A DNA stretch of 64,000 nucleotides. Source: Candidatus Avelusimicrobium pullarium. Lineage in GTDB: Bacteria > Elusimicrobiota > Elusimicrobia > Elusimicrobiales > Elusimicrobiaceae. The stretch spans positions 796,863 through 860,862 of the forward strand of contig CALUTQ010000001.1 of NCBI GenBank assembly GCA_944323745.1, given 5' to 3'. The position numbers were made by a program, and so were the translations under genes. This document shows positions 1 through 64,000 of this stretch, piece by piece. Each line of letters begins with the position of its first letter. Within the stretch, counting starts at the first letter, position 1. A model generated the notes under the pieces. The model did no database searches. It was not told the DNA's origin and saw only the letters and a program-made list of their open reading frames with translations.

Positions 1-295
1 TAGAGTCCTCACGAATGAAATCAATGCGGGAATAATGTTGAGAAAGGATATTGTCCCCTTCTGGGGTTAATAAGCCTATAGCTTTTGCAATATCTTTTAA
101 ATAATTAAAACAGTTTTTTGCGTCCAGATTGGATAGCGTGGAATGAATTATTTTGACATTCTTTTTATTGTAAAAGTATGTTTTGGGATCGTTGTGAAAA
201 ACAATTTTAATTTTACTTCCTATATCGTTTAAGGTTTTAATTTGTTGGGTTTTATCTTCTCCTTTTATCAGGATTATTCGTTCTTGTTTAGGCAT
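1..295 (-). CDS. N-terminal 98 codons of an unidentified protein, cut by window edge
   Basis: An open frame starts at an ATG (295 to 293, minus strand) and runs without a stop to base 1, so only the N-terminus is visible. It begins MPKQERIILIKGEDKTQQ and contains the stretch FHNDPKTYFYNKKNVKII. From memory this opening looks like the N-terminus of some large superfamily 1 helicase or AAA proteins found in defence islands, but no catalytic motif falls inside the window, so no function is assigned. It lies downstream of the type III restriction operon, beyond that operon's terminator, and therefore probably has its own promoter in the 296 to 400 interval. Confidence 0.6.
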   Translation of the reverse strand, partial: MPKQERIILIKGEDKTQQIKTLNDIGSKIKIVFHNDPKTYFYNKKNVKIIHSTLSNLDAKNCFNYLKDIAKAIGLLTPEGDNILSQHYSRIDFIREDS

Positions 296-403
296 ATTAA
301 TATACTACTATATTCAGATTAGATTCTTTTAGTTTTAATACGCCAGACTTGGGTTAAAAATAAATTTTTCAGGAACAATATAGATCATATCAATAGAAAA
401 ACA

Positions 404-427
404 AAAACCCCGCATTAGGCGGGGTTA
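404..427 (-). terminator. Rho-independent terminator after res
   Basis: An 8-bp perfect GC-rich stem (AACCCCGC at 406-413, GCGGGGTT at 419-426) with a 5-nt loop is followed on the minus strand by a run of T residues. It sits 10 bases past the res stop codon and would end the whole defence operon transcript. Confidence 0.9.
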
Positions 428-435
428 ATTGCCCT

Positions 436-3090
436 TTATTTTGAAAAGGTTTCAAAACACGCTAGATCCCTATTCAAAAGAACCTCACTGTGGGGAATAA
501 GCAAATACTTCCACTTTTTAGCCCCCGTTTCAGCAGCTGACTCATTCACCCGTTTTACCCAAGTGGTGGCCGCGTTGGCTTTTTCTTCTACTTCTGAGAG
601 TTCTAAATCCCGGGCGCTCTTGATTTCTATTAAAAAGAGATTTTCAGCCGTTTCTACCACAAAATCCGGCTGATATTTATGGCTCCCATTGCGCCAGTAA
701 ATATCAAACTGCCTGTCACTGGGTCGAAGCCATTTTAAGACTTTTGGATCTTGCTCTAAAATGCTGGCAAAATCCTTTTCCGCCTTAGAATCAAACTTAT
801 ACAGATTATGACAGGCTTTTTGAAACCCTGTAAAAACCTTGCTGGGGATTTGGCTAGTAGGTTCGATAGTAGCGGTATAGTGGTACACCTTATCAGCCGT
901 AATTTTATCGTAATTATGCGGGTAAATCCTTTCAAACGGATACACTTTTGCGGCTGTGTAGTCCGGCGGAACATAAACGGCATGTTGCTTCATTTGGGCA
1001 AAAATTAACTCCGCTATAGGTTTGCGGAAACTTACCAGCACATTTTTTACATCTTCTTCTTTCAAATAGCTTTTTAATTTAGTAATTACGGCCTGCACAA
1101 AACTATGCAGTAAATCGGCATAATCCTCGTATGGAATTTCCGGTATATCATACAGGGCCGACAACAAAATGTTTTCCGCACTCTCTTGGTTAATATCCCC
1201 TGATACTTTCCCCTGTAAAAAAGCAAATTTTCCATCGGTTAAGGATTTAATAAAAATCTCCTGGGAAGCAGGTTGATACGTAATGTTAGTCGTATCCAGT
1301 TCAAACGGCTGGAACTTCAAATATCCATCTTTCCCCGGCTGTACAATTAACCGCGGGATGGGAATAATGCTAGAAACAAACTGCTGCACCAGTTGGGGCA
1401 GATGTTTTTTAATATCTGCTATTTGATCCTTAGCAAACAAACTGCTCCCGGTTAATTCTTCTTCCAACCGGTTTATGGCTATCTCCTGTGTTGCGGGAGA
1501 AGACAAATCCCCAATAGTTTTTACATCAGAACCCATTTTAGGCAAAATTTTATCTTGCAAAATAGCCACCGCCTCTTTGGCTTCTGGGGTTTGAGGAACC
1601 CAAAAAGACGTTTCTGGCGCTTTTGCCGCTTCTTCCCGCTGGGCCACCAGTATGGGTTTAGAAACAATTACCTCTTTGGCGGGAGTATTGTCAAAATCGT
1701 CGTCCAGTTCAATAATGTTTTCTTTGCGCAGCAGGCTTCCTTCCCGGTTGGCTTCATCAATAATAGCCTGGAATCTGTCGTGCGCCACAATAGTCAGCCT
1801 GTCGGCAGTATCATCGTTAGTAATCCGCCCATACGGCAAGCGCAAACCACGCCCGATAGTCTGTTCCGTAAGGGTATCCGAAGCGGACGCCCTCAAGGGG
1901 ACGATAGTATACAGGTTTGTAACGTCCCACCCTTCTTTAAGCATATTTACGTGAATAACAATTTCTGTTTTATTTAGCGGATTTTCCACAGAGAGTAACT
2001 TGGTAATATTTTCGTCTTTTTCGCTTCCTTTTTGGGCGGAATGCACCACAATTACCTTGTCTTTATAGTAGCCGTTGTAAAACTCATCCGCTTGAATCAT
2101 TTGTTTGATTTGTTCGGCATGGTCTGTATCTTTGGTCACAATCAGCACAAAAGGCTTAATAATACGCAGGCCATTATTGCGGGCGTATTTTTCCAGCTCC
2201 ACTTTTGTATGCTGATGCAGACGGATACCGTCCTGCACTTTAAAACGGTCAATTTCTTCTGGAGTGAAATTATCCGGCTTCCAGTTTTTGCGGGTAGCCA
2301 CATAGGGCTTTTTAACAAACCCGTCTTGGATGGCTTTGGCTAGGGAATATTCATACACCACATTCTTAAACGGCACTGCCTTGCTGCTTTTTTGAATTTG
2401 CGGCGTAGCAGTTACTTCTATACCCAAAACGGGGTTTAATTCGTTAATTACCTGCATAGCCCGTTCGGCCCGGTAGTGGTGGCTTTCGTCCATCAACAGC
2501 ACCAGGCGTTCCCGGCTGGCTAAATAGTCAAAATAGCTCTGCCCTAAATATTCGGACAAGCGTTTAATAAGCGGCTTATCCCCTTTGCGTTCCCCGGCGT
2601 TGATTTTGGAGATGTTAAAAATGTTAATTCGGATACTTTCCTGGAATAATTGGTGTTCCGTCATTTCACGGTAAGTATCCCCGGTAATCACCAGCGGTGG
2701 GTTAACCGCAAAGTCCGCTATCCCCTTAAACACATATTTGGGGTTTGCCGGTTTGGAAAAGTCCTCTATCAACTTGTCGTAAATGGTCAAATTGGGGGCT
2801 AGAATAAAGAAATCCTGTATTTGATACTCTTTGTATAGGTACGCCACAAAAGCCCCCATAAGGCGGGTTTTGCCCACCCCGGTGGCTAATGCAAAGCAGA
2901 GGTTAGGGAATTGGCGTTCAAAATCCTTAAAAATGGGATATTTGGCGCGGATAGCGGCCACCTGAGCGGTAAGATCGTTTTCTTTAGAAAGTGGCAACAA
3001 CTGGCAAATATCCGCCAAGATATACAGGGCTTCAGCCTGTGGGGCACGCAGAGAAAGACGGTTTTTAATATACAAAGCGTTTTGGTTCAT
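436..3090 (-). CDS. res: Type III restriction endonuclease subunit Res
   Basis: This 884-aa protein is the ATP-dependent translocase/nuclease subunit of a type III restriction-modification enzyme. It needs the Mod subunit for sequence recognition and cuts after collision of head-to-head complexes. Visible motifs are a Walker A (ATGVGKT, residues 69-75), the DEAD-like box DESH (201-204), the TATP motif (227-230), the motif VI-like IGRGLRLP near residue 420, and a C-terminal PD-(D/E)xK nuclease (PDFVV at 808 followed by IEIK at 821-824). Length and domain order are normal for Res, and all catalytic motifs look intact. It is the last gene of the operon and ends at a strong terminator. The intervening Abi_C gene separates it from mod, which is unusual because mod and res are normally adjacent. 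Confidence 0.95.
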   Translation of the reverse strand: MNQNALYIKNRLSLRAPQAEALYILADICQLLPLSKENDLTAQVAAIRAKYPIFKDFERQFPNLCFALATGVGKTRLMGAFVAYLYKEYQIQDFFILAPNLTIYDKLIEDFSKPANPKYVFKGIADFAVNPPLVITGDTYREMTEHQLFQESIRINIFNISKINAGERKGDKPLIKRLSEYLGQSYFDYLASRERLVLLMDESHHYRAERAMQVINELNPVLGIEVTATPQIQKSSKAVPFKNVVYEYSLAKAIQDGFVKKPYVATRKNWKPDNFTPEEIDRFKVQDGIRLHQHTKVELEKYARNNGLRIIKPFVLIVTKDTDHAEQIKQMIQADEFYNGYYKDKVIVVHSAQKGSEKDENITKLLSVENPLNKTEIVIHVNMLKEGWDVTNLYTIVPLRASASDTLTEQTIGRGLRLPYGRITNDDTADRLTIVAHDRFQAIIDEANREGSLLRKENIIELDDDFDNTPAKEVIVSKPILVAQREEAAKAPETSFWVPQTPEAKEAVAILQDKILPKMGSDVKTIGDLSSPATQEIAINRLEEELTGSSLFAKDQIADIKKHLPQLVQQFVSSIIPIPRLIVQPGKDGYLKFQPFELDTTNITYQPASQEIFIKSLTDGKFAFLQGKVSGDINQESAENILLSALYDIPEIPYEDYADLLHSFVQAVITKLKSYLKEEDVKNVLVSFRKPIAELIFAQMKQHAVYVPPDYTAAKVYPFERIYPHNYDKITADKVYHYTATIEPTSQIPSKVFTGFQKACHNLYKFDSKAEKDFASILEQDPKVLKWLRPSDRQFDIYWRNGSHKYQPDFVVETAENLFLIEIKSARDLELSEVEEKANAATTWVKRVNESAAETGAKKWKYLLIPHSEVLLNRDLACFETFSK

Positions 3091-3104
3091 AGGTTATTTA
3101 CCTC

Positions 3105-3881
3105 TTAAAACGGGCAATCATCAACTTCATCTCCTTTTGCGGAGTATTTTTCATCAAAAAAGGAAATCAAGAATAACCCAACTGATATGATATTATTTAC
3201 AATAAATACGGAATAGAGTCTATTATTTACAATATAATCCTTTTGTCCTTTTCCATGAGCAAACGTTTTGTCGCTACGCAAGTCTTCTATTTCACGGGCA
3301 ATTTTTAAAAGAGAGCTACCAATATTTCGTATATTACTTTGAATTCCAGCCTTAGGGAAAAATTGATAGCCCTTAAGAATTTCGCCCATTAAGTCTGGGA
3401 GAGTTGCTTTGGAATTATATTGAATCCCAGGGATTTTTTTGCTTTCAAGAATATGTTTAATAAGGCTTTCTAATGTACTATATGCCAATGCAATAGATTG
3501 GTCTGGCTCCTCATAAACTAACTGATAGGCTTTGTTGAAATTATTTATTAATGAAGAAGAGCCATATTCCCATTCGGTCAACTTACGCTTGAAGGTTGGA
3601 AAGGCCGGAAGAATCATAGGGACCGCAATACCACATTCAATTGCAACAGAAAACAAAACATCTTCCGGTATATTATTTAATGTTCTATCTAAATCAATAT
3701 GTCCTTGCTGATCTTTTTCTATTGCAATTTTGTCTTTACAGGGAGAACCAAAAATATCGAATGAATCTGTATAAAAATTCTCCATAAAAATTTGTACCAT
3801 AGCGTAAGTTCGGTATCTTTCCCAAACAATACTCTTAATCTCTTGTATCAATTCCATCTTATAGCTGGGACTAAGAGACAT
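3105..3881 (-). CDS. Abi_C/HEPN-like protein inserted between mod and res
   Basis: This 258-aa protein has an unrecognised N-terminal half. Its C-terminal half matches the abortive-infection C-terminal (Abi_C) pattern as I know it: a helix with STLESLIKHILE, a PDLMGEILKGY segment, and LRSDKTFAHGKGQ at about 201-213. The R202-x6-H209 pair fits the R-x4-6-H signature of HEPN ribonucleases, although the usual Asn after the Arg is Ser here. The start codon lies 2 bases past the mod stop and the gene ends 14 bases before res, so it is co-transcribed inside the type III cassette. A role as an RNA-degrading abortive effector coupled to restriction is inference. Confidence 0.7.
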   Translation of the reverse strand: MSLSPSYKMELIQEIKSIVWERYRTYAMVQIFMENFYTDSFDIFGSPCKDKIAIEKDQQGHIDLDRTLNNIPEDVLFSVAIECGIAVPMILPAFPTFKRKLTEWEYGSSSLINNFNKAYQLVYEEPDQSIALAYSTLESLIKHILESKKIPGIQYNSKATLPDLMGEILKGYQFFPKAGIQSNIRNIGSSLLKIAREIEDLRSDKTFAHGKGQKDYIVNNRLYSVFIVNNIISVGLFLISFFDEKYSAKGDEVDDCPF

Positions 3882-3883
3882 AG

Positions 3884-5350
3884 TTATTCTTCCTCTTCTT
3901 CCAAAACGGGCGGGTTGATGATGTTAAGGTTATAATTGTCTTTGCCAAATTCACAGCGGCCTAACAGGGCGGCTGGGATTTTTTTAACCGTTATGTTGGC
4001 AAAGCGGCTAGAAAGGCCCGAATCAAAACTTTTGCAGCAAATCAGCAGGCTTTCGCCGGGTTTCATATCCTGGGCAATGGCGGAAAGCAATTCCGCCCCC
4101 ACATGGTTGGTGGTGGTATAGATAAAGTCCGCCTCGCTGCTTTGGCCTTGCTTCCAAAATTGTTCCTGGGACGGAGCATATTTAAAGCCCTCGTTTTTGG
4201 CTACGGCCGCGGCAAGCATATCGGCATTGTATTCTTTGGAAATAACGTATTGGCCGTATTTATCTTTATTTAACAGGCTGGGGGCGAGATAGTAGTATTT
4301 AAAGCCACCGCCGCCATGCCAGTTGACGGCTTTGGAAATACCGCCCTGGTCCGTTCCGTCAATCACCTTTTGCAGGCGCGGGATACAATGGGTGTGGCAA
4401 TGTTCGCCAAGTTCTATACCAATGTATTTGCGGCCCATTTTATGCGCCACGGCTGCCGTGGTGCCGGAACCTAGAAAAGAATCTAAGACCAAATCTCCGG
4501 GGTTAGTTGAAATAGAAAAAATACGCTTTATTAATGCTTCTGATTTTTGGCCTTTTATTTCTTCTACACCCAACATCTTTGAGACTTTTTCTCCAGAAAA
4601 AGAAACCACATTGATGCTATTTAATTTGTCATATATGGAACAATTCCAAGTATCTTCCAGAGGGTATCTGGTAGGCATACCTATTGTAGTTAAGTACTCT
4701 ACCATTAGCTTAGCTTTATCGGTTGTCAATCCTTCTTGTTCAAGTTTTTGCAAAATTTCTTTTTTTACATTACTATTAAATCTTTCTTGATACTCTGGCC
4801 ACGAGGTATAAGCTTGTTCTTTGTTAAAATAATAGCCTGTTGGAGACTTTGTATAAAACAAAATAGTGTCATGGTTACGAATATAGTTTTTTGCAGTAGT
4901 TTTAAATCCTGATAACCATCCCATACGCCAGATAATTTCACGCTGGAAACAAGATCGGCCAAAAACTTCATCTAATAAAACTTTTAAGTAATGGACTTCA
5001 TTAAAATCGATATTAATATAAATACTTCCATCATCCGTTAGCAAATTACGTAAAATTTCTAAGCGAGCTTTCATTAATGAAAGCCAAATTGAGTGCTCCA
5101 GGTTGTCGTCGTAATGTTCAAAAGCGGAACCGGTATTGTACGGGGGATCGATATAGATACATTTTATTTTGCCGGCATAGTCCTGCTCCAAGGCTTTTAG
5201 GGCCAGCAGGTTATCGCCGTAAATTAGCATATTATCGGTGGTTTTATCGCCATAGTCTTTGGTGGGGTCATGCACCAAAATCCGCGGTTCCACCTTAATA
5301 GGGGTATCTTTTCCAATCCACGTCAGTTCCAACTTCTGTTTATTTACCAT
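3884..5350 (-). CDS. mod: Type III DNA methyltransferase subunit Mod
   Basis: This 488-aa beta-class N6-adenine methyltransferase has the catalytic DPPYNTGS motif at residues 68-75 first and the SAM-binding FLGSGT motif at 292-297 later, the order typical of Mod subunits. The intervening 150 residues plus the C-terminal region would carry the target recognition domain that sets the specificity of both methylation and cleavage. At 488 aa it is rather short for a type III Mod, but no motif is missing. It is followed immediately by the Abi_C-like gene and then res. A 38-base gap separates it from the upstream ATPase gene, so it may also carry an internal promoter. Confidence 0.95.
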   Translation of the reverse strand: MVNKQKLELTWIGKDTPIKVEPRILVHDPTKDYGDKTTDNMLIYGDNLLALKALEQDYAGKIKCIYIDPPYNTGSAFEHYDDNLEHSIWLSLMKARLEILRNLLTDDGSIYINIDFNEVHYLKVLLDEVFGRSCFQREIIWRMGWLSGFKTTAKNYIRNHDTILFYTKSPTGYYFNKEQAYTSWPEYQERFNSNVKKEILQKLEQEGLTTDKAKLMVEYLTTIGMPTRYPLEDTWNCSIYDKLNSINVVSFSGEKVSKMLGVEEIKGQKSEALIKRIFSISTNPGDLVLDSFLGSGTTAAVAHKMGRKYIGIELGEHCHTHCIPRLQKVIDGTDQGGISKAVNWHGGGGFKYYYLAPSLLNKDKYGQYVISKEYNADMLAAAVAKNEGFKYAPSQEQFWKQGQSSEADFIYTTTNHVGAELLSAIAQDMKPGESLLICCKSFDSGLSSRFANITVKKIPAALLGRCEFGKDNYNLNIINPPVLEEEEE

Positions 5351-5388
5351 AAATTCGTCCTTTAGATATATTCAACATTATAGCTTTA

Positions 5389-7566
5389 TTAAACAAGCTC
5401 CACCGGCTCTAATTTTTTGCACTCATTAGGACAAGAACGTATTCCCTTCTGCTTATTATGTTTTGTTATATATGTGCCACATTGCTGGCAGAATAAAACC
5501 TCGGATAAGGCTTTGACATCCAAAGCAAAGCTATGCACCTCGCTTTCGGATACTTCAGCCTTTAAATTGATATGTGCATATTCGTTACGAATCCAAGAAT
5601 AGTCGTAACATTTTTGAATCAACTCTTCTAGAGGTTCCTCTCCTTCATTAGGAATAATTACTTTGAGCTGCTTTTTGAGTTTTTTGTTAATTGCAACAAG
5701 ATATTCACCTAATGTATGTTTTTCTTTCCCATATGCAAGCGGAAGATGATACACTTCACACAACAAACTTAAAACGGAATCCAGTTGTAAGCTGGCCTTT
5801 AAGGCTAATTCGTTTTTATCAATTTGTGGATTAGAAAGGGCTTCATTTAATTCGTCCAATAATGTCTGGAATTGTTGCTTGGGGAATATGCCCGTATTAA
5901 TCGCCCACGGCTTCAGCTCTATAACATCATAAGAGCCACTCCCTCTGAATTTACACTCATTTCGCAAGCGTTCAATATGTGTTGTTAATATGATTTGGCT
6001 AAAGGTGTTATTTCCTATTAATTGCTTTAATTGCGTAAGAATGCGCTGAAGATGGGGTAAATCTAAAGAAGTCAGGATATCGTCTAATATTAAAATTTTT
6101 TTATTTTGGGCTTTTGATACCGCCAAAAATATGGATAAAGCCAAAGAATCTAAATGCGCTTCACTATAATAGTCTTTAGGTTTGACATTCGTTTTTCCAT
6201 AAAAATCAGCCAAAACTTCGAGAGATTTATTTTGATTTTCTTTAAGAGATAATTTGATGGTACTAATCCCCTCGCCCGAGTGCATTTGTTCATAAAAACC
6301 ACAAATGGTACCTGTCAAACTGTTTAGAAGCTTTTGAACATAAGCATGGCGAGTATTTTTAAGGATATTTACCAAATTTTCCGCTTTTCGATAGCATAAA
6401 TGAGTAGTTTTGAATTCTTTTTCCAGCTTGCCCAGTTTAGAAACTTTGCTTTTTATTTGACTAAAAATATCAAGTACGGATTCTAAATTATCTTTTCTCT
6501 CATTTAAAATGGCAATATTTGGTTCCCAATCTTTCAATGCCTTTGCTATCTCTTCCCAAGAAGACTCGGGTTTGATATCTAAAGCATGTTGTGTAAGTTC
6601 CGTGATTTCTAACGGTTGGGATATTAGTTCTTTGATTTGCTGTTCAAAGTTCGTTTGTTGGAGGTTTAACCTCTTACGGCTCTCCTCTAATTGCTCTTTT
6701 TTTGTATTTAAGGACTTAATTTCCGCAATTTCTTTTTTTCTTCTAGCTAATGACGCTAACACTTCATCTTTTTTAATTACTTGTTCACAAACAGGGCATT
6801 TTGTGGGCGTAGATTCGTCTGCTTGTATTATTTGGGTAGCCTCATCAAGCAACTTAAGTAATGAAATCAACCGGACATCTAAGCTTTTAGCAATTTGCTT
6901 AAGCTCTGAAGATTTTGCTTGTAATTGGGATAAAATACCAGAACGTTGTGCTAACAGGTTTTGTAATTGAGAATGCCGGCTTAAAAGGAGGTTTACTTCC
7001 CTTTGTATTGAAAACTGAGTTTTCATTTCACGCTTAGCATATTCTTTGGCGTCATCCAGCGGATGTGCTAACTCGGCCGAAATATGTTGTCTATAGATGT
7101 CTTCAATCTCTAAACTTAAATCCTTTATTTCAGTCAAGAGATCTGTGCACTTTCTATTTAGCGTTTTGGTGAGCTTTTGTAAATTTTGTTCTGATTTCTG
7201 AAATTGAGACAAATCGAGAAATTCCTGAAAAAATGCATAAAAATCTGACGCAGATTGCGTACACAATTCGCTCATAAAAGATCTTCGTAAAATAGCGACT
7301 TTTTCAGGGATAGTACTACCTGTTGTATATTCATGCCCAGCTTCATCGGTAATTTTTACTTCGGGAGTTGTTGACTTAGAGTTCACGGATAAAAAAGCAG
7401 AATTTCTCTTTTGGTCAAAAAGAAATTCTAAAGCATCCACGATAGAACTTTTGCCTGTTCCATTTTCCCCATAAATTAGCGTGAATTTCTTCCTTACATC
7501 AAAAGGGATTGTAAGAGGACGAGTGGCACCCCTAAAATGATTAAGAGTAATAGACTTAATTTTCAT
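5389..7566 (-). CDS. SMC/RloC-like ATPase with zinc hook, C-terminal HEPN-type motif and zinc ribbon
   Basis: This 725-aa protein starts with an ABC/SMC-type head (Walker A GENGTGKS, 33-40). It continues into a coiled coil that contains a CPVC zinc-hook motif (257-260). The second half of the head follows: a signature-like YYSEAHLDSLALS near 466-478, Walker B ILILDD at 491-496 and an H-loop TTH at 528-530. After the head comes an alpha-helical region with RNEYAH (R660, H665), which fits the R-x4-H motif of HEPN ribonucleases, and finally a Cys4 ribbon (C693, C696, C712, C716). The layout recalls RloC, a zinc-hook ATPase fused to an anticodon nuclease. The small upstream gene overlaps it by 11 bases. 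A DNA-damage- or phage-sensing RNase is inferred, not shown. Confidence 0.75.
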   Translation of the reverse strand: MKIKSITLNHFRGATRPLTIPFDVRKKFTLIYGENGTGKSSIVDALEFLFDQKRNSAFLSVNSKSTTPEVKITDEAGHEYTTGSTIPEKVAILRRSFMSELCTQSASDFYAFFQEFLDLSQFQKSEQNLQKLTKTLNRKCTDLLTEIKDLSLEIEDIYRQHISAELAHPLDDAKEYAKREMKTQFSIQREVNLLLSRHSQLQNLLAQRSGILSQLQAKSSELKQIAKSLDVRLISLLKLLDEATQIIQADESTPTKCPVCEQVIKKDEVLASLARRKKEIAEIKSLNTKKEQLEESRKRLNLQQTNFEQQIKELISQPLEITELTQHALDIKPESSWEEIAKALKDWEPNIAILNERKDNLESVLDIFSQIKSKVSKLGKLEKEFKTTHLCYRKAENLVNILKNTRHAYVQKLLNSLTGTICGFYEQMHSGEGISTIKLSLKENQNKSLEVLADFYGKTNVKPKDYYSEAHLDSLALSIFLAVSKAQNKKILILDDILTSLDLPHLQRILTQLKQLIGNNTFSQIILTTHIERLRNECKFRGSGSYDVIELKPWAINTGIFPKQQFQTLLDELNEALSNPQIDKNELALKASLQLDSVLSLLCEVYHLPLAYGKEKHTLGEYLVAINKKLKKQLKVIIPNEGEEPLEELIQKCYDYSWIRNEYAHINLKAEVSESEVHSFALDVKALSEVLFCQQCGTYITKHNKQKGIRSCPNECKKLEPVELV

Positions 7567-7744
7567 GAGTCGCGGCCTCCTCTGATTTTTCTACTGCTAC
7601 CTCCAGAAACAAATTCCAGTCTTCCTCTGTCATAACTTTTGTATTTAAATCCCGCTCTAATTTGTCAATATGCTGGCTATCACAAAACTTCTCGTTTTTT
7701 AGTTTAGCTATAATTTCGGTAATTATATCTTGCTCCAGGCTCAT
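7556..7744 (-). CDS. Small acidic helical protein coupled to the ATPase gene
   Basis: A 62-aa, charged, probably all-helical protein with no recognised motif (MSLEQDIITEIIAKLKNEKF at the N-terminus). Its stop overlaps the start of the SMC/RloC-like ATPase by 11 bases and it begins 10 bases after the SNF2 helicase stop. It is therefore very likely a translated, translationally coupled member of the defence operon and not a chance frame. Small upstream partners of toxic ATPases are sometimes regulators or antitoxins; that is only a suggestion here. Confidence 0.65.
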   Translation of the reverse strand: MSLEQDIITEIIAKLKNEKFCDSQHIDKLERDLNTKVMTEEDWNLFLEVAVEKSEEAATHEN

Positions 7745-7753
7745 ATTATCCCC

Positions 7754-10708
7754 CTATATCACTTTCCAGCCGATAGTAAAAATTTCTTGCTCGGTTACAT
7801 TGTTTTGCAAACGTTGTTGTAAATCGTCCAAAATATGGTCTTTACGGCGGGAAATTTCATCCTGTTCGTCAAACAGCCGGGCGCGCTTTTGGCGGCGCAA
7901 GTCCTCTTTTTCTTTCTGCTGGCGCCCTAAAGCCAGTTTTTCCTGCAGGATAGTGGTATCCCGGTTTAGTTTTTTTAAGGATTTTATTTCTTTATCTAAG
8001 TCCTTAATTTCCCGCTCTAAATCGTTCTTTAAGTCATCGGCCCATTGGTCCAATTTCTCCATTTCAGCATCAAAATATTGGCTGTTTTCTTGGGAAATTT
8101 GGTCTAAAATTTGTTTTTTGCGGCTTTCGCATGCGTCTAACAGATGGTGGCGGGGCTTATCTCCAATTTGTATGGGCTCAGCCGCCACAGGCAGGGTTTT
8201 GAACAATTTTTCGGCATATTCGGGTGTTAAGTCCTTGCCACTATGCGTACACATAGAAAAGAGCAAATACTCGGTGGTATCCAGGGCGGAGACCGTCATT
8301 TTAACCAACCGCAAATACCCGCTTTTACCCACTAAATGCTTGATCATAGCCAGGTTTTTGCCACTGTGGGTATAGTCAAACGTGATTTGTTCTTCCTGCG
8401 GTTTTTGCTGGAGGACATACTGCAGCAGGGCCTGCATCATAGGCAAATTTAAGTGCAAAGGCCGCGTGCTTACCAAAGACTGCTTGAGGCTGTAAGTGCC
8501 ACTCCATTCTTTTTGCCAAAACGGCAGTTTGGGTGTAGTGATAAACACGGAATGGGTGTTTTGATCATACGAGAAAGATTTGCCCAATACCTCCTGCAAA
8601 AAGGCCAGCATATAACTTTCGTACTGGGTAAGGTCCCCCAGGGCTTTATCCAGCCCTTTAATGCGTTTTTGGACGTCTTCGTCAAAATTATCAAAAATTT
8701 TGCTTTTGGTTTGACTCGTCGCTTGGGCGATGGTATCGCTTAACTGGGTTTGTAAATTATCAAAGGCTTGCTGGATTTCCTGCTCCGTGCGGCATTTTTG
8801 GAAAATATCCGCGATGGCTTTTTCAATATCTACGCCGGATTCCAACGCCCCTAATACAGGGTCCGACGAGCCAAAAACCCCGTCAAACAAGTTTAATTTG
8901 TCTTTTAACAGTTCCAGCACGCGCTTATCTGCCGCGTTGGCGGTATTTAAGAAGTTAATTACCACCACATCATAGTTTTGCCCATAGCGGTGGCAGCGGC
9001 CGATGCGCTGTTCGATGCGTTGGGGATTCCAGGGTAAGTCATAATTGACCACCACGTTGCAAAACTGCATATTTAAACCTTCGGCGCCAGATTCCGTGGC
9101 TAACAAAATCTGCGCCCGGTCCTTAAATTCTTCCAAAATGGCTGCACGCGTATCCGCCGATACAATACCTGTAATTTTACCGTCCGTTTGGTGGCGTTCT
9201 TTCCATTGTTTTAACAAGGACTTGCTGGCAGGATCGGTATTGGTGCCGTTAAGGGTAAGCGTGCAATCTGCAAAGCCGTTTTTATCCAGAAGTTCCTTTA
9301 AATACTGTTGGGTGCGGCGGCTTTCTGTAAATACCAGTACTTTGCGCGGGCTGCCCAGTTGTTTGGCTTGAGAAAAGGCCAGTTCTATGCCTTGTAAGAG
9401 AGCGTTTCCTTTGGCGTTTTCTGTAATGCTTTTGGCTAGTTTGCGGTAATCTTCCAACTGTTTGATTTCATCGGTAATCATCTCCCGAAAGTGTACCTTA
9501 TCTTTAAGAGACAGTTCTTTGGAAGATTTAGGAAGAGGGTAAACGCAACCGGCTTGCGGATCCCCGGCTTCGGCCCAGTCGTCCTGCAGTTCTTCTAAGG
9601 ACTCAAAATCTTCGGCCAGGTTTACATCCGGCTCCGGATATTGCGTTTCACGCACTTTTTTAAGCCGCTCTATCAATTTACCTAAAGTGTCTGAAATAGC
9701 AAAAGAAGATGAAGCCAAAATCTTGCGAATAACTAACATCAACAAAGCACTATTACTGGCAGAAACCCCAAAGGACGGGTTGCGCAAGTATTCGGACACT
9801 TTTTCGTACAGTTCTAATTCTTTGTCGGAAGGAGTAAAGTCTATAGTGATAGAACTGCGCTTGGTATAACGCACATATTGCTGAACTTGTCGGCGCAAAG
9901 TGCGGTGTGCAATAGGCGCGATGCGCTGTTTAAGGTCATTAAACAGACGTTCTGCACGCATTTGGGCCGCTGTTTTAACATCATCCGACAATACAGGGAT
10001 CTCATCAAATACATCTGAATGTTGGATAAATTGCGCTTTGAACGATTCTAAATTGCCAAAAATACGCTCATCTACAAAGCTAACTAGGCCATATAATTCT
10101 AATAAAGAATTTTGCAAAGGAGTGGCAGTTAAGAGTAGTTTTTTACGCTTGGCGGTGGACTTTTGAATAGAACGCGCAATTTTATTGTCTGAACGATAGA
10201 CATTACGCAAGCGATGGGCTTCGTCTATTACCACCAAATCCCAATCTACTAAAGCAATATCCCGTTCCATACGGCGGGCGTATTGATACGAGCAAATGAC
10301 AACTTTATCTTTTTGATTAAAAGGTAGTTCATTACCTTCTTTTTGACATTGTTTATAGGTTTTGGTGTCTAAAATAAAGGAATCAATAAAAAATTTATCG
10401 CTCAATTCTCCTTGCCATTGTTTACGAATGGAAGCAGGGGTAATGCATAAAATCTTGCGCTTATTTTCAGCCCATAGCTGGCTAATGACTAGGCCGGCTT
10501 CAATAGTTTTACCCAGGCCTACTTCATCAGCTAAAATAGCACCTTTAGAAAGCGGATTTTGAAACGCAAACAAGGCCGCATCAATCTGGTGCGGGGTTAA
10601 GTCAATGGTAGAATTAAGAATGGAACGGCCTAATTTTGTAACAGAATTGGCCGGATTTTTTAAGGTTAATAATTGGGCTAAATATTGTGCTTTGGCAAAA
10701 GATTTCAC
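7754..10708 (-). CDS. SNF2/RapA-family DEAH helicase, first gene of the defence operon
   Basis: A superfamily 2 Swi2/Snf2-type ATPase. Numbered from an upstream TTG at 10726, motif I is ADEVGLGKT (66-74), motif II DEAH is at 168-171, motif III is LTATPLQNS, and motif VI is QRIGRCHRYGQ. The C-terminal 250 residues are strongly charged and coiled-coil-like. A TTG at 10726 would add six residues, but I prefer the GTG at 10708 because an AGG lies seven bases before it (984 aa). The RapA-like core resembles helicases in DISARM and other phage-defence loci. As the promoter-proximal gene upstream of type III mod and res it probably belongs to the same system, perhaps as a translocase that remodels invading DNA. 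Confidence 0.88.
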   Translation of the reverse strand: MKSFAKAQYLAQLLTLKNPANSVTKLGRSILNSTIDLTPHQIDAALFAFQNPLSKGAILADEVGLGKTIEAGLVISQLWAENKRKILCITPASIRKQWQGELSDKFFIDSFILDTKTYKQCQKEGNELPFNQKDKVVICSYQYARRMERDIALVDWDLVVIDEAHRLRNVYRSDNKIARSIQKSTAKRKKLLLTATPLQNSLLELYGLVSFVDERIFGNLESFKAQFIQHSDVFDEIPVLSDDVKTAAQMRAERLFNDLKQRIAPIAHRTLRRQVQQYVRYTKRSSITIDFTPSDKELELYEKVSEYLRNPSFGVSASNSALLMLVIRKILASSSFAISDTLGKLIERLKKVRETQYPEPDVNLAEDFESLEELQDDWAEAGDPQAGCVYPLPKSSKELSLKDKVHFREMITDEIKQLEDYRKLAKSITENAKGNALLQGIELAFSQAKQLGSPRKVLVFTESRRTQQYLKELLDKNGFADCTLTLNGTNTDPASKSLLKQWKERHQTDGKITGIVSADTRAAILEEFKDRAQILLATESGAEGLNMQFCNVVVNYDLPWNPQRIEQRIGRCHRYGQNYDVVVINFLNTANAADKRVLELLKDKLNLFDGVFGSSDPVLGALESGVDIEKAIADIFQKCRTEQEIQQAFDNLQTQLSDTIAQATSQTKSKIFDNFDEDVQKRIKGLDKALGDLTQYESYMLAFLQEVLGKSFSYDQNTHSVFITTPKLPFWQKEWSGTYSLKQSLVSTRPLHLNLPMMQALLQYVLQQKPQEEQITFDYTHSGKNLAMIKHLVGKSGYLRLVKMTVSALDTTEYLLFSMCTHSGKDLTPEYAEKLFKTLPVAAEPIQIGDKPRHHLLDACESRKKQILDQISQENSQYFDAEMEKLDQWADDLKNDLEREIKDLDKEIKSLKKLNRDTTILQEKLALGRQQKEKEDLRRQKRARLFDEQDEISRRKDHILDDLQQRLQNNVTEQEIFTIGWKVI

Positions 10709-11193
10709 GTATATACCTATAATCAAAAAGAACTATTTTTTATAATTAGGATTTCTTTTATTTTACTATAGAAGAAGGTGAACTGCAAAGGGAGCTCAGG
10801 GAAATATACAAAAAGCACAACAAAAGATATCTTTTGTAACGAAGTAAGCCTTTTGGGGCGGATTTCGTCCGCTATGTTTCGCTTGCCAAAAATAAGGACG
10901 GCGGACGGAAACGACTAAGAGCGGAAGATAACATCACAAAAATAAATTTTTGAGTTTTAAAGTAAAAAGTCCTGTCAAAAAAATTTCTGGAAAATTTTGG
11001 GAGCTTTCCTTGTGCAAATATATTTACCCCCTAAAAAGTGCGCATAATGGAAGAGTAAATGCTTAAATCCACCTAAATACCCACGGTTTGGCTTGGATCT
11101 ATAAAATGCGCCAAAATACAGCCCATTTCGTTAGTTATATAAAAACCAACCCCGATTACCCAATTAGATGCAAAAATGGCTATAATAACAATT
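10709..11193. other. Intergenic divergence region between the defence operon and the mobile-element genes
   Basis: About 485 bases without a convincing gene. It holds an 18-bp perfect palindrome (10820-10837) and a short hairpin GCGGA-TTTCG-TCCGC (10858-10872). A perfect TATAAT box at 11181-11186 stands seven bases before the next plus-strand start. Promoters for both divergent transcripts must lie here, but I could not place a convincing -35 for the minus-strand operon. Confidence 0.5.
10820..10837. promoter_or_regulatory. 18-bp perfect palindrome, candidate operator
   Basis: ACAAAAGAT followed directly by ATCTTTTGT is perfectly self-complementary over 18 bases. It lies about 110 bases upstream of the defence operon start, where a regulator controlling that operon could bind. 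No regulator is identified. Confidence 0.4.
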
Positions 11194-12255
11194 ATGGAAG
11201 ACACAATGCCCTTTTCCCAATTACTCTCTTACCCAGAAGCGCTGGTGCTACTCTATTTGTGCCACCACCCATTTATTGTTATTCCATCTTACCTAATAGA
11301 ACTACAAAACTTAAAACAATTACCCGTTTTGGAAGTGATATATGGCAAGAATTTGCTTACAGAACTGCCTACCGTTACGGCTGGGGGCGAAAAGCCTGAC
11401 CATGACAAAAAGAGGGCCCTGTACCATATTCCCATCAATGGCTATTGTTTGGTTAAAAAAAGTAAAGATTCTTTCAAGAAGTTTTTAGCTCATTACCTTT
11501 CTGCTTACAGAGAGCATAAATTTACACAAAATCCCTTTAATTATTTCAGTTTTGTACATTCTTGGGGCAATACTGTATCTTTTTTAAATAACCAAAAAGA
11601 AAAATTTGGTCCGTCTTTTTCCATCACGCCACAGCTTCTGAGTGGAGAAGAAAGCCTCAAAAATCCTTCTGCCCGGTGGGTAGAATGCGTTCTTTTTGCT
11701 TTACTCCGCGAAAAGCTAGCCCTACAAGGAGCCGAAATCAGTTTTCTGGATTATAACCAGGAGAATCTGTCTCAAAACCAAGTAGAAGCCATTTTGGATT
11801 ATCCACATTTCCGGTTTACCGTTGAACTTTTGCGACCATTGCGCAAAACAGCGGCTACACTAATAGAATATTGCGGAATTGAAATTACCTGTCCGGAAGA
11901 GTCTTTATCCTCTTTTGATTACAGTAAGCTTAATGTCTATTACAAGGAGCACCAGATTCCTTTTGAAACTGATTCTGTTCAATTTTTCTTCCTTCAATTC
12001 CTGGTTATGTACCGTGGGGAAGTAAAATCTGTAAAAACTTTCCAAGAAGAATTAAAGCAGTGGTTAAGGGGGCTTAGCACCCCCAAACGCAGCCCTATGT
12101 CTGGAAATATTATTAAGCGTTTAGAAAGCTACCGCATAGAAACACTCAAAAAATTTAGGAAAATATCTGAGCAATATCATTTTTCACTGGATTTTGATAT
12201 TACCGTCGGTAAAACGGGCCTTTATTTACACCCCAAAACCAAGGACACCCCCTAA
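11194..12255 (+). CDS. Hypothetical protein of the mobile element
   Basis: This 353-aa soluble protein has no domain I recognise. It begins MEDTMPFSQLLSYPEALVLL and ends in a basic helical stretch (KRLESYRIETLKKFRKIS) that could bind nucleic acid. I chose the ATG at 11194 because a perfect TATAAT lies at 11181-11186, which would give a leaderless mRNA; an ATG at 11176 would overlap that box. No Shine-Dalgarno sequence precedes either start. A strong terminator follows at 12296. Its position before the replication, excision and integration genes suggests an element-encoded regulator or accessory replication factor, but this is not proven. Confidence 0.6.
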   Translation: MEDTMPFSQLLSYPEALVLLYLCHHPFIVIPSYLIELQNLKQLPVLEVIYGKNLLTELPTVTAGGEKPDHDKKRALYHIPINGYCLVKKSKDSFKKFLAHYLSAYREHKFTQNPFNYFSFVHSWGNTVSFLNNQKEKFGPSFSITPQLLSGEESLKNPSARWVECVLFALLREKLALQGAEISFLDYNQENLSQNQVEAILDYPHFRFTVELLRPLRKTAATLIEYCGIEITCPEESLSSFDYSKLNVYYKEHQIPFETDSVQFFFLQFLVMYRGEVKSVKTFQEELKQWLRGLSTPKRSPMSGNIIKRLESYRIETLKKFRKISEQYHFSLDFDITVGKTGLYLHPKTKDTP

Positions 12256-12295
12256 GGCCCCTAGATTATATCTAAATTCATTGTTTACCTATACA

Positions 12296-12327
12296 AAATC
12301 TACCTTTCTTCTAGGTAGATTTTTTGT
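12296..12327 (+). terminator. Rho-independent terminator
   Basis: A perfect 10-bp stem (AAATCTACCT at 12296-12305, AGGTAGATTT at 12313-12322) with a 7-nt loop is followed by TTTTGTTTT. It ends the hypothetical gene at 11194-12255. Confidence 0.92.
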
Positions 12328-12405
12328 TTTCTAGGCAATTTCTCGTCGGACACCTAGAACCCGCCCCCAATTTTCAAACATTATTTTTTCCCTTAAAATA
12401 ATATG

Positions 12406-12424
12406 TGTTCAGACATACTGAACA
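12406..12424. promoter_or_regulatory. Inverted repeat upstream of the replication genes
   Basis: TGTTCAG-ACATA-CTGAACA is a perfect 7-bp inverted repeat with a 5-bp spacer, 46 bases before the start of the small gene at 12470. It is well placed to be an operator for the replication/excision/integration transcript. Confidence 0.5.
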
Positions 12425-12469
12425 GTAAATAAATCTGTGATTAGCGCAAATAATCACAAAGGAGAAATA

Positions 12470-12685
12470 ATGAAAATATTCAAAAAAAGTTGTATGGATG
12501 GGACTCTTTCCCTGGGAATAGAAGCATACAACAAAAAATTCATTTTCCCCGCTTGCAATCGCATTCGGGTAGCTCATTTAATGGGCTTAACCGCCAATAG
12601 TAAATATTGGGGTTGGCAGGGATATATTGTTTATCCCATGCTAGCCCGTGTGGCACATAAAAGGAGTAATAATTATGCTGGATAA
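12470..12685 (+). CDS. Small hypothetical protein before the replication gene
   Basis: A 71-aa protein of unknown function (MKIFKKSCMDGTLSLGIEAY at the start). The ATG at 12470 is preceded by a good AAAGGAG ribosome binding site five bases away, which I prefer to an in-frame GTG at 12437. Its 3' end overlaps the start of the replication protein by 11 bases, so the two are translationally coupled. The basic, tryptophan-containing sequence could be a DNA-binding or copy-control protein, but no family is recognised. Confidence 0.6.
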   Translation: MKIFKKSCMDGTLSLGIEAYNKKFIFPACNRIRVAHLMGLTANSKYWGWQGYIVYPMLARVAHKRSNNYAG

Positions 12686-13823
12686 AGTGGCTTGTTATCT
12701 TTTACCGGGAGAGGTTAAAATTATATCTCCCGATAGGGCTGATAGTAGGCATAGATACCTATTAGCCCCACATAGGGACGGATCAGGATATAAACACCTG
12801 GAAGCCGGATATTTTCCTACTATACGTAGGGATTTCTATGGGATTTATTGGGAATCTTGCCCGTCAAAAGTCATTTTTGGACACAATTTGTATGAAGTCG
12901 GTCCAAAGGACTTAGAGACTTTTGTGTACAAAAGTGTAGAACAACTGGCTTATGCGGGTGTATTTGTGGAACCAGAAGTATTGATGCAACATAGGCTATT
13001 TAGAATGGATGTGAATAAGATTGCACTACTTCCCCTGGGGTCTGACTTCTACCAACACTTAATGGAGAGCAGTAAAAAGATAAGTCGGTTTAATAAAGCC
13101 GTGACTTATTACCCGGAAGATGGATTTTGTTGTGTGAATATGCTTAAACACCGCAAGTTAATCTTGTACGATAAACGGCAAGAAGGATTAAAACAAGAAT
13201 ATCTGCCCTTGGATTTACGGAATATCCTGGAAGATGGTTCTTTTTCTGTGGTCAATGTTGAGTATCAAATTAAAAAAAGTGCTGAAATTGAACGAGAATT
13301 TAGAACCCAACACTTGGCCTTTGAAAACACCTTGGCTAATGCTTTTAACCCTGAAATTGCCAGAACTATATTGACGAATAGGCTTTCTCAGATATTAGAT
13401 GGCATTGTACTGGTAGAATCTGATTTTAATACGCTTCTAAAAGAGAGAGAAATATTTTGTCAAAAGCACGGGATTCACGGCTTACAGTCTGTATCCTTGC
13501 GTTGCTGGCTTCTTTTGATGTTACAGAACCTGGGACCAGACCTTACTTTCACTTGGTTAAAAAAACACAGTGATGCTAAGACGGCCTTACGTTATTGGAA
13601 AGAGTTGCAAGAGGGATATGTATCTACTTCTGAAACGGAGAAGATATTCAAAGAAATTTTGCTATCTTCAGTATTGCAAATGAGTCCTATTCAGTGGGAA
13701 GATTATCAAAAAATCTCATATGAAACCAACTGGAAATTAACCCCTAAATGTGTGGGTAATACTACAGTAAATATGGGTCTGCAGGCAGGAGGATTTGATG
13801 ACACCGCGTTTAGTAAATGCTAA
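12675..13823 (+). CDS. Putative replication initiator, phage X/gpII-like
   Basis: This 382-aa protein starts at an ATG after AAAGGAG. Its middle has the arrangement I associate with filamentous-phage gpII/X-type and related plasmid replication proteins: FRMDVNK near 111, then KLILYDKRQE near 162, then a VVNVEYQIKK strand near 194. In those families such segments surround the HUH/relaxase-like core that nicks the origin for rolling-circle replication. I cannot point to the catalytic tyrosine with certainty. It is followed by an excisionase-like gene that overlaps its end, and then an integrase, the order expected in a small integrative element able to replicate after excision. Confidence 0.5.
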   Translation: MLDKVACYLLPGEVKIISPDRADSRHRYLLAPHRDGSGYKHLEAGYFPTIRRDFYGIYWESCPSKVIFGHNLYEVGPKDLETFVYKSVEQLAYAGVFVEPEVLMQHRLFRMDVNKIALLPLGSDFYQHLMESSKKISRFNKAVTYYPEDGFCCVNMLKHRKLILYDKRQEGLKQEYLPLDLRNILEDGSFSVVNVEYQIKKSAEIEREFRTQHLAFENTLANAFNPEIARTILTNRLSQILDGIVLVESDFNTLLKEREIFCQKHGIHGLQSVSLRCWLLLMLQNLGPDLTFTWLKKHSDAKTALRYWKELQEGYVSTSETEKIFKEILLSSVLQMSPIQWEDYQKISYETNWKLTPKCVGNTTVNMGLQAGGFDDTAFSKC

Positions 13824-14019
13824 AGAATTGGCCCAGTATTTAGGGACAACGGAAGGGAGTATTTATACCTACAAAAGCCAAGGTAAAATTCCACCCCAAT
13901 GGATTATTAAACTTGGTAAAAGAGGGGTAAGGTTTGATCTGGTGGAAGTAGATAAGTCGTTGGAAGAAGCAAAAAGTAGTAACGATGATTTAAGTACCAT
14001 CTTCAAGATTCGGGCGTAA
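13798..14019 (+). CDS. Excisionase/MerR-like helix-turn-helix protein
   Basis: A 73-aa protein starting at ATG 13798, five bases after a perfect AGGAGG. The sequence NAKELAQYLGTTEGSIYTYKSQGKIP is the winged HTH of the excisionase/MerR-like HTH_17 group, which recognises DNA and either directs excision (Xis) or represses promoters. Its start overlaps the end of the replication gene by 26 bases, and the integrase follows 190 bases later, so a recombination directionality factor is the most likely role. Confidence 0.75.
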   Translation: MTPRLVNAKELAQYLGTTEGSIYTYKSQGKIPPQWIIKLGKRGVRFDLVEVDKSLEEAKSSNDDLSTIFKIRA

Positions 14020-14071
14020 ATAATCACTACAATTTTTCAATGATAACAGAGGCGTATATATAACGACTCCA

Positions 14072-14186
14072 GGGGCGTTTTGTCTTATTAGGGGCCCCAT
14101 AAAGGCCCTTAATAAGCCCAAACAAGCAGAAATATAGCTGTGTGCTGCTTTACAAAACGCTCTAATGATGATAAGCTCTGCAGCAC
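14072..14186. repeat. Nested inverted repeats between xis and int
   Basis: Three overlapping inverted repeats fill this gap. GCGTTTTGT (14075-14083) pairs with ACAAAACGC (14152-14160). CTTATTAGGGGCC (14084-14096) pairs with GGCCCTTAATAAG (14104-14116) with one imperfect pair. GTGCTGC (14142-14148) pairs with GCAGCAC (14180-14186). The density suggests a recombinase/excisionase-binding or origin region, or a structured leader of the integrase mRNA. The middle hairpin lacks a T tract, so it is not a normal terminator. Confidence 0.55.
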
Positions 14187-14210
14187 GGCAGCAGAAAGGG
14201 AATACAATAT

Positions 14211-15206
14211 ATGGGAATAAAAGATAATTTAAATAAAAGTTTTACAATTGACTACCGTGACGAATACCAGAAGAGACACCGGGAAACTATTTATGGTAGT
14301 AAAACACTGGCTAAAGAGATCTTAGCCAAGCGTAAGGCCGAGATAGCCGAAAGGAAGTTCTTCCCGGACAGAAAGAAACAACAACTTACCTTTTGGGAAG
14401 CGGCGGATAAATACTATGCCATTCACCTGAGTAAGAAAAAAAGTGCTTTTAAGATGAAATATACGATAGAATTTCTCAAAAAGTACTTTGGGAATAAGCC
14501 CCTAGCCAGTATTACTACGGCCAATGTACAGGAGTTTTATAACCAACGCCTGGCCGAAACTAGTCCATCCACCGCCAACAGACACTTTAGCGTCCTGCGG
14601 GCTATTATTAACAAAGTCATCTTGCTTAAGTTGTATAAGGGTGAAAATCCGTGCATAGGAGTAGGAAAGCAAAAAGAAAACCCTGCCCGCACCAATTACC
14701 TATCGCAAGAAGAGATTAAAGAAGTTTTGTTGCATATTCCAGAGCGTTCCCGTAACTTGGTAGCCTTTGCTATCTGTACAGGTATGCGCCGGGGCGAAAT
14801 TCTACGCCTGGATTGGAAAGACATTGATTGGACGAATAACATTATCCATATTTATATTTCCAAATCCGGCAATAAGCGGGAAGTGCCCATTATGCCGTCT
14901 TTACGTCAGGTATTACTGAGTATGCACCCGCTTAAAACAGGTAAAGTATTTCCGCTAACGGAAAAAATGGTGGAGTACGACTTTCGTCATACACTCAAAA
15001 AACTGGGCATACAAAACATCCGCTTTCACGATTTGCGCCACACTTTTGCCAGTCATTTTATGATGAAAGGCGGCTCTATTACCGATTTACAGCGTATTTT
15101 GGGCCATTCCGACTTAAAATTAACACAACGCTACGCGCATTTAAGCCCTACTTATTTGCGTAAATCCATAGAAATTGTGAATGATTTACTGCCACAATTT
15201 GCATAA
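14211..15206 (+). CDS. Tyrosine recombinase (integrase)
   Basis: A 331-aa phage-type integrase with an N-terminal arm-binding segment (1-50), a SAM-like core-binding domain (about 55-155) and a C-terminal catalytic domain. The catalytic residues are visible as R193 in TGMRRGE, H273-x-x-R276 in HDLRHT, H299 in LGHSD and nucleophile Y308 in QRYAH. It would insert the element by site-specific recombination, commonly into the 3' end of a tRNA gene, which agrees with the tRNA-end fragment at 19075-19102. It sits directly behind the xis-like gene and before a small PC4-like gene. Confidence 0.93.
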   Translation: MGIKDNLNKSFTIDYRDEYQKRHRETIYGSKTLAKEILAKRKAEIAERKFFPDRKKQQLTFWEAADKYYAIHLSKKKSAFKMKYTIEFLKKYFGNKPLASITTANVQEFYNQRLAETSPSTANRHFSVLRAIINKVILLKLYKGENPCIGVGKQKENPARTNYLSQEEIKEVLLHIPERSRNLVAFAICTGMRRGEILRLDWKDIDWTNNIIHIYISKSGNKREVPIMPSLRQVLLSMHPLKTGKVFPLTEKMVEYDFRHTLKKLGIQNIRFHDLRHTFASHFMMKGGSITDLQRILGHSDLKLTQRYAHLSPTYLRKSIEIVNDLLPQFA

Positions 15207-15219
15207 AGGAGAAGAAAGA

Positions 15220-15459
15220 ATGAAAACAGAAAAAATAGAAGGGGAAGTGTATAGCTTCCGAAAGAATGCCAACGAAGAAGTGAAATGTATTATTTCCACG
15301 CAATACAATCAAAAATTGGTGGAATTAAGGGTGTTTTATAAAGATGAAAACGATGAGTTGCACCGCTCTAAACGAGGGATAGTAATGAACATTAACACGT
15401 TTCAACAAGCATTGCCACATATTCAACAGGCCCTTAATAATACATTACCTACCCCATAA
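15220..15459 (+). CDS. PC4/YdbC-like ssDNA-binding protein
   Basis: A 79-aa protein starting at an ATG five bases after AAAGGAGAAG. The sequence VELRVFYKDENDELHRSKRG followed by IVMNINTFQQALPHIQQAL has the beta-sheet plus C-terminal helix pattern of the PC4 coactivator/YdbC family, whose members bind single-stranded DNA as dimers. It begins 13 bases after the integrase stop and probably shares its transcript. A role in protecting single-stranded intermediates of the element is plausible. The terminator at 15463 follows at once. Confidence 0.6.
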   Translation: MKTEKIEGEVYSFRKNANEEVKCIISTQYNQKLVELRVFYKDENDELHRSKRGIVMNINTFQQALPHIQQALNNTLPTP

Positions 15460-15462
15460 GCA

Positions 15463-15497
15463 AATCCCCACTAAGCAGACGTAGTGGGGATTGTTCT
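15463..15497. terminator. Terminator between convergent integrase operon and retron
   Basis: A perfect 10-bp stem (AATCCCCACT at 15463-15472, AGTGGGGATT at 15483-15492) with a 10-nt loop and a modest T-rich tail. It lies between two convergent transcripts and may act for both. Confidence 0.75.
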
Positions 15498-15541
15498 ATA
15501 TAAATTTACTATTCAATAACTGTTGCTTAGAAATCAATAAA

Positions 15542-16513
15542 TTAATGTTTACTTTGAGGTTTATTGGAAGCCATTTTTTGCTTTAATATTTTTCTAGTTT
15601 TTCCATATAAGGGGAGAAACATCGTAGGATCTTGTAAATGAGTTGCGGCTATTTTCCCATTCAAACTACGCAATTGCTTCAGTGTAAAAGAATCCAGATT
15701 TTGATTATTCACCATTTTACTTATATCATGGCGCAGTTTCCGTGTGGGAATCAATTGATGCCCAGGGGTAATACAATTTCCTGTTACAACTTTATAATGT
15801 GAGGGGCCATAATGTTTAATTTTTGATAATTTGAAAGAGAGGCCAACACTTTTTAATCGATTATGGATATTATTAATTATCTTGGATGAAATCGGACGAG
15901 AAAAGGAAAGGGTTAAGTCATCTACATACAATGTCATGGTTACCCCTAATCGTGTCACATAGTCGGCAATATCATTAAAAGTATGATAATATGCCCAAAA
16001 AGCAACAACTTGACTACATGGAGAACCTGTTGGTATAAAACAATGTCCTGTTTGAACATCTTGGAACATGACAAGTTCTGTTAAAAAAAACGCGACATCG
16101 GGAGAAGTTTGAAAAGTATATAAAAACATCTGATAAACACGCTCACGCGCTACGTGTTTATAAAATTTCTCAATATCTACACAAGTTACAAAATTGGCAG
16201 GAATATGAGGGCGCGCATTATCCGTTATATTTTTACCCTTTTGGCCAGATATTAACCAAGTTGGGACTTCTGTCCGAGCAAATAAATCTTTAATACGGCT
16301 ATGAATTCCTTTCAATATTCCAATAGGTTCTTCTACCTGCCTGCTTTTACCTTTTTGTTTCATTGTAAATACATGGTAATATTCGCTAGGGTTAGTTTTA
16401 AGAACCTTAGTAATAGATTGAATTTCTTTAACAGACAATCCTAAGAGATTAGCCAATTTTCTTTTGGACTCTAATCGGAAAAAGGGAGAATGAGAAATTG
16501 GTTTGGCAGTCAT
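15542..16513 (-). CDS. Retron reverse transcriptase
   Basis: A 323-aa reverse transcriptase that would copy part of the adjacent ncRNA into branched msDNA. Retron-specific signatures are present: NAxxH as NARPH (99-103) before the first catalytic aspartate (D113 in VDIEKFY), and the VTG triplet (243-245) in the C-terminal Y region that recognises the RNA. The active site is YVDD (196-199) where most retrons have YADD. GSPCS (163-167) is the expected motif between them. The start overlaps the XRE gene stop by four bases (ATGA). Length and the absence of a maturase or endonuclease domain fit a retron and not a group II intron. Defence against phage is the known role of many retrons. Confidence 0.93.
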   Translation of the reverse strand: MTAKPISHSPFFRLESKRKLANLLGLSVKEIQSITKVLKTNPSEYYHVFTMKQKGKSRQVEEPIGILKGIHSRIKDLFARTEVPTWLISGQKGKNITDNARPHIPANFVTCVDIEKFYKHVARERVYQMFLYTFQTSPDVAFFLTELVMFQDVQTGHCFIPTGSPCSQVVAFWAYYHTFNDIADYVTRLGVTMTLYVDDLTLSFSRPISSKIINNIHNRLKSVGLSFKLSKIKHYGPSHYKVVTGNCITPGHQLIPTRKLRHDISKMVNNQNLDSFTLKQLRSLNGKIAATHLQDPTMFLPLYGKTRKILKQKMASNKPQSKH

Positions 16514-16803
16514 TTGCTCTTTTTTAGATGGTCCAAGGCCTCTAAGAATTTCAAGATATTATTACGCAAGGCCGTTTTTGTTTTGCTATCTATTTGTATA
16601 TTTTCAGAAAAAAACAAAATAGCAGACTCTGTTGTATGAAACACAGTGGCATACTTGCGGATAATGTCTAAGGAAGGATTTTTTTTGCCTGATTCAATTT
16701 CGGATAAATAGCCAATTGAAACTTTCATTTCTTTGGCTAATTCCGATAGGCTCATATCATTAAAAACACGAATAAGGCGCAAGGCTTTATTTAATTTATT
16801 CAT
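16510..16803 (-). CDS. XRE-family HTH protein of the retron
   Basis: A 97-aa protein whose residues 3-60 are a Cro/CI-type helix-turn-helix (LIRVFNDMSLSELAKEMKVS followed by IGYLSEIESGKKNPS). The C-terminal 35 residues form a short helical extension. It lies between the retron RNA and the RT: its start codon is only 11 bases past the a2 repeat, and its stop overlaps the RT start by 4 bases. HTH proteins of this size are known retron partners, where they act as the accessory effector or regulator. No separate toxin gene is visible, so this protein may itself be the effector. Confidence 0.88.
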   Translation of the reverse strand: MNKLNKALRLIRVFNDMSLSELAKEMKVSIGYLSEIESGKKNPSLDIIRKYATVFHTTESAILFFSENIQIDSKTKTALRNNILKFLEALDHLKKSK

Positions 16804-16813
16804 ACGATTAATC

Positions 16814-17057
16814 TAGGATATTGCATTGTCTATTTTTTACAGTACCATTCAATAAACGTTAATATAACTCTTATTGTTAGCCGCCAAAATGCGGGGTTGC
16901 AAAGAATAGCCTTCACATATTTATTCAACTTCAATGATGTCTTTTTCCTTCTTGACATATATACACTCCTTTAACCACCTAAATTTGTCTTTTAAAGACC
17001 AGTGGTTGTTCTCCCTATGAGTGTATCGGTCCTATGCAAATTCAATGCAATATCCTA
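16814..17057 (-). ncRNA. Retron msr-msd RNA flanked by perfect 15-bp a1/a2 repeats
   Basis: On the minus strand a1 (17057-17043) and a2 (16828-16814) are a perfect 15-base inverted repeat (TAGGATATTGCATTG and its complement), the hallmark of a retron RNA. After a1 comes a three-tier hairpin: ATACACTC (17026-17019) with GAGTGTAT (16968-16961), AACCAC with GTGGTT, and GTCTTT with AAAGAC. A small ATGTC/GACAT hairpin follows. Then comes a long imperfect stem from about 16927 to 16846 (outer AATAAA/TTTATT, inner CCGC-ATTTTG-GCGG), the likely msd template. The branching G is not certain; one candidate is the last base of a1. The RNA is directly upstream of the XRE and RT genes. Confidence 0.85.
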
Positions 17058-17094
17058 AAGAGTTCTCCCCATAAACAGATAGAATATGAATAAT

Positions 17095-17123
17095 TACATA
17101 CTCCCTATTTATGAAAAGTTCAA
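17095..17123 (-). promoter_or_regulatory. Candidate retron promoter
   Basis: On the minus strand TTGAAC (17123-17118), a 17-base spacer and TATGTA (17100-17095) form a plausible sigma-70 promoter. Transcription would begin about 30 bases before the a1 repeat. Confidence 0.5.
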
Positions 17124-17149
17124 GCGCAAACTTATTATAGCCTTCTGGT

Positions 17150-17295
17150 GTTATGCTAGAGGTCTCGGTTGCGCATTTACATGCGTGCAACGCATTGCAT
17201 AACGGACGGAGTGCTTTGTGCGCTCGAAAGGGTTGCTCCTTCTTTCAAAGAGCCGAGCTAAACTTCAGCTCACGACATTATGGGAGAGGTAGACC
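17150..17295. other. Unassigned highly structured segment, possible ncRNA
   Basis: Several paired elements occur in 146 bases: GTTATGC (17150-17156) with GCATAAC (17197-17203) enclosing TTGC-GCAT/ATGC-GCAA, GGTCT (17161-17165) with AGACC (17291-17295), a GAGTGC/GCGCTC hairpin, and GAGCT/AGCTC around 17250-17268. No reading frame explains it. It lies between the retron promoter and hipB. Strand and function are unknown; a second small RNA or a recombination site are both possible. Confidence 0.4.
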
Positions 17296-17474
17296 TTTCA
17301 GTTGAACATATATATGATACAAAATAAATAATTTCTCTGCAAGCGAATTTTTTTCGCTAGTTTGAAATATAATTTTAGATTTTCCCCAAGCAATTTCCAA
17401 AATGATTCTTCACTTTAATATAGAAGCCCTGTATGGTTATTTCATTTTAACCTCTCTTGCCAGTCTTTTAGGTC

Positions 17475-17507
17475 TTGAAAATCATTAATACATAATATAT
17501 TATATGT
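17475..17507 (+). promoter_or_regulatory. hipBA promoter with overlapping operator-like palindrome
   Basis: TTGAAA (17475-17480), a 17-base spacer and TATTAT (17498-17503) precede the hipB ATG by seven bases, which would give a leaderless message. The -10 lies inside an AT-rich near-palindrome (17490-17507), suited to autorepression by HipB. Confidence 0.6.
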
Positions 17508-17510
17508 TAT

Positions 17511-17858
17511 ATGGATGACAACAATTTAACAAACAATATATTAGTTTCTAATTTAATAGAAGATTTCAATCCTCAGGCCTTAGCAGAAGGGATTGCTAAG
17601 CGCGTACGGGCCAGACGGCTGGAACTAAACCTTACGCAACAGGCTCTTGCCAAGCGCTCCGGGGTTAGTTTGGGTTCTTTACAACGCTTTGAAAACCAAG
17701 CGGAAATATCCCTTAAATCGCTTTTGAAACTGGCAGTAGCGCTGAATGCTACGGCTGAGTTTAAGCAGTTGTTTAGCATGGTTAATTATCAACACATTGA
17801 CGAAGTAATTGATAGCCAACGACACAAAACCCGCCAAAGGGGGCGCAAAAATGATTAA
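17511..17858 (+). CDS. hipB: HipB-like XRE antitoxin
   Basis: A 115-aa protein with a central XRE helix-turn-helix (RRLELNLTQQALAKRSGVSL and the following GSLQRFENQAEISLKSLLKL). HipB dimers bind operator DNA, hold HipA inactive and repress the operon. The C-terminal 25 residues are basic and probably flexible. The hipA ATG lies inside the last codons (8-base overlap), so the two are translationally coupled. No ribosome binding site precedes the ATG; the promoter -10 is 7 bases away, so the mRNA is probably leaderless. Assignment rests on the HTH plus the linked HipA. Confidence 0.88.
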   Translation: MDDNNLTNNILVSNLIEDFNPQALAEGIAKRVRARRLELNLTQQALAKRSGVSLGSLQRFENQAEISLKSLLKLAVALNATAEFKQLFSMVNYQHIDEVIDSQRHKTRQRGRKND

Positions 17859-18927
17859 ACCCGTTCAATCTTTACAGGTATTTTATAATGAGCAATTAGT
17901 CGGCACATTAGCCTTGCGCCGGGATAACTTATGCGCTTTTGAATATAGTGCCCAGTGGCTGGAAGAAGGCTTTTCTATTTCTCCCTTGCTGCTTCCGCTC
18001 AAACCGGGTGTTTTTACCAGCAAATGGGACCCTTTTGACGGTTTATTTGGGGTGTTTAATGACAGTTTACCAGACGGTTGGGGACGCCTGCTAATAGACA
18101 GGCTCCTACGCCAGCAGGGGATTAATCCGGCTACTTTATCACCCTTAGATTGGCTTTGTATCGTGGGGCCTAAAACGATGGGGGCTCTTACCTATCAACC
18201 CACACACCCCATCGGGCAAGATGACCAAGATAAAACGCTTGCTTACCTAGAACAAGAAACCCAAAAAGTATTACACGATGAACCTACTAAAGACCTATCT
18301 TTACTTGCGGCCAAGGGTGGCAGTTCCGGCGGGGCCCGCCCCAAGGTCTTGCTTACTATTGACGGGGAAGAATGGCTGATTAAATTCCGTAATACCCAAG
18401 ATCCGGCCAATATAGGCGAAATAGAGTATAAATACTCTCAACTGGCGCGTAAAGCGGGGCTTATTATGCCTGAAACACGCTTATTTGACGGCAAGTATTT
18501 TGGGGTAAAACGCTTTGACAGGCAAGGCAACAAGCGTATCCATATGCATACAGCGGCCGGCCTGCTCCAGGCGGATTTCCGCATTCCGTCACTGGACTAT
18601 AAAACTTTGATTGAAACGACCCTGTTTTTAACACGAGATGTGCAGGAAGCGGAAAAAATGTTCCGCCTAATGGTATTTAACGTAATTGGGCAGAATAAAG
18701 ACGACCACGCCAAAAATTTCTCATTTGTATATGAAAATAATCGTTGGCAGGTGTCTCCGGCGTACGATTTAGTGCCGTCTGAAGGTTTTAACGGCCAGCA
18801 TACCACCACGGTACTGGGCCAGGGGCTGCCGACCGAAGCCGATATGCTGGAATTGGCCAAACAAACGGGTTTAGACCGTAAGCACGCCGTGCAAATTATT
18901 GAACAGGTAAAAAGTGCCTTTGAGTAA
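17851..18927 (+). CDS. hipA: HipA-like serine/threonine kinase toxin
   Basis: A 358-aa HipA-family kinase. The N-terminal HipA_N domain includes FGVFNDSLPDGWG (66-78). The Gly-rich, autophosphorylation-type loop is GGSSGGARPK (155-164 region). The catalytic DDHAKN motif is at about 284-289, and the metal-binding Asp of SPAYDL is at 306. E. coli HipA phosphorylates glutamyl-tRNA synthetase and induces persistence; other members have other targets, so the substrate here is unknown. It is about 80 residues shorter than E. coli HipA but all motifs are present. It is the last gene before the tRNA-fragment end of the island, a common location for element-stabilising toxin-antitoxin systems. Confidence 0.92.
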   Translation: MIKPVQSLQVFYNEQLVGTLALRRDNLCAFEYSAQWLEEGFSISPLLLPLKPGVFTSKWDPFDGLFGVFNDSLPDGWGRLLIDRLLRQQGINPATLSPLDWLCIVGPKTMGALTYQPTHPIGQDDQDKTLAYLEQETQKVLHDEPTKDLSLLAAKGGSSGGARPKVLLTIDGEEWLIKFRNTQDPANIGEIEYKYSQLARKAGLIMPETRLFDGKYFGVKRFDRQGNKRIHMHTAAGLLQADFRIPSLDYKTLIETTLFLTRDVQEAEKMFRLMVFNVIGQNKDDHAKNFSFVYENNRWQVSPAYDLVPSEGFNGQHTTTVLGQGLPTEADMLELAKQTGLDRKHAVQIIEQVKSAFE

Positions 18928-19074
18928 GGGTAAAGAAGCCCAAAAACGGGCCTTTTAGGAAAAATGGACACTTTTTGGACACTTAGCCCTGGCAGGCGAA
19001 TTTTGAAAAGATGTTTTACGACGAGGAACGGCTGTCTGAGTAATAAATTGTCGTCAGCCTGCGGAGCTGAAGAT

Positions 19075-19102
19075 ACAAGTTCGATTCCTGTTGGGCGCAC
19101 CA
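19075..19102 (+). other. tRNA 3'-end fragment, probable attachment-site scar (attR)
   Basis: The sequence has the T-loop TTCGATT (19080-19086) in a 5-bp T-arm with one mismatch, then a 7-base acceptor strand TGGGCGC, discriminator A and CCA at 19100-19102. No matching 5' half (GCGCCCA and a D-arm) occurs upstream, so this is not a complete tRNA gene. A tyrosine integrase lies in the same island, and such enzymes commonly use tRNA 3' ends. The best reading is the distal attachment site, with the intact tRNA outside the window. Confidence 0.7.
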
Positions 19103-19312
19103 TATAAACCACGCGAAAGCGTGGTTTTTTGTGCGCAAAAAGGACGAACTTGTCCGCCGTAGCCTTACAAAACGGCGTTGGGCGCACCATATAAACCACG
19201 CGAAAGCATATTTTTGTGCGCAAAAAGGACGAACTTGTCCGCCGTACTCGTACAAAACGGCGTTGGGCGCACCATATAAACCACGCGAAAACATATTTTT
19301 GTGCGCAAAAAG
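19090..19312 (+). repeat. Three direct repeats of about 85 bp built on the tRNA 3' end
   Basis: Copies begin at 19090, 19177 and 19262 (periods 87 and 85), the third being partial. Each starts with GTTGGGCGCACCATATAAAC, i.e. the tRNA acceptor end plus its downstream terminator region, and continues to TGTGCGCAAAAAG. The first two also share GGACGAACTTGTCCGCCGTA. Only the first copy keeps a perfect terminator stem. Stacked integration/excision scars or tandem duplication of the attachment region could create this. Confidence 0.85.
19106..19130 (+). terminator. Rho-independent terminator of the tRNA locus
   Basis: ACCACGC (19108-19114), a GAAA tetraloop and GCGTGGT (19119-19125) followed by T residues make a classic terminator just past the CCA. 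The equivalent stems in the second and third repeat copies are broken by mutation. Confidence 0.88.
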
Positions 19313-19657
19313 CCGGCTTAAGTGCCATCATTTCGTTCTGGACTGTCGGACAACTTACGCCGTTGGGCTAATGTCTGGCACGGTGCCAAAGACAGTTTTA
19401 CAGGGTTTTATTTACCGGTGAACAAACGTCCTGCGCCACGGAGCATACAAGTTAAAGAAGCTTGTTTCTTGCCCGAGTGTTTCAAAACTTTTCAGACTTT
19501 TTTCCTGTTACAAAAAAGAGGCAAACGTATAATACGCAATAAGTTGCAAAGCGGCATAACGCCGACCCGCCATATATGCAGCCAAAAAACCTTGCATCCG
19601 TTAAATTCGGCAAGAAAAAACCAAAGAGATCTGTCCGTGCGCCGTATGCCTGCCCTG
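19313..19657. other. Intergenic stretch with no supported gene
   Basis: About 345 bases between the direct repeats and the TPR membrane protein gene. Open frames here have no recognisable product or ribosome binding site. A short echo of the repeat (ACTTACGCCGTTGGGCT near 19350) suggests a decayed fourth copy. Confidence 0.5.
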
Positions 19658-21238
19658 TTACGAAAATATTTTTTTAAAGAGCTGAAAGCGCCCGAAAAGC
19701 GGGTCGTTGGCTTCTTTTGTAATTATAGGCAGGAGAGCATTGGCTTCTGTGCACTCTAAATTTATCAGGGTCCTGTCCCAATCTACATCATCTTTAAACT
19801 GCTTGTTGTTTTTGCTATAGCCTAATTTTTTGTAAAGCTCCTTTAAATTGCACACATACACTTCCGGCTTGCCCCAAGCACTGGTAACCGCTTTTCGGGC
19901 GTCTTTCAAAGCCGCTTTGTAATTGCCCAGTTTTTTGTAGATTTCGCTGCGGTTGTGGTAGAGCACGGATAACTTTTCGGAGTTTTCCTTATATTTTATG
20001 GCGTGGTTTAACATACGCAGGGCTTCATTATAGTTTTTTTCTTCAAAATAAATGATGCCCAAGTTGTTATAAGCATCGGCGTCCTGATAATAGGTGGAGA
20101 GTACGTAGGGCTCTAAAATCTTTTTGGCGGCCTGTAAATTATTCTTGGCAATCAAACGCATTGCGTCCACCGGCGGATAGGGAGCGCGGCAAAACAACCC
20201 GCAAAACAGCCCCAAAAATATCGTAAGCGTTATGGCGGTGTTTTTAAGGGGAAATTTCGGGCGTATGTAATCATACTGCTTAAAATCGGCCCGATGATAC
20301 TGCGTCTCCAGCAGATTTTTGATTTCGTCAAAATGAGTCACAATATCATTCACGTCATCAAGACCGGCCAATAAATCACGCAGTTGTACGCGCACCCCTT
20401 CATTCTGCCAGCCGAAAACATACACCCATTGAATTTTGTGTTCACTGTTCACGCCGACTATCGCGTTGACCGTGTTGCGTTTGCCGTTTTTCCAATGTCG
20501 CCGCCAATAGTCGGCGACGGAGGTGGGGGTGTTTTCCAGCAAAATAAAGTTAAGTTTAATTTGTTTGGTGCGGAACCAGCAGTTGTAATCTTCCGTCACT
20601 TTTTCCAAGGCGTCTACATCGGCGCCTTTTAACCGGCCGTATATTTCTATTTGGGCATAGTCCATCAGACGATATTTTTTTACGTCTTCTTCGCTTACAT
20701 CTTCCGTTTGAAACACATTGGGCGCGCGCAGGGTGGGGTTGTCGTATTCTTTTTTAATGTAGCGGTAACAGGCCGTTTCATAGGTGCCGGGCCAAACGGT
20801 ATAATAACAGGTGCCGGGGTCAATGACGGTTCCTTTGGCTTCCCAATCGTGGTCGGCGTTGGCTTCGTGTTCATTGCCAAAAGCTTGTACGTAGCGGTTA
20901 TACGTGGTGCGCGAAATGCGCAGCCCCCTTCTGCCTTCGGCTACCGTTACCTCCCATTCTTCCGGATGGCAGACGGTTTCATACGTCACTTTTTTGGTGT
21001 CTTTATCCTCGTGGCGGATACGTTCCGTCCACTCCGTAAAGTAGCACGCCTCCCGCACATAGGTGCCGATATATTCTTCGTCAAGACTTTTGCTTATGTC
21101 TTCAGAATAGAACAGGCCTATAATCAGCCACGCCCCAAGCGAGCCCATCACCAGCCCGAAAATGCCCAACGGCTGGCACCCTATCAGACGGGGGATGATT
21201 ATAAGCAAAGCCAACGCGTATAAATACGAGATGAACAT
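19658..21238 (-). CDS. Membrane protein with C-terminal TPR repeats
   Basis: This 526-aa protein has two N-terminal membrane segments (about 1-20 and 25-45) and a long soluble region with Cys-Tyr rich segments (about 50-340) that I do not recognise. A third membrane segment lies near 345-365, and a TPR array follows at about 375-480 (LGIIYFEEKNYNEALRMLNH and YHNRSEIYKKLGNYKAALKD are typical TPR helices). Its ATG overlaps the stop of the upstream LemA-like gene by one base (TGATG), so the pair is coupled. The likely place is the inner membrane with the TPR domain as a protein-binding platform. Function unknown. Confidence 0.8.
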   Translation of the reverse strand: MFISYLYALALLIIIPRLIGCQPLGIFGLVMGSLGAWLIIGLFYSEDISKSLDEEYIGTYVREACYFTEWTERIRHEDKDTKKVTYETVCHPEEWEVTVAEGRRGLRISRTTYNRYVQAFGNEHEANADHDWEAKGTVIDPGTCYYTVWPGTYETACYRYIKKEYDNPTLRAPNVFQTEDVSEEDVKKYRLMDYAQIEIYGRLKGADVDALEKVTEDYNCWFRTKQIKLNFILLENTPTSVADYWRRHWKNGKRNTVNAIVGVNSEHKIQWVYVFGWQNEGVRVQLRDLLAGLDDVNDIVTHFDEIKNLLETQYHRADFKQYDYIRPKFPLKNTAITLTIFLGLFCGLFCRAPYPPVDAMRLIAKNNLQAAKKILEPYVLSTYYQDADAYNNLGIIYFEEKNYNEALRMLNHAIKYKENSEKLSVLYHNRSEIYKKLGNYKAALKDARKAVTSAWGKPEVYVCNLKELYKKLGYSKNNKQFKDDVDWDRTLINLECTEANALLPIITKEANDPLFGRFQLFKKIFS

Positions 21239-21735
21239 CAGATATTCTCCTTGCCGGAAGCGTAGACATTTTCGGTGTAGTCGGATGTAATGACGGTAAT
21301 TTTGACATCTTCTGCATATGGCAGCACCAGGCAGGCGGGTATGCTGTGTATAAAGGTGCTGTGCTCTTTTTGGCGGGCCACCAACAGACGCTGCTGGGCA
21401 AAAAATTCCTGTCGGTTTGCTTCAATGGCGGTGGCCAGCTGGCGCAGTACGGACGAGTCCAGCGGGGGGTTTTGCTCCATAATAAACGCTATGTCCCGGC
21501 CCTGATAACGTCCGGCAATCAGTTTGGGGTAAATTTCTTTAAACGTTTCCAAATACGTGTCGGAAACGTGGGTGATTTGTTTAATCACTTTCCACATTTT
21601 GTCAAAGTTGGCTTCACAAACCTCCTGCTGGGCCCGCACCAAATTGCGCAGGCGCAGTTCCGTATTGTGTGCAGAAATAAAATAGCCAATAATTACGATG
21701 CCGATTAACAGCAAAATAAATACTCCGGCGGTCAT
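21238..21735 (-). CDS. LemA-family membrane protein
   Basis: A 165-aa protein starting at an ATG five to six bases after AAAGGAG. It has a single N-terminal membrane helix (FILLLIGIVIIGYFISAHN) followed by a helical domain with the LemA-type pattern LRNLVRAQQEVCEANFDKMW and further long helices. LemA proteins expose a helical bundle outside the inner membrane and have no well-defined biochemical role. It is translationally coupled to the TPR membrane protein, which suggests the two work together. Confidence 0.7.
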   Translation of the reverse strand: MTAGVFILLLIGIVIIGYFISAHNTELRLRNLVRAQQEVCEANFDKMWKVIKQITHVSDTYLETFKEIYPKLIAGRYQGRDIAFIMEQNPPLDSSVLRQLATAIEANRQEFFAQQRLLVARQKEHSTFIHSIPACLVLPYAEDVKITVITSDYTENVYASGKENI

Positions 21736-22015
21736 AGTTTTCTCCTTTGTTTTCCGTGCTGTTTCCCTGCGAAGCGGCCCGCAGGTGCAGCTTTTTGTTT
21801 TTTGTCCTATGCGTTGTGCGCAAAGCAATAACTGTTTTTATTTTTTGCAAGAGGCATATGACGCTTAACGATGTATGCAGAGCCGATGAGGGAAAGGAAT
21901 AATTTTTGGAAAAACGGAAGCGTGTGCTTGCGGCATATCCCTTTTGCGGCTTTGCTTTTTTTCGTCTGAATTTTACTTCTTTGCGGCGGCGTAAACGGCC
22001 GTCTTTTGTGTTGTG

Positions 22016-22528
22016 TTATTTGGGCATCACCCCCAAAAATTGTTTAATGTGCAAATGCGGCCGCATTAAGCAAACGGTTCGCTGGTTGTATTGCAGCACA
22101 TTGCCAATAGAGTAGGTTTCCTGCACGGGGTAGAAAATGCCTTGCCAGTCCTTTTGTTCAAACAGGGCTTGGGCCCGGTCCGTATAGGTTTCCATCAAAT
22201 TGTCCCACAGGCAATTGTCCAGCGCCGTTACCGTCAGCAGGCGAATCAGCAAAAACAGCTGCACATTGTTTAAATTATTCAGCTTGGCAAATAAAGCCAG
22301 GGCTAAATGCTGGCTGTCGGGATGGCGCAAATTGGCGCAAATATTTTCAAAATACGCTTTGTAGCCGTTTGTGTAAAACGGCCCGCGCTCCAAATTAACC
22401 CACCGGCTGCACGCTTGGAATAACTCCTGCGTGGTGCTATAGCCTTTTACGGGCAGGCGGCTTAAAACGGCCCGCCGTTGTTTTTCCATTTGGTCAAAAA
22501 ATTGCACTAATTGCAAATAAGCGTTCAT
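22016..22528 (-). CDS. Helical partner protein, paralogous to the N-terminus of the ClpX-like ATPase
   Basis: A 170-aa helical protein of unknown function. It aligns by eye with the N-terminal 130 residues of the upstream ATPase. Both have a KGY motif, then an LF/LIEQ...RW helix, a FE/FKEICAxL segment, and a LNN.QLFLLI versus LNNTEMFLLL core. It begins nine bases after the ATPase stop with an AGGAGAGG ribosome binding site, so the two are co-transcribed. It may be a duplicated adaptor or regulatory domain that competes with or assembles onto the ATPase. Confidence 0.7.
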   Translation of the reverse strand: MNAYLQLVQFFDQMEKQRRAVLSRLPVKGYSTTQELFQACSRWVNLERGPFYTNGYKAYFENICANLRHPDSQHLALALFAKLNNLNNVQLFLLIRLLTVTALDNCLWDNLMETYTDRAQALFEQKDWQGIFYPVQETYSIGNVLQYNQRTVCLMRPHLHIKQFLGVMPK

Positions 22529-22537
22529 CGTCCTCTC

Positions 22538-23908
22538 CTATAAACATATTTTTACGGGTTGCCGCAAAAATTCTTCCTGAAACAGCCTCCCCACTTGCTG
22601 TTGCAGGCCGCGCGCACCTAAGCGGCGTTCGTAGGCTTGATTTACCATTTCTTCCACCGTTTCCGGCCGTATAGCGGCGGGCGTATGCAGGAGCCTTTTG
22701 TATTGGCTGATCGGCCCGTTGTGGGGGTTGAGCAAAATACGCCGCAGGTCTTCTTTGCCAAGCGGGTGCAACTGCACAAAATACGCAAAGCGGCCTATAA
22801 ATTCCGGCAGCATACCGTAGCCGATGTAATCGTCGGCCGACAAGGTTTTTTGGCAAAAGACGGTGCCTTGGGTAAAGCCGACGGCTTTGTCCCCGTGTTT
22901 GGCGTGCAAATTTTCAAAAGCGCCGCCGGCCACAAAGAGCACTTGGGAAATATCCCACTCGTCTGTTTTGTGCGAAAAGGGATCTTCGCTGATAAAATGT
23001 TGGCTTTCTATCATACGCAAAAGTTCCGCCTGTACATTGCACGAAGAAACGCCCCAGCGTTCGCTTCCTTCACGCAGTTTGTCAATTTCGTCAATAAACA
23101 CGATGGAAAGCGGCAGCTTTTTGTTTTTTGCCAACGCCTGCAGCGGCTGCAAAATATTGCCTATGTTCATACCGCTATAACCCGTCTGCGTGTATTGCGA
23201 AGCATCAGCGTGGACGAACGGAATTTTTAAAATACGCGCCAGACATTGGCATAAGTACGTTTTGCCGCAGCCCGTCGGCCCGCTGATAAAAATGTTGTTT
23301 TTAGCATACGGGACGTCTTTGGCTTGGCTGCATTTGGCTAAATGTTCAAAGACGCCGGCCACCAACTGCTTTTTGGCATCTTCCTGCCCGATGACGTATT
23401 TGTTCAGTTCCGCCAGCACGCGTTGCGGCGCAAAGGTGCGGCGTGTTTTGCGGGAAGAAACTGACGCAGGGGGGGCTAAAAGCGGGTTGCGTTTAATGTC
23501 CACAATGCCGGCCGAAAACGACAAAATTCGTTTGTTAAACAGAATGCTTTTGCCGTCAAAAATAGTTTCTAAAGCTTCTTTGCTTGAGGCAAACGTTTGC
23601 GCCGTTTGCAGCAGGGCGGTTGCCTTGCACGTAGAAGGCGTAATCACCCGCAATAACTGGGAGGTGCCCAAAAACAGAAGCAGAAACATCTCTGTATTGT
23701 TTAATTTGTATTGTTTTACCAAGCCGGCCATCGGTATTTTTTGGGCGTTGGACTTTTGTAAACGCGCGCAGATTTCTTTAAACAGCTCCACACATTCCGC
23801 CTGCCGTATGGCCACGCCGCATTTGGCGTGCCAGCGTGTTAACTGTTCAATCAGCTCCGTACGGGAAGCGTATCCCTTTATCGTTTTTGATTTCGTTGTT
23901 CCTTCCAT
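22538..23908 (-). CDS. ClpX-like AAA+ ATPase with a non-ClpX N-terminal domain
   Basis: A 456-aa protein; I chose ATG 23908, preceded by GAGGAAG. Residues 1 to about 150 are a helical domain unlike the ClpX zinc finger. The rest is a ClpX/HslU-type AAA+ module: a Walker A GPTGCGKT, the pore-side sequence ASQYTQTGYSGMNIGNIL, a Walker B IVFIDEIDK, and a C-terminal sensor-2-like RRLGARGLQQQVGRLF. ClpX unfolds substrates for ClpP; no obvious IGF-type ClpP-binding loop is apparent, so it may act as a stand-alone remodeller. A SAM-I riboswitch and terminators lie upstream on the same strand, and a WYL regulator is next door. Confidence 0.85.
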   Translation of the reverse strand: MEGTTKSKTIKGYASRTELIEQLTRWHAKCGVAIRQAECVELFKEICARLQKSNAQKIPMAGLVKQYKLNNTEMFLLLFLGTSQLLRVITPSTCKATALLQTAQTFASSKEALETIFDGKSILFNKRILSFSAGIVDIKRNPLLAPPASVSSRKTRRTFAPQRVLAELNKYVIGQEDAKKQLVAGVFEHLAKCSQAKDVPYAKNNIFISGPTGCGKTYLCQCLARILKIPFVHADASQYTQTGYSGMNIGNILQPLQALAKNKKLPLSIVFIDEIDKLREGSERWGVSSCNVQAELLRMIESQHFISEDPFSHKTDEWDISQVLFVAGGAFENLHAKHGDKAVGFTQGTVFCQKTLSADDYIGYGMLPEFIGRFAYFVQLHPLGKEDLRRILLNPHNGPISQYKRLLHTPAAIRPETVEEMVNQAYERRLGARGLQQQVGRLFQEEFLRQPVKICL

Positions 23909-24056
23909 ATGTCTTCCTCTTATGCACCGTGATAAATATTCCAATCGTTATAGTCTAACGTCTTTTTTTCACGCTCCCGTTCGTCTGTAAAGCTACCCCT
24001 ACGCGGCAGTCGGGAAAAACGTGTTTCTGTTTCAGGCGGTATTGTTTCTTGGACAT

Positions 24057-24092
24057 AAAAAAACCTCTCTTGCGCTGTGCCCATCAGAGAGG
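24057..24092 (-). terminator. Second terminator-like hairpin downstream of the riboswitch
   Basis: CCTCTCT and AGAGAGG (plus-strand 24064-24070 and 24086-24092) form a perfect 7-bp stem followed on the minus strand by seven T residues. The AGAGAGG arm could also serve as a ribosome binding site for an ATG at 24056, so this hairpin could act at transcription or translation level. Confidence 0.75.
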
Positions 24093-24095
24093 TGG

Positions 24096-24127
24096 TAAAA
24101 AAGAACCCATCGTCTCCAATGGGTTCT
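24096..24127 (-). terminator. Riboswitch expression-platform terminator
   Basis: AGAACCCAT and ATGGGTTCT (24102-24110 and 24119-24127 on the plus strand) form a perfect 9-bp stem with an 8-nt loop, followed on the minus strand by six T residues. It lies 25 bases past the SAM aptamer. The GATGGGG stretch just past the aptamer (about 24146-24152) could pair with its CCCAT arm as an antiterminator. Confidence 0.88.
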
Positions 24128-24151
24128 ACATAAAACGGTTGCAGTCCCCAT

Positions 24152-24238
24152 CGTGCAAGCATTAGCACCTTACCCTCAGGCAGGTTGCTGTGTAGTCATC
24201 GGGCTTGTCCCTCGTACACTCATAATGGATCTGTACGG
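24152..24238 (-). promoter_or_regulatory. SAM-I (S-box) riboswitch aptamer
   Basis: Reading the minus strand, the conserved S-box core is present in order: CATTATGAG, GAGGGACAAGCCCGATGA, GCAACC and AAGGTGCTAAT. P2 closes with GTGTA/TACAC, and P1 can form between CGTACAGAT and GCTTGCACG with mismatches. These match the SAM-I consensus as I know it. SAM binding normally stabilises P1 and the terminator, lowering expression. The genes downstream are the ClpX-like ATPase and its partner, not recognisable methionine genes, which is unusual. Confidence 0.85.
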
Positions 24239-24320
24239 TATTTTTCGGAAGACCCGATTTCCTCTGCCTGGCGCAGCGCCTTTTGCGGCTGCTTGCGTTG
24301 TTTTCCTAGGAATCGGAGAT

Positions 24321-24349
24321 TTTATAGCCAAGCTATAAATCTTCCTCAA
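24321..24349 (-). promoter_or_regulatory. Promoter of the riboswitch/ClpX-like transcript
   Basis: On the minus strand TTGAGG (24349-24344), a 17-base spacer and TATAAA (24326-24321) form a good sigma-70 promoter. The start would fall near 24314, giving a leader of about 75 bases before the SAM aptamer. Confidence 0.65.
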
Positions 24350-24370
24350 AATAACGTTATCGTTTTAAAC

Positions 24371-24403
24371 GGATAAAAACGACATTTAAATGTCTTTTTA
24401 TCC
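24371..24403. promoter_or_regulatory. 33-bp palindrome with a GACA-N6-TGTC core, candidate WYL-regulator operator
   Basis: GACATTTAAATGTC (24381-24394) is a 14-bp perfect palindrome inside longer arms GGATAAAAA and TTTTTATCC. It ends 22 bases upstream of the -35 box of the riboswitch transcript, where an activator or repressor could bind. The same core recurs at 24460, 25361, 62452 and 63539. Confidence 0.65.
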
Positions 24404-24459
24404 TTTCTATACAAAAATTATAGCAAAAATAAGGGGATTTGTCCACCCCCAGGTTATTT

Positions 24460-24480
24460 ACGACATTATTGTGTCTTTTT
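24460..24480. promoter_or_regulatory. GACA-N6-TGTC operator-like site
   Basis: CGACA-TTATTG-TGTC lies in the gap between the WYL gene stop and the 33-bp palindrome. It shares the core and the flanking A/T runs of the palindrome at 24371-24403. Confidence 0.5.
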
Positions 24481-24494
24481 TAGTATTTTTATGC

Positions 24495-25340
24495 TTAAAT
24501 AGTTGTTTCTTTGGGGGGAGTGGCAGGGGAATGACCCTCTGGGGAAAGCGTTGTTTCTTCGGCCGCGTCTGCAGGAAGGGGAGCGGCCGCCTCTTTTTGG
24601 GGAGCAGGGGACGGAACAGGAACGGGCTGTGCGTCGGGTTGTGCCTGGGCTTGCTTGGCCTGCTGCAGCCATTGATGGGCGCATTGCCAAATGTGCCATT
24701 CTGCAAATAAAATAGGACGGAATTGGGCAAAGCCGGTAGCCGTGGAATCATCCTGCCGAAGGGAAAAATGGCCGATATTATCCAAGGCGTAACAGGCGGT
24801 TTCCCGCCCGGGAGTAACGCAGGCCACGTGCCATTTGTCGTACAGGCGCAGCAAAACATAGGGGTAAAGCGTACGGTTTTTTTTAAGGTCTTTGAGATAC
24901 ACCCGCAACGTACAATGGTATTTGATGCATTTTAGCAGCATAATGGCGGTTTCTTGCGTGGCTGCAAAATCGTACTTTGTGGCGCCAAAAACACAATTTT
25001 CAAACGAAGGCGGCAGAAAACGGCGGGCAATTTGCGCGGGAAGGGGGGCAAAATCTTCGCCGATTTGCCGGGCAACGTCGGAAGCCATAATAAACAGGGC
25101 GGCCTGTGCGGCAGAGAGGTTGGCCGCTTCCAAGGAAAACCCCTCAGCCAGTTCATATAGGCTTTGGCGCGGGGAAAGCACCGGAAATTGCGCCTGCTGC
25201 AGCAGCCCCATATCGCGCTGAATCGTGCGTATGGAAACGCCGAAGCGGGTTGCCAAATCGGGCACGGAAACGGGAGCTTTTTGCAAAAGCGTCAAAATGC
25301 GGGCCAGGCGCTTGGTTTTGCTGGTAATTTCCTTGGACAT
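24495..25340 (-). CDS. WYL-type HTH transcriptional regulator
   Basis: A 281-aa protein with an N-terminal DeoR-type winged HTH (VSVPDLATRFGVSIRTIQRD, about 24-43). The WYL-like ligand domain is at about 115-215; the Trp-Tyr-Leu segment is replaced by DKWHVACV. The C-terminal 60 residues are low-complexity, rich in Gln, Pro and Ala, unlike the usual WCX domain. WYL regulators often control defence or DNA-damage genes and sense nucleic acids or nucleotides. A perfect TATAAT six bases before the ATG suggests a leaderless transcript, and a GACA-N6 site 21 bases upstream suggests autoregulation. Confidence 0.8.
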   Translation of the reverse strand: MSKEITSKTKRLARILTLLQKAPVSVPDLATRFGVSIRTIQRDMGLLQQAQFPVLSPRQSLYELAEGFSLEAANLSAAQAALFIMASDVARQIGEDFAPLPAQIARRFLPPSFENCVFGATKYDFAATQETAIMLLKCIKYHCTLRVYLKDLKKNRTLYPYVLLRLYDKWHVACVTPGRETACYALDNIGHFSLRQDDSTATGFAQFRPILFAEWHIWQCAHQWLQQAKQAQAQPDAQPVPVPSPAPQKEAAAPLPADAAEETTLSPEGHSPATPPKETTI

Positions 25341-25360
25341 AATAATATTATAGTAATTTT

Positions 25361-25380
25361 GTCTTTTAAATGTCGTTTTA
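25361..25380. promoter_or_regulatory. Operator-like site in the WYL gene promoter
   Basis: On the minus strand CGACA-TTTAAA-AGAC, which matches the GACA-N6-TGTC core except in the second half-site. It lies just upstream of the TATAAT box (near 25348-25353) of the WYL gene, so binding would overlap the -35 region. Confidence 0.55.
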
Positions 25381-25441
25381 CGGTTATTGAAATAGACAGG
25401 AAACGAGGTGTTTTGCCAAGTATTTGCTAGTCTTGGGGGGA

Positions 25442-26398
25442 CTATTTTAAAGCCATTATTTCAAAAGGGCACAACTTTTCCAATAAAGATTGGCGCAGTC
25501 CTCCGCGCAGCAAAATTCCCGCCAAGAGGCGTTTTGCATCCAGCGCGCCCATTTGGGCGGCCAGCTTTAAATAGCGGGCAAATGTCATTTTATCGTGTTC
25601 GCACAGGCACCAGTCCCGCCAGCCGATACGCAGGCGGTGGAAAGCATTGCAGCAATAGGCCCATTGCATTTTTTTATCGCCGCGGGACATTATGTCTTTA
25701 TGGCACAGATCCAAAGAGATCCATTGCCGCGCCGTAGGACCGGTGGAAAAGGTGCGGCAGTCCTGCCCGGCGTGGATGCGATATTTGATAAACGGGAACT
25801 GCAAAACGGCGGCTTGCCCGTTTTGGCATACGTTGAGCATAAAAGGCACATCGCATACTTTGCCGTAACGGCCGAAATCGGGTGCGGGGGAGGCTTTTAA
25901 AGCGGACGTTTTATAACTGCCGGAGCTGAAGGTAAAAGACCCGCCGATAAAAATATAGGCGGAAAACTGCGCCTGATTAAGCAGGGCCAGCCGCCGGTGG
26001 CAAGAGGGGGAAAAGGGCTCGTCGTTCCAGTCGCCCATAACGGAAAGGGCTACGTTTAAGTCGGGTATTTGATTATAGGCGGCCAGCAGGGTTTCCAGGT
26101 AGGCGGGGTGAATTAAATCGTCGTCGTGGGCCATTACGGTAATGCGGCGGGAAGCGGCTTGCCGGCAATAGGCCACACAGCCGTGTACGTTTAAGGGAGT
26201 GGGCTCCAGCAATGTTTCCACGCCTTTGGCGGCGTAGGCTTTGGCTGTTGCCAGCACATCGGGTGTGGGGGCATTGGCCAAAACAATCAGCCGTGCCCCG
26301 CGGACCGTTTGGTTTAGGTAACAGTCCAACGTTTGGCGCAAAAATGCAGCCCGATTGTGGGCAAAAACAAAAATTTCCACATCTTCGGCTCGGTACAT
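25442..26398 (-). CDS. Family 2 glycosyltransferase
   Basis: A 318-aa GT-A fold transferase. The N-terminal nucleotide-binding half begins EIFVFAHNRAAFLRQTLDCY, and a DXD-type HDDD motif is at residues 91-94, where the divalent metal and sugar nucleotide bind. The C-terminal half carries the acceptor-side region. It is the last gene of the minus-strand polysaccharide cluster and starts nine bases after the msbA-like stop, so it belongs to the same transcript. The donor and acceptor sugars cannot be read from sequence. Confidence 0.85.
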   Translation of the reverse strand: MYRAEDVEIFVFAHNRAAFLRQTLDCYLNQTVRGARLIVLANAPTPDVLATAKAYAAKGVETLLEPTPLNVHGCVAYCRQAASRRITVMAHDDDLIHPAYLETLLAAYNQIPDLNVALSVMGDWNDEPFSPSCHRRLALLNQAQFSAYIFIGGSFTFSSGSYKTSALKASPAPDFGRYGKVCDVPFMLNVCQNGQAAVLQFPFIKYRIHAGQDCRTFSTGPTARQWISLDLCHKDIMSRGDKKMQWAYCCNAFHRLRIGWRDWCLCEHDKMTFARYLKLAAQMGALDAKRLLAGILLRGGLRQSLLEKLCPFEIMALK

Positions 26399-26407
26399 TA
26401 GCCCCTC

Positions 26408-28180
26408 TTACGCTTTGGCTTCTTGTTTTTTAAACTGCATAGAGTACAGATTGTAATAAGCGCCTTGAAGTTTGAGCAGCTCCTCGTGGGTGCCCTGTTC
26501 GGCCACTTTGCCGTCGTTGATGACCACAATTTTGTCAGCATTCTGAATAGTGCTCAGACGGTGGGCAATAACAATAACGGTACGGTTTTTCATCAGGTTG
26601 TCCAGGGCTTCCTGCACGACCCGTTCCGACTTATTGTCCAACGCGCTGGTGGCTTCGTCCAAAATAACGATGGGCGCGTTTTTGACAAAGGCCCGCGCGA
26701 TGGCCAAGCGTTGCTTTTGGCCGCCGGAAAGCAAAATGCCGCGTTCGCCGATTTGGGTATCCAGTTTTTGCGGCAGGCCTTTCACAAAATCTTCCAAACA
26801 GGAATTTTTGAGCGCCAGCCATATTTCTTCTTCGGTGGCGTGTTCGTTGCCCAGCAAAACGTTTTCGCGCACGGTGCCCGAAAAAAGGAAGTTATCCTGA
26901 AACACCATCGCAATATGTTTGCGCAGCGATTTTTGCGAAAAGTTTTTTATGTCCGTCCCGTCAATTTTAATAGCGCCCTTTTTTATGTCGTACAAGCGGG
27001 GCAAAAGGGCGGATATGGTCGTCTTGCCGCCGCCGGAGTTGCCGACCAGGGCCAGCGTGTGGCCGACGGGAATTTCCAAATTAATGTCGTGCAGCACTTC
27101 CCGCCCGCGCGTGTATTCAAAGCAAACGTGTTCAAACGTGATATTGTGTTTTATTTCCGTCAGCTCTTTGGGGGCGGGAACGTCTTTAACCGTAGGCTGC
27201 AAGTCCAAAATATCAAAAATACGGTCTATGGCTAAAAAAGATTGCTGCATAGAAATGTAGTTGTTGCCTACCGATTTAAGCGGCGTATACAGCATCATCA
27301 GCGCGGCGATGAAGGCCACAAAGTTGCCGCTGGTAATGGTGCCGCTGACAATCAGATAGCTGCCGCAGCCGATGACCAACGCCACCCCGATGGACATAAT
27401 AACGTGCATCAGGGGGGAAAGCCAGTTGGTGCCTTTAATCATCTTCATCGCCAGTGAAAAACGCATATCGGTTACTTCGTGGAAGCGGTTCTTAAATTCG
27501 TTTTCCAAGGTAAAGGAACGAATGGTTTTGTTGCCGGCAAAGGTTTCGTTGTAAATGGTCATTACGTACGAAAGATTGCCCACGGTTTTGGTCATAATCT
27601 CTTTCATTTTTTTACGCACGACGGCCATAGGATAAATGAAAAAGATTAAAACCGCAATAGCAATAAAGGCCAGCTGCCAAGCGTTATAAAACAGCACAAA
27701 TACCAACGATATGGAAGAAAATGTTTTAGACAAAAACTGTTTTAAATTGTCTATCAAACCGGTGGAGGCGGTTTCGGCATCGTTGGAATAACGCATTAAA
27801 ATGGTGCCGGAATTGTTGCGGTCAAAATAAGAGGAGTCCATAGACAGCAGCTTATCGTAAAGTTTACGTTTGACACTAATGGTAATTTTATTGGCTACCC
27901 ACGTGTTAAAATAGTTGGAGGCGTAAATAAGAGCGCCCTGTACGACCGTAAACCCGACAATTAAAAACGGAATCAAGGAGGAAAAGTGCGGCTGTTTATC
28001 CACCATTACTTTATCCATAAACGGCTTTAAAAACATAGCCACAACCCCGTCCAGCGCACCCACGGGCACCGTTAACGCCACCCCCAAACAGGCACGGAAC
28101 CAATAAGGTTTCACATACGGCCACATCCGCAGAAAATTTTTAACCAGTGCGTTTTGCTTGATGATTTCTTTATATTGCAT
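26408..28180 (-). CDS. msbA: MsbA-like ABC exporter (lipid or glycolipid flippase)
   Basis: A 590-aa half-transporter with an N-terminal six-helix membrane domain (about 20-320) fused to an ATPase domain: Walker A GNSGGGKTT near 380, signature LLSGGQKQRLAIARA near 485-499, Walker B VILDEATSALD, and the H-loop VIVIAHRLST. It works as a homodimer that flips lipid-linked substrates across the inner membrane. In this glycan cluster it may export lipid A-core or a lipid-linked oligosaccharide. All ATPase motifs are intact. It lies between ugd and a GT2 gene with gaps of 30 and 9 bases. Confidence 0.9.
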   Translation of the reverse strand: MQYKEIIKQNALVKNFLRMWPYVKPYWFRACLGVALTVPVGALDGVVAMFLKPFMDKVMVDKQPHFSSLIPFLIVGFTVVQGALIYASNYFNTWVANKITISVKRKLYDKLLSMDSSYFDRNNSGTILMRYSNDAETASTGLIDNLKQFLSKTFSSISLVFVLFYNAWQLAFIAIAVLIFFIYPMAVVRKKMKEIMTKTVGNLSYVMTIYNETFAGNKTIRSFTLENEFKNRFHEVTDMRFSLAMKMIKGTNWLSPLMHVIMSIGVALVIGCGSYLIVSGTITSGNFVAFIAALMMLYTPLKSVGNNYISMQQSFLAIDRIFDILDLQPTVKDVPAPKELTEIKHNITFEHVCFEYTRGREVLHDINLEIPVGHTLALVGNSGGGKTTISALLPRLYDIKKGAIKIDGTDIKNFSQKSLRKHIAMVFQDNFLFSGTVRENVLLGNEHATEEEIWLALKNSCLEDFVKGLPQKLDTQIGERGILLSGGQKQRLAIARAFVKNAPIVILDEATSALDNKSERVVQEALDNLMKNRTVIVIAHRLSTIQNADKIVVINDGKVAEQGTHEELLKLQGAYYNLYSMQFKKQEAKA

Positions 28181-28210
28181 AGATAAATTAAGCGTAAATA
28201 ATAAAATTTG

Positions 28211-29518
28211 CTAGGCGCATTTCCTGCCGATACAGTAATATTTAAATTTCTGTTTTTGGGCATCTTCACAGGAAAGCATATTGCGCAAATCAAATATAAT
28301 CTTTTGTTTCATTCTTTTTTCCAGTTCGGAAAAATTCGGGCTGGAAAATTCCGGCCATTCCGTTAGAATAACTAAGGCATTGGCGTCGGTAACCGCGTCA
28401 TACATCGTCGGTGCATATTTAATTTGATTGCCTAAAAGCTGTTTGGCCGTTGGCATTGCTTTGGGGTCATAGGCGGTAACGGAAATATGCTTATCCAGCA
28501 GTTCTTTTATTACGTCTATGGCCGGGCTTTGGCGGCAGTCATCCGTTCCGTTTTTGAAAGCAAGCCCCCATACGGCCACTTTTGGTTTTTCTTCTTTTTT
28601 CAAAATTTGATAAATTTTGTCCGCCAATTCTTTTTTTCTTTTTTTATTGCCGGCGATGGTGGTTTCTATTAATTCCAGACACACGTTGTATTTGCGGGCC
28701 ATTTGCGCCATTGCCATTGTGTCTTTGGGAAAGCAGCTGCCGCCAAAGCCGATGCCCGCGTTCAGAAAGCCTTTCCCGATGCGTTTGTCCATTCCCATCC
28801 CTTTGGCCACTTCGGCCACATTGGCACCTGATTTTTCGCAAAAGTTGGCAATTTCATTAATATAATGAATTTTCATCGCCAAAAAGGCATTGGAGGCATA
28901 TTTAATTGCTTCGCTGGACTTGCGCGAAACGACCAGCAACGGGGTTTTTTCTTTAAAAGGCTCGTAAAGTTTATTGATAAGCGCGATGGCTTTTTTGGAA
29001 TTTGTGCCCACGATAATACGGTCCGGGTTGAAAAAATCTTGCAAAGCAAAGCCTTCTCTCAAAAACTCCGGCAGGGAGATGACGTCAAAATCCGCTTGCG
29101 GATTTTTTGAAGCAATTATTTTTTCTACGGCGTCCCCTGTGCCTACCGGAACCGTAGATTTGTTTGCAATGACGGTATAGTCCGTTAAATAGGCGGCCAA
29201 TTCCTCCGCGGCGGCATAGATATACTGCAAGTCCGCCTCTTGGGTAACCGGGTCGGGCGGGGTGCCTACTGCCAAAATGACGAGGTCGGCTTTTGGCACG
29301 GCCTGCTTCATAGAGGTGGTAAAGTGCAGGCGACCTTGTTTGGTGTTTGTTTTAAACAAGTCTTCCAAGCCGTTTTCATAAAGGGTAAGTTTGTCTTTGT
29401 TTAAAGCGTCAATTTTTTCTTTGTTTTTGTCTACACATACGACGGTGTGCCCCAGTTCCGCAAAACCGACCCCGCTGGGCAAACCGACATAACCTGTGCC
29501 AATAATTGTTATGTTCAT
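28211..29518 (-). CDS. ugd: UDP-glucose 6-dehydrogenase family enzyme
   Basis: A 435-aa NAD-dependent nucleotide-sugar dehydrogenase that oxidises UDP-glucose to UDP-glucuronate in two steps. The N-terminal Rossmann motif is GTGYVGL (7-13). The catalytic cysteine is C262 in GFGGSCFPKD, with the associated lysine K220-region helix (AFLAMKIHYINEIANF). The C-terminal UDP-binding domain contains the WGLAFKNGTDD motif. UDP-mannose- or UDP-ManNAc-type dehydrogenases look similar, but the closest match by motif is Ugd/TuaD. It would supply an acidic sugar for the surface polysaccharide made by the neighbouring transferases. Confidence 0.88.
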   Translation of the reverse strand: MNITIIGTGYVGLPSGVGFAELGHTVVCVDKNKEKIDALNKDKLTLYENGLEDLFKTNTKQGRLHFTTSMKQAVPKADLVILAVGTPPDPVTQEADLQYIYAAAEELAAYLTDYTVIANKSTVPVGTGDAVEKIIASKNPQADFDVISLPEFLREGFALQDFFNPDRIIVGTNSKKAIALINKLYEPFKEKTPLLVVSRKSSEAIKYASNAFLAMKIHYINEIANFCEKSGANVAEVAKGMGMDKRIGKGFLNAGIGFGGSCFPKDTMAMAQMARKYNVCLELIETTIAGNKKRKKELADKIYQILKKEEKPKVAVWGLAFKNGTDDCRQSPAIDVIKELLDKHISVTAYDPKAMPTAKQLLGNQIKYAPTMYDAVTDANALVILTEWPEFSSPNFSELEKRMKQKIIFDLRNMLSCEDAQKQKFKYYCIGRKCA

Positions 29519-29551
29519 TTTTTGTTTTCCTTATGCCTTGCTTTTCAATAT

Positions 29552-30802
29552 TTACAATACTCTTGCTATAATTGATTTCAAATAAGCCTCATCCGTGCAT
29601 TCCGAGATGTTTTGGTTCCCGCCCTTAACTTCATTTACGTATTTCCCAGGGATCAGTATTTTTTCTGTAGCTCCCCGGAGTTTCCATTCATAGCAAATAT
29701 CAATGTGTCCGACATCCAGCGCTCTATATCCGGCCAGGCATAAATCATATGCTAATACGGTTGCCGTGGGCCCCAGGGCTAATAAAAATAAACTTTCTTT
29801 AGAAGATTTCAGACATTCCGCTAAAATTTTATCATAATGATCAAAAGCGTTTTCCGAGGGGCACAAAATGCGATGTAGTGTTTTTACGTTGTTAAATAGA
29901 TCATTACCAACACCCATTCGAGATTGCTCTCCTTCTACGATAACAACATCTTTGCCCTTCCAAATTTTTTTCATCAGAGGAACATTGTCTGCATTGCGAG
30001 TGATATTTGTATCACCAAAAGTCTGATTTTGTTTGATATGGGCAGTCAAATCAAATAATATTTCCGATACGCAATGTTCCCAAAAATCATTTCTGGTTTG
30101 GTGAGGGTCAAAAGCCCCCGCCAAGCATACAAGAAGTTTTTCATTTGACGAAGAAACAATATCCAATAGTCTATGTGCTAATTTTTCGTTATATCTTTGA
30201 AAACCGGCATTAAACCCTTTCAGCAGCATCCAGCGGACTTCTCCATCCCCAAATCTGGCTATAGATAAGTTTTTATTGGTTATTGCTTCAATAGTGTCTT
30301 TTTGGGACAGAATATGGATATTTTTCAGGTCCCAAAACATTTTTCCCAAAGTATATTTTAGGGTATTTATATCTTTTCGTAAAAGGTCAACTTGCAACAT
30401 AACCTCTTGCTGATTTGTTACGTAGGCATAGTTGATTTTTATTTCTTCGTCTTTTTTGACCAAATAAAGCAAATTGTAGCTTTTGTTATGCCATACTCTG
30501 GTTGGAGCCGGAAGGATATTTTTGCCGTTAACACGAAAATGAATAAACGTGCACCATTTTTCAATAAACTGTTTGTCAGGAGTACGTCTGTCAATTCCCT
30601 TTAAATTAAAGTTAATTTGCATATCTTCACAGGCTTTTAATACAAACGATCCTTCTTCCGGCAATTCGTCAAAAAAAACTCCAGATTTATCTTTATACCA
30701 AGTTATAGGTTTTATTTTTAAATTATTATTGTTTTCGGCAATTTGAAAATTAAGGAGACTTCCTGTATTGGTAATATCTATTCGTCCCACATTCTCTTTC
30801 AT
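29552..30802 (-). CDS. GT-D fold glycosyltransferase with N-terminal beta-rich domain
   Basis: A 416-aa protein from an ATG at 30802 (AAAGGTG ribosome binding site). The C-terminal two thirds match the GT-D (DUF1792) family, seen in streptococcal adhesin glycosylation: SIARFGDGE near 180 is the nucleotide-sugar site, and LLALGPTATVLAYDL plus GHIDICYEW follow. The N-terminal 140 residues are beta-rich and resemble a segment of the giant transferase upstream (ILPAPTRVWHNKSY here versus ILSAPVATWHDRPF there), so both may carry a carbohydrate-binding-like module. The gene follows the giant gene by ten bases. Confidence 0.8.
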   Translation of the reverse strand: MKENVGRIDITNTGSLLNFQIAENNNNLKIKPITWYKDKSGVFFDELPEEGSFVLKACEDMQINFNLKGIDRRTPDKQFIEKWCTFIHFRVNGKNILPAPTRVWHNKSYNLLYLVKKDEEIKINYAYVTNQQEVMLQVDLLRKDINTLKYTLGKMFWDLKNIHILSQKDTIEAITNKNLSIARFGDGEVRWMLLKGFNAGFQRYNEKLAHRLLDIVSSSNEKLLVCLAGAFDPHQTRNDFWEHCVSEILFDLTAHIKQNQTFGDTNITRNADNVPLMKKIWKGKDVVIVEGEQSRMGVGNDLFNNVKTLHRILCPSENAFDHYDKILAECLKSSKESLFLLALGPTATVLAYDLCLAGYRALDVGHIDICYEWKLRGATEKILIPGKYVNEVKGGNQNISECTDEAYLKSIIARVL

Positions 30803-30812
30803 AAATTCACCT

Positions 30813-33800
30813 TTATAAATACTGCACAAATTCCCAAGATTTGCTGAAAATAAGAAATTGCGACTTTAAAGCATCCCGCTGCTGCGTGCCAAAGGCAATT
30901 CCTTGGGCGGACAGTTTGGCTTTCGTTTGGGCAATTGTATTTTGCTCTCCGGCCCGTCCGGCATCGTCAAAGATAATAATAAAATCTTCGGCTAAATTCT
31001 GCGGAATTAAGTCAATGATGTTAGAGCGGGGGAAATTCTTCCCTCCTCCGACAGGCCCGTCCACGATAATTAAATTATATTTAATATTGCCGGTTACCTG
31101 CGCCAGATTTTTGTATTTATCATTTTGCTTGCCTTCATAGTCAAAATATTCCAAGGCCAGATGATGCACTTTTATATTGTCTGACGGGGGCAGTTGCGGT
31201 GCATAAATGGAAATCCAGTCCTGGTTGTGTTCGCACACATCCAGCGTTGCGGATGGGTTTTTATAGGCTATGTACTGGGAAGTTAAACGGGTAGTTTGGC
31301 CTAAGCCCATTTCCAGAATATGCAGGGGGGACAAGTTGTCCAAAATGCGAAATAGCGTATAGATAAAGCTATAATTGGCCGCCCAGCCGTATAAAGACAG
31401 GGTTTTATCCTTCAGCCAAGGCGTATTTTGCGTACTGTCGTGCAGTAAGTCTGCAAAATTTAACTCATTGTACTGCTGAAGTGTTTTGCTTTGAATGGCC
31501 CGCAAGTGCTTTTTTATGGTCTCTTGTTCATTTTGATTGTTTTTCTGCATCGTTTCCAGCAAGCTGGTGAGCTGTGCGGCATTTGCCGACGATTTTTCCT
31601 GCTGTTGCTCTACTCCCTTGGCCACAGTATTTATCAGCTTTTCTTGGGCTTGGGCGGAGTTTGTTATTTGAGCTCCCAGCTGTTGGGTATTTTGCCGCAA
31701 ATATTCGGTTTTTGCCGCGTCCATATCCTTTAATTCCTGCAGAACTTCTTGCTCGGCAAGTAATGCCTGCTGTATTTCGGCCAGTTGTTGGTTTTGCAGG
31801 TGGACGGCGGCGTGCATTTGGTCGGCCAATTTGGCAGCGGTTTGCTGTAAATTGTCGGTTGAAGCGGCATCCATATCCTTTAATTCCTGCAGAACTTCTT
31901 GCTCGGCAAGCAAGGACTGTTGTATTTCGGTCAATTGTTTGTTTTGCAGGTGGACGGCGGCGTGCATTTGGTCGGCCAATTTGGCAGCGGTTTGCTGTAA
32001 ATTGTCGGTTGAAGCAGCATCCATATCCTTTAATTCCTGCAGAGCTTCTTGCTCAGCAAGCAAGGACTGGTGTATTTCGGCCAGTTGTTGGTTTTGCAGG
32101 TGGACGGCGGCGTGCATTTGGTCGGCCAATTTGGCAGCGGTTTGTTGTAAATTGTCGGTTGAAGCGGTATCCATATCCTTTAATTCCTGCAGAGCTTCTT
32201 GCTCAGCAAGCAAGGACTGGTATATTTCGGCCAGTTGTTGGTTCTGCCGTTGGGCGGCTGACTTTATGTGTTGGGCCAATTCTTCGGCCGTTTTATGCAA
32301 CTGTTTGTTTTTTACGACGTCCAGATTCTTTAAATACTGCAAATCTGTCTGTGTGGTGGAAACAAATTTGGCCAGCGAAGTCTCTATTTCTTGATGATGT
32401 TTGCGCTGTCTCTTGATTTCTATAGACACAATGGCTGCCAGACGGTTTACTTTGCGTTCTGTTACAAGCTGGGACAGAAGCGTTTCCTGCGCATTTGCAA
32501 GCTGTTTGTTTAAGGTAGGAAATGTTTCATATGTTTGCTTAAGCCACATCTTGGCTTGTTGCATTTCCCTGTTCAGCGTATTTACCTGTTGGGCCAAGGC
32601 CACATTTTGCTGTTCCAGTTTGTCGTTGCGGCGCGTTGCGGCAGTAACCGCTTGCAAAAGAGCTTGCTGGTGTTGCTGTAACGTTTGCAATAATTCTTTT
32701 TGTTTGTTGGTATGAGTAAACTTTAACCCCAACACGTAGATGATTGTTTTGGCCCCCATTCGGGTAATGCTACACAAGCGGGAAGGCTTTTTTGTTTCAG
32801 GCTTTATAAATCTGGAACAAGTTTTAAGAATGTATGTAATATGTCGTTTGATATATTCGTTATTTGGAAATAACTTGAATATAATGTCTGTCAACTCGGC
32901 CTGAGAATATTTATGCGGCTGTTGTTCTATTTCTACCCGCACAATCTGGCCGTCTTTAACAGGCATTTCGTAACGGAAAGGCCTGTCGTGCCAAGTCGCA
33001 ACGGGGGCGGATAGAATTTCTTTACCGTCAATTTTAATAGATTTATAGTCTGCCCAAATCGGTATACGCGTTTGGCCAAACCGTTTATCTTGTCCTCTAA
33101 AAACAAAGGATAATTTCCCGCTGCCCGTCATCTTGATTCTTAAAATCTGTCGTAATGCAGAGGCTTCCACTACCTGTCCGACTCCTTTCGAATCAGTAAA
33201 CCAATCGGGCGTGGTGATTTTAACTTGTTTCCCGATAATATCCATAGTATTATGGAAACCAATGTTTCTAATATCAACCCGGAACATTTGCAATATGCGT
33301 ACTAGATGTATAAGGAGTATTTCCCTGTATTTTTTTCTTAAAATCATTCGTTTGACTAAATTGACGGGAAATTTTATATAAGAAAGGTATAATAGTTTTG
33401 TTTTCTCACGCTTCAATATAGAAAGTATTTGTGGATATTGTTTTAACAATGCTTCTATTTGCACATCATTATGATTATCATCTACGTTTGTTTTCCATAG
33501 GGCACAATCCTGTGTGCCTTCTATCACACGCGGAGACAAATTGCCGTGCTGTATTAAGTAAATTTTAGTCCCATTTAAAATTGCTTGTGCCCAAAACCAA
33601 ATATCGTCGCCGTTAGGACAGAGAGATAAAAATTTAACCTCATCAAAAATGTCTTTGGATAAGCAATGCGGCGGATATAATACTCCGCCTAACCCCGTAA
33701 AGAACACTAAAAAACTATTGTTGACTATCGGCTGTAAAGACCGGTTAAATAACTTCCACGATTTATAATTCGCGATTTTTCCATTAGTGAGCGTAATAAT

Positions 33801-36242
33801 ATGTGCTCTATGCGTAATAATACTTTTTGGATGGGCTTTGTGCGCTATGAGCAATTGCCGCAACCAATGGACAGGATATAGCGCATCATCGTCTGCGGTT
33901 ACAATAATGGCTTCGGGATATTTGCGCAAAGTCGGAATCAGTTTTTTATACGATTTGATATCGTGATACCAGTCTATAGTTAACCCTTGATTCTTTAAAG
34001 CAAGCAAGTCGCTGGGCAAATCCTGTTCTTTGTTCGGGAATTGTTCGGGAGCCAGCCACAGAATGATTCTATTCGCTTTAACACTTTGATTTAATAAACT
34101 TTCTATAGTATAAGTGACTGTGTTAATTCGGGCAGGGTATGAGGTTAGCGAAATAATAATTTCCGGATAAGCATATTTTTCAATATACTTGTCAAAATCT
34201 TTGCGAAGAATTATTTGCAGTTCTTCTTTCTGCTTTGTAGAAAAATAGGACCAATCTATTTGTTTTTGTGAAACATATTTGTTAAATACGTTGTAAAAAA
34301 GCTCCAAATATTTGGGCCAGCAGTCAATAGAGATTCTGGCTTGTAAATGATATGAAAAAGCTAAAAATTGCCGATAAATAAATGCTTGAGTATAAAAATT
34401 TTCTAAATTTATACTTTTAAGTTTTTCTTCAATTAGTCGATATTCTGTAAATATGGCTTGTATGTTAGTTGTTTTTTTCATAGATTGCTCAGGATTGTCT
34501 TGTCTATAGCAATAGAAAGCCTGATCTATGAAATATATTTTTGAGGCTAAATAGGTTGTAAACAACCAAAAGCCATTATCTTGATAGGAGGCTCCTGGAG
34601 TTTCATTATGCTTAATATGATAACGATCCAAAAATTCTTTTTTGAATATGCCGGCAGGATTAATAGTTAAGGAGTATAGCAGTTGTTTGTTGTTTTTGCA
34701 ATTTATCACCCTATTATAATGTCCGCCGCTAAATACTCGACACTTTGTAAAGTTGTATTTTCCATTAATTGTTTTAAATTTGTAATAATCCGCCTTGATG
34801 ATGTCTAGATTCAGTTTTTTTGCTTGCTTATATAACGTTTCATACATTTCCGGTTTAATAAAATCATCTGGTTCCACAATGCCGATATATTCGCCTCTAG
34901 CCAGTTCCATACCGCAATTCATAGTCTGGCCGTAACCGCCATTAGGCTTATCTATATAGCGAATGCGAATATCTTTTGCAGCGTACTCTTTTATAATTTG
35001 CAGCGAGTTATCGGTAGAGCCGTCATTTACGCAAATGATTTCAATGTCTTTTAGGGTTTGCTTGCAGATGCTGTCCAAGCATTCGCGCAAATAGCCGGAA
35101 GCATTATAAATGGGTAAAACGACAGAAACTTTAGGCGTGGAAGACAAGGTTAAAAAATCTTTCACTTTGTCCTTATATACCGAAGAATAGATGATGGAAA
35201 GATTTTCTTGAGTTATATTATATTTAGGGAATAATTCTTTCACAAATAAATTTTTTAATGTATTTTTGTTTGCGTTGTTTACCTTGTCAAAATTATATAA
35301 GCAGTGCCCGATTATTGCATTAATGAAACTTTGTTGGAATGACTGAAATTTTTGAAGTTTTGTCAGCCTGTTATGTAACTCTTGTATAGCCTCATAAAAA
35401 CAATAGAGATTGGAATCTTTTGTGTCCGTTAAGGACTTGTGAGTATTAGTCCTGTAGAAATAAAGCGGCTCTTCTATGAGGCCGATGATTTTGGCACAAC
35501 AGAGAGCTGTGCAGGTAAAAGCCACATCGTTAGTAGATATAATAGATTGAAATTTTATGCCATTTTTAATAAGAAAATGTCTATTATAAATTTTATTCCA
35601 AGGAGCCGGATTGGTAATTTGGAGAATCGGTGCGTGAGAATGTACAAGCAAATTTGAGTCTGTATTACGGGTAAACTTTTGTGCAAACCACTTTGTTATT
35701 CCTGCTTTGTTTAATACGTGTTTTGTATTACTGTCTATAATATTAAATTCGCATATGCATATGTCCGTTTGCCCCTCATAGGCTTTTGTGTATAATTTCT
35801 GATACATATCTGCAGAAATATAATCATCACTATCCACAAACCCTACATAAGTTCCTTTTGCTATTGCCAACCCTTCGTTACGGGCTTTTCCCGCGTTGCA
35901 ATTAGGCTGGGTAAGGACGGTTATCCGTTTGTCTTTGGCCGCATATTCCTTTAAGATATCCAAAGAATTGTCCGTAGAGCCGTCATCTACACAGATAATT
36001 TCAATTTCTTTTAAAGTTTGGTTAATTACGCTGTCCAAACATTCGCGCAAATATTCGCCCACATTATAAACAGGAATAATAACTGACACCTTAGGGGTGT
36101 AAGAAATTTTATTGTGCACCAAAATTTGGGCTTTTGTGTCGGCAGTTCCCTTGGCATTTTGTACCGAAATGACAGGACTCTTGCCTTTTTTGGTTTTGGT
36201 TATTTGATGTTTGACTGCGCGTTTATTTTTTATTTTTTTCAT
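30813..36242 (-). CDS. 1809-aa multi-domain glycosyltransferase with repeat coiled coil and methyltransferase-like end
   Basis: Domains in order: a first GT2 domain (about 51-290, VSVIIPVYN and CVDDGSTDNS); a second GT2 domain (about 367-600, VSVVLPIYN, CVNDGSTDNS, VEPDDF); a third transferase-like domain (about 690-950, IIISLTSYPARI, VTADDDALYP); a beta-rich module (about 1014-1130); a long coiled coil (about 1184-1590); and a class I methyltransferase-like fold (about 1597-1809, ILEMGLGQTTRL, NLIIVDGP, IIIFDDAG). The coiled coil contains four 50-aa repeats. A polymerase/chain-length ruler with a terminating methyltransferase is an attractive but unproven reading, by analogy with WbdA-WbdD O-antigen systems. 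Confidence 0.85.
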   Translation of the reverse strand: MKKIKNKRAVKHQITKTKKGKSPVISVQNAKGTADTKAQILVHNKISYTPKVSVIIPVYNVGEYLRECLDSVINQTLKEIEIICVDDGSTDNSLDILKEYAAKDKRITVLTQPNCNAGKARNEGLAIAKGTYVGFVDSDDYISADMYQKLYTKAYEGQTDICICEFNIIDSNTKHVLNKAGITKWFAQKFTRNTDSNLLVHSHAPILQITNPAPWNKIYNRHFLIKNGIKFQSIISTNDVAFTCTALCCAKIIGLIEEPLYFYRTNTHKSLTDTKDSNLYCFYEAIQELHNRLTKLQKFQSFQQSFINAIIGHCLYNFDKVNNANKNTLKNLFVKELFPKYNITQENLSIIYSSVYKDKVKDFLTLSSTPKVSVVLPIYNASGYLRECLDSICKQTLKDIEIICVNDGSTDNSLQIIKEYAAKDIRIRYIDKPNGGYGQTMNCGMELARGEYIGIVEPDDFIKPEMYETLYKQAKKLNLDIIKADYYKFKTINGKYNFTKCRVFSGGHYNRVINCKNNKQLLYSLTINPAGIFKKEFLDRYHIKHNETPGASYQDNGFWLFTTYLASKIYFIDQAFYCYRQDNPEQSMKKTTNIQAIFTEYRLIEEKLKSINLENFYTQAFIYRQFLAFSYHLQARISIDCWPKYLELFYNVFNKYVSQKQIDWSYFSTKQKEELQIILRKDFDKYIEKYAYPEIIISLTSYPARINTVTYTIESLLNQSVKANRIILWLAPEQFPNKEQDLPSDLLALKNQGLTIDWYHDIKSYKKLIPTLRKYPEAIIVTADDDALYPVHWLRQLLIAHKAHPKSIITHRAHIITLTNGKIANYKSWKLFNRSLQPIVNNSFLVFFTGLGGVLYPPHCLSKDIFDEVKFLSLCPNGDDIWFWAQAILNGTKIYLIQHGNLSPRVIEGTQDCALWKTNVDDNHNDVQIEALLKQYPQILSILKREKTKLLYLSYIKFPVNLVKRMILRKKYREILLIHLVRILQMFRVDIRNIGFHNTMDIIGKQVKITTPDWFTDSKGVGQVVEASALRQILRIKMTGSGKLSFVFRGQDKRFGQTRIPIWADYKSIKIDGKEILSAPVATWHDRPFRYEMPVKDGQIVRVEIEQQPHKYSQAELTDIIFKLFPNNEYIKRHITYILKTCSRFIKPETKKPSRLCSITRMGAKTIIYVLGLKFTHTNKQKELLQTLQQHQQALLQAVTAATRRNDKLEQQNVALAQQVNTLNREMQQAKMWLKQTYETFPTLNKQLANAQETLLSQLVTERKVNRLAAIVSIEIKRQRKHHQEIETSLAKFVSTTQTDLQYLKNLDVVKNKQLHKTAEELAQHIKSAAQRQNQQLAEIYQSLLAEQEALQELKDMDTASTDNLQQTAAKLADQMHAAVHLQNQQLAEIHQSLLAEQEALQELKDMDAASTDNLQQTAAKLADQMHAAVHLQNKQLTEIQQSLLAEQEVLQELKDMDAASTDNLQQTAAKLADQMHAAVHLQNQQLAEIQQALLAEQEVLQELKDMDAAKTEYLRQNTQQLGAQITNSAQAQEKLINTVAKGVEQQQEKSSANAAQLTSLLETMQKNNQNEQETIKKHLRAIQSKTLQQYNELNFADLLHDSTQNTPWLKDKTLSLYGWAANYSFIYTLFRILDNLSPLHILEMGLGQTTRLTSQYIAYKNPSATLDVCEHNQDWISIYAPQLPPSDNIKVHHLALEYFDYEGKQNDKYKNLAQVTGNIKYNLIIVDGPVGGGKNFPRSNIIDLIPQNLAEDFIIIFDDAGRAGEQNTIAQTKAKLSAQGIAFGTQQRDALKSQFLIFSKSWEFVQYL
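31711..32275 (-). repeat. Four 150-bp in-frame repeats inside the giant transferase gene
   Basis: The phrase CCATATCCTTTAATTCCTGC recurs at 31721, 31871, 32021 and 32171, an exact 150-bp period. Each unit encodes 50 residues of coiled coil (NQQLAEI..SLLAEQEALQE onwards). The near-identical DNA suggests recent duplication and possible length variation between strains. Confidence 0.95.
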
Positions 36243-36250
36243 ATGCGGGT

Positions 36251-37375
36251 TTATCTCTTATTTTTAATTGTGTTAAAAGTTTCAAAAGCATTGGCAATGG
36301 TGCGGTTCATATCATAATAGCGATACGCCCCCAAACGCCCGATAAAATAGGTGTTTGGCAGTTTGGCGCCTTCGGCGGCGTAGCGGTCGTAAATCGCTTG
36401 GTTTTCCGGGTTGAGGATAGGGTAAATACGGTCGTTTTTGCCGATTTCAAAGTTTTCGGGATATTCAAACGACAACGTCGTCTTATCCGATTTTTCATTC
36501 AGAAAATATTTATACTCGGCAATGCGGGTAAAATCGTAATTTTCCGGATAATTTACCACGGCGGCATTTTGAAATTTCTCGGTATTAAACGTTTCAATTT
36601 TAATATCCAGGCTTCTGTAGGGCAATTTGCCGTATTTATAGCCGAAAAATTCTTCAATGGGGCCGGTGTAGATTAATCTTTCATATGCGATATCGTTTTT
36701 TACGTCGGCAAAGTCAGTATTCAGCCGCACTTCAATATTAGGATGTTTGAGCATATTTTCAAACATTCGGGTATAGCCTTGCCGGGGAATGGCCTGGTAT
36801 TTCTCTTGGAAATAGCGGTCGTCGCGGCTAATGTACACCGGTACGGAGCCGGTTACGGAAGGATCCAGCTGTTCGGGCGTATAGTCCCATTGTTTCAGGG
36901 TGTATCCTAAAAACACTTTTGCATAGATATACTCTGCCAAAAATTGCAAGTCTTTATCGTCCGTGCGGCGCAACTGCAAAATAGGGATTTTTTTATTGAA
37001 ACCGAACGTTTGAATTAATTTATTTTCCAAGGCGTTTGCCATTTGTTCCGGAAAGACTTTATGCAGCGAGTTGAGGTTAAACGGAATGGGTATTTCTATT
37101 CCGTCCACTACCCCCAACACTTTATGCATAAACGGATACCATTGCGTGTATTGGGAGAGAAATTGCCATATTTCTTTGGAATTTGTCCGAAAAATATGCG
37201 GGCCGTATTTGTGCACCGTAATGCCATATTCGTTTTTAAAATCATAGCAGGTGCCCGCAATATGGTCTTTTTTGTCCACCACAAGAACGGTTTCATTTAA
37301 TTGGGTGGCCAATTTGTTTGCCATTACCGCGCCGGATAAGCCGCAGCCGACGATAAGATTTTTAAATTTTTTCAT
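36251..37375 (-). CDS. glf: UDP-galactopyranose mutase
   Basis: A 374-aa FAD flavoenzyme that interconverts UDP-galactopyranose and UDP-galactofuranose. The N-terminal FAD motif is IVGCGLSGAVMA (8-19), followed by GGTCYD-like AGTCYD and the conserved HKYGPHIFRTN segment that forms the active site. WDYTPEQLDPSVTGSVPVY and the late GRLGAYRYYDMNRT segment are also characteristic of Glf. The start follows the epimerase stop by 10 bases. Its presence means the polysaccharide very probably contains galactofuranose. Confidence 0.95.
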   Translation of the reverse strand: MKKFKNLIVGCGLSGAVMANKLATQLNETVLVVDKKDHIAGTCYDFKNEYGITVHKYGPHIFRTNSKEIWQFLSQYTQWYPFMHKVLGVVDGIEIPIPFNLNSLHKVFPEQMANALENKLIQTFGFNKKIPILQLRRTDDKDLQFLAEYIYAKVFLGYTLKQWDYTPEQLDPSVTGSVPVYISRDDRYFQEKYQAIPRQGYTRMFENMLKHPNIEVRLNTDFADVKNDIAYERLIYTGPIEEFFGYKYGKLPYRSLDIKIETFNTEKFQNAAVVNYPENYDFTRIAEYKYFLNEKSDKTTLSFEYPENFEIGKNDRIYPILNPENQAIYDRYAAEGAKLPNTYFIGRLGAYRYYDMNRTIANAFETFNTIKNKR

Positions 37376-37385
37376 AGCTTTATCC

Positions 37386-38282
37386 TTATTTTTTAAAGAA
37401 ATTGACGGTTTCCTTTATCCCTTCCGTAAAAGAAAATTTGTTCTGAAACCCAAGCAGCTCTTTTGCCTTGTTGTTGGACAATACGCTTCTGTAAACGTCC
37501 CCTTTGCGGGCGCCGGTGTGGCTAACCGTGCCTTTATAAGCGGCAACAGAGGCGATGATTAAATCGGCCAACTGATTGATGGTAATCTCTGTCTGGGAGG
37601 ATATATTTATCGTTTCGCCGCTCACATCGGATAAAATAGCTTGGCAATTGGCTAGCGCAACGTCTTTTACATACACAAAATCGCGGGTTTGGTTTCCGTC
37701 CCCGTGAATAAAAATGGGTTTATTGTGTGTAGCGGCATCCGTAAAAATGGCAATTACGCCGGCTTCCCCTTGGCTGTCCTGCCGCGGGCCATACACATTG
37801 GCATAGCGGAAAATAATGTAATTCAAGCCGGACCATTTGACATATTCTTCCATCGTATGCTTAGAAATGGCATAAGGCGACAAATACGCCGTGGGATGTT
37901 TTTCGTCTACGGGGAAATATTGGGGCTGGGCATATAAAGCGGCCGAAGACGCAACCAGCAATTTTTGAATGTTGTATTTTTTGGCACATTCTATAACGCG
38001 AATGGACGCCAATATGTTGTTTTTGGCGTCATATTCCGGTTGCAGGTTGGACACGGCAACGGAAGGCTGCGCCGCCAGATGGATGATTCTGTCAATCTTG
38101 TGCTCTTTAAATATGTTTTCAAAAGAGTCGTCATTAATATCCAGCTGATAATAGAGCGCCTTGGCGTTTTTGTAAGCCGGCTGTTTTTTGTCGGCAACTA
38201 TTACCTCTAACCCCTGTTCGGTCAGTAAATCTACCGTATGCGAACCAATAAACCCGCTTCCGCCGGTTACCAATACTTTCAT
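37386..38282 (-). CDS. NAD-dependent nucleotide-sugar epimerase (GalE-like)
   Basis: A 298-aa short-chain dehydrogenase/epimerase from ATG 38282. It has the Rossmann motif TGGSGFIGSH (6-15) and the catalytic Y137-x3-K141 (YAISK) with SSAA at 112-115. The fold and length match UDP-glucose 4-epimerases and related UDP-sugar epimerases. A galactose-forming epimerase would feed directly into the adjacent glf. The ATG overlaps the stop of the upstream GT2 by four bases, so the two are translationally coupled. Confidence 0.88.
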   Translation of the reverse strand: MKVLVTGGSGFIGSHTVDLLTEQGLEVIVADKKQPAYKNAKALYYQLDINDDSFENIFKEHKIDRIIHLAAQPSVAVSNLQPEYDAKNNILASIRVIECAKKYNIQKLLVASSAALYAQPQYFPVDEKHPTAYLSPYAISKHTMEEYVKWSGLNYIIFRYANVYGPRQDSQGEAGVIAIFTDAATHNKPIFIHGDGNQTRDFVYVKDVALANCQAILSDVSGETINISSQTEITINQLADLIIASVAAYKGTVSHTGARKGDVYRSVLSNNKAKELLGFQNKFSFTEGIKETVNFFKK

Positions 38283-39181
38283 TTTGTTGCTCCTAATACG
38301 TTTAAAACTTTGGCCCAAACATAAGCCGTCTTGTAATCGCCCTTCCAGCGAAACGAGGGAAAGGCCGCCAGAATATGTTTAAAAAGGGTTACGCGATTTT
38401 TAAAATTTACCCGTTTGCCGTAATAACGGGCATTGCTTTTCAGCCGCTCCATTACAAGCTGTTGCTGCTGGGCGGTTAAGGGGTGGCGGCATATTAACGC
38501 ATATATATCTGCCAGCTGGGCGCAATCTTGGGCAGAGATTTGTGCCCGCGAAGAAGACGTGTCCAAAATGCGGTAGTGATAGGCGCTTTTGTCCGTCCAG
38601 CAAATGTGGTTTGCCAAAAGAATGGCCGGAATGGAAAAAGCCAAATCTTGCGAATGTTTGCTTTGGGCATTTTGCAGGTTATTTTCTTGCACAAATCGGC
38701 GCAGGAATATTTTAGACCACAAATGGGCGGAGGTAAAAAGTAACTGTTTTTTAAATTTTTCCATATTATCAAACACCGGGGTTTTTACCTCGCGTTCCTG
38801 CCCTGCTGCGTTTATTTCTTTCCGGCGGACGGCACAGCAAATTTCCGCCTGTTCTTCTTTAGCTTTTGTATAGAGTGCTTCAAAATAGTCGGCATCGGCA
38901 AAATCGTCGGCATCCACAAACCCCACATATTCGCCTGTAGCGGCGTTTAGTCCTGCATTTCTGGCAGAGCCGGTGCCTTGGTTGGGCCGGTCCAGAATAA
39001 CCAAGCGTTTGTCCGTTTGGGCAAATTGTTTTATAATGGCTAAGCTGCCGTCGGCAGAGCCGTCGTTAATACAAATAATTTCTATGTCCTGCAAGGTTTG
39101 GGCCAGCAAACTTTGCAAGCATTGCGCTATGTATGCTTGCTGGTTGTATACCGGTACAATAATAGAAACTTTTACGGCCAT
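38279..39181 (-). CDS. Family 2 glycosyltransferase
   Basis: A 300-aa GT2 transferase. It opens VSIIVPVYNQQAYIAQCLQS, continues with ICINDGSADGS (the first nucleotide-binding aspartate) and has the DXD-type DADDF at about 92-96. The second half is variable and probably acceptor-specific. It is translationally coupled to the epimerase. The sequence GTGSARNAGL is typical of bacterial capsule and O-antigen transferases. Sugar specificity is unknown. Confidence 0.88.
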   Translation of the reverse strand: MAVKVSIIVPVYNQQAYIAQCLQSLLAQTLQDIEIICINDGSADGSLAIIKQFAQTDKRLVILDRPNQGTGSARNAGLNAATGEYVGFVDADDFADADYFEALYTKAKEEQAEICCAVRRKEINAAGQEREVKTPVFDNMEKFKKQLLFTSAHLWSKIFLRRFVQENNLQNAQSKHSQDLAFSIPAILLANHICWTDKSAYHYRILDTSSSRAQISAQDCAQLADIYALICRHPLTAQQQQLVMERLKSNARYYGKRVNFKNRVTLFKHILAAFPSFRWKGDYKTAYVWAKVLNVLGATK

Positions 39182-39188
39182 ATCCCCT

Positions 39189-39689
39189 TTATCTTCCTTG
39201 CTTTAATTGTTCTACTTCCGCTTTAAGCTGTTCCACTTCCTGCTGCAGTTTAATAGGATAAACAAACAGCTCTTTTATTTTTTCTTTCCAGTTGGCCGCC
39301 GGCCGCGTATGGCTGCGGGTGTCTTTGCCTTTTGTTTCGGCGTATCTGTCTTCAAATTGGCCATATCTTTCCCAATGCAGCAGCGGGTTGATGTCGGCTT
39401 GGGCCACATCCGGATACATTTCCAAATATTGCTTGGCGTCAAAATACGGGGTACAGGCGCGGTTTTCTTTCCAGCCGATATGTAAATAATGCCACACGGG
39501 GTCCACGCCTGAGGCTTTTACGTCGGGGTTATGTTCCAAATACCACTTGGCGTCAAAAAGGGGGGAACGGGCAATGGCTTTATAATCTTTGGTGTGTTTA
39601 TAGCCGTATTTAAGACGTTTTTGCTCATAGGTTTCTTGGGAAATGAGCCGCAGCCCTCTTAATAATTTGTATGCATAATATTTAATCAT
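39189..39689 (-). CDS. Small glycan-cluster protein with two FDAKxYL..PDV repeats
   Basis: A 166-aa soluble protein with two tandem 33-residue repeats (FDAKWYLEHNPDV and FDAKQYLEMYPDV, each followed by a HYL/HWE..G...E.R segment). From memory, the same motif family (Y-L-x2-N/Y-P-D-V ... H-Y-x3-G ... E-x-R) is found next to or fused to glycosyltransferases. A basic segment precedes the repeats and a short coiled coil (EVEQLKAEVEQLK) ends the protein. It sits between the RgpF-like and GT2 genes in the operon. A scaffold or glycan-binding role is possible. Confidence 0.65.
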   Translation of the reverse strand: MIKYYAYKLLRGLRLISQETYEQKRLKYGYKHTKDYKAIARSPLFDAKWYLEHNPDVKASGVDPVWHYLHIGWKENRACTPYFDAKQYLEMYPDVAQADINPLLHWERYGQFEDRYAETKGKDTRSHTRPAANWKEKIKELFVYPIKLQQEVEQLKAEVEQLKQGR

Positions 39690-39701
39690 TTGTCGGCCTC
39701 T

Positions 39702-40553
39702 TTAATTTACTTTTTTATAATATACTGGAATTTTGCAAATTTTAATAATCTGGTGGTGGCTGGTGGTAATGTCGTTGCTGTAAAAATACCGAAACAGCCG
39801 CTGCAGCTTGCACAAACGTTCAAAGCCGTCGTTTCTGTCAAAGCCGCTTATTTGGCAGCCTTGCAGGGTTATCACGCAGCCCAGCACCCGTTCAAACGCG
39901 TGTGAGATTGTGCCGTCCACCACGCCGGGGCCCGTTTCCGGAAAATCGGTTATAGAAAAACATTCTTTTACTTTCTGCATCAGCCCTGCCCGCACAAAAA
40001 ACATAGTGCCGGCCGCAAAAGTGATTTGCTGCGGGGCTTTATAGCCCATTTTGGCCAATAACTGCGCAATTTGCGGGCGCAGATGCTCGGTATATTCCGA
40101 CTCGGCGGTAATCACATAGCGGGAAGACAGCAAGCCTAACTGCGGCATATTTGCAAAAGCCGCTATGTTTTGCGTGCAGATTTCGGGCGAACCCAATAAC
40201 GCTTGCAGCAGCAAACTGCACCAGCGTTTTTTGGTCAGGCAGCGCCCGTTCAGCCACGTTTTCTGCAAGCCTTTTTGGTCTTTGGTATGAATTTTTAAAA
40301 TCAAATCATAATCGGACAGATTTATTTTATGCAAAAAATCAATAAAAGGGCCGATGTCATAACCGCGGTTGGGGGGGACCCAAACAGTGGTTTGCGGATG
40401 AAATTTTTTAATTTCTTCGGCCAAAGCGGCATTTTGCTGCGGCAGCGTTACATATAGCTCGTACGGATAGTTCCCCAAATTTTTCAGATAGTTTTTAAAT
40501 TGGGGCCATCTGTCGGCGTAATATAAATGCAAATGCACTGCTATAGGCTTCAT
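39702..40553 (-). CDS. RgpF-like rhamnan synthesis protein
   Basis: A 283-aa protein from ATG 40553 with the RgpF family signatures NRGYDIGPFIDFL (near 79-91) and ILKIHTKDQKG (near 102-112), plus AGTMFFVR. RgpF-type proteins take part in assembly of rhamnose-containing polysaccharides. This is consistent with its position directly after the complete dTDP-rhamnose pathway, where its ATG overlaps the rfbB stop by four bases. The true reaction (chain initiation or side-chain transfer) is not known for this member. Confidence 0.85.
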   Translation of the reverse strand: MKPIAVHLHLYYADRWPQFKNYLKNLGNYPYELYVTLPQQNAALAEEIKKFHPQTTVWVPPNRGYDIGPFIDFLHKINLSDYDLILKIHTKDQKGLQKTWLNGRCLTKKRWCSLLLQALLGSPEICTQNIAAFANMPQLGLLSSRYVITAESEYTEHLRPQIAQLLAKMGYKAPQQITFAAGTMFFVRAGLMQKVKECFSITDFPETGPGVVDGTISHAFERVLGCVITLQGCQISGFDRNDGFERLCKLQRLFRYFYSNDITTSHHQIIKICKIPVYYKKVN

Positions 40554-41563
40554 TTTTTTAAATACCACTCCACTGTTTTGCGAATGCCCGTCTCAAAATT
40601 TTCTTCCGCCTTCCAGCCCAGTTCCGTTTCCAGCTTGGTGGCGTCAATGGCATAGCGGCGGTCGTGGCCGGCCCGGTCTTTTACAAAGGTGACCAACTCT
40701 TTGTACGGTTTGCCGTTGGCCGCCGGTTTGAGTTCGTCCAGCAAGCTGCAAATGGTGTCTGCAATTTGCAGGTTGTTGCGCTCGTTGCGTCCGCCGATGT
40801 TATAGGTTTGGCCGCTGCGGCCTTTTTGCCACACCAAGGCAATGCCTTTGCAATGGTCCAGCACATAAAGCCAGTCCCGCACGTTTTTGCCGTCGCCGTA
40901 AATGGGAATAGGCTGGCCGGCCAGCGCTTTGCGGATGATGGTGGGGATGAGCTTTTCGGCGTGTTGTTTGGGGCCGTAGTTATTGGAACAGTTGCTGGTG
41001 GTTACGTTTAAGCCGTACGTATGAAAATAAGCCCGCACCAAAAAATCGCTGGAGGCTTTGGACGCAGAATAGGGGGAGTTGGGCGCGTAGGCCGTATGCT
41101 CCGTAAACAGGCCCGTCGGCCCCAAAGAACCGTATACTTCGTCGGTAGAAATGTGGTGAAAGCGGCACCCTTCATAGCCGGGTTTTACTTGGCCGGGGGC
41201 CAGCATCCAATGTTTGCGGGCAGCTTCCAGCAGGGTAAAGGTGCCTTCAATGTTGGTTTTGATAAACGGCAGCGGGCCGGAAATGGAATTGTCCACGTGG
41301 GACTCTGCCGCAAAATGAAACACGCCCCGAATGTCGTAATCGGCAAACAGTTTATTTACCCGTTCCGTGTCGCAGATATCGCCTTTTACAAAAGTATAGC
41401 GGGGGTTGGCGGCACATTCTTTTAGATTGTCCAAATTGCCGGCATAGGTCAGTTTGTCCAAATTCACGATGCGGTATTGCGGGAAATTTTCCAAAAAATA
41501 GGGGATGAAATTGGCCCCGATAAAGCCGGCCCCTCCGGTTACTAAGACAGTTTGTTCAGGCAT
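40550..41563 (-). CDS. rfbB: dTDP-glucose 4,6-dehydratase
   Basis: A 337-aa NAD-dependent dehydratase, second step of dTDP-L-rhamnose synthesis. It has TGGAGFIGANF (9-19), the HISTDEVYGSLG active-site segment with the T-D-E triad, YSASKASSDF (catalytic Y-x3-K) and the late YALDATK-like YAIDATKLETELGW. I chose ATG 41563, which follows AAGGAGTGG. It overlaps rfbD by 22 bases. Gene order rfbA-C-D-B differs from the classical rfbBDAC order but contains all four steps. Confidence 0.95.
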   Translation of the reverse strand: MPEQTVLVTGGAGFIGANFIPYFLENFPQYRIVNLDKLTYAGNLDNLKECAANPRYTFVKGDICDTERVNKLFADYDIRGVFHFAAESHVDNSISGPLPFIKTNIEGTFTLLEAARKHWMLAPGQVKPGYEGCRFHHISTDEVYGSLGPTGLFTEHTAYAPNSPYSASKASSDFLVRAYFHTYGLNVTTSNCSNNYGPKQHAEKLIPTIIRKALAGQPIPIYGDGKNVRDWLYVLDHCKGIALVWQKGRSGQTYNIGGRNERNNLQIADTICSLLDELKPAANGKPYKELVTFVKDRAGHDRRYAIDATKLETELGWKAEENFETGIRKTVEWYLKK

Positions 41564-42384
41564 TCTTCCACTCCTTGCGTCCAATGATTGATAGTCAGGG
41601 CAAAGTCGTGCTTGATTTTGCTTTTGTCCAAGACGGAAAAAGCAGGACGCACGGCTTTGGTTGGGTACTGGCTGGTTTTTATGGGCAGTACGCGGGCAGG
41701 CAAGGCGGCCTGCTTTATAACGTAATAAGCCAAATCATACCAAGAGGCAACCCCTTCGTCGGTGAAATGATACAACGTTTTTTCTCCTTTTTTTAAACGG
41801 GGCAATACCTGCAAAACGGCGGCCGCCAAATGCGGTGCATACGTCGGGGTGCCTATTTGGTCTGCCACGACGCGTATTTCCGGTTGACTGCTGCCCAAAC
41901 GAAGCATTGTTTTGACGAAATTTTTGCCGTAAGGGCTGTAAAGCCACGCGGTGCGCAGTATAACGGCCGTCTGCGCAGCAGCCAGGACGGCTTCTTCGCC
42001 TTCCCGTTTGGTTTTGCCGTATACGCCCAGCGGACGGACGGGGGCTTGCTCGCTGAGCGGGCTGTGGGCTGTGCCGTCAAAAACATAGTCGGTGGAAATA
42101 TGCACAAGCGGAATTTGTAAATGAGCCGACAGACGGGCCAAATTAGCCGGCCCGACGGCGTTAATTTGGTGTGCCAAGGCCGGTTCATCTTCGGCTTTGT
42201 CCACATTGGTATAAGCGGCACAGTTTATAATGGCATCAAAACGATGGTGCTGGGCGTAATCTTCCAACGCGGCATATTGGGTAATGTCCAAATCGGCCGC
42301 GTCCGTATAAAGGGCATTGGCTGGGCCCAGCAGGTCTTTTAAACACAGGCCCAGCTGGCCGTTGGCGCCGGTGATTAAAAACAT
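41542..42384 (-). CDS. rfbD: dTDP-4-dehydrorhamnose reductase
   Basis: A 280-aa RmlD-type short-chain reductase performing the last step to dTDP-L-rhamnose. Visible motifs are [11 protein letters not shown] (2-12), HISTDYVFDG (about 95-104) and the catalytic YGKTKREGE (about 125-133). Length is normal. It overlaps both neighbours slightly (10 bases with rfbC, 22 with rfbB), consistent with tight co-translation. Confidence 0.95.
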   Translation of the reverse strand: MFLITGANGQLGLCLKDLLGPANALYTDAADLDITQYAALEDYAQHHRFDAIINCAAYTNVDKAEDEPALAHQINAVGPANLARLSAHLQIPLVHISTDYVFDGTAHSPLSEQAPVRPLGVYGKTKREGEEAVLAAAQTAVILRTAWLYSPYGKNFVKTMLRLGSSQPEIRVVADQIGTPTYAPHLAAAVLQVLPRLKKGEKTLYHFTDEGVASWYDLAYYVIKQAALPARVLPIKTSQYPTKAVRPAFSVLDKSKIKHDFALTINHWTQGVEECLNKLS

Positions 42385-42929
42385 ACGTGCTCCTTATACC
42401 AGGCAAACGGGGGATTTTTTAAATCTTTGTCCGATAAAATGGCTTGCGCGGGGTTTATTTTCCAATCAATGGCCAGTTCGGGGTCGGCAAACGAGATGGC
42501 GCCCTCCGCTTCTTTGTGGTACAAATTGTCGCATTTATAGGCAAAGCGGGCCGTTTCGCTTAATACGGCAAAACCGTGGGCAAAACCGCGCGGAATGAAA
42601 AACTGTTTTTTGTTCTCCGCCGAAAGTTCCACCCCAAACCACTGGCCGAAGGTAGGGCTGCTGCGGCGCAAATCTACGGCTACGTCCCATACAACGCCGT
42701 CCAGCACGCGCACCAGTTTGGCTTGGGCAAAAGGCGGTTTTTGAAAATGCAGCCCCCGCAAAGTGCCCTTTTTGGAAAAACTTTCATTATCCTGCACAAA
42801 TACGGCTCCGCCGCAGGCTTCCTGCCAGGCCCGGGCGTTATAGGTTTCGTAAAAATAGCCGCGCTGGTCGGTAAAAATTTGGGGCGTGATGACGGCCAAG
42901 CCTTCCATAGCGGGTCTAAAAAAATCCAT
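42375..42929 (-). CDS. rfbC: dTDP-4-dehydrorhamnose 3,5-epimerase
   Basis: A 184-aa cupin-fold epimerase, third step of the dTDP-rhamnose pathway. The catalytic histidine is H61 in TLRGLHFQ. The substrate-binding segment [14 protein letters not shown] (110-123) and YKCDNLY (131-137) are typical. It overlaps the rfbA end by 14 bases and rfbD by 10. Confidence 0.95.
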
Positions 42930-43800
42930 TTTTCATATCCTCCGGAATATTGGCCAAGTATTGGCCGTATTCGGTATTTTTCATCAACTGTGCTCGTTGG
43001 GCCAATTGTTTGGCGTCAATCCAGCCGTTTTTAAACGCGATGGCTTCCAGACAGGCAATTTTTAGCCCTTGCCGGCTTTCCAGCGCTTCAATAAACATAG
43101 AAGCCTTAATCAGGTCCGAGTGGGTGCCCGTATCCAGCCAAGCCATTCCGCGGCCCATCAGTTCCACCTGCAGTTCTCCCTGCTGCAGGTACCAGTCGTT
43201 AACGGCGGTAATTTCCAGCTCGCCTCTGGCGGAGGGCTTTAAATTCTTGGCTATTTCTACTACGCGGTTATCGTAAAAATACAAGCCGGTAACCGCCCAG
43301 TTAGATTTTGGGTTTTGCGGTTTTTCTTCTATAGACACGGCTTTATTGTTTTTATCAATTTCCACCACGCCATAGGCGGCGGGGTTTTTTACGTGATAGG
43401 CAAAAACAGTGGCGCCTTTTTTTTGCGCGGACGCTTTTTGCACCAGCTTTTTCAGATCCCGCCCGTAAAAAATGTTGTCGCCCAAAATCAGTGCCACACA
43501 ATCTTTGCCTATAAAATCTTCTCCCAATATAAAAGCCTGTGCCAAGCCTTCGGGTTTGGGTTGTTCCACATACGACAAATGCAGCCCATAGGCCGAGCCG
43601 TCCCCTAGCAGATGTTTAAACAAAGGCAAATCTTTGGGGGTGGATATAACCAAAATGTCTCTTATACCGGCCAGCATAAGCACCGATAGCGAATAAAAAA
43701 TCATCGGCTTATCGTAAACGGGGATAAGCTGTTTGGATACGGCAAATGTGGCCGGATACAAGCGGCTGCCGGTGCCGCCTGCCAAGACAATACCTTTCAT
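42916..43800 (-). CDS. rfbA: Glucose-1-phosphate thymidylyltransferase
   Basis: A 294-aa nucleotidyltransferase that makes dTDP-glucose, the entry step to dTDP-rhamnose. It has the [16 protein letters not shown] signature (3-18), [11 protein letters not shown], and LGDNIFYG with the metal-binding aspartate. The ATG follows a TTAGGAGAAA ribosome binding site. It is the first gene of the polysaccharide operon. A TATAAT at 43930-43925 on the minus strand, with a weak -35, is the best promoter candidate. Confidence 0.96.
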
Positions 43801-43945
43801 AATTTTCTCCTAATTATTTTTAACTATTTGTCCGCTTATCAAAATAAATATTGTCCATTTATAAATTAATTGGCGGGCCTGAACAGTGTAAAAATAAATG
43901 GTTCTGACTGGCTGTACGTGTTCTATTATATCTTACCAAAAAATA

Positions 43946-44929
43946 TTATCTAAGCCAATAAGCCAAATAAGGCAGCGTTTTGTCCGGCAAATGCTGAGCC
44001 AGACGGCAGGTGCAACCGTATTTAAGGCGGTTCCAAAAATGACAATACTGCAAATGTTTTTGAATGGTTTGAAAAGCTTGCCGGCAGAGGTTCTTGCCTT
44101 CGTTGGCGGAAGGAAACTTCCGCATTCGGCGTATGGCGTGAAAAGTCAGCCGGATGATGCGCTCGTATAATTGAGGCTGCGTCATATGTCTTTGGGGCAA
44201 GTCTTGGCACAGAAAAATCATATTTTTCAATATGCCTACGGCCAGCGCTTTTTTATCGGAAGAAGAAGAATGAATGTTTCCCGCGCGGTAAACGTACAGG
44301 TGCTGGTCCGTAAAAACAATTTTTGAGGCATATTGGTAGAGCAAAATTTCAAAGGAAATATCTTCGGCCGACTGATGCGGCAAAAAAGACAGGTTATGCT
44401 CTCTGACCAGCGAGGTTTTAATCAGCTTGAGCCATACTTGGCTGTCATCCAAAGCGGCCTGCAGGCGTTGCTCGGGGGACGGGCCAGGCGCCGGCCGCAA
44501 AAATTCTTTATATTTTTTTTCACAGGGGCTTTGGGCCTGTGTATTGACATCCAAAAGCGTATATAAACCGCGCACGACGTCTGCCTTAGTTTCTTGGGCC
44601 GTGTTGTATAAATGTTCCAAATAGGTGGGCAGAATAAAATCATCCGCATCCACAAAAGCAATATATTGACCGGCCGCTTGCGCCAGCAGGCGGTTGCGCG
44701 TGGCAGCGGTGCCGTCGTTACGGGTGCTTGAAAGTATTTTTACCCTTTTGTCTTTGCGGGCATACTGCTGCAGCACCGCCAGACTGTTGTCTGAAGAGGC
44801 GTCGTCGGCGCAGATAAGTTCAAAATCGGTAAAGGTTTGGGCCAAAACACTGTCCAAACATTGCGCCAAGAAGCGTTCTGCATTATAGACCGGAATTAAT
44901 ACGCTGATTGTCGGAACAGAAAGCGGCAT
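43946..44929 (-). CDS. Family 2 glycosyltransferase upstream of the rhamnose genes
   Basis: A 327-aa GT2 transferase with ISVLIPVYNAERFLAQCLDS, ICADDASSDNSL and the DXD-type DADDF at about 94-98. The C-terminal third is helical and specific to this protein. It is separated from rfbA by 145 bases and could be on its own transcript. The spacing is wide enough for the promoter candidate noted at rfbA. Confidence 0.87.
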   Translation of the reverse strand: MPLSVPTISVLIPVYNAERFLAQCLDSVLAQTFTDFELICADDASSDNSLAVLQQYARKDKRVKILSSTRNDGTAATRNRLLAQAAGQYIAFVDADDFILPTYLEHLYNTAQETKADVVRGLYTLLDVNTQAQSPCEKKYKEFLRPAPGPSPEQRLQAALDDSQVWLKLIKTSLVREHNLSFLPHQSAEDISFEILLYQYASKIVFTDQHLYVYRAGNIHSSSSDKKALAVGILKNMIFLCQDLPQRHMTQPQLYERIIRLTFHAIRRMRKFPSANEGKNLCRQAFQTIQKHLQYCHFWNRLKYGCTCRLAQHLPDKTLPYLAYWLR

Positions 44930-44974
44930 ACAGTCTCCACAAAATTAGGGACGGATGGGGGTTTTTCTGAGATA

Positions 44975-45000
44975 AAAAAGGACCTTTTGTCCGGTCCTCC
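44975..45000 (-). terminator. Terminator of the efflux operon
   Basis: On the minus strand AGGACC...GGTCCT (44979-44998) forms a 6-bp stem with an 8-nt loop, followed by six T residues. It lies about 115 bases past the last permease gene and would end the efflux operon. Confidence 0.8.
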
Positions 45001-45114
45001 TGCAGACAGATGAAAGCCAAATCCGTTACGTTTAGATTATGGCAAATTATACCCGTTTTAGCAATTAGGTGTTTATGGCGCAAGAAGGCGAAAATGGCGC
45101 TACACAAAACGCTT

Positions 45115-46233
45115 TTAATTTAATTTTTCTTTAAAGTTTTTGTAAGCGGCCAGCGCCAGCAGCAGCGCCAAGCCCGAAGCAAAGGCGGCGTATTGCCAAA
45201 AAAGGCTCCAGTCCCCGCCTTTTAAAATAACATTTCGGAAATTGGCCGTAGCATACATCATCGGGTTTAAGTAGCACGCCCAGCGAAACGCCGCGGGAAT
45301 GTTGGCCACCGGAAAGAACACGCCAGAAAGCAAAATAGCCGGCAGCAAAATAAGCACGCCGCCCATCATTGCCTGCTGCTGGGTGTGTGTTACCGTGCTG
45401 AGCAGGGTGGCCACCGAAAGTGCGCAGGAAATCAAAATAACCGCATTGATAAACAACTGCAGCACCGAGCCCCGCCACGCTACGGAAAAGCCCCAAATGC
45501 CCACCGCCAGCATCGCCCCGATAATAGCCAGCCCCAAAATAAAGTAAGGCAGTGTTTTGCCCAGCAAAATTTCGGCTGTAGAAACGGGGGAGGCAATCAG
45601 TTTTTCCATCGTGCCCGTTTCTTTTTCTTTGGTGATGGACATACTGCACACAATCAGCAGTACGATGAAAGAAGACATCACCAGCAAAGCCGGCACCATA
45701 AAGTCCGTCGTGTCCATATAATGGTTGAATAGTACGCGCGTATCCAGCTGTATCAGCCCCGGGCCGGACAGATTGTATCCGTGCGCGGCCGCGGTACGGG
45801 CCAGAATTTGGCGGATGTAGGTGTCCACCTGCTGGGCGCGCTGGGCATTAATGGCGTTGACCAAAATTTGCACGGGCTTGTCGCCGCGTTCCAAGGCGGC
45901 TTCCAGCCCTTCGGCCGGTGCCACCAGCACCGCTTCGGCCTGGCGGCGGGTAAGCAGTTGGGAAGGGTCGGTAATGTTTTGCGGGTCTATGCCCTGCACG
46001 TTTTTAAACCAGCCCGAAGCCAGCGCGCGCGTTTGCACTTCGCGTGCCAAGGCCGACGGGCGCGAAATAACGGCCAGCTCTATGTTTTTTACTTCGCTTG
46101 TCAGCGCCAGCCCAAACATAATCAGCTGCATAAGCGGAATAAAAAACAGCGCCACCAACATCTTCGGGTCGCGGAAGATTTGGATGAATTCTTTGCGGAT
46201 AAACCCTGCCAGCGTGCGCATACGTATCTTCAT
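45115..46233 (-). CDS. ABC-2 type permease (YbhR-like), second of two
   Basis: A 372-aa permease of an ABC-2 exporter. It has an N-terminal membrane helix (LVALFFIPLMQLIMFGLA, about 27-44), a large periplasmic domain (about 50-170) and five C-terminal helices (about 175-365), typical of the YhhJ/YbhR group. It would pair with the adjacent permease and the two ATPases. Its ATG overlaps the upstream gene's stop by four bases. Confidence 0.9.
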   Translation of the reverse strand: MKIRMRTLAGFIRKEFIQIFRDPKMLVALFFIPLMQLIMFGLALTSEVKNIELAVISRPSALAREVQTRALASGWFKNVQGIDPQNITDPSQLLTRRQAEAVLVAPAEGLEAALERGDKPVQILVNAINAQRAQQVDTYIRQILARTAAAHGYNLSGPGLIQLDTRVLFNHYMDTTDFMVPALLVMSSFIVLLIVCSMSITKEKETGTMEKLIASPVSTAEILLGKTLPYFILGLAIIGAMLAVGIWGFSVAWRGSVLQLFINAVILISCALSVATLLSTVTHTQQQAMMGGVLILLPAILLSGVFFPVANIPAAFRWACYLNPMMYATANFRNVILKGGDWSLFWQYAAFASGLALLLALAAYKNFKEKLN

Positions 46234-47369
46234 AGTTCCACATCCGTTTTAAAGTTTTTTACCGCCAGCATAATCATTATCAGGGCAAAGAGCGTAATGG
46301 CCGCCATCGGGCCGGCCAAAGCGCTTAGGCCGGCCTCGCTTAAAAATACGCTGCGGCTGATGCTTAAAAACCACCGCTGCGGAAAAAGCGCCGTTAAATA
46401 CCGAAAGAACAGCGGCATATTTTCTATCGGGAAAATAAAGCCCGAAAAAATAAACGAAGGCAGCAAGCCTATGGCAAAACCGAACTGGATAGCCGCCTGC
46501 TGCTGGCGCGTGAGCACCGAAATCAAAAGCCCCAGCGCCGCCGCCCCCGTAATGTAAATGGCACAAGCCGCCAAATACAGCGGGAAACTGCCCAAAAACG
46601 GAATTTTAAACACCAAAAGGGCCAGCACAAACACCAGCATCACGTCAAAAAACGTCAGCGCGCAATAAGGCAGCAGTTTGCCCAGCACAATTTCCACCGG
46701 TTGCGCCGGAGTGGAAAGCAACAGCTCCATAGAGCCGTTTTCCCACTCTTTGGCTACGGTAAGGGCCGTTAAAATAATGGCCAAAAAGCCGATGATAATG
46801 GTGCTTAAGGCCGGCACGATAAACCAACGGCTGTTCAGCTCGGGGTTGAACAAAAAACGCGTGCGCAAGGCTTGCGCGGCAGACGGGTCTGCCGGGGCAT
46901 TCTCTTTGGCCAAAAACTCCGCCTGTGCCGCCTGCACAATGCCCTGCATATAACTGCTCATTATGGCGGCCTGCGTGTTGTCGCTTCCGTCCAAAAGCAG
47001 TTGTGCTTTGGCGGGCTTGCCGGGTTGGGCGCGCACAATGTCTTTGGCAAAGCCGCTGTCAATAATCAGCAGGGCCTTGGTATCATTGTCAAACACTTTT
47101 TGGTCTGCCAAGGCGGGGGAATGCACGGGCTTTAAATTAAAATATCCGCTTCCGGCCGCCTGCTGCAGCAACCGGCGCGAATAAAAGGACTGGTCATTGT
47201 CACGAACTTGCAGGGGCATATGTTTGTAGTCCAGATCAATAATAAAGCCAAAAAACCCCACAAACACCAAAGGCAATATCAGCGCCACCGCCAGGGTGAA
47301 CGGATCGCGGCGGATATGTTTGGCTTCTTTGGCGGCTACGGAAAAAACACGCCGTAAAAACAGCTTCAT
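46230..47369 (-). CDS. ABC-2 type permease (YbhS-like), first of two
   Basis: A 379-aa permease with the same layout as its neighbour: one helix near 25-45, a periplasmic domain, then helices from about 180 to 370. The sequence TVAKEWENGSMELLLSTPAQ at about 220 is the conserved cytoplasmic coupling segment of ABC-2 permeases. It is translationally coupled at both ends through 4-base overlaps. Confidence 0.9.
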   Translation of the reverse strand: MKLFLRRVFSVAAKEAKHIRRDPFTLAVALILPLVFVGFFGFIIDLDYKHMPLQVRDNDQSFYSRRLLQQAAGSGYFNLKPVHSPALADQKVFDNDTKALLIIDSGFAKDIVRAQPGKPAKAQLLLDGSDNTQAAIMSSYMQGIVQAAQAEFLAKENAPADPSAAQALRTRFLFNPELNSRWFIVPALSTIIIGFLAIILTALTVAKEWENGSMELLLSTPAQPVEIVLGKLLPYCALTFFDVMLVFVLALLVFKIPFLGSFPLYLAACAIYITGAAALGLLISVLTRQQQAAIQFGFAIGLLPSFIFSGFIFPIENMPLFFRYLTALFPQRWFLSISRSVFLSEAGLSALAGPMAAITLFALIMIMLAVKNFKTDVEL

Positions 47370-48310
47370 AACGCGCCCCCTGTTTTGTTTGCATCCGCAC
47401 CGGATACGGCTTTTAAAAACACGTCTTCGAGCGTGGCAGGCACGGCGGTATAATTAAAAACGGCGGTGTGCTGCTCGGCAAAGCGTTTAAAACTTTCCGG
47501 GTCGGGGGGGCTTACGCGCAGGGTGTCTGCAAAAGCGGAGGCATTGCCCAGCCCCAGCCGTTTTATTTCTTCGGCCATTTGGCGCTGCAGCGGTTGTTTG
47601 AACGTCAATTCAAAAAGGCCATACGGAAAATAATCTTTTTTAAGCCCCTGCGGGGTATCCAAAGCTAAAATTTTGCCCTTTTCCATCAGCACAATGCGGT
47701 GGCAGTTTTCGGCCTCATCCATATAATGGGTAGTCACAAACACGGTTTTGCCTTTTTGGGCCAGCCGTTCAATCAGCCACCAAAACGTGCGGCGCGTTTG
47801 GGGGGAAGTGCCTGCGGTGGGCTCGTCCAAAAAAATGATTTCCGGATCGTGCAGAATGGCCGCGGCCAGAGCTATTATTTGTTTTACTCCGCCCGAAAGG
47901 CTGCGCACCGGCCCGCGCGGCAATTGCTCCAGCCCGATAAAGTCAAAAAGCAGTTTGGCGCGCTGTTCAATGCGCTGGCGGCTCATATTGTGCAGGCTGC
48001 CGGCAAAGTCTATATTTTCGCGCACGGTTAAATCGGGGTAGAGCGTAAATTTTTGCGACATATAGCCCATATGCGGCTTTAGCACGGCCGTATCGTGCGC
48101 CACATCGTGCCCGTCCACCCACACCCGTCCCGAGGTGGCGTTTAAAATGCCGCACAGCGTGCGTATGGTGGTGGTTTTGCCGGCACCGTTAGCCCCCAAA
48201 AAACCGAATATTTCGCCGCGGCGCACGGTAAAGGAAACGTCGTTTACGGCTTTAAAAGAGCCAAACGCCACTACCAAGTGTTCCACGCGGATGATTTCCT
48301 GAGTGTTCAT
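47366..48310 (-). CDS. ABC transporter ATPase subunit (second)
   Basis: A 314-aa ATPase with Walker A GANGAGKTT (about 39-47), signature LSGGVKQ (about 138-144), Walker B IIFLDEPTAG and the TTH switch. The C-terminal 75-residue extension is typical of drug-efflux ATPases. In E. coli YbhF two such domains are fused in one chain; here they are separate genes, this one and the one at 48307. Confidence 0.93.
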   Translation of the reverse strand: MNTQEIIRVEHLVVAFGSFKAVNDVSFTVRRGEIFGFLGANGAGKTTTIRTLCGILNATSGRVWVDGHDVAHDTAVLKPHMGYMSQKFTLYPDLTVRENIDFAGSLHNMSRQRIEQRAKLLFDFIGLEQLPRGPVRSLSGGVKQIIALAAAILHDPEIIFLDEPTAGTSPQTRRTFWWLIERLAQKGKTVFVTTHYMDEAENCHRIVLMEKGKILALDTPQGLKKDYFPYGLFELTFKQPLQRQMAEEIKRLGLGNASAFADTLRVSPPDPESFKRFAEQHTAVFNYTAVPATLEDVFLKAVSGADANKTGGAL

Positions 48311-49029
48311 TTTCGGCTCTCCTGTAAAAAGATGTCGGCAAAGTTATTTACGTGCCATTTATCCATTAACGCTTTGGGCGTACCGGCGTCTAAAAGTTTA
48401 CCCGCGTCCAGTACGTGCACTTTGGCGCAGCGCTGGGCTTCGTCCATATATGAGGTGCTGACAATGACAGTCATATTCTGCCCCGCAAAGCCATACACCA
48501 GATCCCACAGTTCCTGACGGCTGACGGGGTCCACGCCCACGGTGGGTTCGTCCAACAGTAGCAAAGAGGGACGGTTGAGCAGCACGCACATCAGCCCCAG
48601 TTTTTTATACATTCCACCGGAAAGTTTGCCCGCCGGTCTGCGCGCAAACGGGCTCATACCCGTGGCGGCAAGCAGTTCTTGGGCCCGCGGCCGAAAGTCC
48701 GCCTCCGGCAGGCCGTACAAATCGCGGAAAAACTCCAAATGCTCCATACAGCTTAAATCAGGATACAAACTGGGCTCCTGCGGAAAATAGCCCGTGGCCG
48801 CTTTTATTTGCGCGCGGGGGGAGGGTTTTCCGTTCAAAAGATAGGTTATGCTGCCGCCGTCCGGATGCAAAAGACCGGCCAGCAGGCGCAGCAGGGTGGT
48901 TTTGCCTGCGCCGTTTGGGCCGATAATACCGTGCACGCGCCCGCCTTCAAAAAGAGTGGTAACGTTTTGCAAGGCTTGCACGTGCCCCATTTTTTTGCTG
49001 AGGTTTTGCACCGAAACTTGCGCGCCCAT
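48307..49029 (-). CDS. ABC transporter ATPase subunit (first)
   Basis: A 240-aa ATPase with Walker A GPNGAGKTT (about 38-46), signature LSGGMYKK (about 135-142) and Walker B LLLLDEPTVGVD. It corresponds to the first half of a YbhF-like double ATPase. It overlaps the second ATPase gene by four bases and starts eight bases after the membrane fusion gene. Confidence 0.93.
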   Translation of the reverse strand: MGAQVSVQNLSKKMGHVQALQNVTTLFEGGRVHGIIGPNGAGKTTLLRLLAGLLHPDGGSITYLLNGKPSPRAQIKAATGYFPQEPSLYPDLSCMEHLEFFRDLYGLPEADFRPRAQELLAATGMSPFARRPAGKLSGGMYKKLGLMCVLLNRPSLLLLDEPTVGVDPVSRQELWDLVYGFAGQNMTVIVSTSYMDEAQRCAKVHVLDAGKLLDAGTPKALMDKWHVNNFADIFLQESRK

Positions 49030-49037
49030 AGGGCCCC

Positions 49038-49763
49038 CTATTTTTCAAACTCCGCTTCCAGCGTCATACCGGGTTTAAGCGTTTGGCGGTTATCGTTTTT
49101 AAAGCGCGTTTTTACGCCGTACACCAGCCGCGTGCGTTCTTGGCGGGTTTGCACGTTTTTGGGCGTAAACTCGGCTTCGTCGTTAATAGAGATAATTTTG
49201 CCTTCAAAACGCTGGTTGGTTTCGGGCAACAGTCCCGTTACTTTCTGCCCTACGGACAGGCGGGCCAGCTCATCGTGCGGCACGTAAATCCACACGTCCA
49301 TTTCACGCAAATCGGCCACGGTGGCCAGCTTGCGCCCCGCGGCAATAAACTCACCGGGTTCATAAAATTTATACAGCACTTTGCCGTCAATGGGGCTTTT
49401 TATTTCGCACCAGCTTTTTTGCAGGGCGGCTTGGTCAAACTGGTGTTTTTTAAGGTCGTAATTCTCGCGCGAGCCGGCGGTAGTTTTAAGCAGCTGGGCG
49501 GCGCGTTTAAATTCCGTCTCGGCTATTTTGGCTTTCAAGTCCGTGTCGGCACATTCCAAACGGGCCAGCGTTTGGCCTTGTGTGACGGGGGAGCCTTCTT
49601 CTATAAACAGTTCGGCAATGGTGTCGTTTAAGCGGCTGGGTACGCCGATTTCCACCGCTTCCACCACCCCGCTGTAATGAAACGGCGTATGACGGAAAAA
49701 CGCCAGCGCCGCCAGCACCAGTACGGCCAAAACGGCAATAGAAATAAGAATGGTTTTTTTCAT
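49038..49763 (-). CDS. HlyD/YbhG-like periplasmic adaptor
   Basis: A 241-aa membrane fusion protein. The N-terminal signal-anchor helix (ILISIAVLAVLVLAALAFF) is followed by the lipoyl-like half FHYSGVVEAVEIGVPSRLND, a short helical hairpin and the second lipoyl half CEIKSPIDGKVLYKFYEPGE. The beta-barrel follows to the end. It bridges the inner-membrane ABC complex to the TolC-type channel. The hairpin is short compared with AcrA-type adaptors. Confidence 0.88.
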   Translation of the reverse strand: MKKTILISIAVLAVLVLAALAFFRHTPFHYSGVVEAVEIGVPSRLNDTIAELFIEEGSPVTQGQTLARLECADTDLKAKIAETEFKRAAQLLKTTAGSRENYDLKKHQFDQAALQKSWCEIKSPIDGKVLYKFYEPGEFIAAGRKLATVADLREMDVWIYVPHDELARLSVGQKVTGLLPETNQRFEGKIISINDEAEFTPKNVQTRQERTRLVYGVKTRFKNDNRQTLKPGMTLEAEFEK

Positions 49764-51103
49764 AAGTTCTCCTTGCCCAAACTGTCCAATACGGCTAAAT
49801 TATTTAACTGTTTGGCGTGTAAATCTGCCAAGGCCAGCTGGCTTTTAAGATGTTCCAAGTTGGCTCTGTCCACGTCAAAAAAGGTGGCCGCCCCGGCCAA
49901 ATAGGCCTGATAGGTCAGCTCGGCCGTTTTTTGGGCGTCGCTTACCATTTGGCGCACAAATTCTTCCTGTACGGACAGGGCATACAGCCCGTCTTGGGCA
50001 CTGTAAAAAAGTTTCTGCAGGGTGTGCTCGGCGTCCTGTTTTTCATACTGCGCGGCCCGTGCGGAATGGCGCTGTGCCTCTGCCTTGCGGCGGTTTTTGC
50101 CGCCTTCAAATAAAGGCAAAGAAAATGCCGCCCCCGCTTTGCCGGCAAAGATGTGCTCTTTGATGGGGCCGTTGGGATATTCAAAATAGGCGCCGCCCTG
50201 CACGCTCAGGCGTGGGTAAAGGCCGGCGCGGTAACTGTCTGCCAAATACTCGTAGTATTGGCGCATACTTTCCAGCGCGGCCAGACGGGGGGAATTTTCG
50301 TCAAAAGAAACCTGTGCAAACGGGGCCAGCGCTTTAAGCGTGTCGGTTTGGGCGTCTGTGGAAAGCCAGACGGTGGTCTGGCCGGCCGTGTGGCTGTTTT
50401 GCAAGCGCAGGTCGTTAGGAAAGCGCGGGTCTATGGCATAGTTCGTGCCGGTTAAGCGGAATAGTTCGCGCAAGTGCGCGCTTAAAGCGCCGCGCGCGCC
50501 GGCAATGTCGGCCTGTGCCTGCGAAACCTGCTTTTGGGCCATATACACGTCCAAGCGGCTTTTGGCCCCGGCCTTAAAAGAGGACTCTACATCCTGCAAC
50601 TGTTTGCGCGCTACCCCCAGCTGGCCGTTTAAAAAGTAGAGCTGTTCCAAATCGTTTTGCACGGCAAAATAGGCCTGGCGCACCTGCAAAAGCACCTGCT
50701 TGCGGGCAAAGGCGGCTTCTTGCTCCTTGGCGCCGGCGGCGGCGCGGGCACTTTTGCTTTGGCCGCTGCGGGCTCCGGCGTCAAACAATACATATTGTAC
50801 GGTCGGGCCGGCGGAGTAGCCCCAGTTGTCGCCGAATTCCATTTTCGTCGGGCCGATGGTAAGAGAGGGGACCTCCGACACCCACGAACCTTGCGCGTCC
50901 AGTGTTAGCGTAGGGTAAAAAACGGAGCGGCTGGCCTGATAAGTGCTTTGGGCGGCGTCCGTCTGGGCCTGCAGCTGTTTAAGCTGCGGCGAAGAAGCCA
51001 GCGCGTCTGTCTGGCATTGGTTTAAAGACAAATGCACCGCCGGCTGTGCCCCTAAAGGCAAGGCCCAAAAAGCGGCAAGCAAAAAGAGTCCATATTTTTT
51101 CAT
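49760..51103 (-). CDS. TolC-family outer-membrane efflux channel
   Basis: A 447-aa protein with a signal peptide (KKYGLFLLAAFWALPLGAQP) and two duplicated outer-membrane efflux halves, including the typical LSLNQCQTDALASSPQLKQL opening helix and long alpha-helices. It forms a trimeric outer-membrane exit duct, which also shows the organism has an outer membrane. It overlaps the adaptor gene and the TetR gene by four bases each. Confidence 0.9.
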   Translation of the reverse strand: MKKYGLFLLAAFWALPLGAQPAVHLSLNQCQTDALASSPQLKQLQAQTDAAQSTYQASRSVFYPTLTLDAQGSWVSEVPSLTIGPTKMEFGDNWGYSAGPTVQYVLFDAGARSGQSKSARAAAGAKEQEAAFARKQVLLQVRQAYFAVQNDLEQLYFLNGQLGVARKQLQDVESSFKAGAKSRLDVYMAQKQVSQAQADIAGARGALSAHLRELFRLTGTNYAIDPRFPNDLRLQNSHTAGQTTVWLSTDAQTDTLKALAPFAQVSFDENSPRLAALESMRQYYEYLADSYRAGLYPRLSVQGGAYFEYPNGPIKEHIFAGKAGAAFSLPLFEGGKNRRKAEAQRHSARAAQYEKQDAEHTLQKLFYSAQDGLYALSVQEEFVRQMVSDAQKTAELTYQAYLAGAATFFDVDRANLEHLKSQLALADLHAKQLNNLAVLDSLGKENL

Positions 51104-51735
51104 TTTTCCTCCCCGAAAGCGGCCTTGAGCAAAAGGGAAATGCGCTTTTCGGTGTTTTCTTCGTTCCAGACGGCGGAAATAACCCCTTGCGCCTGCGGGG
51201 GCAGCAGGTTTTTGCCCAGCCTTTCCAAGGTGCCGGAAAACAGCTGCGGCAACGCCACCGGCAATACCAGCGTAATGGCCAGACTGCCTATGGGCATAGC
51301 CGCCGCCTGCGGGGTCAGCTCGCCGCGGCGCAGCTCGCGCAGCAGCAGCGAAACGTGCTCCGTAAAATGTTTGACAATAAATTTCAGGGTATTTTTGTCT
51401 CCGCCCAGTACATCGGCCGCCAAAGCCGAAAGCAATACGCGGTTTTGGCGCACAAAAGCATAAATGGACGTTAAAATGCTTTCCGTGTTTTTGCGCGCCG
51501 TGGCGCGGGGAGAGGTTTCTATGCGGATGTCCTGCATCATTTGTTCGTAAATCAGGCGCAGCACTTCCTGGTCAAAGCGCTGTTTGGTTTTAAAATAATA
51601 ATGAAACATACCCAAATTAACGTTGCTTTTGGCACACAGTTCCCGCACGGTAAAGCCGGAAAGACCTTTCTTGCGCGCCAGCGTAACGCCGGTATGCAGC
51701 AGTTTTTTGTCGGTATGTAATGAAAGACGGCCCAT
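51100..51735 (-). CDS. TetR-family repressor of the efflux operon
   Basis: A 211-aa regulator with an N-terminal TetR helix-turn-helix (GFTVRELCAKSNVNLGMFHY and the following YFKTKQRF). The start at ATG 51735 follows AAGGAGCCGCC. The C-terminal ligand domain is typical in length. As first gene of the seven-gene efflux transcript it probably represses its own promoter through the palindrome at 51749-51783, and is released by a transported compound. Confidence 0.9.
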   Translation of the reverse strand: MGRLSLHTDKKLLHTGVTLARKKGLSGFTVRELCAKSNVNLGMFHYYFKTKQRFDQEVLRLIYEQMMQDIRIETSPRATARKNTESILTSIYAFVRQNRVLLSALAADVLGGDKNTLKFIVKHFTEHVSLLLRELRRGELTPQAAAMPIGSLAITLVLPVALPQLFSGTLERLGKNLLPPQAQGVISAVWNEENTEKRISLLLKAAFGEEK

Positions 51736-51748
51736 AGGCGGCTCCTTG

Positions 51749-51783
51749 TTATACAGTTGTATAATAATTATACGCGTGTATAA
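51749..51783. promoter_or_regulatory. TetR-type operator overlapping the efflux promoter
   Basis: A 35-bp interrupted palindrome centred on 51766: outer arms TTATACA / TGTATAA (51749-51755, 51777-51783) and inner arms TATAAT / ATTATA (51760-51765, 51767-51772). It begins 14 bases upstream of the TetR ATG and contains TATAAT-like -10 sequences, ideal for repression. Confidence 0.75.
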
Positions 51784-51867
51784 TAAAATTGTCAATGCTT
51801 GTTTTTTGCCGCTTCAAAACAGGCCTGACGGGCGGTATAAAAAAAAGGAAATTGCTATAATACTTTT

Positions 51868-52011
51868 ATGAGCGAGAACAATACGGGAACCTATAAATTT
51901 GACCCCAAAACGGGCAAAGTGGTTAAAGTATCCAAAGAAGTGCCTTCCTGCACCAAAAAGGCCCACACGGGCCCGTGCGGCGGGTGCTGCGGCTGCTGCC
52001 ATGACCACTGA
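51868..52011 (+). CDS. 47-aa cysteine-rich mini-protein
   Basis: Starts at ATG 51868 and ends at TGA 52009-52011. The N-terminal half (TYKFDPKTGKVVKVSKEVPS) looks like a small FmdB-like or rubredoxin-like beta hairpin. The C-terminal half is C28 followed by CGGCCGCCHDH, seven cysteines in total plus histidines, which suggests metal binding. An extended -10 (TGCTATAAT, ending six bases before the ATG) and no ribosome binding site suggest a leaderless mRNA. Its end overlaps the next gene by 11 bases, so the frame is very probably real. Function unknown. Confidence 0.7.
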   Translation: MSENNTGTYKFDPKTGKVVKVSKEVPSCTKKAHTGPCGGCCGCCHDH

Positions 52012-52717
52012 TAAAGTGCCCCTTTCCAAGCCCACCGCCCAGACGGAAGAAAGCCGTTTGAAGGCGGCGTTTGTGTTTTCGTTGGGGACGCTGCTGTTGG
52101 CGGTAAAAACCATTTTTCTGCCGCATTTGGCGGCGGGGCTGGGATTGTTTGTTTTATGCTGTTTTGCCGCTTATAAGACGTGGCTGTATTTGCTGCCGCA
52201 GCCGCTTTCTTGGCTGGCTTGGCTTTTGGTGCTGGGCGTTTTTGGCGTGTTGGCGCTGGCGTATGCGTTGCTGACGGCATTGGTCTTTGCCTTGCGCAGT
52301 GCGGCGGTGAATGTGGAAGATTTTTTATATATGCTGTTTGCCTCCGTCAAAGACAAAGTGCGCAGCAAAATAGACGCTATGGACGAAGGCATTGCCAAAC
52401 AGCAGGCCAAAGTTATTTTGGAAAACAGCTTGCGGGAAGTTTTCGCTCCGCTTAAAGAGTTGCGCTTCCGCACGCTGCCTGCTTTGGTGGCGGGGGTGTT
52501 TGTGTCCTGCCTGACGCTAGTGAGCCGGGCCGTATTTTTGGCGCGTCTGGCCCGTTTGCCGGCGGCCACGGTGCAGTTTTCGGCGGTGTTTGCCAGCCGG
52601 GCTACGCTGGTGGGTGCGTTGATTTTAAATTTCCGCTGGCTGGCTACGCTGGCTTTATGGCTTTTGTATGCACTGGGTGCGGCGGTGATGCTGCTTAGTA
52701 TTTGGATGGTGTGGTAA
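52001..52717 (+). CDS. Membrane protein of unknown function
   Basis: A 238-aa protein from ATG 52001, which overlaps the mini-protein gene by 11 bases. Hydrophobic helices occur near 20-45, 50-65 and 70-95, then a charged amphipathic stretch (VKDKVRSKIDAMDEGIAKQQ) near 115-135, and two more helices near 165-185 and 205-235. No family recognised. It is followed by a TPR gene whose ATG overlaps the stop by one base. Confidence 0.7.
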   Translation: MTTDKVPLSKPTAQTEESRLKAAFVFSLGTLLLAVKTIFLPHLAAGLGLFVLCCFAAYKTWLYLLPQPLSWLAWLLVLGVFGVLALAYALLTALVFALRSAAVNVEDFLYMLFASVKDKVRSKIDAMDEGIAKQQAKVILENSLREVFAPLKELRFRTLPALVAGVFVSCLTLVSRAVFLARLARLPAATVQFSAVFASRATLVGALILNFRWLATLALWLLYALGAAVMLLSIWMVW

Positions 52718-53892
52718 TGAAAAAACTAAAAACCTTGCTTTTGACGCTTTTGTTGCTGGGGGCAGCCGTCAGCGCCGGCGCGCAGACGGCGCGGGTGCTG
52801 GTTAACCGGGCCCGTCAGGAAAGCGACCCCGCCGCGCGCATCCGATTGCTGACGCAGGCGGTTAAAAAAGCCCCCAAACTGGCTACCGCCTGGCACTACC
52901 GCGCCGATACATACCGTATGTTGGGCAAACACAAACAGGCGTTGTCCGATTACACACAGGCCATACGCCTGACGCCGCGTGACCCCTTTCGCTATTACGC
53001 GCGGGCACTGGCGTATATGGACGCCAAACAATATGCCGCTGCCGAAGCAGATTTAAGCAAAGCCATTTCGCTTAAGAAAAATTATCCCGATTTTTATCTT
53101 TTCCGCGCGCGGGCGGATATGGCGCAGGAAAAATACGGCGCGGCGATTGCCGACTATAAAAAATATTTAAATTACCGGCGCAAAACAAGCCTGATTGGGT
53201 TGGACTTGGCGCAAGCCTATTTTAATACTTACCAATATCCGGAGGCGGAAGAAGAACTGTTTGCCCTGCTTGATAAAGACCCTTCCGAGGCGGCAGCCTA
53301 TTTTTGGCTGGGGCGCATTCGCCAAAACCAAAACCGTTTGGATGAAGCGGTGTCTTTTTTCAGCAAGGCGATTAACCGAGACGAAAAATATGCCCAGGCC
53401 TACCGCTACCGCGCTTCTGCCTTTAAAGATATGGGTGAGCTGGAAGCTTCGGCCCAAGATTACGGTGTTTTGATTGAATTGGAGCCCCAGGACATTTTTT
53501 ACAACCGCCGCGGGCTGGTGTATGAGGAAATGGGCCATTTAAACAAAGCGTTGGCCGACTATAACAAGACCATAGAACTGTCGCCCAAGTGGCCCATCGG
53601 CTACACAAACCGCGGCTATGTGTACCTGAAGCAGAAAAAATACAACTTGGCCAAAGCCGATTTTGAAACGGCCATTAAATTAGACGACAGCCTGCCTACG
53701 CCCTATATCAATTTGGCCGGCGTGTATTGGCTGCAAAAAAAAGACAGACGCAACGTCTACCGCAATTTGGAAAAAGCGCTTAAGCGCAGCTTCCGCGATT
53801 TTGATTCTTTGTACGATGAGGACCGCAAGGGCTGGATGTTTAAAGGCATTAACAAAACGGCCGAGTTCCGCGCGGTAATGTATGATGAGTAA
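52717..53892 (+). CDS. Secreted or periplasmic TPR-repeat protein
   Basis: A 391-aa protein with a clear signal peptide (MKKLKTLLLTLLLLGAAVSA, cleavage near AGA) followed by about nine tetratricopeptide repeats (examples AWHYRADTYRMLGKHKQALS, YFWLGRIRQNQNRLDEAVSF and GYTNRGYVYLKQKKYNLAKA). TPR arrays bind partner proteins; in the periplasm they often serve envelope assembly. It is coupled to the preceding membrane protein by a one-base TAATG overlap and is followed by crcB. Confidence 0.88.
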   Translation: MKKLKTLLLTLLLLGAAVSAGAQTARVLVNRARQESDPAARIRLLTQAVKKAPKLATAWHYRADTYRMLGKHKQALSDYTQAIRLTPRDPFRYYARALAYMDAKQYAAAEADLSKAISLKKNYPDFYLFRARADMAQEKYGAAIADYKKYLNYRRKTSLIGLDLAQAYFNTYQYPEAEEELFALLDKDPSEAAAYFWLGRIRQNQNRLDEAVSFFSKAINRDEKYAQAYRYRASAFKDMGELEASAQDYGVLIELEPQDIFYNRRGLVYEEMGHLNKALADYNKTIELSPKWPIGYTNRGYVYLKQKKYNLAKADFETAIKLDDSLPTPYINLAGVYWLQKKDRRNVYRNLEKALKRSFRDFDSLYDEDRKGWMFKGINKTAEFRAVMYDE

Positions 53893-54271
53893 TGCGTGGC
53901 TGAACGTGTTTTTTGCCGGCGCGGGGGGCTTTGTCGGCGCAGCATTGCGCTATGTGCTTTGTGCCTGGATATCCGTTTCGGCCGGCAGTTTGGGCTATGC
54001 CTTGGCCACGTTTACGGTAAATATAATAGGCAGTTTTTTTATCGGGTGGCTCAGCCCGTTTTGGCTGTCTATGCAGCACCCCGCACGCCTGTTTATGATT
54101 GTGGGCGTGTTGGGCGGGTTTACCACGTTTTCCAGTTTTTCTGCAGACACCATTCACCTGCTTCAGGACGGCCGTTTCGGTTGGGCGTTGCTGTATGTGG
54201 CCGGAAATGTGCTGCTGGGCGTAATGGCGGCTTGGCTGGGTTTTGCGGCTCACGCTTGGCTGCTTAAATAA
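53885..54271 (+). CDS. crcB: CrcB/Fluc fluoride ion channel
   Basis: A 128-aa four-helix membrane protein of the Fluc family that exports fluoride as an antiparallel dimer. Family signatures are GGFVGAALRY (near 14-23), FTVNIIGSFFIGW (near 43-55) with the pore Asn, and GVLGGFTTFSSFSADT (near 74-89), the phenylalanine box region. A dimer of this single gene would suffice. It overlaps the end of the TPR gene by 8 bases. I see no fluoride riboswitch before it. Confidence 0.95.
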   Translation: MSNAWLNVFFAGAGGFVGAALRYVLCAWISVSAGSLGYALATFTVNIIGSFFIGWLSPFWLSMQHPARLFMIVGVLGGFTTFSSFSADTIHLLQDGRFGWALLYVAGNVLLGVMAAWLGFAAHAWLLK

Positions 54272-54436
54272 ATTTATCCTTTCCTGCCGAAAAAGTTAAA
54301 AGGGCCCAGATAAAATATAGGTCCAAAATCAAAAAAAGCGTTCCCCATTAGACCCGTGTGCCATATATAGCCTTGGTGTTATACTGTAGGCAGGATGTAG
54401 TATTGTGCCAAATTTGCTTTTTCTAAAGAGGTCTGT

Positions 54437-57400
54437 ATGATTAAAATGCTAGCCGTATTTTTGTCTTTCTCTATTTTGTTTACGTCGCTTGCGCCTTCTT
54501 ACGCGCAGGCATTGAACTATGCGCAGCAACAAAAAAACCGTTTTTCCGCCGATTTCCAGGGGGATGCTTGGCAGAATTATGCCGCCGGTTTGACCCAAAG
54601 TTTGCAAGAGGGCATAGAACAGGCGGCGCAACAAGCGGCTTTGGAACAATCGGAAGGTTTGGCGTTGATGAAAGCGGCACAGAAAGCAAAAGAAGCCTAC
54701 GGCACGAACTATATTGCACAGACGGCTGCTGCCGTTTGGAAAGCCTCTTTGGAAGGGAAAAAAGAAATTTGCCTGCAGGAAGAATGTTTTGATTTGGTAA
54801 CCCTCGCAAGAGGGGTTTTTCATACCGGTTTAAACGAGGTACCCCAAAATCAGGAAGAAAAAATAAGCGCCTGGAATTACGGGTTGGAGAAAAAAGGCCA
54901 AACGCGCCCTTTGGCGCAGTTGGTGCAAACGGCCGGCGTGTGGAGCAAAGACAGCAAAGCCGCATCCGATTATTTTAAAGCAATTTTGCAAACGAAAGGA
55001 GTATGCGAAAAAGGCTTTAACATTAAACCCAATTCCCAAGATGCCGTAGATTACAGCCGTTATGACGAACCCCGCTGTGAAGCCGCACTTGAAAGTATGG
55101 CCGCGTTGGCGGTATTGGGCGGCACGGACAATGCCCGCGCCATTTACGCGTTTATGAACGATAAAAAGCGCGAAGCTATGGGCGGCGCCGTGGTTATGCA
55201 GGGCGTAACGGCCTTAATGGCGATGGACAGCCCCCAATCATACGACTATTTAACCCGATTTTTGACTAAAGACAGTACCCCTACTTATGCCGGCACCGCA
55301 CTGGAAGAAATCGGCTATGCCACGGTGGAAGGAGTCATCAGTCTGTTCCAGGAAAACGGCCAAGACGTGGCCGGCCGTTACTTAAACCCCTACACGGCGC
55401 GCTTTGGTTACTTGGACGAAGAAACCGCCAAGCAACAGCAGCCGACGGCCGATTTGTGGATGATTAAGCAACAGACGGAATTGTTTGGCGGCAGCAAAGA
55501 CAAATGGCAGCTGCCCGTAGGCAATATTTACGAAGACGTAGGCAGTATGGTGGCGGCAGACGTACAAAATGAACGCAGCCGCGCGTTGGCCGGTCAAATT
55601 TTTGCCGCGTCGCAAAACAGCAAATTGGGGCGTTTTCCTTTCCCGTTGCTGGTAGGGTTGTTAACCGGCAATAAAGGGGAATGGACCTATAAACACGGCG
55701 GGCAAGAAGCCGTTGCAGCTTTAAAGCGGCTGCAAAAAGTGGACTTTACCGATTTGAACGAAGGCACCCAGCGCCGTTTGCGCCGCCGCGTGGCCATAGC
55801 GCAGCAAGCACACGAAGCTTTTACGGCCGTAGAACTGCCGGCTACCGATTTGCAAAAACAGCGCGAAAAACTGGCTGCTTTGCGCGGCTATTCCGTAGCG
55901 CCGCAGTTTACTCAAGACACCCGCGTCAGCCGCTATGACCGGCGCGATCAGGCCAAATTTGACCGTTATAATAAACAAAAAACGGCCCGTGCATTGGGCC
56001 GTGCCGTAGACATTGCCATCCTGTTGGTGCTGCTGCCCAGACTGTTGCAAGGCTTGTGCAGTGTAGGCAGCCGCGGGCTGGCGGCTTTGCGTAATGCGCG
56101 CCAGTTAAAACAACCCCTTTCCAAAGCGGCCGCTACCGCCGTGGCGGACGCTTCCAAACCCTTGGCCCAGCCTGTTGTCCAAACTGCCAAAACAACGGGT
56201 AAAACCGCTTCGGCCGCCCCCAAGTTTTCTTTAGTTACTATGGAAGACGGCAAAACCATCAGCCTGGTACCGGAAGGCGTGCAGCTGGAGCCTGTTTCTG
56301 CCGCAAAAGCAACGATTTCCGCCACGGGGGAAGCTTCCGCCCCGATGCAGCGCAGTGCAGCTCAGGCCAATAAGGCAATTTCCGATATTAAAAATACCGT
56401 AACCAAACGTTTCGGTGCGGCAGACCAGCAGGCCTTCCGCGAAACGTTGCAAAGCAAATTGGCCCAGGCCAGCAGCTCCAAACGCGCTTCCACGGGCCGC
56501 GGCCAGCTGACCGTGCAGGAAAAAGCAGCCATTTATCAAGACAGTTACAGCGTGGTGTATCAGCAGCAGCAGGAAGCACTGCATTCCCTGGCGTTGGAAG
56601 AACAAGCCCGCGCTTTGGTAAATTATGCTTCGCAAAATACGGCGCCGGCCCGCGTCATCCGCCATATTCCTTTAAAAGTAAGACTGCAGGCCGCTTGGAG
56701 TGAGTTTAACCAAAATCTGCTGCAGACGGTGCGCAATGTTACGACGAAAAAAGTGGGCGCGGCCACGGCCCTTTCCATCGGCGCCGTCGGCAACCCTGCT
56801 TTTACCGGCGCTACGACCGAAATAGGCTCTATTGCCCGCGGGTTGCAGGCCCCCATTGTCTTTGTGTCCGACTATGCCGGCGGCTTAGGCTCCAAAACGC
56901 TGCAATTAAGAAATTTGGTCGCCCCCGGTTTAAATGCGCCGCGTAATTTGGGCCAGTCGGTAGTCAGCCTGCAGGCTTCTAAAAATTTGGCCGCCAGCTT
57001 TGTGTCCGGCCGCGTGGGTGCGGCGGATATGCTGGCGCGGGTCATATTCCCGGCGGGGGTAGCTAATTTTTCCGGTGTGTTCAGCCCTGCTGCCATAGAT
57101 GCTGCCTTTAAAGCAGACGGCGCCGCCGCTGCAGCGGTATTTAACGACCTTTCTGCCAATACACAGACGGCCAACGTAACGCAAAACGCCGCCGCGGCAA
57201 AAACGCCGGAGCACGATGCCGATTTCTTTGCCCAAACACTGGCTGAACAAAATCAAATTGTATTGGATAAATTGCTGGAAAAAGAGCAATTTGTAGCGCT
57301 TGTTTCTAAAAAAATTACACAAGAAAAAATAAAAGCGCTGGAAGGAAAACAGTTTTTCGCCGGCAGGGCGTTGAAGCAGGAACTGGCTGATATTTGGGAA

Positions 57401-60400
57401 AATGTGACCGAAGCTTCCGGCAAAAAATTGTTTGACGCCGGCAAAACGTTAACGGAACAAAGAGTATATAAAGCCTTTTTGGAAGCTTTGCAGATACAAC
57501 TGCAAAAAAATCAGGTTTTATCTACGGCAGCAAAGGACATTGTGTGGAATACCGTCATTAATGAAGGGCCCGACGGTTTATTGACTTCTTATATTTCCCA
57601 GATTAATTTGCCTCGGTCGGTGCGCAAATATGTAGATGAAGACAAAACAGCCCGCATCGTTTACGAAAAAGTCAGCCATTTGTCCGATGAAGGGTTGCGA
57701 AGCTATGTTTTAGCCAGAAAATATCATTTTATCCGCACGGAAAGCCATTTTTCTTCCGGCCAAAAAATTCCTGCCAATGCTTCTAAAGAAGAAATAAATA
57801 GAATCTTGGTAGAGAAAGAAGAAGAAATCAGAATCGCGCGTGAAAAGTCGGACTTAATTGCCGCCCGCGTGTTGGAAGCGGAAAAACTGCCTAAACGGGA
57901 CGCATTGCTGTGGATTTTGGCCAGTGCCAGCAGTGAAAGCAAAAAAATGCAAGCTTATGCCACGATGGTAAAAATGGGCTATAAGCTGCCTACGGCAAAT
58001 GAAGTTATTGAATTTTATGAAGGCTCCATCAGCCGTCCGGTTGCCATAAAGCCTTTCTCTAATATTGAACGGGCCGAATTGCAGTTAAAAGGCCAGCTGG
58101 CTATGCGCGAAAACATCAGCCGTTTGGATATGGCGCCGGCCGATGACCGTGTTCTTACGTACAGCTATGATGATGAAGATTTGCTGCAAATAAGCGAAAA
58201 GAAGCTCAACAGCATCCTGTATTTGCACGACGATATTGCCCCTGCCATTAATATACTGTCCGAAAAGACATTGCACGGCAATACCAGATACATCAATTAT
58301 TTGCCCGTGTATCTGCGTTTGCAAAACGGGACGCTGTCTGCCGAGCCCAGAATTCTTTTGCCGCTGTGGCAAAAAAGCACGATAGGCCGTATACTGTCCT
58401 TCGGGAAAAAGGGCGGTTTTGTGGTGCCGCGCGGTTTTGTGGTGGCTATGGACGAAAGCGGCAAATGGAAACTGGTCGCAAACAGAAGACGTGAGTTTAT
58501 TTCTTCTTCTCATTTGAAGAATCTGTTGGCTTCCGTTACGCCGGGGCACCCGTTGCGCAAATGGAAAGCGTCGCCGGAAAAAAGAATTTTGCCTATAGAA
58601 ACCAATTTAAAAACATCGGAAGCGCAGGCTTTGTTCCGTCAATTGCTCAAGAACAAGCAATTTATGGCCATTCCGCTTCCGGGCCCGAAAGATAAGTTCC
58701 CCACAATGATGAACGAAGTGGCCATTGTGGCCGGTTCGGATACGGGGGCCTCGCTCAGCAGTCAGTTTAAAAAATCATTTCCTATTACGGAGTTGGGCAT
58801 TTTTATCAGCGGGTTGGGGTATTTGTCCCCGTTGGTGTTTAACCTCTTTAAAGGCGTGATTAACAAATATGGCAATTTCCGCGCTATCCGTACCGTTTTG
58901 GGCGCTATTTTTGCCGTCAGCCTTTTTGGTATGGCCATTGGTATGAACGGTACGTATGTCCTGCCGGAAATGGGTTGGTCTGCGTTGGCCCCGTTAGTGT
59001 TCTTCCTGACGATGATCAGCGGTGCCAGTATTGCCAGCAGCTTGGCCAGTCCTGTTTTAAAGAATGTGTATCAGGATAAAGTGGTATTTGCCGTTAAGAA
59101 CCTTTCCTTTACGACATTAAAAGGTTTTTCCCGTATGGCCGTGGCGGCTATTACGGCTATATTTGCCTCGCTTAACGTAACGGAGAGAGCCGGTGTGGCT
59201 GCCTTCCGCGGTTGGTTGGAACAAGCAGTGGGCATACCGATGGATGCGGTATTTAACTGGTCTATCGTGGTGCCTGCGGCCGCCGTGGTGACGGGGCTTG
59301 CTTTGTGGAACTTGCACCACAGCCGTTTGTATACGGAATATAAGGCCTCCAAGAAATTGGAAAAAGAACAGGCGGCCAATCACGTACAGACGCTGCAGGA
59401 AAAGAGAGCGGCCAAAGTAAAAGCCAAAGAAACCAAACGATTCTTTAAAGAATTTTTTGCACCGCAGATGAAATCTATTACGACCCGTTTGGGTATGATT
59501 TATATGGCCTATGCCTTGATTACGTCTGTGGAAATCGGTTTAATCGGCGGCGTGCTGTTTAACCCCGGTGTGGCACTGATGGTGACGTTTGTGGGGTATT
59601 TGCTCAATTTCGGCGTGCGCAAACTGAGCAATTTGCTGCTTAAGAAACGCATATTTACAGATGACCAGTTGACGGGCTTTTTCCTGCCGATGATGGCGGT
59701 GGGCATCAGCTCGGTCTTTTTGGCTCCCTATTCGGCGTCGGCTGCGGGGATGCTGCTGGGCAGCTGGGCGTTGATACAAGCCTCTACGGCTACATTCGGC
59801 GTGGCGGAAAACACGCGTATGATGAACATTGTGTCCTCCCATTACAAAAAGGCCAGATCCGCCGTGCGCAATGACGAAACCTTAAGCTCCGCCGAACGCG
59901 AAAAGAAGCTGATGGACTTGAAAAGAGAAGAAGAGGCGCAGAAAAATCAGGCTGCGGCAAAGTATAATTTCTTCAACTTTTTGGGTATTGTGCCTATTGC
60001 GTTTGCCTTGGGCTTGGTCGCTTTGCTTAGAATAGACGGTATGGAGGAATTCATTAACAGTATTTCTCCTTGGATGGTGCAGTCCGTAGAATTGAGCCAG
60101 ACGATAGTGGAAGAACAAGGAATGGCCGCCGCCTTGGCCAAAATGCAGTCGGACATTGCCCTGCTGCAAATGCTGCGTTATGCCACCATTCCTTCGGTCA
60201 TATTCTCCATTATCCTGTGTTTGAAAAATACAAGAATGGAAAAAGACGGCTGGAAACGCCTTTTTACACTTAACAGACGGCTTAGAGAAAAAGACATTTT
60301 AAGGAACGACGACGTGATTGTCAAACAGCTGAATATGGTCGGTTTTTCCTCTAATTTGAAACATACCAGAGAGGAATTGTCCGAAACGGCCGATAAGCTG

Positions 60401-61336
60401 CTTGACCAAGCGCGCGGTTATTCCCATTCTTTAACTTCCGAAGGGAAAATAGCAAACTTGTTAAAAGAAGTGATCCACTTAAACAACCAAATGAAAGTGT
60501 TTATGGATCAAATCCCGCAGGGAGAAAAACTGCTGGCCGACGATTTGCTGAAGTTGCGTATGATCGGCTATAACTTGGATATGCTTCTTAACGGCAATAA
60601 GATCCGCGCCGAGCATATACACGTAAAGGGCAATGATGTGTCTTCCGCCTTGCGTGCCGATGCGGAAAAGTTTATTGCCTCCGTCAAAGGGCTGCGCTTC
60701 AGCCACGATGAGCCGACGAAAGAGTTTATTCTTCTGCTGGAACAGGTGCGCCAAATGTTCCCCAAAGACGACAGTATCCATAACCTGACGTACCAGTTGG
60801 AAGAATTCCTGTTCAACAGAGACGAAGAAACCTGTGCGAAAATCTTGGCCACGCTTAAAAAACGCTTAACAATGGCGGCCAAACGGGAACCGAACGAAGT
60901 GCTGAAGAATAAAATCAATCAGTTAAATGATGAAACGTCTGCCAAAGGGCAGCAACGTTTAGAACAGCTGCAGCAAGGAACGCCGGAGGTGCTGTCTAAA
61001 GGCTTGCAATATGTGGCCGAAAAGAAACGTTTTGCCAAAGTGAAATATTACGAACGCGCTTTGGATTACGAAAACGAAATGGATAAAATCGCTGCCGAAT
61101 ACAATGCCGGAGACATCTACGACAATATATTGGGCGATTACAAACAGTACTATAAATTAACGCTGCGCTCTTTAGAAAGATATATGCAGCAGAACAGAAA
61201 AACTTTCGGTGCGACCGAGGAAAAACGTGTGCGTCTGTTCCGCCAGCGCGTGCAAAAGAAATATCAGGACTTTATGCAAGGCGCCAAGGACCCTGAAGCG
61301 GCACCAAAGCATAATGTACAAAATGAGGCATATTAA
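54437..61336 (+). CDS. 2299-aa protein with signal peptide, helical repeats and embedded MFS-like transporter core
   Basis: The N-terminus is a signal peptide (MIKMLAVFLSFSILFTSLAPSYA). Residues 30-510 are helical, partly HEAT-like. A hydrophobic segment lies near 517-538, followed by an Ala-rich linker and mixed helical domains to about 1430. Residues about 1440-1935 contain about 12 hydrophobic helices in two blocks separated by a charged loop near 1640-1675, the layout of a major-facilitator transporter. The C-terminal 360 residues are charged coiled coil. Large proteins of this kind are not a family I can name. It is monocistronic, with a terminator at 61364. Confidence 0.75.
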   Translation: MIKMLAVFLSFSILFTSLAPSYAQALNYAQQQKNRFSADFQGDAWQNYAAGLTQSLQEGIEQAAQQAALEQSEGLALMKAAQKAKEAYGTNYIAQTAAAVWKASLEGKKEICLQEECFDLVTLARGVFHTGLNEVPQNQEEKISAWNYGLEKKGQTRPLAQLVQTAGVWSKDSKAASDYFKAILQTKGVCEKGFNIKPNSQDAVDYSRYDEPRCEAALESMAALAVLGGTDNARAIYAFMNDKKREAMGGAVVMQGVTALMAMDSPQSYDYLTRFLTKDSTPTYAGTALEEIGYATVEGVISLFQENGQDVAGRYLNPYTARFGYLDEETAKQQQPTADLWMIKQQTELFGGSKDKWQLPVGNIYEDVGSMVAADVQNERSRALAGQIFAASQNSKLGRFPFPLLVGLLTGNKGEWTYKHGGQEAVAALKRLQKVDFTDLNEGTQRRLRRRVAIAQQAHEAFTAVELPATDLQKQREKLAALRGYSVAPQFTQDTRVSRYDRRDQAKFDRYNKQKTARALGRAVDIAILLVLLPRLLQGLCSVGSRGLAALRNARQLKQPLSKAAATAVADASKPLAQPVVQTAKTTGKTASAAPKFSLVTMEDGKTISLVPEGVQLEPVSAAKATISATGEASAPMQRSAAQANKAISDIKNTVTKRFGAADQQAFRETLQSKLAQASSSKRASTGRGQLTVQEKAAIYQDSYSVVYQQQQEALHSLALEEQARALVNYASQNTAPARVIRHIPLKVRLQAAWSEFNQNLLQTVRNVTTKKVGAATALSIGAVGNPAFTGATTEIGSIARGLQAPIVFVSDYAGGLGSKTLQLRNLVAPGLNAPRNLGQSVVSLQASKNLAASFVSGRVGAADMLARVIFPAGVANFSGVFSPAAIDAAFKADGAAAAAVFNDLSANTQTANVTQNAAAAKTPEHDADFFAQTLAEQNQIVLDKLLEKEQFVALVSKKITQEKIKALEGKQFFAGRALKQELADIWENVTEASGKKLFDAGKTLTEQRVYKAFLEALQIQLQKNQVLSTAAKDIVWNTVINEGPDGLLTSYISQINLPRSVRKYVDEDKTARIVYEKVSHLSDEGLRSYVLARKYHFIRTESHFSSGQKIPANASKEEINRILVEKEEEIRIAREKSDLIAARVLEAEKLPKRDALLWILASASSESKKMQAYATMVKMGYKLPTANEVIEFYEGSISRPVAIKPFSNIERAELQLKGQLAMRENISRLDMAPADDRVLTYSYDDEDLLQISEKKLNSILYLHDDIAPAINILSEKTLHGNTRYINYLPVYLRLQNGTLSAEPRILLPLWQKSTIGRILSFGKKGGFVVPRGFVVAMDESGKWKLVANRRREFISSSHLKNLLASVTPGHPLRKWKASPEKRILPIETNLKTSEAQALFRQLLKNKQFMAIPLPGPKDKFPTMMNEVAIVAGSDTGASLSSQFKKSFPITELGIFISGLGYLSPLVFNLFKGVINKYGNFRAIRTVLGAIFAVSLFGMAIGMNGTYVLPEMGWSALAPLVFFLTMISGASIASSLASPVLKNVYQDKVVFAVKNLSFTTLKGFSRMAVAAITAIFASLNVTERAGVAAFRGWLEQAVGIPMDAVFNWSIVVPAAAVVTGLALWNLHHSRLYTEYKASKKLEKEQAANHVQTLQEKRAAKVKAKETKRFFKEFFAPQMKSITTRLGMIYMAYALITSVEIGLIGGVLFNPGVALMVTFVGYLLNFGVRKLSNLLLKKRIFTDDQLTGFFLPMMAVGISSVFLAPYSASAAGMLLGSWALIQASTATFGVAENTRMMNIVSSHYKKARSAVRNDETLSSAEREKKLMDLKREEEAQKNQAAAKYNFFNFLGIVPIAFALGLVALLRIDGMEEFINSISPWMVQSVELSQTIVEEQGMAAALAKMQSDIALLQMLRYATIPSVIFSIILCLKNTRMEKDGWKRLFTLNRRLREKDILRNDDVIVKQLNMVGFSSNLKHTREELSETADKLLDQARGYSHSLTSEGKIANLLKEVIHLNNQMKVFMDQIPQGEKLLADDLLKLRMIGYNLDMLLNGNKIRAEHIHVKGNDVSSALRADAEKFIASVKGLRFSHDEPTKEFILLLEQVRQMFPKDDSIHNLTYQLEEFLFNRDEETCAKILATLKKRLTMAAKREPNEVLKNKINQLNDETSAKGQQRLEQLQQGTPEVLSKGLQYVAEKKRFAKVKYYERALDYENEMDKIAAEYNAGDIYDNILGDYKQYYKLTLRSLERYMQQNRKTFGATEEKRVRLFRQRVQKKYQDFMQGAKDPEAAPKHNVQNEAY

Positions 61337-61363
61337 TTAACGCTTCTGACGGAAATTAAATAC

Positions 61364-61399
61364 AAAAAAGATACTTCTGTAAAAGAAGTATCTTTTTTG
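61364..61399 (+). terminator. Terminator of the 2299-aa gene
   Basis: A perfect 12-bp stem (AAAGATACTTCT at 61367-61378, AGAAGTATCTTT at 61384-61395) with a 5-nt loop, followed by T residues, 30 bases after the stop codon. Confidence 0.93.
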
Positions 61400-61515
61400 T
61401 TTTTCCGGAATATCTTTATTAAAATCGGAACGCTTCTGTAAATTGTTGGACCCAAAGGAGCAGTCGTATTAAAAATCTGCTGTTCTGTTCATACACACTG
61501 CCAAAAATAAGCATA

Positions 61516-61543
61516 AAACCCCCGCTTTGTGCGGGGGTTTTTG
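61516..61543. terminator. Strong bidirectional terminator
   Basis: AAACCCCCGC (61516-61525) pairs perfectly with GCGGGGGTTT (61531-61540), with T runs on both strands. It separates the convergent 2299-aa gene and the DnaB-like gene. Confidence 0.9.
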
Positions 61544-61586
61544 TACCCGAACAGGTTACCCCTGCTGCAGGCCGAGGGCAAACGAA

Positions 61587-62417
61587 TTAAGCGTCTTTAA
61601 ACTGGTGTCGGCTCCTGTCGTAAGAAAGGGTCAGTTCAAATACGTCGTTTAAGTCGTTTTTATGGGAAGAAAGCAGATACAAGTTGTTGTCTGCCTTTTG
61701 GGTTTTGGGGCTTAACACTAAAATCAAGTCCGGCAGTTCCAATGCTTCGGCCCGTACGGAATCTTGCAGATAGCTGTAGGTGTTTGAAAGCAGCATAATA
61801 TGTGTCATAGATCTGCCTTTGGCTTCTTCCTTCATTTCCGCCAGCAGCGACAAAAGCCGCGTTTTGGGGTCTTCGGGCGAGTTGGCCTGTAAAAACAAAG
61901 AGGGGGAATCAAATATCCAAATTTTGGAAATATCCGCTCCGTCGGTTATGTTTTCTTCCTGCTGCGTAACCGGCAGGGGAAGGGACGACCCGGGGAGCGG
62001 CCTTGCAATACAAAAATGCGCTTCTTGCAGCCGGTCAAGCAGCTGATTGATTTCTTTTAGCTGTTTGGTAGAAAAATTGCCCGTTTTTAAATCATTGGCG
62101 CAAACGTCCGTTTTGCGGGTGTAATAATGGGCCAGCAGCTCTTGGGCCGGCGCGTAGGAAAGGAAGTAGGTAACGCTCCGTTTCTTTTCGGCCAGGCCGA
62201 AGGCAATTTCCCGCAGGAAGTTTTCGGCGGGGGTGTCGGGCTTGCCTATCAGCAAAACCTGACGGTAAAACGGCAGGGCGTCGAGCAAATCGGCCAGCGT
62301 CAGTATCGGGCCGGGATAATTTTCCCCGCGGTGCTGTTTAAACAGATGGCAAAGTTCCGCCTTTTGCTCTGCAAGCAGTTTGTCCACATTGTCTATACGA
62401 AAGTTTTTCCAGTTCAT
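61587..62417 (-). CDS. DnaB-like RecA-fold protein with a degenerate P-loop
   Basis: A 276-aa protein from ATG 62417, five bases after a perfect AGGAGG. The fold pattern follows the C-terminal ATPase domain of DnaB helicases. VLLIGKPDTPAENFLREIAF occupies the Walker A position but lacks the GKT/S, SVTYFLSYAPAQELLAHYYT matches the DnaB FSLEMS segment, KIWIFDSPS matches Walker B, and DLILVLSPKTQKADNNLYLL ends like the DnaB hexamer arm region. ATPase activity is therefore doubtful. It lies next to a WYL regulator and an operator-like site, and may be a regulatory or decoy replication factor. Confidence 0.6.
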   Translation of the reverse strand: MNWKNFRIDNVDKLLAEQKAELCHLFKQHRGENYPGPILTLADLLDALPFYRQVLLIGKPDTPAENFLREIAFGLAEKKRSVTYFLSYAPAQELLAHYYTRKTDVCANDLKTGNFSTKQLKEINQLLDRLQEAHFCIARPLPGSSLPLPVTQQEENITDGADISKIWIFDSPSLFLQANSPEDPKTRLLSLLAEMKEEAKGRSMTHIMLLSNTYSYLQDSVRAEALELPDLILVLSPKTQKADNNLYLLSSHKNDLNDVFELTLSYDRSRHQFKDA

Positions 62418-62451
62418 AATGCCTCCTGTTTTTATTGTAAACAGCAGGCGC

Positions 62452-62466
62452 GTCAACAGGGTGTCG
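62452..62466. promoter_or_regulatory. Operator-like site upstream of the DnaB-like gene
   Basis: GTCA-ACAGGG-TGTCG on the plus strand (CGACA-CCCTGT-TGAC on the minus strand) matches the GACA-N6-TGTC core with one change, 35 bases upstream of the start codon. Confidence 0.4.
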
Positions 62467-62523
62467 CAACAGGATAGCCGTTAAAAAGAAAGCAGCGGCA
62501 AAGGCATTTTTGTGTGGGACAGA

Positions 62524-63441
62524 TTATAGTTTTTGCAGATACGCGTTTAACAGTTTTTTGACAGTTTGGGCTAATTCGGCAGGCGCTTGAACCATAATTT
62601 CGGGTATCCAATGCAGGATGGTGGGCAAAATTTCCTGCACATTGACCGCTTTGCAGGAAATAATAAGCCCGCCGTCGGGCAATTCTTTTTCCGTCTTTTG
62701 CAGGGGGAAATAGTCCCTTGTTTTAAAGTATTTGGCTGCCTGAGGGGACACTTCCAGCCGCACATTCAGCGGTCTTTCCTCGTCAAACCAAATATTGGTG
62801 CCTTGGCGGATGAGGCTTTCAATTTCGGGCGGATGGGAGAAAAACCGGCCCGTGCCTTGCGCGGAAGTAATTTTATTTAAACGAAACTTTAACAGTTTGC
62901 GGGTGTTGGTCAGGGCCAGCAAATACCAAAAACCTTCTATCCACAGCAATTTAAGCGGACAAACGGGGTAATGCTTTCGCCGGCCTTTAAGGTAAGAGAG
63001 TGTTATTTCTTCCTGTGCTTTTATGCAGCGGGCAATTTCTTGGGTGATGGGCGTATCCGGAAAAGCTTCCCCGCCGGCAAACTTGACGAAGAAGGGGCTC
63101 TCTTGCTGGGTGGAAAGCAAACGCTTTTTAAGCAAGGTGTAAGAAGCGTCAAAATTGTTACCCAAGGAGCTGGCCACCTCGTGTATAAGCACCAGCAGGG
63201 AGGCTTCTTTGTCGGAAATTTTCATCTTTTCCAAAGAAAACCCTTCCATAAACGCATATTCCCCGGGGTTGGGGCAAAAGAGCGGGAACTCGGCCTCCTG
63301 TATATCGCGCATATCCCTTTGCAGGGTGCGCAAAGACACGCCCAATTCCGCTGCCATATCCGTCAGCAGAATGGCGCCCTTGTCCAAAGCGTTCAGCTCA
63401 TAAATCAGGCGGGTTATTTTGTTATGCATTTCTTTTTGCAT
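62524..63441 (-). CDS. WYL-domain transcriptional regulator (HTH-WYL-WCX)
   Basis: A 305-aa regulator with an N-terminal DeoR-type winged HTH (ILLTDMAAELGVSLRTLQRD, about 24-43), a WYL domain with the actual motif FWYLLALTNTRKLLKFRLNK (about 171-190), and a C-terminal WCX-type domain (LNVRLEVSPQAAKYFKTRDY onwards). The ATG follows AAGAGG. It resembles the 24495-25340 regulator in the HTH (identical IQRDM/LQRDM helix end and SLE.. segment). Such WYL proteins commonly autoregulate and control defence genes. It diverges from the gene at 63591. Confidence 0.9.
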   Translation of the reverse strand: MQKEMHNKITRLIYELNALDKGAILLTDMAAELGVSLRTLQRDMRDIQEAEFPLFCPNPGEYAFMEGFSLEKMKISDKEASLLVLIHEVASSLGNNFDASYTLLKKRLLSTQQESPFFVKFAGGEAFPDTPITQEIARCIKAQEEITLSYLKGRRKHYPVCPLKLLWIEGFWYLLALTNTRKLLKFRLNKITSAQGTGRFFSHPPEIESLIRQGTNIWFDEERPLNVRLEVSPQAAKYFKTRDYFPLQKTEKELPDGGLIISCKAVNVQEILPTILHWIPEIMVQAPAELAQTVKKLLNAYLQKL

Positions 63442-63538
63442 AAAAACCTCTTTTATCTATCATAGCAGAAAATGACGTCAGGTTGATGGGCTTTCTAAAA
63501 GGCAGCTTGTTTGCCTGCCAAAATGCGTTTTTACGATG

Positions 63539-63554
63539 CGACACAATGCTGTCG
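63539..63554. promoter_or_regulatory. Perfect CGACA-N6-TGTCG inverted repeat in the divergent WYL promoter region
   Basis: CGACA-CAATGC-TGTCG lies between the WYL gene and the divergent gene at 63591. It precedes a TATACT -10 box (63566-63571), so it overlaps or abuts the -35 region. It is the most symmetric of the five GACA-N6-TGTC sites in the window. Confidence 0.65.
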
Positions 63555-63590
63555 TCCGCCTTTTCTATACTATAACCGGCAGGAGGAATT

Positions 63591-64000
63591 ATGCAATACA
63601 CCTATGATGATTACCGCAGTTTTTTTTATATTAAGCGTTTGCTTCAAGACCCGTGTTACGGCACTAAAATAGATTATTTTGCTTTATACCGCTGGGCCAA
63701 AAAATATATGCATTCGTTCCGGGATCTGCAAGTGGCGGAAGATAAAGATAAAGACAAAAAAGCAGTGCGGGAAAAAGTGCTGCAGACTTTACGCAAAAAC
63801 AGCCAAGTTCCCTCGGGGGTTCAAAAAGGCATTTTAGCCCGCAATCTGTCTTTTGCCCGCCGTTTGTTCAGGCTGAGCAAAGAAGAACAAAACTTATTGG
63901 AAGCGGGCATTTTGTGGCATAGAAACAAATATTTTTCTTCTTTTGTAAACATCTGTTTGTTTGAGAGCAATTTGTGCGTGGAAAATTTGTCCGTATTGAC
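63591..64000 (+). CDS. N-terminal part of a probable AAA ATPase, cut by window edge
   Basis: An open frame of 136 codons from an ATG five bases after AGGAGG, running off the window. The visible part is helical: MQYTYDDYRSFFYIKRLLQD, a charged linker near 50-65, then VPSGVQKGILARNLSFARRL and FRLSKEEQNLLEAGILW. From memory the pattern of a P..I..N...L..L..LS..E...LE..IL helix pair precedes the ATPase module in some AAA proteins encoded next to WYL regulators, and loosely resembles the N-terminal domain of the ClpX-like ATPase at 22538-23908. The ATPase motifs themselves would be outside the window. Confidence 0.55.
   Translation, partial: MQYTYDDYRSFFYIKRLLQDPCYGTKIDYFALYRWAKKYMHSFRDLQVAEDKDKDKKAVREKVLQTLRKNSQVPSGVQKGILARNLSFARRLFRLSKEEQNLLEAGILWHRNKYFSSFVNICLFESNLCVENLSVL

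Follow-up and report, generated by a model that had tools for sequence, protein, structure and literature searches.

A SAM-I aptamer precedes a cassette with a ClpX-like ATPase

The window, a 64,000-nucleotide stretch of DNA, carries on its minus strand a cassette in which a promoter and a long leader are followed by a short reading frame and genes for a ClpX-like ATPase, a partner protein and two predicted membrane proteins (Table 1). Using cmscan, we found a single Rfam element in the window, a SAM-I (S-box) aptamer whose match (56.4 bits, E = 2.3e-10) lies above the RF00162 gathering cut-off of 44.4 bits and spans the full model (1-108). A sequence-only reading of this DNA had proposed a SAM-I riboswitch at 24152-24238; the element and its site are right, and the coordinates were 7 nt off. 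This S-box is the only one in the 1.6-Mb genome, and metK is encoded elsewhere without one.

Table 1. Features of the cassette and its leader (O1 and O2, putative operators; U1, conserved RNA; T1, terminator; H2, hairpin)
Feature	Position	Strand	Basis
HTH/WYL-type regulator gene of the cassette, 281 aa	24495..25340	-	Pfam HTH_11 2.6e-8; PADLOC WYL 7.2e-18
Putative operator O1, AAAAAGACACAATAATGTCGTAAA	24457..24480	.	palindrome repeated 81 bp away
Promoter TGGACA-17-TGC/TATAAT	24417..24445	-	11/12 bases; position and spacer conserved in orthologous cassettes
Putative operator O2, AAAAAGACATTTAAATGTCGTTTT	24376..24399	.	second copy of the palindrome
U1, undescribed conserved structured RNA	24232..24359	-	directly 5' of the aptamer; three helices with covariation
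SAM-I (S-box) aptamer	24145..24231	-	RF00162, score above gathering
Intrinsic terminator T1	24102..24127	-	11-bp stem followed by U6
Hairpin H2	24063..24093	-	ACCTCTC (24093-24087) / GAGAGGT (24069-24063)
33-codon frame	23955..24056	-	frameshifted copy of a conserved small gene ending GYNDWDIYHG
ClpX-like AAA+ ATPase with its own N-domain, 456 aa	22538..23908	-	Pfam AAA_2 2.2e-16
Partner protein, 170 aa	22016..22528	-	paralogue of the ATPase N-domain
Small predicted membrane protein, PHROG 1383, 165 aa from ATG 21735	21238..21735	-	phrog_1383 2.6e-26
Predicted membrane protein with TPR repeats, PHROG 2087, 526 aa	19658..21238	-	Pfam TPR; phrog_2087 1.6e-18

The ATPase and the paralogous partner named in the earlier reading are both real, the former by its Pfam match and the latter because residues 9-85 of the ATPase query match it with 32% identity (G000:C1:819085-819315). 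The ATPase does not qualify as a ClpX by the curated models, scoring far below the cut-offs of both (207.8 bits against 359, and 176.7 against 370.75). These models align only from model position 51-61, corresponding to ATPase residue 150-153, and a zinc-finger Pfam match, as for the N-terminal zinc-binding region of ClpX, was absent from the ATPase. The motifs GPTGCGK, DEIDK, the GYxG pore loop, VGF and GARGL, which include the Walker motifs and sensor-2, are conserved in 15 orthologues, and the VGF tripeptide sits at the position of the ClpP-docking IGF. By sequence, the ATPase is closest to ClpX but is not a canonical one, its N-domain being swapped, and it probably docks on ClpP through the VGF loop. 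ClpP is encoded in this genome and in the family; a search of 25 family genomes gave no canonical ClpX that passed the cut-off, and the profile hits there were limited to the cassette ATPases and a second, related subfamily. Members of that subfamily are 500-600 aa long, lack an S-box, come mostly from other families of the phylum (L093, L094, L142-L149) and are often encoded near a WYL regulator or a PAD_porph-like or DUF2779-like gene. When species genomes were scanned with the ATPase profile, with close relatives of the window left out, only relatives at the level of ClpX (30-38% identity) appeared, and the N-domain, the partner and the membrane proteins were not found in the flanks of 160 genome and viral loci.

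The first frame behind the leader, 24056-23955, exists mechanically as had been described, but as a gene it is a broken copy: intact relatives have 41-48 codons and the C-terminus GYNDWDIYHG(A). From ATG 24056 to the conserved stop at 23920 there are 137 nt, which is not a multiple of three, and ATG 24084 is in frame with that stop. Pairwise dN/dS values of the small gene are mostly below 0.6. At the other end of the cassette, relatives of both membrane proteins occur in huge phages, with 22-38% identity to the phage proteins. Within the family, the TPR/PHROG-2087 protein was found in these cassettes only, apart from one broken copy. A first impression that 21238-21735 encodes a LemA protein was discarded, as Pfam gave no LemA match at a threshold of E 0.1 for the window protein or 1e-4 for a phage homologue, leaving phrog_1383 only. 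Single-sequence AlphaFold modelling of the partner and of the TPR membrane protein reached a mean pLDDT of only 41, and the models were set aside.

In the family, the ATPase is always preceded by an S-box

Conservation was assessed in 90 genomes of the host's bacterial family. The ATPase is encoded in 17 of them, with 52-78% identity to that of the window, and all 17, which belong to two genera, have a co-oriented RF00162 match at a distance of a few hundred bases upstream of the gene. The pairing of riboswitch and ATPase, whose conservation had been suggested as a check, is therefore kept wherever the ATPase occurs in this set. The distribution of the cassette is patchy, and the flanking genes mostly differ between loci. 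In the open-access literature, searches gave no earlier description of a ClpX-like gene behind a SAM riboswitch.

SAM riboswitches are textbook regulators of methionine metabolism. A further 18 S-boxes in the family stand before other accessory genes, among them one for an N-formylglutamate-amidohydrolase-like protein, members of a protein family whose end resembles a zinc ribbon, a stand-alone copy of the ATPase partner, and further genes that belong to no known family; no methionine gene was found behind those of the 18 that were tested. The combination of a SAM-I aptamer, a terminator and a hairpin over the ribosome site heads many unrelated small accessory genes at these 18 loci (for example L064, L065, L067 and L072), and likewise precedes accessory genes in a sister family (L131-L133). 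The S-boxes that head small accessory genes form a regulon of variable genes under riboswitches. Judged from their translations, the genes behind S-boxes in distant classes of the phylum are threonine-synthase-like, cysteine-synthase-like or otherwise related to sulfur; by this comparison, it was apparently in the host lineage that the S-box moved to accessory genes.

The leader combines a conserved promoter, putative operators and an undescribed RNA

The sequence-only reading had credited the leader with its own promoter, a 17-base spacer, an expression-platform terminator and a second hairpin hiding AGAGAGG, all of which were confirmed together with the aptamer, and it had overlooked the two putative operators and U1, a further conserved RNA. 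A promoter matching 10-12 of 12 bases, with the same 17-nt spacer, lies 202-222 nt upstream of the aptamer in 13 of the 17 orthologous cassettes. Because position and spacer recur in this way, the promoter is more than a chance match. It is flanked by two palindromes of the form AAAAAGACATT-n-AATGTCGTTTT, spaced start to start by 81 bp in eight loci and by 82 bp in one. The pair occurs only in loci with a class-I HTH regulator upstream and is absent from loci with a regulator of another class or with none; we regard the palindromes as putative operators of the adjacent WYL-type regulator. A regulator of this family lies upstream in most cassettes, its WYL assignment coming from the PADLOC model only, with no Pfam WYL match in the window protein. 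The S-box is invariant (17/17 cassettes), whereas this operator and regulator layer is optional.

U1 spans about 130 nt between the promoter and the aptamer in 13 of 17 cassettes and contains three or more helices. Five of its pairs show changes on both sides, and none of 500 shuffles reached the observed pairing or covariation score. Under strict filters, a U1 model matched only 13 sites in 90 genomes, all of them directly 5' of these S-boxes, and nothing credible matched U1 in Rfam. Possible roles of U1 are those of a second sensor, a scaffold on which the aptamer folds, or a site for a protein. In the leaders of G010, G072 and the related G020 (L078, L091 and L061, respectively), the position immediately 5' of the aptamer is occupied not by U1 but by a different hairpin, U2; this hairpin is conserved, has AATTTAAGCAGAAGTCTGGC in its core and replaces U1 where the upstream regulator belongs to another class.

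Predicted alternative helices of the expression platform

In all 35 family leaders the aptamer is followed by T1 and then by H2 over the ribosome site of the first gene. In the window, H2 covers AGAGAGG at 24070-24064, before ATG 24056, and this arrangement is conserved in nearly all orthologues. The leaders come in two versions, type A, comprising the leaders of the ATPase cassettes, and type B. In both types the P1 3' strand pairs with the 5' half of T1 (helix AT1), and in the window a transcript reaching just short of the 3' half of T1 is predicted to fold best with AT1. Such pairing is the usual SAM-I antiterminator. In type A, the 5' half of T1 together with its loop (CCCATTGGAGA; 24123-24113 in the window) can also pair over 11 bp with the 5' strand of H2 (TCTCYRATGGG; 24090-24080), forming a helix, AT2, that would break the terminator and free the ribosome site together. 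AT1 and AT2 share one strand, T1-5', and the AT2 helix itself is compatible with P1.

Across 12 type-A leaders, 99% of the cells of T1 and 97% of those of AT2 were paired, compared with 36-54% for slid versions of AT2. Changes on both sides of AT2 were seen in 3 of 12 sequences. Against shuffles, covariation among these 12 related leaders was modest for AT2 (32/500) and weak for AT1 (113/500). In addition, matched AT2 strands of type A outperformed swapped ones (-17.8 versus -16.7 kcal/mol, p = 0.003, with relatedness not controlled), and matched strands also did better for AT1. In type B, the 5' strand of P1 pairs with H2-5' in place of T1-5', and in two sister-family genomes (G102 and G103) a change in P2 is matched in H2, giving a perfect 14-bp complement. 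The same long-range P1-5'/H2-5' helix was rejected for type A, where matched strands were no better than swapped ones, and was supported for type B. Taken together, T1, H2, AT1 and AT2 appear conserved and mutually compatible. From these predicted folds, we infer that bound SAM would switch the cassette off by two locks and that SAM shortage would switch it on; the order, AT1 and then AT2, is a guess from the energies and the order of transcription.

Defence and restriction-modification genes lie near some S-box loci

The flanks of S-box loci, with or without the cassette, contain type III and type IIG restriction-modification (R-M) genes as well as GmrSD and DrmD-like genes, and recombinase genes lie near some S-boxes. 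Six R-M methyltransferases were counted within 10 kb of S-boxes, against 1.1 expected (p about 0.001; loci counted by hand, under a Poisson model that assumes independent loci). An enrichment of defence genes by PADLOC counts was not decisive, as control windows also held Gabija and other defence genes. For the cassette core, PADLOC gave no system match to the partner or the PHROG-1383 protein, only weak ATPase-domain matches to the unfoldase and a weak match to the TPR protein (0.0042). Phage structural genes were not recognised beside the cassettes. The window itself also encodes a type VI retron reverse transcriptase and HTH protein (15542-16803, minus strand; PADLOC RT_VI 3.9e-68, HTH_VI 5.4e-26), adjoined by a tyrosine-integrase-like gene at 14211-15206. 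At 19090-19311 there are three 50-nt direct repeats (84-86% to the reference, 85-87 bp spacing, GTTGGGCGCACCATATAAACCACGCG) that overlap open frames.

Such defence-like surroundings make SAM depletion by phages a plausible trigger. Phage SAM-degrading enzymes exist and were first found as a counter-defence against R-M (PMC7877911), so a response to SAM shortage would make sense.

A proposed SAM-repressed operon and its competing explanations

We consider the locus to be a SAM-repressed accessory operon, one that most likely serves, at times of falling SAM, in conflicts with phages or with other mobile DNA, and we put the probability of this reading at roughly 0.5. Transcription would start at the promoter between the two putative operators of the WYL-type regulator and run through the leader, with U1, the aptamer, T1 and H2, into the small gene, the ClpX-like unfoldase, its N-domain partner and the two predicted membrane proteins. 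With SAM bound, P1 would form, T1 would end transcription, and any transcript that escaped T1 would have its ribosome site hidden by H2. In the absence of SAM, the P1 3' strand would take T1-5' (AT1) before T1 closes, and T1-5' would then pass to H2-5' (AT2), opening the ribosome site. The unfoldase, probably docked on ClpP by its VGF loop, would act on proteins chosen by the swapped N-domain and the partner. More specifically, the riboswitch, the WYL-type regulator and the new RNA domain may together read SAM depletion caused by phage or stress and release the unfoldase against infection or against the cell's own SAM-dependent restriction enzymes; this version is tentative, with the odds leaning against it.

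The cassette could instead belong to the plain physiology of methionine or SAM starvation, remodelling proteins or membranes with no phage role. Methionine status is the usual signal of SAM-I riboswitches, the S-boxes of distant classes precede genes of sulfur metabolism and the threonine branch, and metK is present in this genome without an S-box; however, a cassette confined to 17 of 90 family genomes in differing flanks, with a WYL-type regulator and two genes that have huge-phage relatives, fits this explanation poorly, and we consider it unlikely, if the strongest of the alternatives. Ranked behind it, and unlikely as well, is SAM-gated restriction alleviation. When SAM is short, host sites stay unmethylated and the cell's own restriction enzymes become dangerous; the unfoldase with ClpP would then remove or disarm them, replacing a ClpX that is apparently absent. 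ClpXP of Escherichia coli degrades EcoKI complexes at unmethylated sites (PMC11109961), and both the ClpP-bearing family in which ClpX was not found (25 genomes) and the excess of methyltransferases near S-boxes agree with such a role. Many cassettes, however, have no R-M gene in the fetched flanks, the two membrane proteins fit poorly, and type-B S-boxes drive unrelated small genes.

That the cassette is a former phage or mobile-element module, with its own riboswitch and now serving the element and not the host, seems improbable. Three Lak megaphages (A1, B7 and C1) do have a PHROG-1383 gene with a ClpX-like gene about 1 kb in front of it, and the recombinase genes near some S-boxes point the same way, but the missing phage structural genes and the low identity to phage proteins argue against it, as does the fact that the N-domain and the partner were not detected in the fetched viral loci carrying the ATPase. 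The ClpX-like gene of Lak-B7 is continuous, whereas those of Lak-A1 and Lak-C1 (L326 and L327) each align as two segments separated by about 1 kb, as though an insertion or intron interrupted them. Least probable of all is that the riboswitch no longer controls the ATPase in the window and that the transcript always ends before it. The frameshifted small gene would suit such decay, but the promoter and the aptamer, like T1 and H2, are intact here and conserved across the 17 genomes. When 23850-24560 was scanned, no terminator-like site turned up between T1 and the start of the ATPase gene, although the loop limit of the scan would miss H2 with its U-run, a possible terminator.

For the SAM-repressed operon, the interest lies in a family whose S-boxes all stand before accessory genes, in contrast to the methionine role of SAM riboswitches, and in an ATPase branch that joins a predicted double lock of terminator and ribosome-site hairpin to a WYL-type regulator and an RNA domain not described before. 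Should a shortage of SAM be the trigger, the riboswitch would link the SAM-degrading counter-defence of phages (PMC7877911) to a host response, and would hint at where a lineage without a detectable canonical ClpX obtains ClpX-like activity.

Comparison with known systems

The Lak megaphages resemble the cassette in encoding, on one strand, a ClpX-like ATPase followed about 1 kb further on by a PHROG-1383 protein; in the fetched region, the N-domain and partner were not detected and no S-box was seen, and, unlike in the cassette, their PHROG-2087 relative lies elsewhere in the phage genome. The ClpX of ClpXP has in common with the ATPase the AAA+ core, the pore loop, sensor-2 and the [IV]GF docking tripeptide; the ATPase differs in scoring far under the curated models and in an N-terminal region that is another domain, common to the partner. 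Like the SAM-I riboswitches of methionine genes (RF00162), the leader has an aptamer of this family and a terminator that an antiterminator formed by P1-3' would counter; here, an unfoldase cassette lies downstream, a predicted second lock covers the ribosome site and U1 adjoins the aptamer. The SAM-I riboswitch of the Xanthomonas met operon (PMC7270179) likewise has a platform that sequesters the ribosome site but, unlike that of the window, it regulates met genes, also senses initiator tRNA and has no intrinsic terminator. BrxR and similar WYL repressors recognise inverted repeats in the promoters of defence systems (PMC9122601), and the BrxR/CapW systems (PMC9122601, PMC9122588) resemble the cassette, which has a candidate HTH and WYL-type regulator beside the operon, inverted repeats at the promoter and defence neighbours; here two putative sites lie 81 bp apart around the promoter and are combined with a riboswitch.
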